A stretch of DNA of 34,983 nt from an uncultured Acidimicrobiales bacterium. Its GTDB lineage: Bacteria > Actinomycetota > Acidimicrobiia > Acidimicrobiales > UBA10347. The translations under genes and the position numbers were made by a program. The notes under the pieces were generated by a model that had not been told where the DNA came from, searched no databases, and saw nothing but the letters and a program-made list of their open reading frames with translations. This document shows, piece by piece, positions 1-34,983 of the stretch; positions within the stretch are counted from its first letter, which is position 1, and every line of letters begins with the position of its first letter. The DNA is taken from NCBI GenBank assembly GCA_937941245.1, contig CALDYC010000133.1, positions 1 to 34,983 of the forward strand. The letters run 5' to 3'.

Positions 1-996
1 TCGGTACGCATATAAGTAATAAGGCCCTTTTCGTACAAGCCTTGGGCGGTACGCATGGCCATCGCTGCTGACAGGTTGAGCTTGCGGCCCGCCTCTTGTT
101 GCAGCGTCGAGGTGATGAACGGCGCAGCAGGGCGGCGGCGATAGGGCTTGGCTTCGACCGAGCTGACTTCGCTTGGCTGACCTTGCAGCTCACCAACCAA
201 GGCCTCGGCCCGGGCTTGGTCGACGATGACGGCCTCGGCGTTGGTGAGCGAACCATCTTGGCCGAAGTCGCGACCTTGGGCGATCCGCTTGCCATCGATT
301 TCGAGCAGCTTGGCGGTGAAGTCAGAGGGCTCGCCCTCGACCGCTTCGCGAGTGAGCGCAAACTTGGCTTCGAGATCCCAATACGAGGCGCTCACAAACG
401 CCATGCGCTCGCGTTCACGTTCGACGACGATGCGAGTAGCAACAGACTGCACCCGGCCTGCCGAGAGCTTTGGCATGACTTTCTTCCACAGCACCGGTGA
501 CACTTCGTAGCCGTACAGCCGGTCGAGCATGCGGCGCGCTTCTTGTGCATCGACCATCTTGCGGTCGAGCTCACGAGGATCATCGAGCGCTTCGTGGATG
601 GCCTTCTTGGTGATCTCGGTGAACACCATGCGATGCACTTCGACGTTCGAAGGAGGTGACAGTACTTCTAGGAGGTGCCACGCGATTGCTTCGCCCTCGC
701 GATCCTTATCCGTCGCGAGATACAGCTGGTCGGCACCCTTCATCAAGCTCTTCAGCTTTTTGATCTGGTCCTTCTTGTCGCTCGACACCACATAGAGCGG
801 CTTGAAGTCGTTGTCGACATCGATGCCGAGCCGAGCCCACTTCTCGGCCTTGTAGGCCTTGGGGACATCTGCGGCCCCTCGCGGCAAATCCCGGATGTGC
901 CCGATCGACGATTCAACGACATACCCGTCGCCGAGATACTCCGCGATCTTCCGAGCTTTCGCCGGGCTCTCGACAATGACCAGTGCGTGTCCCACG
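1..996 (-). CDS. topA: DNA topoisomerase I, N-terminal part (cut by window edge)
   Basis: Type IA topoisomerase that relaxes negative supercoils by single-strand passage. Reading the minus strand from the GTG at 994-996 gives an N-terminus with the Toprim signature ALVIVESPAKARK, then LYLATDKDREGEAIAWHLL (the acidic DxDxE metal site region), LYGYEVSPVLWKK and KLSAGRVQSVATRIV. The frame stays open to base 1, where it reads GLITYMRT, so the window ends just after the expected catalytic tyrosine. About 330 of some 900 residues are present. The start is uncertain: in-frame GTG codons also lie at 1012-1014 and 1036-1038, but the GTG at 994 places Toprim closest to the usual distance from the N-terminus. 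No clear Shine-Dalgarno is visible. The family call is secure. Confidence 0.95.
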
Positions 997-1062
997 GCGG
1001 CAAGGCTAAGCACGCCCAACCCAGATTTCCGAGTCACCCACGCAAATTAGGTTCTTAGCCCG

Positions 1063-1106
1063 CCGCTGGGAAGCCCGTCAGCGGTGCCGAAACCTCAGCG
1101 GGTTTC
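1063..1106 (-). terminator. Possible stem-loops downstream of nhaA
   Basis: Two short inverted repeats lie between nhaA and topA. One has a 6-bp stem (1089-1094 with 1101-1106) overlapping the nhaA stop codon; the other has a 6-7-bp stem (1063-1068 with 1079-1084). Neither is followed by a T-run on the minus strand, so intrinsic termination is not well supported. The rest of the 108-bp gap shows nothing. Confidence 0.25.
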
Positions 1107-2544
1107 AGTCATCATCGTCGTCATCGCCGTCGGCTCCGCTGAGAATGAGCAGACCACCAATCGAGGCAATGATCGACGCAAACAAGATGCCGATCTTGGC
1201 ATTGTCTTCGATCGGGCCGCCCCCGCTGCCGTCGGTTTCAGCGGCAGCGACACCGTCGGCTGAAAGGTCCACGACGAGCGCTTGCTCGTCGTCGCCCGAG
1301 TGATCGTCGGCGTAGTCGTCGGCGCTAAAGGCCAGGTTGCTAACAAACAGCGACACGGTGAAACCAATACCGGAAATCATCGCTAGACCGACCAAGCGAC
1401 GAAGGCTCATCGCCGATGGCATCTTGGCAAGCTTGAGACGTGCCGCTACCAGACTGAACACGGTCACGCCAACGGTCTTACCGACCACCAGGCCAACCAT
1501 GATTCCCCACGTGACCGGCGACTTGAGCGCCGCCGAAATGATGTCGCCGTTCATGCGCACACCCGCGTTCGCAAGTGCGAACAGCGGTATCACCGCAAAG
1601 CTGGTGATCGGGTGCAGCGCGGTCTCGAGCCGCTCGGCGACCGAGACCGATTCACGAATGCGGAAGCTTGCATACCGAACGTCGATCGGGAAGACCTCGG
1701 GCTTGTCACGAAGCCAGCGGGCAATAGTACGAGTGTCATCTTCAGACTGCAGTGGCCTGGCTGGGGTGATCAAGCCGAGGATCACGCCCGCGATCGTTGC
1801 GTGCACACCCGAGCGATAAGTCGTCCACCAGATCACTGCACCGATGAGCACATAGATCGGGATGTACCAGACCCGAAGCTGCTTGAGCAGCAGCACGAGC
1901 GCAATCAGGATCGCTGTGGCAGCCATCCAGCCGAAGCTGATTCCGGACGAATAGAAAAGTGCGATCACGATGATCGCGCCGATGTCATCGACGATCGCCA
2001 GCGACAACAAGAAGATCTTGAGCCGGCGCGGAATGCGATCACCGAGTAGCGACACGATGCCGACCGCAAACGCGATATCGGTTGCCATTGGTATGCCCCA
2101 GCCGCTTTGACCAGGTCCACCAGCGTTGAACACGAGGTACAGCGCAGCCGGCACGACCATTCCGCCGATTGCGGCAAACGCTGGCAGAGCGGCATCTCGA
2201 GGGTTGCGCAGCTGCCCGTCAACAAGCTCGCGCTTGATCTCGAGTCCCACGACAAAGAAGAACAGGGCCATGAGCGCGTCGTTGACAAAGTCAGCGAGAG
2301 AATGCCCGCCAAAAATTTCGATGTCGCCGACGAAAAGATTGACCGAGGTATTCCAGAAGTCGTCGTAGCTGTCGCCCCATGGCGAGTTGACCCAGATCAG
2401 CGCGGCTGCGGTCGCGATGAGCAGCAAAACGCCGCCAGCAGCCTCGACCGCGAGGAAGCGTTTGAACGGCCGGGCGAACCAGCGCGCGATTCTGCTTTCA
2501 CGACCAATGAATGTCAGGTCGCCGAAGTTTGTTTGCTGAGCCAT
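1105..2544 (-). CDS. nhaA: Na+/H+ antiporter NhaA with acidic C-terminal extension
   Basis: Inner-membrane electrogenic antiporter exporting Na+ in exchange for protons. The 479-residue product carries family hallmarks: MALFFFVVGLEIKRE (92-106), the unwound-helix motif PMATDIAFAVG with Asp156, and LAIVDDIGAIIVIALFY with the Asp186-Asp187 pair equivalent to the E. coli Asp163/Asp164 ion site. It is longer than the typical roughly 390 residues. The excess includes a hydrophilic Asp-rich insert between the last two membrane segments (around residues 408-450) and a terminal GADGDDDDDD tail after the final helix. The ATG at 2544 has no obvious Shine-Dalgarno. An inverted repeat lies 15 nt upstream. 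It is transcribed alone, away from the rsb pair. Confidence 0.96.
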   Translation of the reverse strand: MAQQTNFGDLTFIGRESRIARWFARPFKRFLAVEAAGGVLLLIATAAALIWVNSPWGDSYDDFWNTSVNLFVGDIEIFGGHSLADFVNDALMALFFFVVGLEIKRELVDGQLRNPRDAALPAFAAIGGMVVPAALYLVFNAGGPGQSGWGIPMATDIAFAVGIVSLLGDRIPRRLKIFLLSLAIVDDIGAIIVIALFYSSGISFGWMAATAILIALVLLLKQLRVWYIPIYVLIGAVIWWTTYRSGVHATIAGVILGLITPARPLQSEDDTRTIARWLRDKPEVFPIDVRYASFRIRESVSVAERLETALHPITSFAVIPLFALANAGVRMNGDIISAALKSPVTWGIMVGLVVGKTVGVTVFSLVAARLKLAKMPSAMSLRRLVGLAMISGIGFTVSLFVSNLAFSADDYADDHSGDDEQALVVDLSADGVAAAETDGSGGGPIEDNAKIGILFASIIASIGGLLILSGADGDDDDDD

Positions 2545-2558
2545 AGGTGCAGCCGTCA

Positions 2559-2587
2559 GGTTACCGGTCTGTCATCGACCGGTGACC
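2559..2587 (-). promoter_or_regulatory. 10-bp inverted repeat upstream of nhaA
   Basis: GGTTACCGGT at 2559-2568 pairs with ACCGGTGACC at 2578-2587 (one G-U pair) around a 9-nt centre. The minus-strand hexamer TAACCT at 2558-2563 resembles a -10 box, about 13 nt before the nhaA ATG, so the repeat would span the -10 and spacer. It could be an operator or a 5' transcript hairpin. The remainder of the 135-bp nhaA-rsbW gap (2545-2679) holds nothing else recognisable. Confidence 0.45.
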
Positions 2588-2679
2588 TCATCTTGGTCAC
2601 ACCACGGATCAGGCCGGTAGAGACAGCGATGACAATGCGGGATCGCCGCGTTCGGTGACACCGCGTTCTCGGGGCCGCG

Positions 2680-3096
2680 TCAGCGCAGCATGGTCAAGGT
2701 GACCGTGGTTCCGCTCTTGTTCGAGGCGATGTCGCAGATGTCGGTCATGCGCTTCATGAGGGTGACGCCCAAACCGCGCTCGTATTCGAGCCGCTTCGGA
2801 TCCGTGACCGGCGGATGCTCGGTAAGCCCGTCAGGATCGAAGCCGGTCCCTCTGTCGACGATCTTCACCATGACCTTCTTTGCGGTCACCGAGATCGTCA
2901 GGCCAATCGGCTCGTCAGAGCCGCACCGATGATGCGCTTCGATTGCATTGGTGACACCCTCGCTGACGACCAGTCGCAGATCGTTCAACCGGCTTTCGGG
3001 AAGTACATCAGCGTCGCGCAACGCAGCGGTGAGACGCGACCGAACCTCGGCCAGGTGCACAAAGTCAGGAAGCACATCGTGATGCACCGTTGTCAC
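2680..3096 (-). CDS. RsbW-like anti-sigma serine kinase (HATPase_c)
   Basis: GHKL-fold ATPase of 138 residues, the usual size for RsbW/SpoIIAB-type anti-sigma kinases. Visible motifs are the N-box VVSEGVTNAIEAHH with Mg-binding Asn50, the G1 box VDRGTGFDP with Asp81, and the G2 box ERGLGVTLMKRM (107-118). Such proteins bind a sigma factor or phosphorylate the Ser of a partner STAS protein. The ATG overlaps the stop codon of the upstream STAS gene by 4 bp, so translation is probably coupled and the two are likely partners. No sigma-factor gene is adjacent, so the target is unknown. It could equally act in a non-sigma partner-switching circuit. Confidence 0.88.
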   Translation of the reverse strand: MTTVHHDVLPDFVHLAEVRSRLTAALRDADVLPESRLNDLRLVVSEGVTNAIEAHHRCGSDEPIGLTISVTAKKVMVKIVDRGTGFDPDGLTEHPPVTDPKRLEYERGLGVTLMKRMTDICDIASNKSGTTVTLTMLR

Positions 3097-3470
3097 GTAG
3101 CACCGCTCCAGTCGATGGTCGGATCGATATCAGCGAACGCATCGGTGAGCGACGGAAAGATCCGGAAGACTTCGTCCAGACGGGTCAGATTGAACAAGTC
3201 GAGCAGGTGTTGCTTTGCGCAGACCAAACGGAACTGGCCGCCATTGACACGCATGCGTTTCGCGGCCCCGACAAGAACCCCAAGGCCGGTGCTGTCGATG
3301 AAGTCGACACGCTGCAAATCAAGAAGTAGTCCGTCCGGGCGGTCGGCGGTGACCGTGACGACGTGCTGGCGTAGCTTGGGAGCTGTCGCCATGTCGACTT
3401 CACCCGACACGCGCATGACGGCCCAACCTGCCTGATAGGCAACCTCAAACGTCGGTTGAATCACAGACAT
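3093..3470 (-). CDS. STAS-domain anti-sigma factor antagonist (RsbV-like)
   Basis: Single STAS domain of 125 residues. The phosphorylation site sits in VDFIDSTGLGVL, with Ser60 as the predicted acceptor; the preceding GEVDMATAPKLR segment is also typical. In partner switching, the unphosphorylated form sequesters the RsbW-type kinase. It is first of a two-gene unit, and its stop overlaps the kinase start (ATGA). The start ATG at 3470 lacks a clear Shine-Dalgarno and faces the divergent helicase gene across 159 bp. Confidence 0.9.
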   Translation of the reverse strand: MSVIQPTFEVAYQAGWAVMRVSGEVDMATAPKLRQHVVTVTADRPDGLLLDLQRVDFIDSTGLGVLVGAAKRMRVNGGQFRLVCAKQHLLDLFNLTRLDEVFRIFPSLTDAFADIDPTIDWSGAT

Positions 3471-3617
3471 TTAACTTAGTTGGCCGACGGCCACGAGACA
3501 CAGCGAGTTCACACGAAGATCTTGCCGAACTGCACGAGCGTCCGTTTCTGGTGTCTGCTTCCATCCCCCGACGTGCAGCGTCAGGCAACTGTCCCCGATC
3601 GTGTCAGAGGCGGTCTC

Positions 3618-3623
3618 TACGAT
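3618..3623 (+). promoter_or_regulatory. Candidate leaderless -10 box for the MrfA-like helicase
   Basis: TACGAT lies exactly 6 nt before the ATG at 3630, which would put the transcription start at or near the initiation codon. No Shine-Dalgarno precedes this ATG. The rest of the 3471-3629 divergent gap has only a short TGGCC/GGCCA repeat at 3481-3493. Confidence 0.4.
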
Positions 3624-3629
3624 GCGGAT

Positions 3630-5975
3630 ATGTCCGCTGCACCTGTCGAGTTGAGCTGTGACCCAATTGCAGCAATGCGTGACGCCGTTGACTCGGGCAC
3701 GATGAGCACAGACCAAGCCGCACTCAGGCCGGGCCTCGACGAGTTGCTCGCACGTTTAGATGACGACGGTCGGCTGGTGCACGTTGAGCGCTTTGCAGCG
3801 CGCGCCGCACGATTCGGCGAACTGGAATACCCACTTCCGGCATCGTTGGCTGCCGCACTCCCCCACGACACCTTCTTCACTCATCAGGCACAAGCCATCG
3901 ATCTACTCCGCACAGGCCAGTCGGTCGCCATTTCAACAGGCACCGCGTCGGGCAAGTCGCTTTGCTATCAAGTCCCGATCGCCGAGGCTGCGATCGAGTC
4001 CAGCGGCAGGTCAACAGCGTTGTTGCTCTTTCCGACCAAGGCCCTGGCACACGACCAGCTTCGGTCGTTTGCCGAACTCGGACTCGGCGAGATCACCGCC
4101 GCCGCCTTTGACGGCGATACACCCCGTGACCTTCGCAACCACGTTCGGCTGCGAACCAACACGATCCTGTCGAACCCCGAAATGGTTCACGGCACGATCC
4201 TGCCCAACCACGGTCAATGGAGCTCGTTCTTGCGGCGGCTGCAGTTCGTCGTCATCGACGAGCTGCACGTGCTGCGCGGCGTATTCGGCACCCACGTGTC
4301 ACACGTACTTCGGCGGCTGCTCCGGGTTGCCCGCCACTATGGCTCCGAACCGACATTCGTCTTCACATCGGCAACCATCGGTGATCCAGCCGGGTTGGCT
4401 TCGGAATTGTGCGGACTCGACGTCACTGCGGTCGATGATGACGGCTCACCTCGCGGGCCGCGGTCATTCGCGCTGTTGAATCCGCCGCTGCTCGACGAGG
4501 CGTCAGGGGCCCGAAGTTCAACTACCTCAGAAACGGCGTCGGCGATCACTGCTCTCGTCGAGAGCGGCCACCGCACGATTGCATTCGCGCAAAGCCGCAA
4601 AGGCACAGAATTGATCGCTGGCGACGTCCGACGCCGGGTGGGCCAAGCATCGGCGTCGGCGATCCGGTCCTACCGAGGCGGCTATCTAGCAACAGAACGA
4701 CGCGAGATCGAAGACGAAATCGCTCGCGGCGAGATCCAAGCCGTCATTGCAACGAGTGCGCTCGAACTTGGTATCGATATCGGAGATCTCGACGCGTGCG
4801 TTCTGTCGGGGTTCCCGGGAACAATTGCATCAATGTGGCAGCAGGCCGGACGGGCGGGGCGCTCGCTCCAGCCGTCCGCAACCATTCTCGTCGCCGGCGA
4901 AGATCAGCTCGATCAGTGGCTCATGGCCCATCCTGACGAGGTCTTCAATCGCCCGCCTGAGCCGGCGGTCATCAATGTCGAGAACAGTTTCATTGCTGAT
5001 CCGCACTTGGCATGCGCCGCGTACGAACTACCTCTCGGCCACGCCGACCGTCAGTATTGGCCCGAGGTCCTCGACGACTCGGTCCGGCGGCTTGTTCTCG
5101 ACGACTTGTGTGTGACCCGCATGCGAGACGACGAACCAGTCGCGCTGTGGAGCGGCTCCGGTCGCCCGAGCCGCGGCATCGGCCTGCGGTCTGGATCTGC
5201 CCACGAATGCAAAATCGTCGACACCGACGGTGTGCTGGTTGGCACCGTTGACGAATCTCGAGCACCACGGCTGGTGCACGAAGGAGCGGTCTACCTGCAC
5301 CGCGGCGAAACCTGGCGGGTGCTCGACTACGAACCCGAAGATCTCGTAGCCGTCGTTGAACGTTGCGATGCTGACGAGTACACCCAGCCGCTGTCATCGA
5401 CGACGATCTCTGCGCTGCGCACCGACGACGAACAAATGGTCGGGCCGCTTGCATTGTCCCTTGGCGTGGTCGAGGTCACGACTGCCATGACTGGCTACCA
5501 ACGCCGAGAGCGCCGAACCCGCAAAGTTCTGGCCCACGAAACACTCGAACTCGAACCGCAACGGCTGGTGACTCGCGGGTTCTGGTACACGATTCCGAAC
5601 GTGCTCTGCGAACAGGCCGGTGTCGTCGCCCATCAGCTTCCCGGGGCGCTACACGCGGCCGAACACGCAATGATCGGCATGCTCCCGTTGTTCACCATTT
5701 GCGACCGGTGGGACGTCGGCGGTGTGTCGACCGCTATGCACCCCGACACCGGGCATCCATCGATCTTTATTTACGACGGCTACCCAGGTGGAACCGGCAT
5801 TGCTGAGCTCGGTTTTGCGGTTTCAGCGACCCACATGTCCGCCACCCGCGAGTTGCTCGAACAGTGTGGGTGCAATGCCGGCTGTCCGTCGTGTGTCGTC
5901 TCTCCAAAGTGCGGCAACGGCAACGACCCGCTCGACAAGCACGCCGCAATCGCCCTGCTCAACCTGGCGGGTTGA
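3630..5975 (+). CDS. MrfA/Hrq1-type DEAD/DEAH helicase with C-terminal Cys cluster
   Basis: SF2 helicase of 781 residues resembling YprA/MrfA (mitomycin repair factor) and Hrq1, 3'-5' DNA helicases linked to crosslink repair. Motif I is STGTASGKS (102-110), motif II is VIDELH with DELH at 210-213, then TSATIGDP and the motif VI region QQAGRAGR. The C-terminal DUF1998/MZB region ends in a Cys cluster (CGCNAGCPSC, Cys746-Cys755, plus Cys761) expected to bind zinc. The frame is open further upstream, but ATG 3630 is chosen because it begins near the expected N-terminus and a -10-like hexamer lies 6 nt before it. Function is inferred from family. Confidence 0.92.
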   Translation: MSAAPVELSCDPIAAMRDAVDSGTMSTDQAALRPGLDELLARLDDDGRLVHVERFAARAARFGELEYPLPASLAAALPHDTFFTHQAQAIDLLRTGQSVAISTGTASGKSLCYQVPIAEAAIESSGRSTALLLFPTKALAHDQLRSFAELGLGEITAAAFDGDTPRDLRNHVRLRTNTILSNPEMVHGTILPNHGQWSSFLRRLQFVVIDELHVLRGVFGTHVSHVLRRLLRVARHYGSEPTFVFTSATIGDPAGLASELCGLDVTAVDDDGSPRGPRSFALLNPPLLDEASGARSSTTSETASAITALVESGHRTIAFAQSRKGTELIAGDVRRRVGQASASAIRSYRGGYLATERREIEDEIARGEIQAVIATSALELGIDIGDLDACVLSGFPGTIASMWQQAGRAGRSLQPSATILVAGEDQLDQWLMAHPDEVFNRPPEPAVINVENSFIADPHLACAAYELPLGHADRQYWPEVLDDSVRRLVLDDLCVTRMRDDEPVALWSGSGRPSRGIGLRSGSAHECKIVDTDGVLVGTVDESRAPRLVHEGAVYLHRGETWRVLDYEPEDLVAVVERCDADEYTQPLSSTTISALRTDDEQMVGPLALSLGVVEVTTAMTGYQRRERRTRKVLAHETLELEPQRLVTRGFWYTIPNVLCEQAGVVAHQLPGALHAAEHAMIGMLPLFTICDRWDVGGVSTAMHPDTGHPSIFIYDGYPGGTGIAELGFAVSATHMSATRELLEQCGCNAGCPSCVVSPKCGNGNDPLDKHAAIALLNLAG

Positions 5976-6002
5976 GCAGCCACTCACTATGGTTTGAGAA
6001 CC

Positions 6003-7619
6003 ATGAGTTCGCCGTTGATTGTCCCAAAGACCCAGTCGAAAAAGCAGTGGCTAGACGGAGCAGTCGGCTACGAAATTTACGTTCGTTCTTTCGCGGACAG
6101 CACCGGCGATGGCACCGGTGATCTCAATGGTGTTACCGACCGGCTTGACTACCTGAAGTGGCTCGGCATCGACATCGTGTGGCTGACGCCGTTCTATCCG
6201 TCACCTGGCCACGACCACGGCTACGACGTCTCGAACTATCGCGACGTCGACCCGAGCCATGGCACGCTCGCCGACGCAGAACGCCTGATCGAACGGGTGC
6301 ACGAGCTCGACCTGCGAATCATCTTCGACATCGTCCCCAACCACACCTCTAGCGAGCACGAGTGGTTCAAAGCGGCCATCGCAGATCCCACCTCACCCGA
6401 GCGCGACTTTTACCTCTTCCGAGATCCTGCGCCTAACGGCGGCCCGCCAAACAACTGGCTGAGTCACTTCGGGCCGACGGCGTGGACGCGTGATGAACGC
6501 TCGGGTCAGTACTGGTGTCACCTATTCCTACCCGAACAACCCGATCTGAACTGGCGCAACCCGGCGGTGCGCGACGAGTTCGACGACATCTACCGGTTCT
6601 GGTTTGAACGCGGCGTCGATGGTTTCCGCATCGATGTTGCGCACGGCCTACTTAAGCATCCCGAGCTTCCGGACCTGCCTCAGATTAAAGACATCGCACC
6701 CGGCGCCGGGCCGATGGAGACGTTCTTTAGTTTCGACCACATCTATGACCTCGACCAGGATGACAACGTCGAGATCTTCGAACGTTGGCAAGATATCGCT
6801 GCTCCATTCGACGCGTGCCTGCTTGCCGAATCAGGCGTCGAAGACCACGAGCGCCTTGCTCGGTACGTGCAACCCGGAGCCCTAGATCTCACCTTCTTCC
6901 TCAAACCGGGCTGGATGAAGTGGAATCCCGACAAGCTGGTGGCCGAGTTGGTGGGTTTGGCCAAGGTCGAGCCACACGGGATTGCCTGGGTAATCAGCAA
7001 TCACGACAATGCCCGCCCCGTCAGCCGCTTTGGGAACAGCGATCGGGCGCTGGCCGTGACCACACTCATGTGGGCACTTGGTGGCGTGCCATTTCTCTAT
7101 CAGGGCGAAGAGCTCGCGTCGCCCAACGGGCTGATCGCGCCTGGGGATCGCCACGACCCGATCTCGACCCGCAACGAGACTGACGAGGGCCGCGACGTCT
7201 GCCGAACTCCGATGGCCTGGACCGATGCGTTTCAGAACGGTTTCACCACCGGCAGCCCCTGGCTTCGATCCGAGCCGCGGCCGGTCCAGTTCACGGTCGA
7301 GGGCCAAACCGCTGATCCTCGGTCACCGCTACATCGCTACCGATCACTGATCGAGCTTCGCAAGACCCATCCCGATCTTTGGCAGGCCGAGCTGGTGTTC
7401 AGCGACACGGGGCGGCCAGACGTTGCCGCTGCCCGCAGAGGGACCACCTTCACCATCGCAAATCTCGGATCCGAACCTGCGTCGGTTGACCTGCCTGAAG
7501 GGTCCTGGCACATCGTCTTTGCTTCACGGGTACCCGCCAGCGACACATCGCCGGTCACGGGCACAGTCACCGTTCCCGCTGAGACCAGCGTCGTCTTTGC
7601 GACCGCCGCTGACACGTAG
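6003..7619 (+). CDS. GH13 alpha-glucosidase (oligo-1,6-glucosidase/AglA-like)
   Basis: Cytoplasmic-looking glycoside hydrolase of 538 residues without a signal peptide. The GH13 regions are ordered: a metal-binding loop DSTGDGTGDLNG (32-43), DIVPNH (109-114), DGFRIDVAH with nucleophile Asp211, LLAESGVED with acid/base Glu276, and VISNHDN with Asp335. This fits enzymes that hydrolyse short alpha-glucosides, and exact linkage cannot be read from sequence. ATG 6003 is preferred over an in-frame TTG at 5994; TATGGT at 5988-5993 is a possible -10. It ends 2 bp from the convergent monooxygenase gene, next to an AglE-like importer that could supply its substrate. Confidence 0.93.
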   Translation: MSSPLIVPKTQSKKQWLDGAVGYEIYVRSFADSTGDGTGDLNGVTDRLDYLKWLGIDIVWLTPFYPSPGHDHGYDVSNYRDVDPSHGTLADAERLIERVHELDLRIIFDIVPNHTSSEHEWFKAAIADPTSPERDFYLFRDPAPNGGPPNNWLSHFGPTAWTRDERSGQYWCHLFLPEQPDLNWRNPAVRDEFDDIYRFWFERGVDGFRIDVAHGLLKHPELPDLPQIKDIAPGAGPMETFFSFDHIYDLDQDDNVEIFERWQDIAAPFDACLLAESGVEDHERLARYVQPGALDLTFFLKPGWMKWNPDKLVAELVGLAKVEPHGIAWVISNHDNARPVSRFGNSDRALAVTTLMWALGGVPFLYQGEELASPNGLIAPGDRHDPISTRNETDEGRDVCRTPMAWTDAFQNGFTTGSPWLRSEPRPVQFTVEGQTADPRSPLHRYRSLIELRKTHPDLWQAELVFSDTGRPDVAAARRGTTFTIANLGSEPASVDLPEGSWHIVFASRVPASDTSPVTGTVTVPAETSVVFATAADT

Positions 7620-7621
7620 CT

Positions 7622-8677
7622 TCAGATATTCAACGGTCCGTGGTCCAACTGAGGCAACACTGACTGAGCGAACAAGTCACATTCTTCGAGGTGCGGATAG
7701 CCGCTCAGAATAAATGCCTCGACCCCAACGTCGATGTATTGCTGCAGCTTTGCGAGCACCTGATCGGGATCGCCAACAATTGCAGCGCCGGCACCTGAAC
7801 GTGCCCGGCCGATACCAGTCCACAGCTGCGGTTCCGCATACCCCTCGGTGTCTGCGCCCTCACGAAGCTCGGATTGGCGCGATACCCCAACCGATGCCGT
7901 GTCGAGCGAACGCTGTCTGATCGTTTCGCCGGTGCGGTCATCAAGTTGGCTGACCAGTCGATCAGCAGCTGCTCGGGCCAGCGCCTCGGTCTCTCGGACG
8001 ATCACGTGACTGCGCAGTCCGTACCGGAGTGACCGGCCATGGCGGTCTGCTCGCACGCGCATGTCATCGATGGTCTCGGCTACGGACGCAACCGTGTCTG
8101 GCCAGGTCAGGAACACGTCAGCAGCTTCTGCTGCGGTTTCTTTGGCTGCTTCGGAGAACCCTCCGAAGTAAAACGGCGGACACGAACCCGAGACGGTGCG
8201 GGCTCGTGGGGGTTCGATATCGAGCTGAACGAACTCTCCATCGATCTTGACCGGGTCGCCATTCAACAATGAACGCAGGGTGTGCATGTATTCGAGCGTG
8301 CGGCGATACCGAGGTGCCGATTCGAGCGCCTGCCCTGGCAAATCACTCGAAATGATGTTGATCGTGAGGCGCCCGTCGAGCATGCGATCGATCGTCGCCA
8401 GTTGCCGGGCCAGCTGCGGCAACCACATCTCGCCCATTCGGACCGCCAGCAGCAGGCGCATGTCCCGGACCTGTGGTGCGACCGCTGCAGCGAAGGCCAC
8501 GCTGTCGATCCCGAGTTCGTAGCCGGACGGCAACAAGATGTTGTCAAAGCCGTTGGCGTCGGCTTTGAGCACAATGTCGCGGCAGTGCTCCCATGAACTG
8601 CGAAGCGCCAGATTGTCGACGCCGAGAAACTCATAGTCGTCGTCGCACAGCGCCCCGAACCAGCTGATCTCGGTCAC
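7622..8677 (-). CDS. SsuD-like FMNH2-dependent sulfonate monooxygenase (LLM class)
   Basis: Luciferase-like monooxygenase of 351 residues, closest by eye to alkanesulfonate monooxygenase SsuD. Landmarks include PPFYFGG (167-173), LRSHVIVRET, SQLDD, LWTGIGRARSGAG and LSGYPHLEE. Residues matching the SsuD sulfonate/flavin pocket Arg226, His228, Arg297 and Tyr331 appear to be kept as Arg222, His224, Arg293 and Tyr327. SsuD Cys54 is not conserved (the segment reads SGYELG). Such enzymes cleave C-S bonds, releasing sulfite and an aldehyde, using FMNH2 from a separate reductase; none is encoded nearby. The start overlaps the upstream aldo/keto reductase stop by 4 bp, so it is last in the ABC operon. 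A sulfosugar substrate is inferred. Confidence 0.9.
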   Translation of the reverse strand: MTEISWFGALCDDDYEFLGVDNLALRSSWEHCRDIVLKADANGFDNILLPSGYELGIDSVAFAAAVAPQVRDMRLLLAVRMGEMWLPQLARQLATIDRMLDGRLTINIISSDLPGQALESAPRYRRTLEYMHTLRSLLNGDPVKIDGEFVQLDIEPPRARTVSGSCPPFYFGGFSEAAKETAAEAADVFLTWPDTVASVAETIDDMRVRADRHGRSLRYGLRSHVIVRETEALARAAADRLVSQLDDRTGETIRQRSLDTASVGVSRQSELREGADTEGYAEPQLWTGIGRARSGAGAAIVGDPDQVLAKLQQYIDVGVEAFILSGYPHLEECDLFAQSVLPQLDHGPLNI

Positions 8678-9582
8678 GGAAGCGGAACTCCGGTGCTTGC
8701 CTGGATCAGCGAATACACATCATCGCGTGACAACGTCACGGTCAGCGCATCGACAGCCTTGGAGATCCGGTCGGTGTTCTGGGTGCCAGCGATCGGAATC
8801 GCTCGGCTGGGGTGCGCCAGCACAAATGCCAACGCAAGCGCAGCCCGGTCGACACCTTCGCGAGCTTCGATCTCAGACATCACCGACACCAGCTCAGGGC
8901 TCGGGCCGTCGGGGCCGTCGACCATGAGCCGACCTCCACCAAGCGGGCTCCAGGCAAGTGGCGTGACGCCGTCACGCATGCACCGATCAAAGGTGCCATC
9001 GGTAAGGGGCCCCAAGCTGAGAACCGAGTACTCGGGTTGCGTCGTCACCAACGGAAACGTCATATGTGCAGCCAACGCGTCGTATTGGTCAACGGTGTAG
9101 TTCGACACACCGACCTCGCGGATCAGACCCTCGGATCGCAGGTCCGCAAGGATCGACGCCACCTCTGCCGGGTGCGTGAACATGTCGGGGCGATGGATTT
9201 GGTAGAGATCGATGACGTCGGTTTGCAGGCGTTCAAGCGAACCTTCGCACGCTTGGCGCAAGTACGCCGCTCCAGAGTTGTACGGCGTGGGTGGAGCGAT
9301 GCCGCCCTTGGTCGCCAACACCATTCGACCGCGCAAGCTCGAGTCAGACGCGAGAACCCTGCCAAGTTGGGCTTCGACAGTGCCGAAGCCCGTGCCACCC
9401 CAATCAAACCCGTAGACATCGCTGGTGTCGATCAACGTCATGCCCGCATCGAGAGCCGCGTGCAGCACTGCTGTTGCACGGCCCACATCGTCGTCGGTGT
9501 ATCGCCATAGCCCGTAGGAAATCGGCCCGACTTCGAGAGACCCGAGTTGGCGGGGACCGCTGTCGACCAATGATGTTTGCAT
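8674..9582 (-). CDS. Aldo/keto reductase
   Basis: NAD(P)H-dependent reductase of 302 residues with the AKR barrel. The catalytic tetrad is visible as Asp52 and Tyr57 in IDTSDVYG, Lys92 in ATKGG, and His130 in YQIHRPD. Other marks are GVSNYTVDQYD, LAWSPLGGG and the cofactor-binding PIAGTQNTDRI near the C-terminus. It looks like the YdhF-type clade that also contains SmoB, the 6-oxo-glucose reductase of the sulfo-SMO pathway. It starts 6 bp after the permease stop and its stop overlaps the monooxygenase start, so all are probably cotranscribed. In the sulfosugar model it would reduce the aldehyde left by desulfonation; other sugar-aldehyde reductions are possible. Confidence 0.92.
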   Translation of the reverse strand: MQTSLVDSGPRQLGSLEVGPISYGLWRYTDDDVGRATAVLHAALDAGMTLIDTSDVYGFDWGGTGFGTVEAQLGRVLASDSSLRGRMVLATKGGIAPPTPYNSGAAYLRQACEGSLERLQTDVIDLYQIHRPDMFTHPAEVASILADLRSEGLIREVGVSNYTVDQYDALAAHMTFPLVTTQPEYSVLSLGPLTDGTFDRCMRDGVTPLAWSPLGGGRLMVDGPDGPSPELVSVMSEIEAREGVDRAALALAFVLAHPSRAIPIAGTQNTDRISKAVDALTVTLSRDDVYSLIQASTGVPLP

Positions 9583-9588
9583 GAGATT

Positions 9589-10551
9589 TCAGCCTTTCAC
9601 CGAACCGGCCAACAGGCCACGAACGAAGTATCGCTGGAGTGAGAAGAACACCACGAGCGGCACGAACATCTGTGCAAATGCCCCTGCAGTCAGCAGGTGC
9701 TCGGTCCGACCAAAGTCGCCAGCAAGATTCACAATCCTCATCGTCGTCGGGATCACTTCAGGGTCACCACCGGACAACATTGTTGCGGCGATCAGGTAGT
9801 CGTTCCAGGTCCACAAAAACTGGAAGATCGCAAACGCAGCAATCGCCGGGATCGACAGCGGCAACACCAACTGCAGATAGGTCCGAAGGTGATCTGCCCC
9901 GTCGACCTTGGCCGATTCGAGTAGTTCCTTCGGCAGTTGCGAGATGTAGTTGTGCAGCAGAAAGATCGAGAACGGCAGAGCAAAACCGGTGTGGCTGAGC
10001 ACCACCGCCCAGGTTGACCCAGCGAGGTCAAGGTCCGGGATTAACGACAGAGTCCGGTTGGTGAACGGCACTGTCCAGTGCGCGCCGCCCAGATAGGTCA
10101 CCAGCAACGGAATCAACGCCACCTGCAGCGGGATCGACAACAACGCAACGGTGGCGATGAACAACGGCTTGCGGCCTTTGAAATCAATCCACGCAAAGGC
10201 ATAGGCAGCAAACGACGCAATGGCAATTGGGATGACCGTCGACGGGACCGCAATCGCGAGCGAGCTGATCAACGATTGCAACATGCCATTCGTCGTATCG
10301 GAGGACAACACGACCTCATAGTTTTCAAGTGGCGAGAACCCTTCGACGTTCTCGTCACTGAACATCCGCCAGAAGCCGGAGTTGCGCTGACTGTCGCGAC
10401 CGCGGAACGAGTTAATAAACAAGCTCAAAGTCGGGAGCGACCAGATGACAACGAGTGTCCACAGGGCCCATAGCGGAACGTCGGTCAGGCGTCGATAGAT
10501 CCGGTCGATACGTGATTCGGAGCTGCGGTCAAAGTTTGGGCCAGCCATCAT
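9589..10551 (-). CDS. Sugar ABC transporter permease, MalG/AglG-like
   Basis: Inner-membrane CUT1 permease of 320 residues with about six membrane segments. The EAA loop that docks on the ATPase is ELLESAKVDGADHLRTYLQL, followed by LVLPLSIPAI. The translation start is placed at the ATG at 10551, which overlaps the preceding permease stop (ATGATG/TGA) and has a purine-rich AGAAAGAAG just upstream; a start 21 nt earlier is possible. It is the second permease of the operon with the AglE-like binding protein. No ATP-binding subunit gene is in the operon. Confidence 0.93.
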   Translation of the reverse strand: MMAGPNFDRSSESRIDRIYRRLTDVPLWALWTLVVIWSLPTLSLFINSFRGRDSQRNSGFWRMFSDENVEGFSPLENYEVVLSSDTTNGMLQSLISSLAIAVPSTVIPIAIASFAAYAFAWIDFKGRKPLFIATVALLSIPLQVALIPLLVTYLGGAHWTVPFTNRTLSLIPDLDLAGSTWAVVLSHTGFALPFSIFLLHNYISQLPKELLESAKVDGADHLRTYLQLVLPLSIPAIAAFAIFQFLWTWNDYLIAATMLSGGDPEVIPTTMRIVNLAGDFGRTEHLLTAGAFAQMFVPLVVFFSLQRYFVRGLLAGSVKG

Positions 10552-12704
10552 GCTTCTTTCTGCATTTGCCAAACGTTGAACATGAGTACCGGTGCAACCG
10601 TGATCAAGATGAGCACGGCGATGGCCGAACCAACGCCTCGGTTAAGGAACTGGAACGACTCAGTGAAGAAGTCGTTTGCGAGCACGTTCGTGCCGAAGTT
10701 CCCGCCGGTCGACACTTTCACGATGTCGAAGACCTTGGTCACGGTCACGATGAGTGTCGTGACCACGACCCCGACGGTTGGCATGATCTGCGGCAAGGTG
10801 ACCCGGAAGAAGGTTTGACCTTCATCGGCTCCGTCGATGCGAGCAGCCTCGATCAGTTCGCCCGGGACTGCCTTGATCGCCGCGCTCAGGATCACCATGG
10901 CGAAGCCGGTCTGGATCCAGATGAGGATGACCATGAGGAAGATGTTGTTGAACGGCGCGTTCTCGCGGAACAGCACAGTGTCAGCAATGATCTCGCCGCT
11001 CGCGCCGGTTTCGAATCCGCCCAGGCTTCGTCTGAGTAGTTCAATGAACAGCCAGCCAAGCGCAATCGCTGTTGTCATGAACCCCGCAAATGAGAGTCGG
11101 CTTTGGATCCGTCCGGCGATGCGGCGCAACGTCACCGCCAAGGCCAAGGCCAAAATCCCGAGCACGATCAATCTCGGGAGCCCCGATTGGCTGAGTTCGC
11201 CGAGCTCGATCCACAGGCCGTTGAGTACACCGGTTTGGTTCTTCGAGATGTTGCGAGCCTGGTACTGAAAGCGCCAGATGATCGAAGCACCCACCATCGA
11301 AATCGCCATCGGCATGAACACGATGGCTTTGGCCGCCGATTCGAACCGACCGGCTCGCTCGGACAACACCGCAATCGCCAGGCCCAGAATCGTCGACATC
11401 GTCACAACGGTCAGCACCCACCAAAGGTTGTTGATGAACGTCCCTCGGATCGTTGCAAAGACTGCAGTAAGAAAGACGAACCCGCCACAGAACAATGCGC
11501 CGACCGAGCCGCCAGTTTTTTCGAACGAGACCTCTTTGTCACGAATCCAGCTGATGGTTATGCCGATCAGCAATCCGCCGATGAGCAGTACGAGCCCGAT
11601 CCAAAAAAGCTGGCTGCCGAACAGGTTCCGCCAGTTCGACGCATCGATGCTGTCGGTGTCGTTCCACAACTCTCGGTAGTTGTCGAGCCCTACAAACTCC
11701 TCGCTCTCTCGATCGAGCAGCGAGGTGTAGATCGTGCGAATTGCAGGGATCACCAGGTTGACAAGCAAGAACCCAAGCGCCGGTCCAAGGAAAACGACCG
11801 CACGAGCCCGGCGGTCAAAGTCAGCCAGCTCTGAAGGGGTCCGCTCACCGGGCCAGCCAAGTCGCAAGCCGAGAAGCCCGAGCGGCACGGCACACGCAAT
11901 AGTTGCCGAGGTTGTCGAACCGTCTCCGAGCACGTCGGGGACGAGCCACGCCGCAACCAGCGCTCCAACCGCGGCGCCCAATAGCGTGCGGGCGGCCACG
12001 TGCCGGGTGAGTTTGCCGACGAGTGCCCCAAGCGCCGCGCCGACCAGTGCCCAGATCAGGATCGTCGTGACGGAACCGTCTGGACGATTTCGGAACTGCA
12101 GGTGCGACCCTATGAGCCATCCTGCAGCGACCCCGACGGCTGCGCAGCTGGCAAGCCTTGGAACCCGTGCTGAAACGACACCCGATAGCCACCCGCCGAC
12201 CAAACCCAATACGCCAAGTGCGACGGCCCACTCAACGTGGCCAACGATCCCGGTGCCGAGCCTGACCAGCTCAGGATCAGAGATCGATGCAAGCAGTGCA
12301 AGCAGATCGGCATCGTCGAAGACGGTGTTGCCGTCCGGTCGAATGAGCATGTTGTCAGTCGGCCCAATCAACGGGGTTACCGACCAGTTCCCACGAAGCA
12401 ACGCGCCAAACAACACGCCAGCAATGCCACCAGTCAGCGCTCGATATCGAGGCCAACTGAAAGCGGCTTGCGATACCAGGCTGTTCAGACCGATAAAGAG
12501 TGCCGCGCATCCGACGAGGACCGCGACAATCGTGACGGCGATCCAGCCGAGCCGGTCCAATTGACCGGTGCGTTGCGATGCCACGACCAGCCCAACGAGC
12601 AGCACGACCATGGTGAAGCCACCAATACGCGACCCCCAGTTGCGCGCGGGTTCGTCGGTCACCCCCAAGGGTGATCCCGCGACCTGGTCAAGCGTGTCAT
12701 TCAC
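10548..12704 (-). CDS. Oversized sugar ABC permease, MalF/AglF-like with N-terminal membrane extension
   Basis: The C-terminal part is a normal CUT1 permease with EAA loop IEAARIDGADEGQTFFRVTL and FDIVKVSTGG. The whole protein is 718 residues, against about 300 for most family members. The first 300 or so residues hold a run of hydrophobic, Gly/Ala-rich segments (for example GWIAVTIVAVLVGCAALF and WAVALGVLGLVGGWLSGVV) that I do not recognise. Further hydrophobic inserts split the permease domain, one after NYRELWND and one after IWRFQYQARNISKNQTG. The start is taken as GTG 12704 behind GGGGGG; TTG 12716 is in frame. A continuous frame and a conserved EAA loop argue for a functional protein. 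Stop overlaps the next permease start. Confidence 0.9.
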   Translation of the reverse strand: MNDTLDQVAGSPLGVTDEPARNWGSRIGGFTMVVLLVGLVVASQRTGQLDRLGWIAVTIVAVLVGCAALFIGLNSLVSQAAFSWPRYRALTGGIAGVLFGALLRGNWSVTPLIGPTDNMLIRPDGNTVFDDADLLALLASISDPELVRLGTGIVGHVEWAVALGVLGLVGGWLSGVVSARVPRLASCAAVGVAAGWLIGSHLQFRNRPDGSVTTILIWALVGAALGALVGKLTRHVAARTLLGAAVGALVAAWLVPDVLGDGSTTSATIACAVPLGLLGLRLGWPGERTPSELADFDRRARAVVFLGPALGFLLVNLVIPAIRTIYTSLLDRESEEFVGLDNYRELWNDTDSIDASNWRNLFGSQLFWIGLVLLIGGLLIGITISWIRDKEVSFEKTGGSVGALFCGGFVFLTAVFATIRGTFINNLWWVLTVVTMSTILGLAIAVLSERAGRFESAAKAIVFMPMAISMVGASIIWRFQYQARNISKNQTGVLNGLWIELGELSQSGLPRLIVLGILALALAVTLRRIAGRIQSRLSFAGFMTTAIALGWLFIELLRRSLGGFETGASGEIIADTVLFRENAPFNNIFLMVILIWIQTGFAMVILSAAIKAVPGELIEAARIDGADEGQTFFRVTLPQIMPTVGVVVTTLIVTVTKVFDIVKVSTGGNFGTNVLANDFFTESFQFLNRGVGSAIAVLILITVAPVLMFNVWQMQKEA

Positions 12705-12739
12705 AGAACCCCCCAAGGCCCGTACGGGTGCAGAAGTGG

Positions 12740-12774
12740 CTCAGGGGGTCCCAGCTGTGCTGGAACCCCCTGAG
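12740..12774 (-). other. Strong stem-loop between binding-protein and permease genes
   Basis: CTCAGGGGGTCCCAGC at 12740-12755 pairs with GCTGGAACCCCCTGAG at 12759-12774, 16 bp with one mismatch and a 3-nt loop. No T-run follows on the minus strand. It lies 59 bp after the binding-protein stop and 36 bp before the permease start. Hairpins in this position often protect the upstream binding-protein mRNA or partly terminate, giving more binding protein than permease; that role is inferred here. The rest of the 129-bp gap holds nothing else visible. Confidence 0.7.
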
Positions 12775-12833
12775 TCGTAAAGCAATGAAGTCTGAACTAG
12801 ATCAGCTCAGACCCAATCATGTGCTGGTCAGGC

Positions 12834-14372
12834 TCAGCGAGGCCAGCTTGCGTCGATCGCAGCCGCAGCATCGGCGACGGACTTGTCGCCGTTGACCATT
12901 GCGGTGCCTTCAGTCCAGAACGTGCCGGCACCGACATCGGCAGGCATGAGGTCCGAACCGTCGAAGCGAACATCGTTCGCAGACATGATCTCAAGGAACG
13001 ACTGCTCCAACGGGCTCCACAGGCTGCGGTCAGCGTTGAGGTTCGCGGTGTTGAAGCCAGACAATGCATCGCCGCCGCCCTTCGCTTCTTGCTGATAGCG
13101 CTGGCGAGCGTTCGCAAACTCGGGTGATCCGAAGTACTCAATCACAGCCCAGACCTCTGGTCGATCGTCGAAGGCGCCAACGAGCGTGCCTGCGGTGAGA
13201 ACGATTGGTGGATCAGTGTCGCCCTGTGGGAACTGGAAGATGTCAACCGCACCTTCACTGCCATCTTGAACTGGTGTGCCTTCAGGGAAGAACGCCGAGA
13301 AGAACGATGCCTGGCGGTGCATCATGCAATCGCCATTCACCAAGGGTTCACCGTTGGCTTGGAATGCGGTCGAAGCGATCGAACCGCCGTCGGCATAGAC
13401 CATGCCGGGGGTGTTCCAGAGGTCGAGGACTTCTTGCATGACACCACTGACTTCGTCACTTGCGAACGGAAGGTCACCAGCGACCCAAGCGTCGTAGGTG
13501 GCGCCGTCGTGACGGCGGAGCATCATGTCTTCGACCCAGTCGGTGAAGGTCCAACCGGTGGCCTGGCCCGATTCGATGCCGACACAGAACGGTGTGTTGC
13601 CGTCAGCGATCATCGTTTCGGTAAGGGCATAGAGCTCGTCAAGAGTGTCTGGAGTCTCGTAGCCGTTTGCTTCGAACTGCGCTGGCTGGTACCACACGAT
13701 CGACTTGAGGTCGGTCTTGTTTGGCACGCCGTATTGAGTGCCATCAACCAGGCCGAAGCCCATTGCGCCTTCGGACCAGTTCGCTGAAACTGCTTCGGTG
13801 ACGTCGTCAGGAAGCGCCAGCAGCGAGCCGCTGTTCGCAAAGTCGGCAAGCTTGCCGGGCTGTGGGAACACCGAGATATCGGGCGGGTTGCCAGCTTCGA
13901 TCTGGACATTGATCTCTGCTTCCCAGTCAGCGGAGCCGACATAGAAGATTGTCATGTCATTAGCGTCGGCGAACTCGTCGAGCGCCGCTTGAAGTGCGCC
14001 CGCTTCTGATGGGTCGCGTTCTGGACCTGTGATCCGCACAGCAGTCCCAGCGAGTGGATTGGCGTCTGCAGCTGCATCTGCGACTTCAGCTCTGGCGGCG
14101 TCGGCGTCGGCCTGCGATGCCGCTGCGACCTCTTCGGCGGCTGCCTTGGCTTCTTCAGCCTCGGCCGCCTGCGCCTTGGCCTCTTCGATTTGTGCTTCGG
14201 CTGCAGCTTGCGCCTCGCGTGCTTCGGCAGCTTCGGCTTCGAGCGCTTCAAGCTCTGCGGAATTGTCCGAAGCGGTGGCGGCATCGGAGCTGCCCCCGCT
14301 GTCGCTCCCACATGCCGTGGCAGCTAGCGCAAACGCCAAAACGATTGCGAGTAATGAAAGTAGTCGCTTCAT
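12834..14372 (-). CDS. AglE-like sugar-binding lipoprotein with coiled-coil stalk
   Basis: Extracytoplasmic solute-binding protein of 512 residues. Signal peptide MKRLLSLLAIVLAFALAATAC ends in a lipobox with the acylated Cys at about residue 21. It is followed by a GSDSGGSSD linker and roughly 65 residues of Ala/Glu heptad-like sequence (for example LEALEAEAAEAREAQAAAEA) that should form a long helix or coiled coil. The binding domain starts near GTAVRITGPERDPSEAG and reads like alpha-glucoside binding protein AglE, with FCVGIESGQATGWTFTDWVE and NGDCMMHRQASFFSAFF. The ATG has a good AGGGGG Shine-Dalgarno. It is first in the operon. Substrate class (an alpha-glucoside or derivative) is inferred. 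Confidence 0.93.
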   Translation of the reverse strand: MKRLLSLLAIVLAFALAATACGSDSGGSSDAATASDNSAELEALEAEAAEAREAQAAAEAQIEEAKAQAAEAEEAKAAAEEVAAASQADADAARAEVADAAADANPLAGTAVRITGPERDPSEAGALQAALDEFADANDMTIFYVGSADWEAEINVQIEAGNPPDISVFPQPGKLADFANSGSLLALPDDVTEAVSANWSEGAMGFGLVDGTQYGVPNKTDLKSIVWYQPAQFEANGYETPDTLDELYALTETMIADGNTPFCVGIESGQATGWTFTDWVEDMMLRRHDGATYDAWVAGDLPFASDEVSGVMQEVLDLWNTPGMVYADGGSIASTAFQANGEPLVNGDCMMHRQASFFSAFFPEGTPVQDGSEGAVDIFQFPQGDTDPPIVLTAGTLVGAFDDRPEVWAVIEYFGSPEFANARQRYQQEAKGGGDALSGFNTANLNADRSLWSPLEQSFLEIMSANDVRFDGSDLMPADVGAGTFWTEGTAMVNGDKSVADAAAAIDASWPR

Positions 14373-14483
14373 CCGAGTCCCCCTCGATAGATAGCTATAG
14401 ATGTGCCGAGCGAAACAGTAGCGGAGGATGACTGTCCGTGCACATCCAGCGGCGATGTCTGGTTGGGCCGCTAGACAGGTTGG
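14373..14483. promoter_or_regulatory. Divergent control region between the AglE-like operon and dtd
   Basis: This 111-bp gap carries an AT-rich patch with the palindrome ATAGCTAT at 14391-14398 just upstream of the binding-protein Shine-Dalgarno, a plausible operator or -10 region for the operon. On the other side TAGACA at 14472-14477 lies 6 nt before the dtd GTG, consistent with a leaderless start. No regulator gene is adjacent. Confidence 0.4.
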
Positions 14484-14921
14484 GTGCGAGCGCTAGTGCA
14501 ACGAGTTTCAAAGGCACTGGTCCGGGTCGATGATGAGATCGTCGGCGAGATCGGAATCGGGCTCGTCGCCCTCGTTGGCGTGACGCATGACGACACTGTG
14601 GCCCGCGCCGACAAACTGGCAGACAAGATCGCCCATCTGCGTGTCTTTGCTGACGGCGACGACAAGATGAACCTCAGTGTCACCGACGTCGGTGGTGCGG
14701 TGCTCATCGTCAGCCAATTCACCCTGTACGGCGACACCCGCAAGGGTCGCCGGCCCAGCTACGTCGAAGCTGCCCGTCCCGAAGTCGCCGAGCCGCTGAT
14801 CGATGCAGTCATACAAGCACTCGCGGATCGCGGTGTTCGAGTCGCGACCGGCCGTTTCCGGGCCGACATGGCCGTCGAGTTGACCAACGACGGACCCATC
14901 ACATTGTCGATCGACGTTTGA
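14484..14921 (+). CDS. dtd: D-aminoacyl-tRNA deacylase
   Basis: Cytosolic proofreading enzyme that hydrolyses D-aminoacyl-tRNA (for example D-Tyr-tRNA). At 145 residues it is full length. Signature segments are [18 protein letters not shown] at the N-terminus, the catalytic [16 protein letters not shown] (77-92) and the C-terminal NDGPIT that supplies the Gly-cisPro chirality filter. Start is GTG 14484, with no Shine-Dalgarno and a TAGACA box 6 nt upstream. It is divergent from the sugar operon and followed after 70 bp by the EamA transporter gene. Confidence 0.97.
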
Positions 14922-14979
14922 CCCCTGATTGGTCTCAACGGGCGCGCAACCGAACCGTCGAGATCCTGGCGACAGGCCT

Positions 14980-14985
14980 TAGCCT
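14980..14985 (+). promoter_or_regulatory. Candidate leaderless -10 box for the EamA gene
   Basis: TAGCCT sits exactly 6 nt before the ATG at 14992, with no Shine-Dalgarno between, so transcription would begin at the start codon. Confidence 0.42.
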
Positions 14986-14991
14986 GCGGCG

Positions 14992-15891
14992 ATGACCTCA
15001 GGCCAGCTAGGCAAAATTGCGGTAGTTGGAACGGTCACATTTTGGTCGATTGGCAACCTCATCGTTCGAGGCACCGAACTGAGCGGCCCACAGATCGCTT
15101 TTTGGCGCTACCTCGCTGCTGCACTTCTGTATGTCGGTGCCCACATGATGTTCGTGGGACCGATCCGATTCAGCGACTTTCGCGTGGCGGCCCCGATGGG
15201 CGTTGTACTGGCCATCGAGATCGTGCTTTTCTTTGTGGCCATCAAGACAACCACCGTCGCCAATGCCACCGTCATCGGCTCGCTAACGCCTCTGCTGTTA
15301 TTTGGCGTTTCGGCTCGCCGGTTCGGCGAGCAACAATCCAAGTTGGTCATCGGCGCGGCACTGATCGCTGTGCTCGGCGTAGCAGCCGTCGTATTTGGGT
15401 CATCAAGTGGTGCCACCTGGAGCCTGCGTGGCGACGGACTCGCGGTTGTCGCTCTCCTGTTCTTTGCTGGGTACTTCGTGCTCGGCAAGACGGCTCGGCA
15501 GTCGCTTTCGGGGATCACGTTGCAAACCCACTCGCTCATCGCCGGGGTGCCAGTGCTCGCGGCTGCGTTTCTCATCGACTCGGGGGGCCTGGAAGTGCCT
15601 GAGCCGTCCCAATGGTGGTACGTCGCGGGCTTGGTCGCCTTTCCCGGGACCGGACACCTGCTTCTCGCATGGGCCCACGCTCACGTGGACCTCACCCTGG
15701 TGTCGCTCATGACCCTTGGCGTTCCGGTGTTGTCAATTCTTGGAGCAGCCCTGTGGTTCGACGAAGCGCTCGTTGGCCTTCAGGTCGCGGGCATTGTCGT
15801 CGTGCTCGCGGTGCTTGGTTTCGCGATCGTTGAAACGTCGCGTGTCGCCGCGGCAGCGGAACGTATCGCTAGTTCGACAGTCGACGTCTGA
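14992..15891 (+). CDS. EamA/DMT-family transporter
   Basis: Inner-membrane transporter of 299 residues with about ten hydrophobic segments in two EamA repeats. The first repeat shows SGPQIAFWRYLAAALLYVG and TTTVANATVIGSLTPLL; the second shows FPGTGHLLLAWAHAHVDLTL and the proline-containing VPVLSILGAALWFDEALV typical of the drug/metabolite transporter fold. Family members export or import amino acids, metabolites or nucleotide sugars; nothing here fixes the substrate. The last 23 bp overlap the convergent lnt gene. Confidence 0.93.
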   Translation: MTSGQLGKIAVVGTVTFWSIGNLIVRGTELSGPQIAFWRYLAAALLYVGAHMMFVGPIRFSDFRVAAPMGVVLAIEIVLFFVAIKTTTVANATVIGSLTPLLLFGVSARRFGEQQSKLVIGAALIAVLGVAAVVFGSSSGATWSLRGDGLAVVALLFFAGYFVLGKTARQSLSGITLQTHSLIAGVPVLAAAFLIDSGGLEVPEPSQWWYVAGLVAFPGTGHLLLAWAHAHVDLTLVSLMTLGVPVLSILGAALWFDEALVGLQVAGIVVVLAVLGFAIVETSRVAAAAERIASSTVDV

Positions 15892-17344
15892 ATAGATCAG
15901 AGCTGAGTAAAGCATGGCGGTGCGCAACCGCGAACAACGCGACCGCGATGACCAGCATGGGCCACGCTCCCAGTCGTGTCGCCCAGGTACGCCCATCACG
16001 CAGATCGACCTCGTGCTGCAACACCCTCGCCTCGCTAATCGCTGACCGTTCGACGATGCTTCCGTCTGACCGGATGACGGCCGAGAAACCAGTAGGCGCG
16101 GCCTGCAACACCCAACGGCCGTTCTCAATCGCCCGGAGCTGTGACGACGCCACCTGTTGGGTTTGCACCTGGGTGAGCCAAAAGGACGAACCGTTGGTCG
16201 GATTGATCAGCAGCTGACCACCAACATTCACCCCGCTAAAGGCACGGTCGTCATGAAAAATTTCCCAGGAAATACTCGTGGCGAAACGCCCGAACTCGGT
16301 ATCGATAAATGCGGGACCGGTTCCAGCACGAGCATCGCGCGATGGCAAGAAGTCTGGGGCAACCTTTTCAATGATCGACCTAAACGGGACGTACTCACCG
16401 AACGGCACCCGACGCAGCTTGTCGTATCGACTCGTTGTCTCACCGTTGGGGTCGATCACAATTGATGCGTTGAGGAAGTAGCCCTCGTCGCGGTAGGTCT
16501 CGATGATTCCGGCGATCAGTGGGGCGTCGAGTTCCGCGGCGAGATCGACCATGATGTCGTACTGCTCGTCGTTCTGCATCTCGCGACTGGAATGCACAAC
16601 ATCTTCGGGCCACAACACGACGTCGACCGGCACCTGCACGCCTGCGGTGGCGGCAACGTGACGATCAAACACATCACGTGCGCTGGTATTGATCGCCCGA
16701 GTGTTTTGGGGCCCGCCGCCCTGGACAATCGCAACATTGATCGTGTCAACAACCTTGCCGTCGGGCGCGACAGCGGCAAGTACTAGTGCCCCCACGAGCA
16801 CCCCTGCAGCCGCGATCGCACCGCGGCGGTCGCGATCAGCAAGCGCTGCGAGGCCAACCCCAGCAACCCCTACGAGGGCAACGATTGTGAGCGAACCGAG
16901 AACGCGAGCGGTCTGGCCAAGCGGAGCATTTGACTGGCTGATTGCGAGCGTTGCGAGGGGCACACCACCGAACGGCCAATTCCAGCGAACAAATGCGACA
17001 ACGACCAATGCGGCGGGCAGGGCGATACGTCGGCCACGACCAGATGGAACCGCAGCCGCACCGACTCCGTAGAAGACTGAATAGATCAAACTCTGGACGA
17101 TGTATCCGGGTGGAGTCAGGTCCCACATCCACAGCGTGGCAGGGAACATCCAGAAGACGCCGACGATGAATCCACGCACGAAGCGTGCGCGCCTCGGTTG
17201 ACCTGCCAGCAGCCGTTCAATGAGCGCGATTCCCGCGAAGGCCAACGGCCACCAACCCCATGGGGGCATTGAAAACGCGATGAGTCCACCGGCCACCGCA
17301 GCGAGAAGTTTGGCCACGTGGCCCTCAATTGGTCTGGTCAACAC
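15869..17344 (-). CDS. lnt: Apolipoprotein N-acyltransferase homologue with catalytic Cys replaced by Ser
   Basis: Membrane-anchored CN-hydrolase family protein of 491 residues: about six N-terminal hydrophobic segments, then a periplasmic nitrilase-like domain and a final membrane helix. Lnt adds the third acyl chain to lipoproteins. The triad Glu is present in VLWPEDVV (Glu247), the Lys in YDKLRRVPFGEYVPF (Lys309), and the accessory Glu as Glu317. The position of the E. coli nucleophile Cys387 (motif CYE) reads ISWE, with Ser359 encoded by TCC at 16268-16270; the following Glu361 is kept. Start GTG 17344 has no strong Shine-Dalgarno. It lies 62 bp downstream of the UPWC gene on the same strand. 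Family assignment is firm; activity is uncertain. Confidence 0.9.
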   Translation of the reverse strand: MLTRPIEGHVAKLLAAVAGGLIAFSMPPWGWWPLAFAGIALIERLLAGQPRRARFVRGFIVGVFWMFPATLWMWDLTPPGYIVQSLIYSVFYGVGAAAVPSGRGRRIALPAALVVVAFVRWNWPFGGVPLATLAISQSNAPLGQTARVLGSLTIVALVGVAGVGLAALADRDRRGAIAAAGVLVGALVLAAVAPDGKVVDTINVAIVQGGGPQNTRAINTSARDVFDRHVAATAGVQVPVDVVLWPEDVVHSSREMQNDEQYDIMVDLAAELDAPLIAGIIETYRDEGYFLNASIVIDPNGETTSRYDKLRRVPFGEYVPFRSIIEKVAPDFLPSRDARAGTGPAFIDTEFGRFATSISWEIFHDDRAFSGVNVGGQLLINPTNGSSFWLTQVQTQQVASSQLRAIENGRWVLQAAPTGFSAVIRSDGSIVERSAISEARVLQHEVDLRDGRTWATRLGAWPMLVIAVALFAVAHRHALLSSDLFRRRLSN

Positions 17345-17406
17345 GGTGCTATCAAACCAGGTGTCTCCGCGAATCAGATGTCTGCGACGACTGCGTCACG
17401 TGCAGG

Positions 17407-18021
17407 TCATGGCCGTTCGCCGAACTCGGGGCCGACCGTGCGGGTGCGCTTGATCTCCCAGAAGCCGGGCGTCGAAGCACACGCGATGAACCCGTCCCAA
17501 AGTTTGAGGGACTGCGCAGGTGTGGGCACCGCCGAAATGACCGGTCCGAATAACGCGACCCGGTCACCGTTGTCATCATCGAGCGCAACGATTGGTGTGC
17601 CGACATCGTCTCCGGTGAGGGCAAGACCAACCTGCATGCGGGTCGCGATCTCGGCGTCAATCGTGTCGTCGGCCGCAGCGGTTGCAAACCCCCGGTCGAG
17701 CCCGACGGCTTCAAGCGCATCGGCTGGGTCAAAGGAACGGTCCTTGTCGTGGTGGATTCGGCGACCGAACTCCCAATAGAGGGCCTCGATCGCCTCGTCG
17801 CCTTCAGAAGCTCGAACAGCTTCGATCACTCGAAGCAGACCGTGCGTGAACGATGCAACCTTTTCGTAGTCGCTGCCAAATTCGGGATCGTTCTTGAGCA
17901 GCAAGCTGATTGGTTGCCACGTGATCGACAGATCACGATGCGGACGTACCTCATCGACCACCCAACGGGCGGTCACCCAACACCACGGTCAAAGCGGGTC
18001 AACCCAGAACTCGATCTCCAT
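17407..18021 (-). CDS. Predicted selenoprotein: Rv2466c-like DsbA-family reductase with UPWC active site
   Basis: Reading from ATG 18019-18021 (Shine-Dalgarno AAGG 7 nt upstream) gives MEIEFWVDPL, then in-frame TGA at 17989-17991, then PWCWVTARWVVDEV and an open frame to 17407. With the TGA read as selenocysteine the protein is 204 residues with U11-P-W-C14, matching the CPWC site and about 207-residue length of Mycobacterium Rv2466c, a mycothiol-dependent nitroreductase. The C-terminal marks DVGTPIVAL, ALFGPVISAVP and FWEIKRTRT also fit that family. A SECIS-like hairpin follows the TGA. Calling it from the GTG at 17976 would remove the active site. Alternatives are a nonsense mutation or base-call error, made less likely by the neighbouring UGA gene and the hairpin. 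Confidence 0.85.
17956..17974 (-). promoter_or_regulatory. Predicted bacterial SECIS stem-loop in the UPWC gene
   Basis: On the transcript, GACCGCCC (17974-17967) pairs with GGGTGGTC (17963-17956), 8 bp with one G-U, around the loop GTT (17966-17964). Twenty-two nucleotides separate the UGA from the loop, and the first loop base is G. Both fit the usual bacterial SECIS rules (loop about 16-37 nt downstream, G among the first loop bases), where SelB binds. Confidence 0.7.
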
Positions 18022-18077
18022 CCACCCACCTTAAGGCCCCCAGCACGAGCGACACCGGGCAGGGTGTGATCTGAGAT

Positions 18078-18377
18078 TCAGATCTCGCATGCGCCGCCGG
18101 TGCCGTCGTCGAAGTCGACCGTCAGCCGTTTGCGAATCGATCCGCTCACGTCGACCCGCATGGATTGCGCCATTCCGACAAGTTTCGGAGACATGAGAAT
18201 GCGGAAGTCCTCATGACGTACCCGGCGATACGGGGCGAGGTTCTTACCTTTGACATTGGTGTCGACCGACACCTCAGCGACTTTGCCTCAACCAACCGGT
18301 TTGATGAAGTCGATCGCCATGGTTCCGCCTCGTTTGGCAAGCAGGCGTTCGGCCTCGGATGTGATCTCAATTTTCAT
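18078..18377 (-). CDS. Predicted selenoprotein: HesB-like CC/Se-motif family protein
   Basis: Small protein of 99 residues if one in-frame TGA (18288-18290, codon 30) is read as selenocysteine. The start ATG 18375-18377 follows a GAGG Shine-Dalgarno. The N-terminus MKIEITSEAERLLAKRGG and IDFIKPVG precede U30; after it come KVAEVSVDTNV, KNLAPYRRV and FRILMSPKL. This matches the pattern of the IscA/HesB-like CC/Se-motif (seleno)protein family as I remember it, where Sec or Cys sits in a Gly-rich motif after GGxxxID; the second Cys of that motif is Gly here. The protein ends GGACEI. Function of the family is not established. The gene is 56 bp upstream of the UPWC gene, same strand. Confidence 0.82.
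18258..18273 (-). promoter_or_regulatory. Predicted bacterial SECIS stem-loop in the HesB-like gene
   Basis: GGTGTC (18273-18268) pairs perfectly with GACACC (18263-18258) around the tetraloop GGTC (18267-18264). The loop begins 21 nt after the UGA and starts with GG, close to the geometry of the second UGA gene downstream and consistent with a SelB-binding element. Confidence 0.68.
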
Positions 18378-18383
18378 GACCAA

Positions 18384-18451
18384 CCTCGTTCATTGACAAA
18401 CCCCGTTCATTGACAAGCCTCGTTCATTGACAAGCCCCGTTCATTCACAAA
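18384..18451. repeat. Four 17-bp tandem repeats upstream of the HesB-like gene
   Basis: Four head-to-tail 17-bp units of the form CCYCGTTCATTGACAAR occupy 18384-18400, 18401-18417, 18418-18434 and 18435-18451; the last has C for G in TTGAC. On the minus strand each carries TTGTCAATGAACG(A/G)GG, and the copy nearest the gene supplies its GAGG Shine-Dalgarno. There are no spacers, so this is not a CRISPR. It could be a multi-copy protein-binding site, a set of translation-start-like modules, or slippage. Confidence 0.9.
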
Positions 18452-18496
18452 CATCATGTTTGACGAAACTCGATCATCGGCACCTTGGCCCAATAC

Positions 18497-18518
18497 GGGC
18501 TTCTTGCAGGTGAAACCC
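18497..18518 (-). terminator. Possible stem-loop after hemY
   Basis: GGGCTTC (18497-18503) pairs with GAAACCC (18512-18518), 7 bp with one G-U and an 8-nt loop, 25 bp after the hemY stop on the minus strand. No T-run follows. With the tandem repeats this fills most of the 165-bp gap between hemY and the HesB-like gene. Confidence 0.3.
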
Positions 18519-18542
18519 GCTGGCGGCGTCGGTGCTTCCCGT

Positions 18543-19943
18543 TTAGTCAAGCAGATGAAGCACGGCTTCGACCGCGGCCGATCGACCCTGGTCAATACAC
18601 GCCGGAATACCGATGCCCCGATACGACATGCCGGTGAGGAATATGCCGTCGGGGTTGAGGTCCCCTTCGGCTTGAGCGACACGATCCAGGTGGCCCGGCA
18701 CATACTGCGGAAACGCATCGGGCCAACGCGAGATGCGCGTTGCGACGGGTTCGGCTTCGATCCCGGCGGCAGTCCGCAGATCAGATCGCACGACATCGAG
18801 CAGTTCGGCATCGTCGAGTTCGGGAGTGACCTGATCACCTGCGTGGCCAACAGAAATACGGAGCACCACGTTGCCGTCGACCCCTCGGAGATGGGGCCAC
18901 TTCGATGAGGAATACGAACAGGCCGTGATCGTGAGCTCGCCGCCGCGAGGCACCAGGAAACCGCTGAGCGATGCATCGGGCGAGAAGGCGTCACCATCGA
19001 ACACCAACGTGATGAGCGCAACCGAAACCATCGGCACCGAAGCAAGCCGCTCGGCAGCATCGGGCCAAGCCCAAACCAGCCGAGCTGCGACATCGGCCGG
19101 GCATGCGAGCACGACCGCATCGGCGTGATAGGTCGTGCCGTGCGCGGTATCAAGTCGCAACCGGTCACCGTCGTGGGTCACACCTGTCACCGTTACTGCA
19201 GTCGTGATGTGGTCAGCGAGGCGGAGTTTCAGCTCGTCGATCATGATGCCCACACCGCCCTCGAACGAGTGAAACACCGGCGCATCGGACCGACGCTGTG
19301 CAGCCATGTTCTGCAGGGCCCGAACCAGGCTCGGGTCGGACTGTGCGGCCGCGAGAATTTGTGGCGATGACGCGTGCACTGACAGTTCGTCGGTATCGCC
19401 AGCATTGATCGCCCCGAGTAACGGATCGACAAGAGCGGTGTGGATTCGATCACCGAGACGGCGCCGAACAAGCGAGCCAATCGTGTCATCATCACGTACC
19501 GGGTCAGGTGCCGTTCGGGCTAGGTCGAGCTCTACGCGATCTCGCGCCTCGGCACCCAACAGTGCCTCGACCGCGTCGGGAGCGAGCGGGATGCCGAGCA
19601 CGTTCGGTTGCGGCAGGGCCATGAGCGAATCGCCTGTCCAGATCTCTGCGTGACGAGCTGCGGGCGAGATCAACAGGTGGGACAAGCCAAGTTCTTCGGC
19701 AAGGCGAATGCCATGCGGGACTCGAGCGAGGAACGCGTCTGCAGCCTCGTCAACCAGCCGACCACCAATCTCGGTGGCGCCGATCTTGCCGCCAACGTCT
19801 GGCTCCTGCTCGAGAAGCTGGACCGGAACGCCGTCGTTGTGCAGCTGCCATGCAGCGGCAAGTCCGCTGATTCCGCCGCCGACGACGATCACGCTTCCGA
19901 CATCGGCGCGATCTATCGCGGCCCTGCGGCTCGCTGCGGTCAC
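18543..19943 (-). CDS. hemY: Coproporphyrinogen/protoporphyrinogen oxidase HemY
   Basis: FAD enzyme of 466 residues that oxidises the porphyrinogen ring in haem synthesis; in actinobacteria this homologue normally acts as coproporphyrinogen III oxidase (CgoX). The dinucleotide fold is IVVGGGISGLAAAWQL near residues 18-33 with the LLEQEPDVGGKIG continuation, and the C-terminal flavin segment is GMSYRGIGIPACIDQG. The GTG start overlaps the hemE stop by 4 bp (GTGA), so translation is coupled. No hemQ follows; instead two UGA-containing genes lie downstream on the same strand. Confidence 0.95.
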   Translation of the reverse strand: MTAASRRAAIDRADVGSVIVVGGGISGLAAAWQLHNDGVPVQLLEQEPDVGGKIGATEIGGRLVDEAADAFLARVPHGIRLAEELGLSHLLISPAARHAEIWTGDSLMALPQPNVLGIPLAPDAVEALLGAEARDRVELDLARTAPDPVRDDDTIGSLVRRRLGDRIHTALVDPLLGAINAGDTDELSVHASSPQILAAAQSDPSLVRALQNMAAQRRSDAPVFHSFEGGVGIMIDELKLRLADHITTAVTVTGVTHDGDRLRLDTAHGTTYHADAVVLACPADVAARLVWAWPDAAERLASVPMVSVALITLVFDGDAFSPDASLSGFLVPRGGELTITACSYSSSKWPHLRGVDGNVVLRISVGHAGDQVTPELDDAELLDVVRSDLRTAAGIEAEPVATRISRWPDAFPQYVPGHLDRVAQAEGDLNPDGIFLTGMSYRGIGIPACIDQGRSAAVEAVLHLLD

Positions 19944-20986
19944 TGGCCGCCGAGGTGCGCTTCGGCGTGGACCAACTCAACGACTCGTTCAAGGATTGCG
20001 GGGTCAGTTTCGGGGAGCACGCCGTGGCCAAGATTGAAGATCCAACCGGGTTCGCCGGCGTTCTGGGCGATCACTCGCCGCACCGCGTCGGCGACCGCTG
20101 GCCACTGCGCCAGGCACAGCACCGGGTCGAGGTTGCCCTGAATGATCGAGTCAGGTCCGAGTCGTTGCCGCGCTACATCGAGCGGCACGAGCCAATCAAC
20201 GCCCACGACATCAGCTCCGGCCGCACGCATGAGCGCCAGCAGTTCGCCGGTGTTGATGCCGAAGTGAATGCGTGGCACCCCAAGTGGAGCGACCGCTTCG
20301 AAGATCTTTTGGCTAGCCGGAAGCACGTAACGCTCATACATGTCAGGCGAGAGGCACCCGGCCCAACTGTCGAATACCTGCACTGCCGAAGCGCCATTGG
20401 CAACTTGCGAGGTCAGCGAAACGATCGCCATGTCCGCCAGGCGGTCGAGAATCGACGTGAACAGCTCCGGAGCGTCGAGCATCATCGACTTGGTTCGGGC
20501 CTTGTTCTTGGACGGGCCGCCCTCGATGAGATAGCTCGCGACAGTGAATGGAGCCCCCGCGAATCCGATCAGCGGGATGTCGTGTTCGGCCACCAGGTTC
20601 CGGATCGTTTCGAGCACATACGGCGTGTCAGCCTCGGGGTCGAGCGGACGCAGCCGCCGCAGATCATCAGCACTCGTAATGGGTTTCTCAGCTACGGGAC
20701 CGACACCAGGCTTGATGTCAATGCCAAATCCAATGGCATGCACAGGGGTCACAATGTCGCTGAACAAAATCGCCGCATCGACGCCATAGCGACGCACTGG
20801 TTGAAGCGTGATCTCGGTCGCGAGATCGGGGTTTGCGATCGCCGTGTTGATCGACCCGTCGCCACGGACCGCTCGATATTCGGGCAGCGATCGGCCTGCC
20901 TGGCGCATGAACCAGACAGGCACACGTTCGGTGGGCTCGCGGCGACAGGTCGCCAAGAACGCTGAGGACTGCGGATCAAACGGCAT
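19940..20986 (-). CDS. hemE: Uroporphyrinogen decarboxylase
   Basis: Cytosolic enzyme of 348 residues that removes four carboxyl groups from uroporphyrinogen III to give coproporphyrinogen III. The signatures are VWFMRQAGRSLPEYRAVRGD (positions about 24-43), AAILFSDIVTP and IGFAGAPFTVASYLIEG, with VFDSWAGCLSP in the middle. ATG 20986 lies 8 nt after TACCGT (20995-21000), which may be a -10 for a nearly leaderless transcript, although the HAD gene ends only 23 bp upstream and could be cotranscribed. hemY follows with a 4-bp overlap. Confidence 0.97.
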   Translation of the reverse strand: MPFDPQSSAFLATCRREPTERVPVWFMRQAGRSLPEYRAVRGDGSINTAIANPDLATEITLQPVRRYGVDAAILFSDIVTPVHAIGFGIDIKPGVGPVAEKPITSADDLRRLRPLDPEADTPYVLETIRNLVAEHDIPLIGFAGAPFTVASYLIEGGPSKNKARTKSMMLDAPELFTSILDRLADMAIVSLTSQVANGASAVQVFDSWAGCLSPDMYERYVLPASQKIFEAVAPLGVPRIHFGINTGELLALMRAAGADVVGVDWLVPLDVARQRLGPDSIIQGNLDPVLCLAQWPAVADAVRRVIAQNAGEPGWIFNLGHGVLPETDPAILERVVELVHAEAHLGGQ

Positions 20987-20994
20987 TGCCGCTC

Positions 20995-21000
20995 ACGGTA
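20995..21000 (-). promoter_or_regulatory. Candidate -10 box for hemE
   Basis: Minus-strand TACCGT lies 8 nt before the hemE ATG. The same hexamer at the same spacing precedes the HAD gene start. Confidence 0.35.
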
Positions 21001-21009
21001 CTGGCGACT

Positions 21010-21810
21010 TCAGCTGAGTTGAGCTGACATGCCAAGTGCCTGGACCAAGCCGTCATTGGTCACCGTGGCAACAACATGACGAGCGGCCACCAGGACTTCG
21101 CGTGCAGCGTTGCCCATCGCAACACCGTGACCGACAGAGCGAATGGCTTCGAGATCGTTCAAGCCGTCGCCGACCATCATCACCTGGTCGACGTCGATCC
21201 CGATTCGGCCAGCAACCGTCGCGATTGCCGATGCCTTCGAAATGCCCGGGCTGGTACAGGACACGAACGCAATGCCTGGCATGCCCGGCGCAGTGGCGTG
21301 TACGACTTCGGCGTCGTGACCTGTCATCTCGGCATTGACCCAGTCGAGTACCTCGAGCGGCACAACGAACTGCAATCGCACGATCGCTGATCGCAGCGTG
21401 TTGCGCTCACGGACCACATGGTCAACCCCAAGAAGCTTGGCGTGGTCGAGCGCCAGGTCAACGGCGCTATCGACCGTGTAGTCATCGACTGAGTAGTACT
21501 CGATCACCCAGCCGTGACGATCGGCGATCTCGGCGCAGGCATCGACTACCTGCGGCGCCAAGGGGTTGGTGACGGTCTCGTTCGAACCAGCGTGCACGAT
21601 CGCCGCGCCGTTGTGGAAAATGTGCCATCCGTCAGGGTCGAGCCGGCGGGCGAAGTCCATGGTCGGACCAAACGCCCCCCTCCCGGTCGACAGCGAGAGG
21701 TGCTGACCACGCGCAGTTGCCTGTTCGGCCGCCCGCCACACGCCTTCGGTCGGTTCGTGCGACGGTCCGACGAGCGTGCCGTCGACGTCGATGCAGACAA
21801 GAGGAAGCAC
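21010..21810 (-). CDS. HAD-superfamily (Cof-type) phosphatase
   Basis: Cytosolic hydrolase of 266 residues. Motif I is VCIDVDGTLVG with nucleophile Asp8 and Asp10, motif II is LSLSTGRG, and motif IV is VGDGLNDLEAI followed by GHGVAMGNA, the typical C2-cap Cof layout for sugar-phosphate or phosphorylated-metabolite phosphatases. The frame is open far upstream, but the domain begins at once after the GTG at 21810, and TACCGT lies 8 nt before it (21819-21824), so I place the start there. It faces the HelR/HelD-like gene across 132 bp. Substrate unknown. Confidence 0.9.
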   Translation of the reverse strand: MLPLVCIDVDGTLVGPSHEPTEGVWRAAEQATARGQHLSLSTGRGAFGPTMDFARRLDPDGWHIFHNGAAIVHAGSNETVTNPLAPQVVDACAEIADRHGWVIEYYSVDDYTVDSAVDLALDHAKLLGVDHVVRERNTLRSAIVRLQFVVPLEVLDWVNAEMTGHDAEVVHATAPGMPGIAFVSCTSPGISKASAIATVAGRIGIDVDQVMMVGDGLNDLEAIRSVGHGVAMGNAAREVLVAARHVVATVTNDGLVQALGMSAQLS

Positions 21811-21818
21811 AGGGCCGC

Positions 21819-21824
21819 ACGGTA
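21819..21824 (-). promoter_or_regulatory. Candidate -10 box for the HAD gene
   Basis: Minus-strand TACCGT 8 nt before GTG 21810; supports the short start chosen for this gene. Nothing else is recognisable in the divergent gap 21811-21942. Confidence 0.35.
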
Positions 21825-21942
21825 CACAACGCTGGCGACCTCGGAGACTTGTCGAACGGGCTGGCATGGGCAGGCATCGTCGCCTGAGCGCACCCCTACG
21901 CTGGTGTACCCCCCAAATCGAGCACTGCGGGTTGTGCGCGCT

Positions 21943-23997
21943 ATGAGCGAGACTGAACATCCAGACTTCGACGCTGAGCGAGAACACATCGAGCGCGCCT
22001 ACGCACGCCTCGATCTGTCGCGCAGTGCCGCCGAGTCCATCACCGACAACGTCGAGTCACATGCGGGCGGGACCCACCAGGCCCGATACGAGCGGGACGT
22101 GCTCGCGGACAAAGTCCGGTCCCGTCTCGAGGACCTCGATATCGGTGACCAATCGCTCGTATTCGGGCGGATCGACCTTGAGGGCGATGAATATTTCCAC
22201 ATTGGTCGGGTCGCGGTGTTTGACGAAGATCGCAACCCTCTTGTCGTCGACTGGCGCGCGCCGATCGCCGAATCGTTCTACCGCGCGACCGGTCGACAGA
22301 CCATGGGTTTGCGGCGGCGACGACACTTCATCACTCGCTTGCGTGAGCTGCTCGGAATCGAGGACGAACACTTCGACGCTGACCGGGTGCCCTCAACCTC
22401 TGGCCTCAAGGGAGAACGAACACTCATCGCTTCGCTCGAAGGCGCCCGTTCGGGCCGCCTCGGCGACATCGTTGGCACGATCCAGGGCGAGCAGGACGAG
22501 ATCATCCGCGCCGATCAGCACGGCATTGTGTTGGTTCAAGGCGGTCCCGGAACCGGCAAGACCGTGGTCGCGCTGCACCGCGCTGCCTATCTGCTGTACA
22601 CCCATCGGTTCCCAATGGCTGGCCAAGGTGTGCTCGTCATTGGGCCGAATCGCCTGTTTCTGACCTATATCGAACAGGTGCTTCCGTCGCTTGGAGAAGT
22701 CGGGGTCGAGCTGGCAGTCCTCGGAGACTTCGTGCCCGACACTCGCATTCGCGGCGCCGACGCCGACGGCGTTGCCCGCATCAAGGGCGACCTGAACATG
22801 GCCAAGGTGTTGCGTCGAGCACTTCGTCAGCGTGAACGTCCGCTCGCCGAAGATCTGGTGATCGCGTACGGCGTGCAGCGACTTCGATTGACGGTCGAGC
22901 AGAGCCGAGAGCTGATCGCCACCACCCGTCGCCGCTCTCGCTTCCACAATCACGGACGCAAGTTTTTCGTCGAAGGGTTCTATGCGGCGCTGGCGGCGAG
23001 TGGACGGTACGAGGTTGAGATCGAGGAACTCATCGACAACCTCGAATCGACCGAGGCCGTCCGTATGGCCCTTGAACGCATGTGGCCCGTGCTCTCCCCA
23101 ACCGAACTTCTGCACGACCTGTACGGGTCCAAAGCACTGCTCAAAGCTGCCGGCGGCGAGTGGTTCGGCGACGCAATCGAAGCCCTGCACATTCCGCGTT
23201 CGGATCACAGCGAAGTCATCTGGACAAGCCACGACGTGCCGCTACTCGACGAGGCGTATCAGCTACTGGGGCCGCGCTCGGGCAAGACGTCCGAGCATGA
23301 GCTTCGAACCTATGGTCACATCGTGATCGACGAGGCCCAAGACCTGTCACCAATGCAACTGCAGATGATCGCTCGTCGGTCGTTGAACGGGTCGATGACG
23401 ATTGTCGGCGACATTGCTCAGGCAACCAGCGCGTGGGCACACGATGGCTGGGACAGCGTGCTCAAACATTTGCCGACACACAAGGGTGTCGAGACCCGCG
23501 AGCTCACGGTCGGCTACCGGCTTCCGGGACCGCTCATCGACCTTGCCGCGACCGTGCTCGCCAAAGCGATGCCTGGGCTTACGCCGCCCGTTGCGGTTCG
23601 GGCTGACGGCGATCCCCCTCGATTCGTTGTGACATCACCTGAGCGATTCGGCACAGACCTTGCCGCGGCGATTGCGACTGAACGCGAAGCGATTGGTTCT
23701 GGCAACATCGCCGTCATTGCCGCCACCGGAGCAGTCGAGGACATATCGGGCTTCTTGACCGACGCTGGCATCGAACACGGACTGGCGTACGCGGGAGCAC
23801 TCGAACGCGAGGTGTCGATCATTCCGGTGTCGATGGTCAAGGGCATCGAGATCGATGCTGCGATTGTCATCGAACCCGATTCGATCGTCGCCCAGGAACC
23901 GCAGGGCATGCGGTCGCTGTACGTGGCCATCACCCGTGCGACCCGGCGACTAACGATCATCGATACCGGCAACACGGCACAGGTGTTGCACACCTGA
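21943..23997 (+). CDS. HelR/HelD-like RNA polymerase-recycling ATPase (UvrD-like)
   Basis: SF1 motor of 684 residues. An N-terminal helical arm (DFDAEREHIERAYARLDLSR) and the VDWRAPIAESFYRATG segment are typical of HelD-class factors that free stalled or drug-bound RNA polymerase. Walker A is QGGPGTGKT, the Walker B/DEAQD box is IVIDEAQDLSPMQLQMIARR, and the C-terminal motif is LYVAITRATRRL. Actinobacterial relatives (HelR) give rifampicin tolerance; that role is family knowledge only. ATG 21943 is chosen because upstream frame is unrelated and overlaps the divergent HAD gene. It ends within a repeated 17-bp sequence. Confidence 0.9.
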   Translation: MSETEHPDFDAEREHIERAYARLDLSRSAAESITDNVESHAGGTHQARYERDVLADKVRSRLEDLDIGDQSLVFGRIDLEGDEYFHIGRVAVFDEDRNPLVVDWRAPIAESFYRATGRQTMGLRRRRHFITRLRELLGIEDEHFDADRVPSTSGLKGERTLIASLEGARSGRLGDIVGTIQGEQDEIIRADQHGIVLVQGGPGTGKTVVALHRAAYLLYTHRFPMAGQGVLVIGPNRLFLTYIEQVLPSLGEVGVELAVLGDFVPDTRIRGADADGVARIKGDLNMAKVLRRALRQRERPLAEDLVIAYGVQRLRLTVEQSRELIATTRRRSRFHNHGRKFFVEGFYAALAASGRYEVEIEELIDNLESTEAVRMALERMWPVLSPTELLHDLYGSKALLKAAGGEWFGDAIEALHIPRSDHSEVIWTSHDVPLLDEAYQLLGPRSGKTSEHELRTYGHIVIDEAQDLSPMQLQMIARRSLNGSMTIVGDIAQATSAWAHDGWDSVLKHLPTHKGVETRELTVGYRLPGPLIDLAATVLAKAMPGLTPPVAVRADGDPPRFVVTSPERFGTDLAAAIATEREAIGSGNIAVIAATGAVEDISGFLTDAGIEHGLAYAGALEREVSIIPVSMVKGIEIDAAIVIEPDSIVAQEPQGMRSLYVAITRATRRLTIIDTGNTAQVLHT

Positions 23998-24021
23998 AGG
24001 TGACGGTGTTGCACACCTGAA
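23982..24021 (+). repeat. Direct repeat across the helR/helD-like stop codon
   Basis: GGTGTTGCACACCTGAA occurs at 23982-23998 and again at 24005-24021, a 23-bp period. Each copy contains a small hairpin GGTGT-TGC-ACACC. The first copy holds the stop codon (23995-23997); the second is in the gap before lhr. Confidence 0.85.
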
Positions 24022-24043
24022 ACAACGGGCGCTCGTGCGGACG

Positions 24044-24049
24044 TAGGGT
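24044..24049 (+). promoter_or_regulatory. Candidate leaderless -10 box for lhr
   Basis: TAGGGT lies exactly 6 nt before the lhr GTG at 24056, so the transcript may start at the initiation codon. Confidence 0.42.
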
Positions 24050-24055
24050 CAACAG

Positions 24056-27000
24056 GTGAGCCTCGACCGATTTAGCCCGGCGGTACGGGCCTGGTTCGAA
24101 GCCAGTCTCGGTGTCCCAACTCCGCCGCAGCAGCAGGGTTGGCCGGCGATCGCCAATGGCGACAACACGCTGATCTTTGCCCCAACCGGATCGGGTAAGA
24201 CACTCGCGGCGTTCTTGTGGGGGATCGATTCGCTGGTGCGCAATCCGACACCGATCGACGACCCGCACACCCGCATTGTCTATCTGTCACCGTTGCGGGC
24301 ACTCGCCGTCGACGTCGACAAGAACCTGCGTGTTCCGCTCGCAGGCATCGCAAACAACGCCGAGACACTCGGGCTCAGTGTCAAGCTGCCCACCATCGGT
24401 GTGCGGACTGGTGATACGAACGCCCAGCAGCGGCGCCAGATCGCTCGCCGTCCCCCCGACATCTTGATCACCACGCCCGAGTCGCTCTACCTCATGCTCA
24501 CATCGCGAGCACGTGAAGGCCTCACCCGTGTCGAAACCGTGATCGTCGACGAGATCCATGCACTTGCCGGCACGAAAAGAGGGGCGCACATGGCCGTCAG
24601 CCTTGAGCGGCTTACGGCCCGGTGCGCAACGCCGCCGCAACGAATCGGATTGTCGGCCACCCAACGCCCTCTCGAAGAGACAGCCCGATTCCTCGGGGGC
24701 CGAGCAGATCAGAGCTGGCGTCCGGTGACGATCATCGATAGCGGTTCGGGTAAGCAGCTCGAGGTCGAAGTTGTCGTGCCGGTCGATGACATGAGCGACC
24801 TCGGGACCTTCGAGATCCCCGACGCAGCCGATGACGGTCGGGCTGGCGCAACAACGCGACGCCGTCCGGTGCAGAAGAGCATTTGGCCAGCGATGCATCC
24901 GGAGTTGTTGGACCTGATCGAGTCGAACCGTTCGACACTCGTGTTCGTCAACGCTCGCCGGAGCGCCGAGCGGCTCGCTAGTCAGTTGAACGAACTCGCT
25001 GACGAGCGAGACGGCGTCGGTGCTGCTCGCAGCGCCGGACTGAGCGGCAGCCACGCCGACGCGGGCGAGCAAACCCCGCCGCTGGTGCGCGCCCATCACG
25101 GGTCGATCAGCCGCGAGCAACGACTTGAGATCGAGGAGCAACTGAAGTCCGGTCAGCTCCGGGCGCTCGTCGCAACCAGTTCGTTGGAGCTCGGCATCGA
25201 CATGGGAGCTGTCGACATGGTGGTGCAAGTCGAATCGCCGCACGCGGTAAGTCGGGGTCTGCAACGCATCGGTCGAGCCGGGCACAACGTCGGCGCAGTG
25301 AGTCGAGGTCGCATCTTTCCCAAAAATCGAGCCGATCTGCTCGAAGCGACCGTTGTCGCCCATCGCATGCGCAGCGGACTCATCGAGTCGACGTACTTTC
25401 TGCGCAACCCGCTCGATGTGCTGGCCCAGCAGGTCGTTGCGATGTGCGCACTCGACGACTGGACAGTCGCCGACCTCGCCACCGTCATCCGAGGCAGCGC
25501 AAACTATGCAGAGCTAAGTGACCAAGTCCTGGCCAGTGTGCTCGACCTACTCGGTGGCCGCTATCCATCAGAAGAGTTCAGTGGGTTGTACCCACGCATC
25601 GTGTGGGATCGTGTCGACGGCACGCTTCGCGGACGCCGTGGAGCGCAGCGGCTTGCCGTGACCAACGCAGGCACCATCCCTGATCGCGGATTGTTCGGCG
25701 TGTTCCTTGAGGACGGCACCCGGGTTGGTGAACTCGATGAAGAAATGGTGCACGAGAGCCGACCTGGTGAGGTGTTCTTGCTCGGTGCATCTAGTTGGCG
25801 GGTCGAACAGATCACCTTCGATCGAGTCGTTGTGTCCCCTGCACCAGGAGAGCCGGGGCGCATGCCGTTCTGGCTTGGCGACGGACCAGGTCGGCCGCTC
25901 GAGCTCGGCATGGCGCTTGGGGAATTCGTTCGGGAGCTGCGCGAGCTCGACGACCCGGTGACGTGGCTGACCAGCGCGTGCGGGCTTGACATCCGAGCGG
26001 CTCACAATCTGGTCTCCTATCTCGACGACCAAGCGACATCGACCGGCGTTGTGCCCGACGACCGCACCATCGTCGTTGAACGGTTCCGTGACGAGATCGG
26101 CGACTGGCGAGTATGCGTGCATACCCCGTTTGGGGTACAGGTCCATGCCCCATGGGCGATGGCATTGCGGGCCCGCATGGTCGAGAGATACGGCACCGAG
26201 ATCGACATGCTGCACAGCGACGACGGCATCGTGCTCCGGCTTCCCGACCACGTCGACGAGCTCCCAGCCGATCTGCTTGCGATGTCCGCCGACGAAGTCA
26301 CCCAGCTTGTCGTTGACGAGTTGCCCCGAACAGCATTGTTCGCCAGCCGTTTCCGCGAGGCCGCCGGGCGTGCGTTACTTATGCCCCGACGCCGTCCGGG
26401 CCAGCGCACACCGCTCTGGCAGCAACGTCAGCGGTCTGCAGATCTACTCGAAGCAGCTCGCGATCATCCCGAGTTCCCTCTCCTACTCGAGACAGTCCGC
26501 GAGTGCATCAACGACGTGTTCGACCTTCCGGCCCTCAAACAGGTTCTGGCCTCGATCGCAGATGGGACAACCCAGATCGTCGCGGCCACGACATCCAAGG
26601 CTTCGCCGTTTGCGCAATCTCTGCTGTTCGGCTGGGTTGCCGTCTACATGTACGAGGGCGATGCGCCGCTCGCCGAACGACGGGCCGCGGCACTCGCACT
26701 CGACCCCGAGCTGTTGCGCGAGCTGCTTGGCGAAGAGGAGTTGCGCGAGCTGCTCGATGCGGACGTACTCGACGACGTCGAACTCGATCTGCAGCGACGG
26801 TCCCCGAACCGCCAGGCGCGCGACGCCGATGAGCTACACGATGTGCTGCGAGAACTCGGCCCGCTCACCCGAGACGAGCTGACCGAGCGCGCGTCGCCGC
26901 ACGGGGCGAGCGACACCGATCCGGACGGCGTGGCAGCCGCCGTCGATGCGTGGATCTCGGCTTTGATCACTGACCGACGTGCCATCAGCGTGACGGTTGT

Positions 27001-28600
27001 GGGACACCAGCAGTTCGCGGTCGCCGAAGATGCCGGCCGGTTGAGAGATGCACTCGGCACGATCGTACCGAGCGACCTCCCGGCCGTCTTTCTCGAACCC
27101 GTGGACCATCCGATCGACCAACTCCTGCGTCGCTATGCGCGCACCCATGGCCCGTTCACCATGACAAGCGCTGCAGATCGATTCGGCCTGTCGACCCACA
27201 TCATCGATGAACGACTCGCAGCCATGGTCGAAAAAGGCAACGTCGTCCGCGGTGAGTTCCGCCCGAACGGCACCACCGTCGAGTTCTGCGACGACGACGT
27301 TCTACGTCGCGTCCGCCGCCGCTCGTTAGCTCAGCTACGCAAGGAAGTCGAACCCGTCGATGCCCGTGCTCTCGCTCGATTTCTGCCCCGGTGGCAAGGC
27401 GTTGGTGCTGAACGCCACGGCCCTGACGGGCTCGCAGACGTCCTCGCGATTTTGCAGGGGGCACCCATTGCCGCATCGGTATTGGAACGCGACGTTCTGC
27501 CGCTTCGTCTACCCAACTATCAACCAGCCGACCTCGACATGCTGTGCATGACCGGCCAGATCGTGTGGGTAGGAGCCGAATCACTCGGCACGAATGACGG
27601 ACGTCTGCGACTGTTGTTTCGGGATCAAGCTGCGCTGCTCCTCGCTACCCAGGGCACCCAGACTGAACCGCCAGCTGGCGACGTGCACCAAGCCCTGCGA
27701 GAACATCTCACGTCGCGGGGTGCCAGCTTCTGGCCCGAACTGATCCAAGCATGCAGTGCAGCTGGCACCGACTACCGAGACGACACGGTCCACGCGGCTC
27801 TGTGGGACCTCATTTGGGCCGGCGAGATCACGAACGATTCGCTCGCGCCGCTCAGGGCATTAGTCAAGGCACGGCCCGTCAAGAAGGGCCGCTCCAACAA
27901 GGCTCGTCGTCGACCGAAAGTCGGCCAGCTGCATGCCACTGGCCCACCGAGCGCGGCGGGCCGCTGGTCCCTCGTCAGCTCCATCGGCCTACATGCCACA
28001 ACAACTACCGCCGCCGCACATGCCCAGACCAACCAGCTACTCGAGCGCTACGGCGTACTGACACGCGAGGCGACACTCGGCGAAGGCAGCACGGGCGGCT
28101 TCGCTGGCGTCTACCCGGTGCTGCGAGCACTCGAAGATCAGGGCAAGGTCCGCCGCGGCTACTTCGTCGCCGGGTTGGGAGCCGCACAGTTCGCGCTGCC
28201 GGGGGCCGTCGACCGTCTGCGGCGCAACGACCGACCAGCTACAACGCCGGTCGTGTTCGCTGCGACAGACCCTGCGCAACCGTTCGGAGCGGCTCTTCCG
28301 TGGCCGCCGTCGGGTGGCCGTCCATCGCGATCTGTCGGCGCCCTGGTCGTCATCGCAGACGGAAGCCCGCTCGTCTTCGTCGAACGAGGCGGCAAGTCTC
28401 TCGTGACATTCGCCGCCGCTGTCGATGACGACCGGTGGGCTTCGGCACTAGCCGACGCCGTCGATGCAGGCCGGGCGCGTCTGGAGCTATCGACGATCGA
28501 CGGCGAGTCGGCAGCCGAGGTGCGACCAGTCCTGCGTCACCTCGAAACCGCCGGTTTCACGCGGGGTTACAAGGGATGGAACCGAGCTCAACCTCGCTAG
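24056..28600 (+). CDS. lhr: ATP-dependent helicase Lhr (long form)
   Basis: SF2 3'-5' DNA helicase of 1514 residues, the full actinobacterial length near 1500. Motif I is APTGSGKTLAAFLWG (residues 42-56), motif II VDEIHALAGTKRGAHMA near 165, motif III LSATQRP, and motif VI RIGRAGHNVG. The winged-helix and beta-barrel Lhr core follows (for example VWDRVDGTLRGRRGAQRLAV), then a C-terminal region seen in bacterial Lhr-CTD proteins, including RRGYFVAGLGAAQFALPGAV near the end. Lhr is linked to repair of crosslink and UV damage in mycobacteria. Start GTG 24056. Confidence 0.97.
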   Translation: MSLDRFSPAVRAWFEASLGVPTPPQQQGWPAIANGDNTLIFAPTGSGKTLAAFLWGIDSLVRNPTPIDDPHTRIVYLSPLRALAVDVDKNLRVPLAGIANNAETLGLSVKLPTIGVRTGDTNAQQRRQIARRPPDILITTPESLYLMLTSRAREGLTRVETVIVDEIHALAGTKRGAHMAVSLERLTARCATPPQRIGLSATQRPLEETARFLGGRADQSWRPVTIIDSGSGKQLEVEVVVPVDDMSDLGTFEIPDAADDGRAGATTRRRPVQKSIWPAMHPELLDLIESNRSTLVFVNARRSAERLASQLNELADERDGVGAARSAGLSGSHADAGEQTPPLVRAHHGSISREQRLEIEEQLKSGQLRALVATSSLELGIDMGAVDMVVQVESPHAVSRGLQRIGRAGHNVGAVSRGRIFPKNRADLLEATVVAHRMRSGLIESTYFLRNPLDVLAQQVVAMCALDDWTVADLATVIRGSANYAELSDQVLASVLDLLGGRYPSEEFSGLYPRIVWDRVDGTLRGRRGAQRLAVTNAGTIPDRGLFGVFLEDGTRVGELDEEMVHESRPGEVFLLGASSWRVEQITFDRVVVSPAPGEPGRMPFWLGDGPGRPLELGMALGEFVRELRELDDPVTWLTSACGLDIRAAHNLVSYLDDQATSTGVVPDDRTIVVERFRDEIGDWRVCVHTPFGVQVHAPWAMALRARMVERYGTEIDMLHSDDGIVLRLPDHVDELPADLLAMSADEVTQLVVDELPRTALFASRFREAAGRALLMPRRRPGQRTPLWQQRQRSADLLEAARDHPEFPLLLETVRECINDVFDLPALKQVLASIADGTTQIVAATTSKASPFAQSLLFGWVAVYMYEGDAPLAERRAAALALDPELLRELLGEEELRELLDADVLDDVELDLQRRSPNRQARDADELHDVLRELGPLTRDELTERASPHGASDTDPDGVAAAVDAWISALITDRRAISVTVVGHQQFAVAEDAGRLRDALGTIVPSDLPAVFLEPVDHPIDQLLRRYARTHGPFTMTSAADRFGLSTHIIDERLAAMVEKGNVVRGEFRPNGTTVEFCDDDVLRRVRRRSLAQLRKEVEPVDARALARFLPRWQGVGAERHGPDGLADVLAILQGAPIAASVLERDVLPLRLPNYQPADLDMLCMTGQIVWVGAESLGTNDGRLRLLFRDQAALLLATQGTQTEPPAGDVHQALREHLTSRGASFWPELIQACSAAGTDYRDDTVHAALWDLIWAGEITNDSLAPLRALVKARPVKKGRSNKARRRPKVGQLHATGPPSAAGRWSLVSSIGLHATTTTAAAHAQTNQLLERYGVLTREATLGEGSTGGFAGVYPVLRALEDQGKVRRGYFVAGLGAAQFALPGAVDRLRRNDRPATTPVVFAATDPAQPFGAALPWPPSGGRPSRSVGALVVIADGSPLVFVERGGKSLVTFAAAVDDDRWASALADAVDAGRARLELSTIDGESAAEVRPVLRHLETAGFTRGYKGWNRAQPR

Positions 28601-28760
28601 GCGCTCACGGTCTTGTAGCGAACGCATCGGCTCAGACCGCAACCTTCCCGTCTGTCTTTTCGGCGTCGACCTCAGTTGTGTCATCGCAAAGAACGTCAAA
28701 GCGCATGCCTGAATGTCGGAGCACCGTCAGCAGATCGCCGAGAGCGATAGCGTTCGATGC
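28601..28760. promoter_or_regulatory. Gap after lhr with a candidate leaderless -10 for the SDR gene
   Basis: In this 160-bp gap TAGCGT at 28748-28753 lies 7 nt before ATG 28761. A short minus-strand frame (ending at 28632) reads MRFDVLCDDTTEVDAEKTDG but has no ribosome-binding signal, so I do not call it. Confidence 0.4.
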
Positions 28761-29531
28761 ATGACTCGTGTGCTCGTCACCGGAACCGATCGCCCGCTTG
28801 GACAGGCTGTGCTGCCGCGCATGCTGCGACATGGTTTCACCGCCGTCGCAGCGATAGGTGACGTCGCAGGCGAAGTCGTTGCATTGGATAGCTCGCGAGT
28901 GATCGATCACGACATCGTGGTTGACCTCGACACCCACAGCAGCATCAAAACGGCACTCGCCGACATCGACGCACTCGTCCACACCGCCGACAGCCGTCCG
29001 GGAGCCAACTCCTCCATCGTCGATGCGGCGCGGGCGATGGCATCGGCCTGTGCCGAAACTGACACCCACCTGATCTTCGTCTCTCGGGTCGGTACCGACG
29101 TCAGCTCACTCGACCATCGCAAAGATCTCTGGCAAGCAGAACAGATCGTCGAAGCCACCCACGGCCTGGGATACACCATCCAGCGGATCACGCACACTCA
29201 CGATGCCGCCGCTGCACTCTTCACCCAGCCATGGCTTCCACTGCCGAAAGGCGCCGCAATCCAGCCGGTTGCTCCCGCCGATGTTGCTGGACGCATTGTC
29301 GGTCTGGTCCATGCTGGACCGTCCGAACGGGTCCGCGATTACGGCGGTCCGGAGCTCATCAGCTTTGCCCAACTGTCGAGCATTCACGACCAGGTTCGCG
29401 GTTCGCTTCCTCGCCGGGTGCCGCTGCCGAAGTTCGGCGTCTTCGCCGAAGCCATCAATGGCGTGCACGTGACCATTAACGGTGACCGGGGCCGCATCAC
29501 CTACCGTCACTGGTTAACCGAACAGACCTGA
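28761..29531 (+). CDS. NmrA-like atypical SDR / NAD(P)-binding protein
   Basis: Protein of 256 residues beginning MTRVLVTGTDRPLGQAVLPR, a Rossmann nucleotide-binding start of the TGxxxxxG type. The fold continues with VDLDTHSSIKTALADIDALV and LIFVSRVGTD. The classical YxxxK catalytic pair of SDRs is not evident, so it belongs with atypical NmrA/epimerase-like members that often bind NAD(P) as sensors or reductases. The ATG is preferred over an in-frame start 48 nt earlier because the fold begins at once and a -10-like box lies 7 nt upstream. It precedes fxsA on the same strand. Confidence 0.85.
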   Translation: MTRVLVTGTDRPLGQAVLPRMLRHGFTAVAAIGDVAGEVVALDSSRVIDHDIVVDLDTHSSIKTALADIDALVHTADSRPGANSSIVDAARAMASACAETDTHLIFVSRVGTDVSSLDHRKDLWQAEQIVEATHGLGYTIQRITHTHDAAAALFTQPWLPLPKGAAIQPVAPADVAGRIVGLVHAGPSERVRDYGGPELISFAQLSSIHDQVRGSLPRRVPLPKFGVFAEAINGVHVTINGDRGRITYRHWLTEQT

Positions 29532-29555
29532 GGACGGACCCGCCTCGCCGGTCCG

Positions 29556-29561
29556 TAGACT
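29556..29561 (+). promoter_or_regulatory. Candidate -10 box for fxsA-like gene
   Basis: TAGACT lies 6 nt before a TTG (29568) and 9 nt before ATG 29571. The 6-nt spacing would favour the TTG as a leaderless start, adding one residue. Confidence 0.35.
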
Positions 29562-29570
29562 TAGCGCTTG

Positions 29571-30185
29571 ATGTTCGGGCTGATTCTGCTTTTGCTGGTC
29601 GTGGTGCCCATCGTTGAGCTGTATGTACTTATGCAGGTTGCCGACGGGCTGGGATGGCTGACGTCTCTGTCGTTGCTCGTTGCCATCAGCCTGATCGGCG
29701 GCGCGCTGATGAAATGGCAGGCCGCTGGCGCGGTGACCCGCGTGTTCAGCCGCATGCGCGGCGGCGAGCTTCCGTCCAAAGAACTCATCGACGGTGCGCT
29801 CATGATCTTCGGTGGCTCACTGTTGCTCACGCCTGGCTTTTTCACCGATGCAGTCGGTATTGCGATGTTCATTCCACCACTGCGTGCGGTCGCCCGAGCG
29901 GGCGTCCTCAAGCGAGTAACCCAACGCGTCGACGTCATTCGCACCACTGCAGGCCAACAGGCAAGCGCCCATTTCGGTGGCGGCTTTAGCGCCAGCGGAT
30001 TTGGCGGCAGCGGTTTTGGCGGCGGTGACAACCAACGATCGCCGTTCGGGTTTGCAACCTGGACGAACCAGACCACCAGCTCGAACAACCAATGGATCGA
30101 CGTCGACGAAGTCGATATCGAACGCATCGACGACCCGAGCCTTCCACTTCCCCCTGCCAATCCCTCACGGAGCGACGACCAATGA
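29571..30185 (+). CDS. fxsA: FxsA-family membrane protein
   Basis: Protein of 204 residues. The first half is FxsA-like: MFGLILLLLVVVPIVELYVL, then LTSLSLLVAISLIGGALM, and LLLTPGFFTDAVGIAMFIPP, together giving about four membrane segments. The second half is a soluble tail rich in Gly, Phe and Ser (FGGGFSASGFGGSGFGGG), then an acidic stretch with DVDEVDIERIDD. E. coli FxsA suppresses exclusion of phage T7 by F when overproduced; the normal role is unknown. Its stop overlaps the start of the following MBL-fold gene (ATGA), so the two are cotranscribed. Confidence 0.92.
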   Translation: MFGLILLLLVVVPIVELYVLMQVADGLGWLTSLSLLVAISLIGGALMKWQAAGAVTRVFSRMRGGELPSKELIDGALMIFGGSLLLTPGFFTDAVGIAMFIPPLRAVARAGVLKRVTQRVDVIRTTAGQQASAHFGGGFSASGFGGSGFGGGDNQRSPFGFATWTNQTTSSNNQWIDVDEVDIERIDDPSLPLPPANPSRSDDQ

Positions 30186-31018
30186 TGGAAAACATCGAAG
30201 AACTCGAAGAAGAAGAGGTAAGAGAAGAAATCGTGCCCGGAGTGGCACGAGCACTCTCACCAATGGCTCGGCGCATTCTTGCAATGAACCCGGGCCCCCG
30301 CACCGGCCTCGGGACCAACACCTACATGGTTGGCATCGATGAGATTGCGGTCGTCGACCCGGGCCCGATGGATCAGACCCACATCGACGCCATAATCGGC
30401 TGCGGTGGCGATCTCATCCGCTGGATTCTCGTCACCAACGACTCCGCCGAGCACGCTGGCGCAGTGCCAGAGCTCGCCAAGCAGACCGGTGCGATCGTCA
30501 TGGCCATGTGCGACATCGACTGCGACGAAAAGCTGAAGAACGGCGATCAGCTCGTCGGCACCGAGTTCCGTCTAACGGTGAAACACCTGCCGGGTCCATC
30601 TGCCAAGAACATCGGTCTCATGCTCGAAGAAGAACGCATGCTCCTGTCCGGTGATCTCATCGTCGACGGGCCAAGCGTGGCGATCGGCCAGCCTGAGGGC
30701 GACATGACCGCGTACCTCGAATCGCTCGAGTCGCTAAAGAAGCTCCGCCTCAAGCGGATCGCTCCGGCCCACGGCTACGTCATCGAAGAACCCAAAGTCG
30801 TCGTACAGGAGTACATCGACCATCGCCTGGCCCGCGAGGCCCAGATCCTCAAGGCCCTCGGCAAGGACACCAAACGGGTCGAAGACCTTGTAGAGATCGT
30901 GTATCCCGATCTCGAGGGTGAGATGGCTGAGTTGGCTGGGGGCAACGTCTGGGCCCACCTCATCAAACTTCGCACCGAGGGCAAGGTCAAGGGCCAGAAG
31001 AACTTCACCGCCACCTGA
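30182..31018 (+). CDS. Metallo-beta-lactamase-fold protein with degenerate metal site
   Basis: LACTB2-like protein of 278 residues with a very acidic start (NIEELEEEEVREE), then the family segment RRILAMNPGPRTGLGTNTYM. The hallmark HxHxDH reads N86-D-S88-A-E90-H91, so only the last His is kept. The next ligand motif (PGHxxGH) reads PGPSAKN. Asp158 in LLSGDLIVDG and His197 in PAHGYV are kept. A C-terminal winged-helix-like part follows (for example WAHLIKLRTEGKVKGQ). The fold call is firm, but the usual two-metal hydrolase activity is unlikely; it may bind nucleic acid or act structurally. ATG 30182 is used, with 30185 also possible. Confidence 0.85.
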   Translation: MMENIEELEEEEVREEIVPGVARALSPMARRILAMNPGPRTGLGTNTYMVGIDEIAVVDPGPMDQTHIDAIIGCGGDLIRWILVTNDSAEHAGAVPELAKQTGAIVMAMCDIDCDEKLKNGDQLVGTEFRLTVKHLPGPSAKNIGLMLEEERMLLSGDLIVDGPSVAIGQPEGDMTAYLESLESLKKLRLKRIAPAHGYVIEEPKVVVQEYIDHRLAREAQILKALGKDTKRVEDLVEIVYPDLEGEMAELAGGNVWAHLIKLRTEGKVKGQKNFTAT

Positions 31019-31083
31019 ATTGGTGGACCGTGCCGCGAGCGCCGATTCGGCTGCTGGCCAGCCACGACAAGGTAGCGCGCTCG

Positions 31084-33192
31084 TCAGTCAGCTTCGAGGT
31101 GCAGCACAACCGCTGATTCGGGGTGGAGCACTGGCATCTGCAGACCCTGAGCCAGCTGCGCCCCGGTGAGCACCAGATCTTGAGTCAGCCACGATGGTTG
31201 ACGTGTTGCACGCGCCGGCGTTCGTTCGAAGGCCAGCACCACAGGCACAACTCGATACCGACGGTCAGGCGCCAAGCCGGTGACCCGCAGCGGAGCAACG
31301 GCGAGAGCGTTAGCCGTAGCCAACTGCGCAAACAGCACCACCGCTTCGGACTGGTCCGCCGCGATCACCGCGTTGGCAGATACCGCGGGGTCCCCGTGAT
31401 CGAAGCGGACCACTCGGCCGCTGTGCAAGAGCGGCCGTAACCGCTTGTGTGCGGCGATGACGCCGGTCAACGCCTGTCGATCATCGTCTGATGCTGCCAG
31501 CACATTCCATTCGACGCCGAGGTGACCGAAGAACGCGGTCGCGGCTCTGAACGCCAGGCTGTGGGTACGTCCCGTCGTGTGCGCCCGGGGTGGGCCGATG
31601 TGCGCCCCCATCAGCTCGGGCGGAAGCAGATACGAAAAGCCGCGTTGGATTCGATGTCGATCGAGCGCATCGTTGCAATCAGATGTCCACACGCGGTCGG
31701 TGCGCTTGAGGATCTCGAAGTCGGCCCGTCCCCCGCCAGACGAACAGGTCTCGATCTCGACCCCGGTATGCGCCGCCCGCAAACGATCGATCAATGCGTA
31801 GGTCGCGACCGTTTGTGCATGCACGGTTGCGCGTCGATCATGAGTCGGGGCAACCAGGTTCCGGTTCATGTCCCACTTGATATAGCCAATTGGATACTCA
31901 CTGAGCACCGCTGCAATCCGCTCGAACAGGTACTCGCTCACCTCAGGTCGACAAAGATCAAGCACCAGTTGGTTTCGGGCAAGCGGAGGCTCTGCTCGGT
32001 CCGGGACCAATGCCCAATCGGGATGCTTCCGGAGCAAGTCCGAATCCGGGTTTACCATCTCGGGTTCGAACCAGAGTCCGAACTCCAAGCCCAGACCAAC
32101 AACATGGTCGGTCAGCGGATGCAGTCCGTTCGGCCAGACCGTTTCGTCGACATACCAGTCACCAAGACCGGCGTTGTCACTGCGACGATGCCTGAACCAG
32201 CCATCGTCGAGCACGAAGCGCTCGGCTCCGATCTCTGCAGCACGGTCAGCGAGCGCGCAGAGTGTGTCGACGTCGTGGTTGAAGTAGACCGCCTCCCACG
32301 TATTGAGCAGCACCGGTCGTTCGGTTGCCGGATGGCTTGTGCGCGCCCGCATGTGAGCATGAAATCGGTCGCTGATGCCGTTGAGTCCCGCTGATGATCT
32401 CGCCAGGTACAGCCACGGGGTGCAATGACTGGCTCCGGGGTCGAGCTGTATCTCGCCTGGCAGGAGCAATTCGCTGGCTTGCAGTATGCGTCGGCTATCG
32501 GTCAGCACTTCGCCACGCAAGCGTGTGTTGCCGCTCCACGCAAGGTGGGCTGCGATGACGCTTCCACCCTCTTCGCTGAATCCCGGGGAGCCAGCGAACA
32601 GCACCGGAAAACGATCGTGAGAGGTTCGACCGCTGCGATTCTCGACCTCGACTGCACCGGTCTCGAATGGCACCCGTTCGGGCCGGAACTCGCTGACCCA
32701 TCGACCGCCGAGCCTCATGATCTCGGTAGCCCATCCGGGCAAGGGCAACGTCAGCGTGAGCCCGTCGAGTTGATAGGGGTTCGTTCCGGTGTTTGTGACC
32801 TCTGCTTTGATGAGCAGCACCCCACATGCATCGAGACGTACTTCGACTCGCTGGGCGAGTTGGGCGATGGGGTCATGTGCGGTGACCACGAGCGAGTCGA
32901 CTTCGGCCTCGACCGCGACCAATGCCATGCGCGGCGCCCACCCGCTTCCGTCCAAACGATGGCCCTCGATACCGGGCCGTGCCGGGAAGCCTGCTGATGC
33001 CTCGGCCAGCAAGGTGGCGGGCGCAGTCTCGTCAAGCGACGCGAGCGGGACGGGTAGGTCGAGTGCCAAGAGTTGCGCTTCGGGATCCCCCGTTCCGCCG
33101 TCGTCATCGCCCCACGCAACCAATCGCGGTGCGACCCCAGACAGGTCAAAGAGAACTTGTTCGCCGCCATTGCGGAGTACGACAGCATGCAT
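31084..33192 (-). CDS. GH36 alpha-galactosidase
   Basis: Retaining alpha-galactosidase of 702 residues that hydrolyses raffinose- or melibiose-type alpha-1,6-galactosides. Key segments are ERFVLDDGWFRHRRSDN, LEFGLWFEPEMVN, IKWDMNRN with nucleophile Asp441, ETCSSGGGRADFEILKR, and VWTSDCNDALDRHRIQRG with acid/base Asp505. The N-terminal half forms the usual beta-sandwich domain. There is no signal peptide, so it acts on imported sugar. It starts 5 bp after the permease stop, as the last gene of the operon. The convergent gap 31019-31083 has no strong terminator. Confidence 0.97.
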   Translation of the reverse strand: MHAVVLRNGGEQVLFDLSGVAPRLVAWGDDDGGTGDPEAQLLALDLPVPLASLDETAPATLLAEASAGFPARPGIEGHRLDGSGWAPRMALVAVEAEVDSLVVTAHDPIAQLAQRVEVRLDACGVLLIKAEVTNTGTNPYQLDGLTLTLPLPGWATEIMRLGGRWVSEFRPERVPFETGAVEVENRSGRTSHDRFPVLFAGSPGFSEEGGSVIAAHLAWSGNTRLRGEVLTDSRRILQASELLLPGEIQLDPGASHCTPWLYLARSSAGLNGISDRFHAHMRARTSHPATERPVLLNTWEAVYFNHDVDTLCALADRAAEIGAERFVLDDGWFRHRRSDNAGLGDWYVDETVWPNGLHPLTDHVVGLGLEFGLWFEPEMVNPDSDLLRKHPDWALVPDRAEPPLARNQLVLDLCRPEVSEYLFERIAAVLSEYPIGYIKWDMNRNLVAPTHDRRATVHAQTVATYALIDRLRAAHTGVEIETCSSGGGRADFEILKRTDRVWTSDCNDALDRHRIQRGFSYLLPPELMGAHIGPPRAHTTGRTHSLAFRAATAFFGHLGVEWNVLAASDDDRQALTGVIAAHKRLRPLLHSGRVVRFDHGDPAVSANAVIAADQSEAVVLFAQLATANALAVAPLRVTGLAPDRRYRVVPVVLAFERTPARATRQPSWLTQDLVLTGAQLAQGLQMPVLHPESAVVLHLEAD

Positions 33193-33197
33193 TGAGG

Positions 33198-34064
33198 TCA
33201 GCCCTTATTGGCTCCGAGTGCCAGACCGCCAATGAAGTGGCGGCGCAACAGCAGGTAGACAATCAGTGTCGGCAGAACCACGATCAGCGAGCCTGCTGCC
33301 ACCAGATTGTCGTCGGTAAAGAACTCGCCGCTCAGGTTACGCAGCGAGGAAGTAATCGGTAGATCGTCGCCCTGCTGGATGAGGGCGACGGCCCAGAAGT
33401 AGTCGTTGTAGATCCACGCAAACTCGAGCGTGGCGAGAGCAGCAATGGCCGGACGAGTGAGCGGCATGACGATTTGCCAGTACTGCCGCCACACGCTGGC
33501 CCCATCGACCATGGCGGCCTCGTTGAGTTCTTTAGGCAGTGTCTTCATGTAATTCGCGAGCACGAACGTGCAGAATCCGGACTGGAAGGCGACGTTGATC
33601 AGGATCAGCCCGATCAGGCTGCCTCGTAACTCACCGCTCTCAGAAATAAGCGGGATCTCGGGCATTGGAATGCGCAAGTACAGCTGGAATAGGGGCTGGA
33701 TAATCGCCTGAGGCGGAAGCAGGTTGCCCGCCGTGAAAAGCATGAGCAAGGCGATGTTGAACTTCCAGCTGAATCGGCTGACCGCAAAGGCAACCATGCT
33801 GGCAAAGAAAAGCGTGATGACGACCGCTGGCACCACGATGACGAACGTGATCAAGAAATGGCGACCCATGTCGCCTCGGTCCCAGGCCTCGGTGAAATTG
33901 TCCCAGGTGAGCGTGTCGGGCCACGAGAAGAAACCATCGACCGACGTCTCGCTGTATGGCCGAAATGACGAGAAGACCATGCCCACCATCGGCACCATCC
34001 AGAGGATGCCGAGTCCGATCAAAAAGACGTGAGCAGCGATGCGGGGCCAGCGTTTGGTGGTCAT
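33198..34064 (-). CDS. Sugar ABC transporter permease, MalG-like
   Basis: CUT1 permease of 288 residues with about six membrane segments. The EAA loop is NEAAMVDGASVWRQYWQIVM. The ATG overlaps the stop of the upstream permease by 4 bp, and the alpha-galactosidase gene follows after 5 bp, pointing to uptake of alpha-galactosides such as raffinose or melibiose. No ATPase gene is present in the operon as seen. Confidence 0.95.
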   Translation of the reverse strand: MTTKRWPRIAAHVFLIGLGILWMVPMVGMVFSSFRPYSETSVDGFFSWPDTLTWDNFTEAWDRGDMGRHFLITFVIVVPAVVITLFFASMVAFAVSRFSWKFNIALLMLFTAGNLLPPQAIIQPLFQLYLRIPMPEIPLISESGELRGSLIGLILINVAFQSGFCTFVLANYMKTLPKELNEAAMVDGASVWRQYWQIVMPLTRPAIAALATLEFAWIYNDYFWAVALIQQGDDLPITSSLRNLSGEFFTDDNLVAAGSLIVVLPTLIVYLLLRRHFIGGLALGANKG

Positions 34065-34978
34065 GCGTCGTCTTCGCTAAACGCATTGCGCAGATAGACG
34101 ATCGCAAACACGAAGCAGACGAGTAGCAACATGACGCCGTAGGCGGAGCCACGACCGACATTGCCGGATTCGCCAAGGATGTTGTCGGTCACCAGGATCG
34201 ATAGGACATCGGTGCCGATCGGATTATTGAGTACGTCGATGATGTCGAACACACGCAGCGACGTAATCACCGTGATCACCATGATCACGATGTTCACGGG
34301 CTTGAGCGAGGGCAACACCACCCGGCGAAACACCTGCCACTCATTGGCCCCATCGATGGCTGCGGCTTCTCGCAGCGTCGGGTCGACGGACTTCAGACCT
34401 GCGAGGTACAGCACCATGACGTATCCGACGTGAATCCAGATCATCGCGACGATCAACGCAGTGAAGTTCCTCGATAAGCCATAGTCGCCCACCACGGGGA
34501 TCAGCAGGTCGGGATCACCGAGCCAGTCGATCTGATTGCCCGGTTCGGTCCGACCCAACACGGTCGACAAGATGCCCTGACCGGGTGAGTACATCACGCT
34601 CTTCCAGATAAACCCGACCACCGCCAAAGACAACACAACTGGCGCGTAGAAGATGCTCTGATACAACGCCGAGCCGCGCAGGTTTTTGTCGAGGATGTAC
34701 GCGATGAACATGCCCAGTGGTGTGCCGATCACAAAGAGCGCGAGCATGACCCACAAGTTGTTCAACAGCGACTCGTACAGGTCCTTCTCGAACACCGTGA
34801 ACAGCTGCTTGTAATTCCTGAAGCCGACCCACTTAAGTGAGCTCCAACGCACGCCGTTCCAGTTGGTGAACGACAAAATGAAGGTACCCAACGCGGGGAT
34901 CCACACCAGCAGAATGTGTAACGCCGACGGAATGGCAGTCATTGCCGTGATCGTCGATCGATCCCGGCCAGTGAGCAT
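34061..34978 (-). CDS. Sugar ABC transporter permease, MalF-like (near window edge)
   Basis: CUT1 permease of 305 residues, a normal length, with EAA loop REAAAIDGANEWQVFRRVVL. The ATG at 34978 is 5 bp from the window edge, so a longer N-terminus cannot be excluded. It pairs with the following MalG-like permease (4-bp overlap). The matching solute-binding protein gene would be expected just beyond the right edge. Confidence 0.93.
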   Translation of the reverse strand: MLTGRDRSTITAMTAIPSALHILLVWIPALGTFILSFTNWNGVRWSSLKWVGFRNYKQLFTVFEKDLYESLLNNLWVMLALFVIGTPLGMFIAYILDKNLRGSALYQSIFYAPVVLSLAVVGFIWKSVMYSPGQGILSTVLGRTEPGNQIDWLGDPDLLIPVVGDYGLSRNFTALIVAMIWIHVGYVMVLYLAGLKSVDPTLREAAAIDGANEWQVFRRVVLPSLKPVNIVIMVITVITSLRVFDIIDVLNNPIGTDVLSILVTDNILGESGNVGRGSAYGVMLLLVCFVFAIVYLRNAFSEDDA

Positions 34979-34983
34979 GGAAT

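Follow-up and report, generated by a model that had tools for sequence, protein, structure and literature searches.

A predicted selenocysteine-containing Rv2466c-like reductase conserved in Acidimicrobiales and a neighbouring gene with a second in-frame UGA

The closest described relatives of the gene reported here are Rv2466c, NCgl2478 and NCgl2339, DsbA-like mycoredoxins of Mycobacterium tuberculosis and Corynebacterium glutamicum that belong to the Pfam family PF22234. In NCgl2478, the first cysteine of the active site is a nucleophile of low pKa and the second is the resolving one; reduction of mixed disulfides with mycothiol follows a monothiol route, and the electrons are supplied by mycothiol, mycothione reductase and NADPH (PMC8280269). 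A second group of interest is that of the predicted “DsbA-like” selenoproteins (PF01323), for which a 2026 review distinguishes form 1, UxxC, and form 2, DxxUP, and names NIP15863.1 and MDP6049977.1 as representative records (PMC13188914). The GOS study had already listed the predicted selenoproteins DsbA 1, 2 and 3 (PMC2398784), and DsbA-like selenoproteins with UxxC are thus a predicted class on record (PMC2398784, PMC1088965, PMC13188914). Operons with several selenoprotein genes have been reviewed as well, namely grdA-grdB, Prx/SelW-like, Tso and SAO (PMC13188914).

Here, we describe a probable selenocysteine (Sec) form of the Rv2466c-like reductases, found in a window of 34,983 nucleotides (the whole stretch of DNA that was analysed) from an uncultured Acidimicrobiales bacterium. 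The gene occupies positions 17407..18021 of the reverse strand and would encode 204 residues, followed by a TGA stop, with a UPWC active site. Its ATG lies at 18021, 3' of a Shine-Dalgarno-like AAGGTGGG read from the sequence at 18024..18031 (reverse strand), and is followed by the remainder of ten codons (MEIEFWVDPL), an in-frame TGA at 17989..17991 (reverse strand), PWCW and a frame that stays open to the TGA at 17407-17409. A preliminary description of this locus had reported the ATG, the Shine-Dalgarno sequence, the ten codons, the TGA, PWCW and the open frame, and every detail was found again on re-reading. With the TGA taken as a residue (residue 11), the protein matches the entire PF22234 profile (E 2.5e-42; 145.5 bits against a cut-off of 27) and the solved Rv2466c structures (E about 1e-37), which agrees with the family proposed in that description. 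The suggestion that the TGA falls exactly on the first Cys of CPWC, that is, on the nucleophilic position, also holds, since it is aligned with Cys19 in the C-P-W-C site of Rv2466c. PF01323 is matched too (1.1e-7), and none of the NCBIfam models matches the protein. Gene calling with table 11 yields an ORF of 189 amino acids from the GTG at 17976, so that the active site is lost, as had been foreseen for standard gene calling. With its active site cut off and its product unrecognized by NCBIfam models, the gene is probably annotated wrongly in public genomes.

Early in-frame stops are the usual sign of a truncated pseudogene or a nonsense mutation, and a single draft metagenome assembly could turn TGC or TGT into TGA through a sequencing or assembly error. 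The distribution of the codon speaks against both explanations. In a sample of 248 Acidimicrobiales genomes (hereafter the order sample), an orthologue with one in-frame TGA was present in 48, and among the distinct main-group orthologues whose loci were read, including public assemblies of other projects, the TGA was at the identical codon in 54 out of 54. Public assemblies made independently by different projects (L050-L054, L056) have the same TGA, as do a further 47 genomes of the order sample. Moreover, the frame is intact and the UGA orthologues are 53-72% identical to the reductase over some 200 residues. With one fixed TGA codon in 54 orthologues, independent assemblies and an intact frame, we regard chance, error and pseudogene formation as ruled out for all practical purposes.

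The alignment of homologues, proposed in the preliminary description, has either Cys or the putative Sec at the UGA position, eight close Cys orthologues having TGC or TGT at that codon. The 47 aligned members, UGA and Cys forms together, share 22 invariant columns, a degree of constraint that also argues against a pseudogene. Residues F5, W6, D8 and P9, encoded before the UGA, are conserved as the first strand of the family. The second, resolving Cys is retained in every main-group UGA orthologue, Pro143 of the Thr-Pro site is invariant in the alignment, and His90, which is aligned with position 99 of Rv2466c, is nearly so.

The genome that carries the reductase also has two paralogues of the Cys type (L094 and L116). 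Among more distant matches, raw UGA counts overstated the presence of Sec, since the terminal stop had been included in the query as a residue: L086, L088-L095 and L105-L124 have plain Cys when read. All of the Rv2466c-type loci read from outside Acidimicrobiales have Cys at the nucleophile position. Two genomes of the same genus, G106 and G138, have a second predicted Sec copy of the reductase (L060 and L081, respectively), with UPFC instead of UPWC.

A putative bacterial SECIS hairpin lies at 17955..17975 (reverse strand), 22 nt after the UGA, with a 9-bp stem (UGACCGCCC/GGGUGGUCG) and an apical GUU. Bacterial SECIS elements are described as having a loop of 3-9 nt with a G in its first two positions, a stem of 4-16 bp, a distance of 16-37 nt from the UGA and, as a further criterion, an MFE at or below -7.5 (PMC13188914). 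The hairpin of the reductase falls within these limits (loop GUU, 22 nt, 9 bp, -14.7 kcal/mol). A common stem of 6-9 bp, with an apical GUU or GGU and placed 21-22 nt downstream of the UGA, is found in the 54 UGA copies, of which 52 agree with all four criteria and two miss the energy limit only (-6.8 and -5.6).

The stem appears to be constrained independently of the protein. The third bases of Thr17 and Val21, both of them protein-neutral, are paired in 54 of the 54 UGA copies by six types of pair (GC 43, UA 4, AU 3, CG 2, UG 1, GU 1), with about eight changes on the tree. Covariation in the hairpin exceeded that of all 500 shuffles and of every slid register, and third-base entropy at fourfold sites was 0.77 bits in the stem versus 1.62 in the rest of the gene. 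When the covariation was put to a sign test over independent pairs from the tree, p was 0.25, with just four pairs and hence low power.

In Cys homologues the hairpin is absent, with the sole exception of L063 (genome G134, about 1001-1627, reverse strand), a Cys (TGC) orthologue with CPFC that has a perfect SECIS hairpin at -15.9 kcal/mol. Since this hairpin was kept intact and L063 groups with UPFC relatives, it is likely a recent reversion from Sec to Cys with a relic hairpin. The table-11 ORF mentioned above might also be taken at face value, with translation restarting at GTG 17976, the UGA acting as a real stop and the product being a short protein devoid of the active site. The first strand, which is encoded ahead of the UGA, is conserved, though, and the hairpin is confined to UGA copies and one relic, which makes such a restart very improbable.

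The genome of the reductase contains the genes needed for decoding UGA as Sec. The preliminary description had named selA, selB, selC (tRNA-Sec) and selD as the genes to look for, and all of them were found: a tRNA-Sec with anticodon TCA (68.6 bits), adjacent selA and selB genes, both over the curated cut-offs, and a selD over its cut-off that itself has an in-frame TGA at the known Sec position (HGAG-U-GCK). In the order sample, selA occurs in all 48 UGA genomes versus 148 of the 248 genomes as a whole (hypergeometric 4e-13, not corrected for kinship); owing to the relatedness of the genomes, this value points to a strong association but does not give an exact probability.

A genome-wide reassignment of UGA to Trp, Gly or Cys, as known in some bacteria, would also make the codon readable. 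Nevertheless, both UGA genes of this locus end at UGA, and selA, selB, the MshC-like gene and the mycothione reductase gene can each be read from end to end without an internal UGA. Additionally, the non-UGA homologues have Cys at the position, and Sec genes and a SECIS hairpin are present, so that we find recoding hardly credible.

Considering that the same codon is UGA across many species, that the hairpin is constrained and covarying and that the set of Sec genes is complete, the UGA at 17989-17991 is almost certainly read as selenocysteine. With a probability that we put at about 0.93, the product of the gene is a selenoprotein and a DsbA-fold reductase of the Rv2466c family that carries Sec in place of the attacking Cys of C-P-W-C.

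Sec and Cys have been exchanged several times in this family. On a maximum-likelihood tree of 93 proteins we counted six Sec/Cys changes (bootstrap range 5-7), versus 29 with shuffled labels. The tree has one large Sec group, with a few Cys members inside, and two distant Sec members in other Rv2466c subfamilies. These two, L087 (G239; UPWT) and L096 (G093; UPFA), are without the resolving Cys; both come from selA-positive genomes and can form a hairpin downstream of the UGA (-11.1 and -6.2 kcal/mol, respectively). They probably represent independent gains of Sec.

The AlphaFold2 model of the reductase (pLDDT 96.8) places Sec11 just before the first helix. In Foldseek searches, the ten best PDB matches were all Rv2466c or its M. 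leprae homologue, and model and matches together indicate a thioredoxin fold with a helical insert like that of Rv2466c. The C-P-W/F-C site of PF22234 appears as U-P-W-C, the predicted Sec replacing the first Cys.

The link to mycothiol, which the preliminary description had also proposed, is supported indirectly. In its favour, a mycothione reductase is encoded in the genome (NF005884 score 630 bits, cut-off 501) along with MshA-like and MshC-like genes, and mycothione reductase co-occurs with the UGA form. On the other side, TIGR03452 scores below its curated cut-off in this genome (575 of 636 bits), the mycothiol models are the best ones for the MshA-like and MshC-like genes but stay under their cut-offs (373 of 462 and 418 of 485 bits), and MshD was not identified in this assembly, which is 71.5% complete.

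Matches to TIGR03447 and TIGR03452 occur in every one of the 248 genomes of the order sample, for the most part because the models pick up CysS and other flavoprotein reductases. Our count of mycothione reductase therefore comprises homologues scoring over 480 bits, together with three genes that an insert divides within one frame. Counted in this way, it is present in 45 of the 48 UGA genomes (in three as two pieces of one frame), in 40 of the 100 other selA-positive genomes and in 9 of the 100 selA-negative ones, figures that are not corrected for relatedness. The UGA genomes with no strong match are G165 (60% complete), G138 (a contig-end fragment only) and G222 (93% complete).

These data leave room for a selenoprotein whose donor and substrates are not linked to mycothiol, such as a general Sec disulfide reductase or a peroxide-handling enzyme that takes its electrons from thioredoxin or some other thiol. 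Thioredoxin or glutathione does serve other Sec redoxins with this fold, the msh matches are below their cut-offs with MshD not found, and three UGA genomes are without a strong mycothione reductase match. Against this stand the strong co-occurrence of the UGA form with mycothione reductase and the fact that sequence and fold place the protein with the mycothiol-dependent Rv2466c and not with FrnE or DsbA. We therefore judge a thiol partner other than mycothiol to be unlikely, even if it is the alternative with the most weight.

By analogy with the chemistry of NCgl2478, and given the mycothione reductase in the genome and its co-occurrence with the UGA form, Sec11 is likely the attacking group of a mycothiol-coupled reductase. 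This claim is weaker than the reading of the UGA as Sec, which is much firmer: with the msh matches below cut-off and MshD not found, mycothiol dependence could be wrong even if Sec is right.

If both are correct, the following cycle can be proposed. From the sequence evidence, Sec-tRNA would be made from tRNA-Sec(UCA) by SelA with the selenophosphate of SelD, and SelB would bring it to the UGA through the hairpin. As in the Cys relatives Rv2466c and NCgl2478, the Sec11 selenolate would then attack S-mycothiolated or disulfide substrates, the resulting selenenylsulfide would be resolved by Cys14, and the enzyme would be regenerated with mycothiol, mycothione reductase and NADPH.

A second probable selenoprotein gene, P0002 (18078..18377, reverse strand; 99 residues), lies 56 nt upstream of the reductase gene on the same strand; the preliminary description of the reductase does not mention it. 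Its in-frame UGA (18288..18290, reverse strand) corresponds to residue 30 (...IKPVG-U-GKVAEV...), is conserved in the order and is followed by a putative SECIS hairpin of its own, GGUGUC-GGUC-GACACC (18258..18273, reverse strand), in which two homologues have G-C instead of a U-A pair, a compensatory change. Each of the 34 P0002 matches of the order that extend over the site has a single in-frame TGA, its position having been read in 20, and the sole match with no TGA starts after the UGA residue. No Cys form of P0002 was seen among the matches in the order, and selA is present in 34 of the 35 genomes with a match.

Of the loci read, only those of five members of the genus (L020, L021, L023, L025 and L075) have P0002 paired with the reductase. 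It is probable that the two genes form a two-selenoprotein operon conserved in the genus. P0002 would probably be co-transcribed with the reductase and may serve the same redox process.

Four near-copies of an 18-base unit, TTGTCAATGAACGRGGY, are found at about 18380-18455 (reverse strand) and end just before the start codon of P0002. These units contain a repeated Shine-Dalgarno-like GAACGAGG and may be regulatory or the product of a local duplication. Further upstream of both UGA genes, on the same strand (18543-20986), are genes for a flavin amine oxidoreductase (protoporphyrinogen-oxidase-like) and a uroporphyrinogen decarboxylase.

Literature searches combining selenoprotein with Rv2466c retrieved no paper describing an Rv2466c-type selenoprotein, and searches combining selenoprotein with Acidimicrobi retrieved nothing relevant. 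We lean, with some reserve, towards regarding these proteins as the first selenoenzymes of a mycothiol system: an order-wide clade of Sec DsbA-like mycoredoxins in which Sec and Cys were exchanged repeatedly, some forms (UPWT and UPFA) being devoid of the resolving Cys, and with an operon, within one genus, that includes a second selenoprotein family seen only with UGA. The enzyme is widespread in Acidimicrobiales, in a probable Sec family that standard gene finding cuts short. A Sec mycoredoxin would connect selenium with mycothiol, two areas of redox biology that tend to be considered separately. With one enzyme occurring naturally in Sec and Cys versions, it becomes possible to ask what selenium contributes to a thiol-disulfide reductase, and the several exchanges, together with a Cys gene with a relic hairpin, offer material for studying how Sec is gained and lost.

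Compared with the multi-selenoprotein operons reviewed so far, P0002 and the reductase gene are likewise UGA genes that lie side by side on one strand and have a hairpin apiece, but the review describes no operon that combines these two families (PMC13188914). P0002 itself resembles NF041239, the “CC/Se motif family (seleno)protein”, distantly over its length (E 1.8e-6; 27.9 bits against a cut-off of 40), although it is without the CxxU motif listed for that family.

The reductase shares with the predicted DsbA-like selenoproteins, a published class that the preliminary description does not mention, the DSBA superfamily and Sec at the attacking Cys, and its DPLUPWC holds both UxxC and DxxUP, whereas we found no mention of mycothiol in the accounts of that class (PMC13188914, PMC2398784). 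Since the reductase matches PF01323 and fits both motifs, some of the listed DsbA-like selenoproteins may belong to the Rv2466c type, in a comparison made by motif and PF01323 match alone.

The classical DsbA oxidase is further away, with C-P-H-C where the reductase has U-P-W-C, and ranks far below Rv2466c in the structural matches. The likeness is closest to Rv2466c, NCgl2478 and NCgl2339 (34-37% identity; TM about 0.83); with Rv2466c the reductase has in common the position of the C-P-W-C site, the resolving Cys, Pro143 and the histidine at Rv2466c position 99. What sets it apart from Rv2466c and the other DsbA-like mycoredoxins is a nucleophile predicted to be Sec, encoded by UGA with a SECIS hairpin and confined, in our samples, to Acidimicrobiales.

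Follow-up and report, generated by a model that had tools for sequence, protein, structure and literature searches.

The human metallo-beta-lactamase (MBL)-fold protein LACTB2 coordinates its metals through His77, His79, Asp81, His82, His145, Asp164, and His199, as described in the available part of PMC4770246. Subclass B2 beta-lactamases work with one zinc ion, bound in the second site (PMC5018959, available part), and the D73A variant of PqsE is catalytically dead yet binds RhlR (PMC12077149, available part). We analyzed a stretch of 34,983 nucleotides from an uncultured Acidimicrobiales bacterium, here called the window, which contains an MBL-fold gene (pseudo-MBL) next to fxsA. The encoded protein does not match the two-metal site HxHxDH / H / D / H but reads NDSAEH / P / D / H; its metal site 1 (His, His, His) is wholly absent, and the site 2 positions are Glu90, His91, Asp158, and His197. 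The present role of this dead MBL is probably to bind something, not to cleave it. Table 1 lists the features of the locus.

Table 1. Features of the pseudo-MBL locus, in window coordinates
Feature	Position	Strand	Content or basis
fxsA	29568..30185	+	205-aa membrane protein gene; PF04186, E 3.6e-28
Pseudo-MBL gene	30182..31018	+	278 aa plus stop; predicted LACTB2-type MBL fold with winged helix
Acidic tail at the N terminus (residues 1-16)	30182..30229	+	sequence; regional constraint
Residues 17-85, under the strongest constraint in the clade	30230..30436	+	PGVARALSP, GTNTY, GIDEI, DPGP, GCGGD
NDSAEH (residues 86-91) replacing HxHxDH	30437..30454	+	Glu90 and His91 left of site 2
PGP (residues 137-139) replacing PGH	30590..30598	+	third site 1 ligand lost
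Asp158, bridging ligand position retained	30653..30655	+	within SGDL
His197, site 2 ligand position retained	30770..30772	+	within PAHG
BLACT_WH winged helix, residues 233-270	30878..30991	+	PF17778, E 4.3e-10

The initial annotation had described an intact gene, coupled to fxsA, for a protein with a strongly acidic N terminus and a remaining MBL fold, in which the motif reads N-D-S-A-E-H, PGH has become PGP, and Asp158 and His197 are retained, and all of these points were borne out. The open reading frame (ORF) is open throughout, its start codon overlaps the fxsA stop in the tetranucleotide ATGA at 30182-30185, and a second in-frame ATG is found at 30185. Residues 1 to 16 include nine Glu and one Arg. 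The protein matches PF00753 (Lactamase_B; E 6e-12, Pfam) and, over residues 24 to 270, human LACTB2 (4ad9; E 9e-26, phmmer). A first structure prediction from a five-row input gave a pLDDT of 44 and was discarded; after the addition of sequence L202, we obtained the model used here, with a mean pLDDT of 77 and a pTM of 0.75. The best PDB match of this model was again 4ad9 (Foldseek E 2.5e-18; Z 22.7, rmsd 2.7, 240 residues aligned), and PqsE was among its top fold matches. Sequence and model together thus predict a LACTB2-type alpha-beta-beta-alpha MBL fold with a C-terminal BLACT_WH domain. The claim that the HxHxDH ligands had been lost was too broad. Site 1 is gone, but of the final DH the His is kept and the Asp is exchanged for Glu (it is Asp in the homologue of genome G002). 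In the LACTB2 numbering of PMC4770246 (available part), the residues lost are the equivalents of His77, His79, and His145, that is, exactly metal site 1.

To place the protein, we compiled relatives from the order, in which 210 of 397 genomes gave matches at E 1e-20 or better. Family groups are given as codes within the order, f1 being the window's genus. We read 43 ligand-poor proteins, distributed over f1 (5), f52 (2), f26 (14), f57 (1), f44 (4), f24 (1), and f17 (16), in a census that is not exhaustive, since weaker matches and a few f17 and f26 genomes (e.g., G387, G114, G310, and G326) fall outside it. Three sequences were dropped before ligands were counted in the alignment, namely, L037 (G004, C-terminal end only), L041 (a shortened translation of a long paralogue of the type discussed below), and L044 (another MBL). 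Site 1 is absent from all four full-length homologues of the same genus, which read NGSEEH, NADEDH, NSNPEH, and NDTDEH, each with PGP; a fifth (G004) is truncated where its contig stops and is uninformative. All 52 canonical rows (47 short-type orthologues, 4 long paralogues, and 1 SAR324 protein) have the standard residue at every ligand position, as have 38 of 39 further orthologues of the order. The remaining one, L252 (G083), belongs to a canonical lineage and reads QTHPDH, with the first site 1 His replaced and the rest intact; G083 also encodes a second MBL, on contig 94. Outside the order, the 24 relatives fetched in class and phylum searches were all canonical, and no ligand-poor form was found among these loci. 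A viral or plasmid origin was likewise rejected at the level of sequence matches. In viral contigs, the clade profile matched no relative and the canonical profile matched one protein, itself canonical, which was also the sole match of a further search. Relatives were present in 52 plasmid records, all below 60% identity.

An IQ-TREE phylogeny of 188 columns, from which the ligand columns had been removed, united the 43 ligand-poor proteins in a single clade (support 100/99) that lies within the canonical orthologues, the nearest family being f53. L037, L041, L044, and L016 were left out of this tree and identical sequences were entered once; the clade was present in 100% of 200 bootstrap trees, in a bootstrap that had not fully settled. 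Metal-ligand loss spans this whole conserved clade, and the tree places the loss of the site 1 ligands in one ancestor of several families of the order. Multiple independent losses are unsupported, as the tree gives a single clade without the ligand columns, and a sequencing error or a lone decayed copy was rejected because the loss is common to 43 genomes with open frames. Within the clade, (i) the site 2 set (Glu/Asp, His, Asp, His) is kept in all seven rows of f1 and f52; (ii) the bridging Asp is lost in all 14 f26 proteins, which have Lys, Gln, or Gly instead; (iii) both site 2 His are lost in f44; (iv) the winged helix is lost in members of f17, f24, f44, and f57; and (v) two rows, L104 of f24 and L117 of f17, still have His at the second motif position, the other site 1 ligands being gone. 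Because ligand and winged-helix losses differ among f1, f52, f26, f44, f17, f24, and f57, loss appears to have proceeded stepwise from a shared start.

The initial annotation regarded the protein as a repurposed fold and named relaxed selection, along with close relatives bearing the normal motif, as evidence that would speak against this. The close homologues share the loss, none of the four full-length relatives of the genus has the normal motif, and there is no general relaxation, so the proposal is supported. By the NG86 method, dN/dS was 0.04 to 0.19 in the least diverged f26 pairs and 0.07 to 0.16 within the window's genus, the latter being rough because dS exceeds 1 (saturated). Values were looser in f44 (0.16 to 0.56), and the six least diverged pairs of canonical f53 gave 0.07 to 0.35. 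The ligand-poor protein is thus under purifying selection, which is weaker in f44. That the gene is decaying and functionless is highly improbable: such decay would agree with the higher f44 values, with the loss of the winged helix in several lineages, and with f27, f34, f35, f40, f54, and f56, in which the long form is found and the short one may have disappeared, but frames are open in 43 genomes, dN/dS is low in f26 and the genus, and residues are invariant across seven family groups.

The distribution of constraint along the protein differs between the two forms. In canonical f53, the PGH..GD pocket (pN/pS 0.08) and the HxHxDH loop (0.09) are most constrained, and the N-terminal tail evolves freely (0.97). 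In the pseudo-MBL groups, the former HxHxDH loop has pN/pS values of 0.36 (f1), 0.27 (f26b), and 0.50 (f17), with f26a as an exception (0.04), whereas residues 17 to 85 have the lowest values in all four groups (0.12, 0.03, 0.07, and 0.16) and the tail gains constraint (0.27 to 0.49). In most groups, constraint has therefore shifted away from the HxHxDH loop and toward residues 17 to 85, the N-terminal face. The invariant set over 20 aligned members includes PGVARALSP, GIDEI, DPGP, and GCGG. The mean net acidity of the 16-residue tail is 4.2 in pseudo-MBLs versus 2.3 in canonical proteins, with overlapping distributions. The pocket segment 135-174 is well conserved in the window's genus (0.15) and in f26a (0.04) and drifts strongly in f17 (0.44).

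The state of the pocket bears on two other readings, both of which we consider improbable. According to the first, the protein is a sensor whose altered pocket accommodates a small molecule or nucleic acid, the linkage to fxsA being incidental. A pocket that is conserved within the genus and within f26a and differs between families would suit a sensor, and the winged helix could contact nucleic acid where it is kept; the drift in f17 and the absence of the winged helix from four family groups argue against it. According to the second, the protein has remained an enzyme and works with a single metal in site 2, in partial resemblance to subclass B2 beta-lactamases. Consistent with this are the site 2 positions kept throughout f1 and f52, the constrained segment 135-174 of the genus, and position 116, which is Asn in all five genus members as in B2 enzymes (PMC5018959, available part). 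However, B2 catalysis as described there needs His118 and His196, in place of which Ser/Asp/Asn/Thr and Pro are found here, and other clade members, namely, f26 and f44, have lost site 2 as well.

We next consider the gene neighborhood. FxsA is a widespread membrane protein whose role is poorly understood. The FxsA profile matched upstream of the MBL gene in 40 of 43 pseudo-MBL loci, and the other three have just 264, 761, and 674 bases upstream before the contig ends. Since fxsA is also upstream in 8 of 16 canonical loci, the linkage is older than the ligand loss. A NUDIX gene (identity confirmed by Pfam for one locus) lies just upstream in 12 of 16 canonical versus 6 of 43 pseudo-MBL loci; the canonical loci L079 and L080 have fxsA and no NUDIX gene. 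A strict joint loss of NUDIX and the active site was rejected, as NUDIX is kept in those six pseudo-MBL loci. The most economical interpretation is that an fxsA-NUDIX-MBL operon came first and that NUDIX was dropped from it several times after the MBL had lost its ligands. An ORF of SAR324 (L038:3371-4729) joins a canonical MBL in one chain to a putatively NUDIX-like N-terminal stretch, an arrangement that fits the separate NUDIX-MBL gene pairs of canonical loci. In the window, fxsA is preceded by an SDR/NmrA-like gene (28713-29531, +; weak PF13460 match), homologues of which lie upstream of fxsA in three of the four other full-length genus members; the contig of the fourth, G002, is short.

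The source genome also encodes, on contig 26 and thus on a different contig from the pseudo-MBL, an MBL protein of 341 aa whose motif is complete. This long paralogue was found at 170 bits or more in 38 of the 44 genomes with the dead protein (G004, with its cut gene, included), and all 30 long paralogues fetched have the full active-site motif. The other six genomes gave no strong match, three of them being 94 to 96% complete. Conversely, none of 61 genomes with a canonical short-type orthologue has a long paralogue separate from the short-type locus; these genomes were chosen for that orthologue, its motif was read for nearly all of them (G083, with its one changed His, is included), and no locus other than the short-type one scored above 100 bits. 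Strict exclusion between canonical short and long forms was nevertheless rejected, because G338, which is outside this set, has both. In a TopA tree of 39 hand-picked genomes, roughly resolved, the two forms go opposite ways in a few independent pairs, too few for significance. The TopA proteins of the small-genome f26 members L246 and L247 (G030 and G079) are extremely divergent from all others in this tree, those of their f26 relatives G170 and G342 included. The source genome has a second topoisomerase I fragment (contig 57:5865-6566, -), 82% identical to the one at the left end of the window (3-1037, -), which may be a second copy or reflect strain mixing in the bin.

The frequent presence of the long paralogue raises the possibility that the two proteins pair, with the pseudo-MBL as the inactive subunit of the heterodimer, for which there are precedents: INTS9, without MBL motifs, pairs with active INTS11 (PMC7980224, available part), and cyanobacterial Flv1/Flv2, without canonical ligands, act with Flv3/Flv4 (PMC4390876, available part). 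We judge this unlikely, if slightly less so than the sensor and one-metal readings, given that (i) the long paralogue is common in families in which no short-type protein was detected (e.g., f54 and f59), so that it does not need such a partner, (ii) the two genes are on different contigs, and (iii) human LACTB2 has been reported to be monomeric (PMC4770246, available part).

On balance, we lean toward a conserved pseudoenzyme that is kept for binding, with FxsA as the likeliest partner. Retention for binding is suggested by an N-terminal face that stayed conserved while the pocket drifted, and FxsA by the fact that fxsA was never seen dropped as a neighbor. We infer a lack of hydrolysis, a transfer of the catalytic job, FxsA binding, and metal binding. 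The proposed course is as follows. (i) The ancestor, a LACTB2-type MBL hydrolase within an fxsA-NUDIX-MBL operon, would have lost its site 1 zinc ligands once. (ii) In most of those genomes, the longer, fully equipped paralogue would serve as the zinc hydrolase of this type. (iii) The dead copy would have been retained through binding, its conserved N-terminal face doing the work, possibly as a soluble cytoplasmic subunit of FxsA. (iv) The winged helix and the NUDIX gene would then have disappeared from some lineages, the fxsA neighbor never being seen lost. (v) In the window's genus, the surviving Glu, His, Asp, and His may still bind a single metal ion with a structural or sensory role. As there are no equivalents of His118 and His196, the water-activation and substrate-polarizing steps of one-zinc CphA would be unavailable (PMC5018959, available part); since the f26a loop and the pocket of the genus are constrained, the site may still do something.

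A more specific version, which we advance tentatively and consider doubtful, is that the dead MBL joins FxsA in a two-part module anchored in the membrane and derived from an operon hydrolase of which only the binding face is kept, with the longer paralogue supplying the hydrolase in most genomes. If true, this module would provide a stepwise series from enzyme to scaffold (site 1, followed by site 2, the winged helix, and NUDIX in various lineages) and a way to approach what FxsA does in these bacteria. Because the fold by itself is usually enough for an MBL-fold gene to be annotated as a hydrolase, the whole clade would be misannotated. The stages of ligand loss, together with a canonical sister group and, in most genomes, a canonical paralogue, make the change from enzyme to binding protein comparable across families. 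Identification of the partner would help to understand both the pseudo-MBL and FxsA.

Among known systems, LACTB2, a human mitochondrial endoribonuclease, is the best match in sequence and structure over nearly its full length, including the C-terminal domain; it has a complete two-zinc site, whereas the pseudo-MBL lacks the three His equivalents and has Glu for Asp81. Subclass B2 (CphA) resembles it in Asn116 and in a possible one-metal site 2 layout, and no B2 enzyme was present among the pseudo-MBL sequence matches. In B2, His118 and His196 are catalytic and Asp120, Cys221, and His263 bind zinc, the counterparts here being Ser88, Pro139, Glu90, Asp158, and His197 (PMC5018959, available part, for both points). 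INTS9 and CPSF100 are likewise conserved MBL-fold pseudoenzymes with lost motif residues (PMC7980224, available part), but they are eukaryotic, contain beta-CASP domains, and belong to RNA 3'-end processing complexes. Flv1 and Flv2, from bacteria, have MBL domains that lack the canonical ligands, and they are found together with canonical forms (PMC4390876, available part); they differ in belonging to a diiron oxygen-reduction family with flavodoxin domains, another subfamily and context. PqsE of Pseudomonas aeruginosa is an MBL-fold protein in which RhlR binding is separable from catalysis (PMC12077149, available part) and which, unlike the pseudo-MBL, keeps an intact HxHxDH site. Our search of open-access literature yielded no report of a pseudo-MBL linked to FxsA or from Acidimicrobiales. 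The family is thus new, and the kind of protein that it represents, an MBL-fold pseudoenzyme, is already known.
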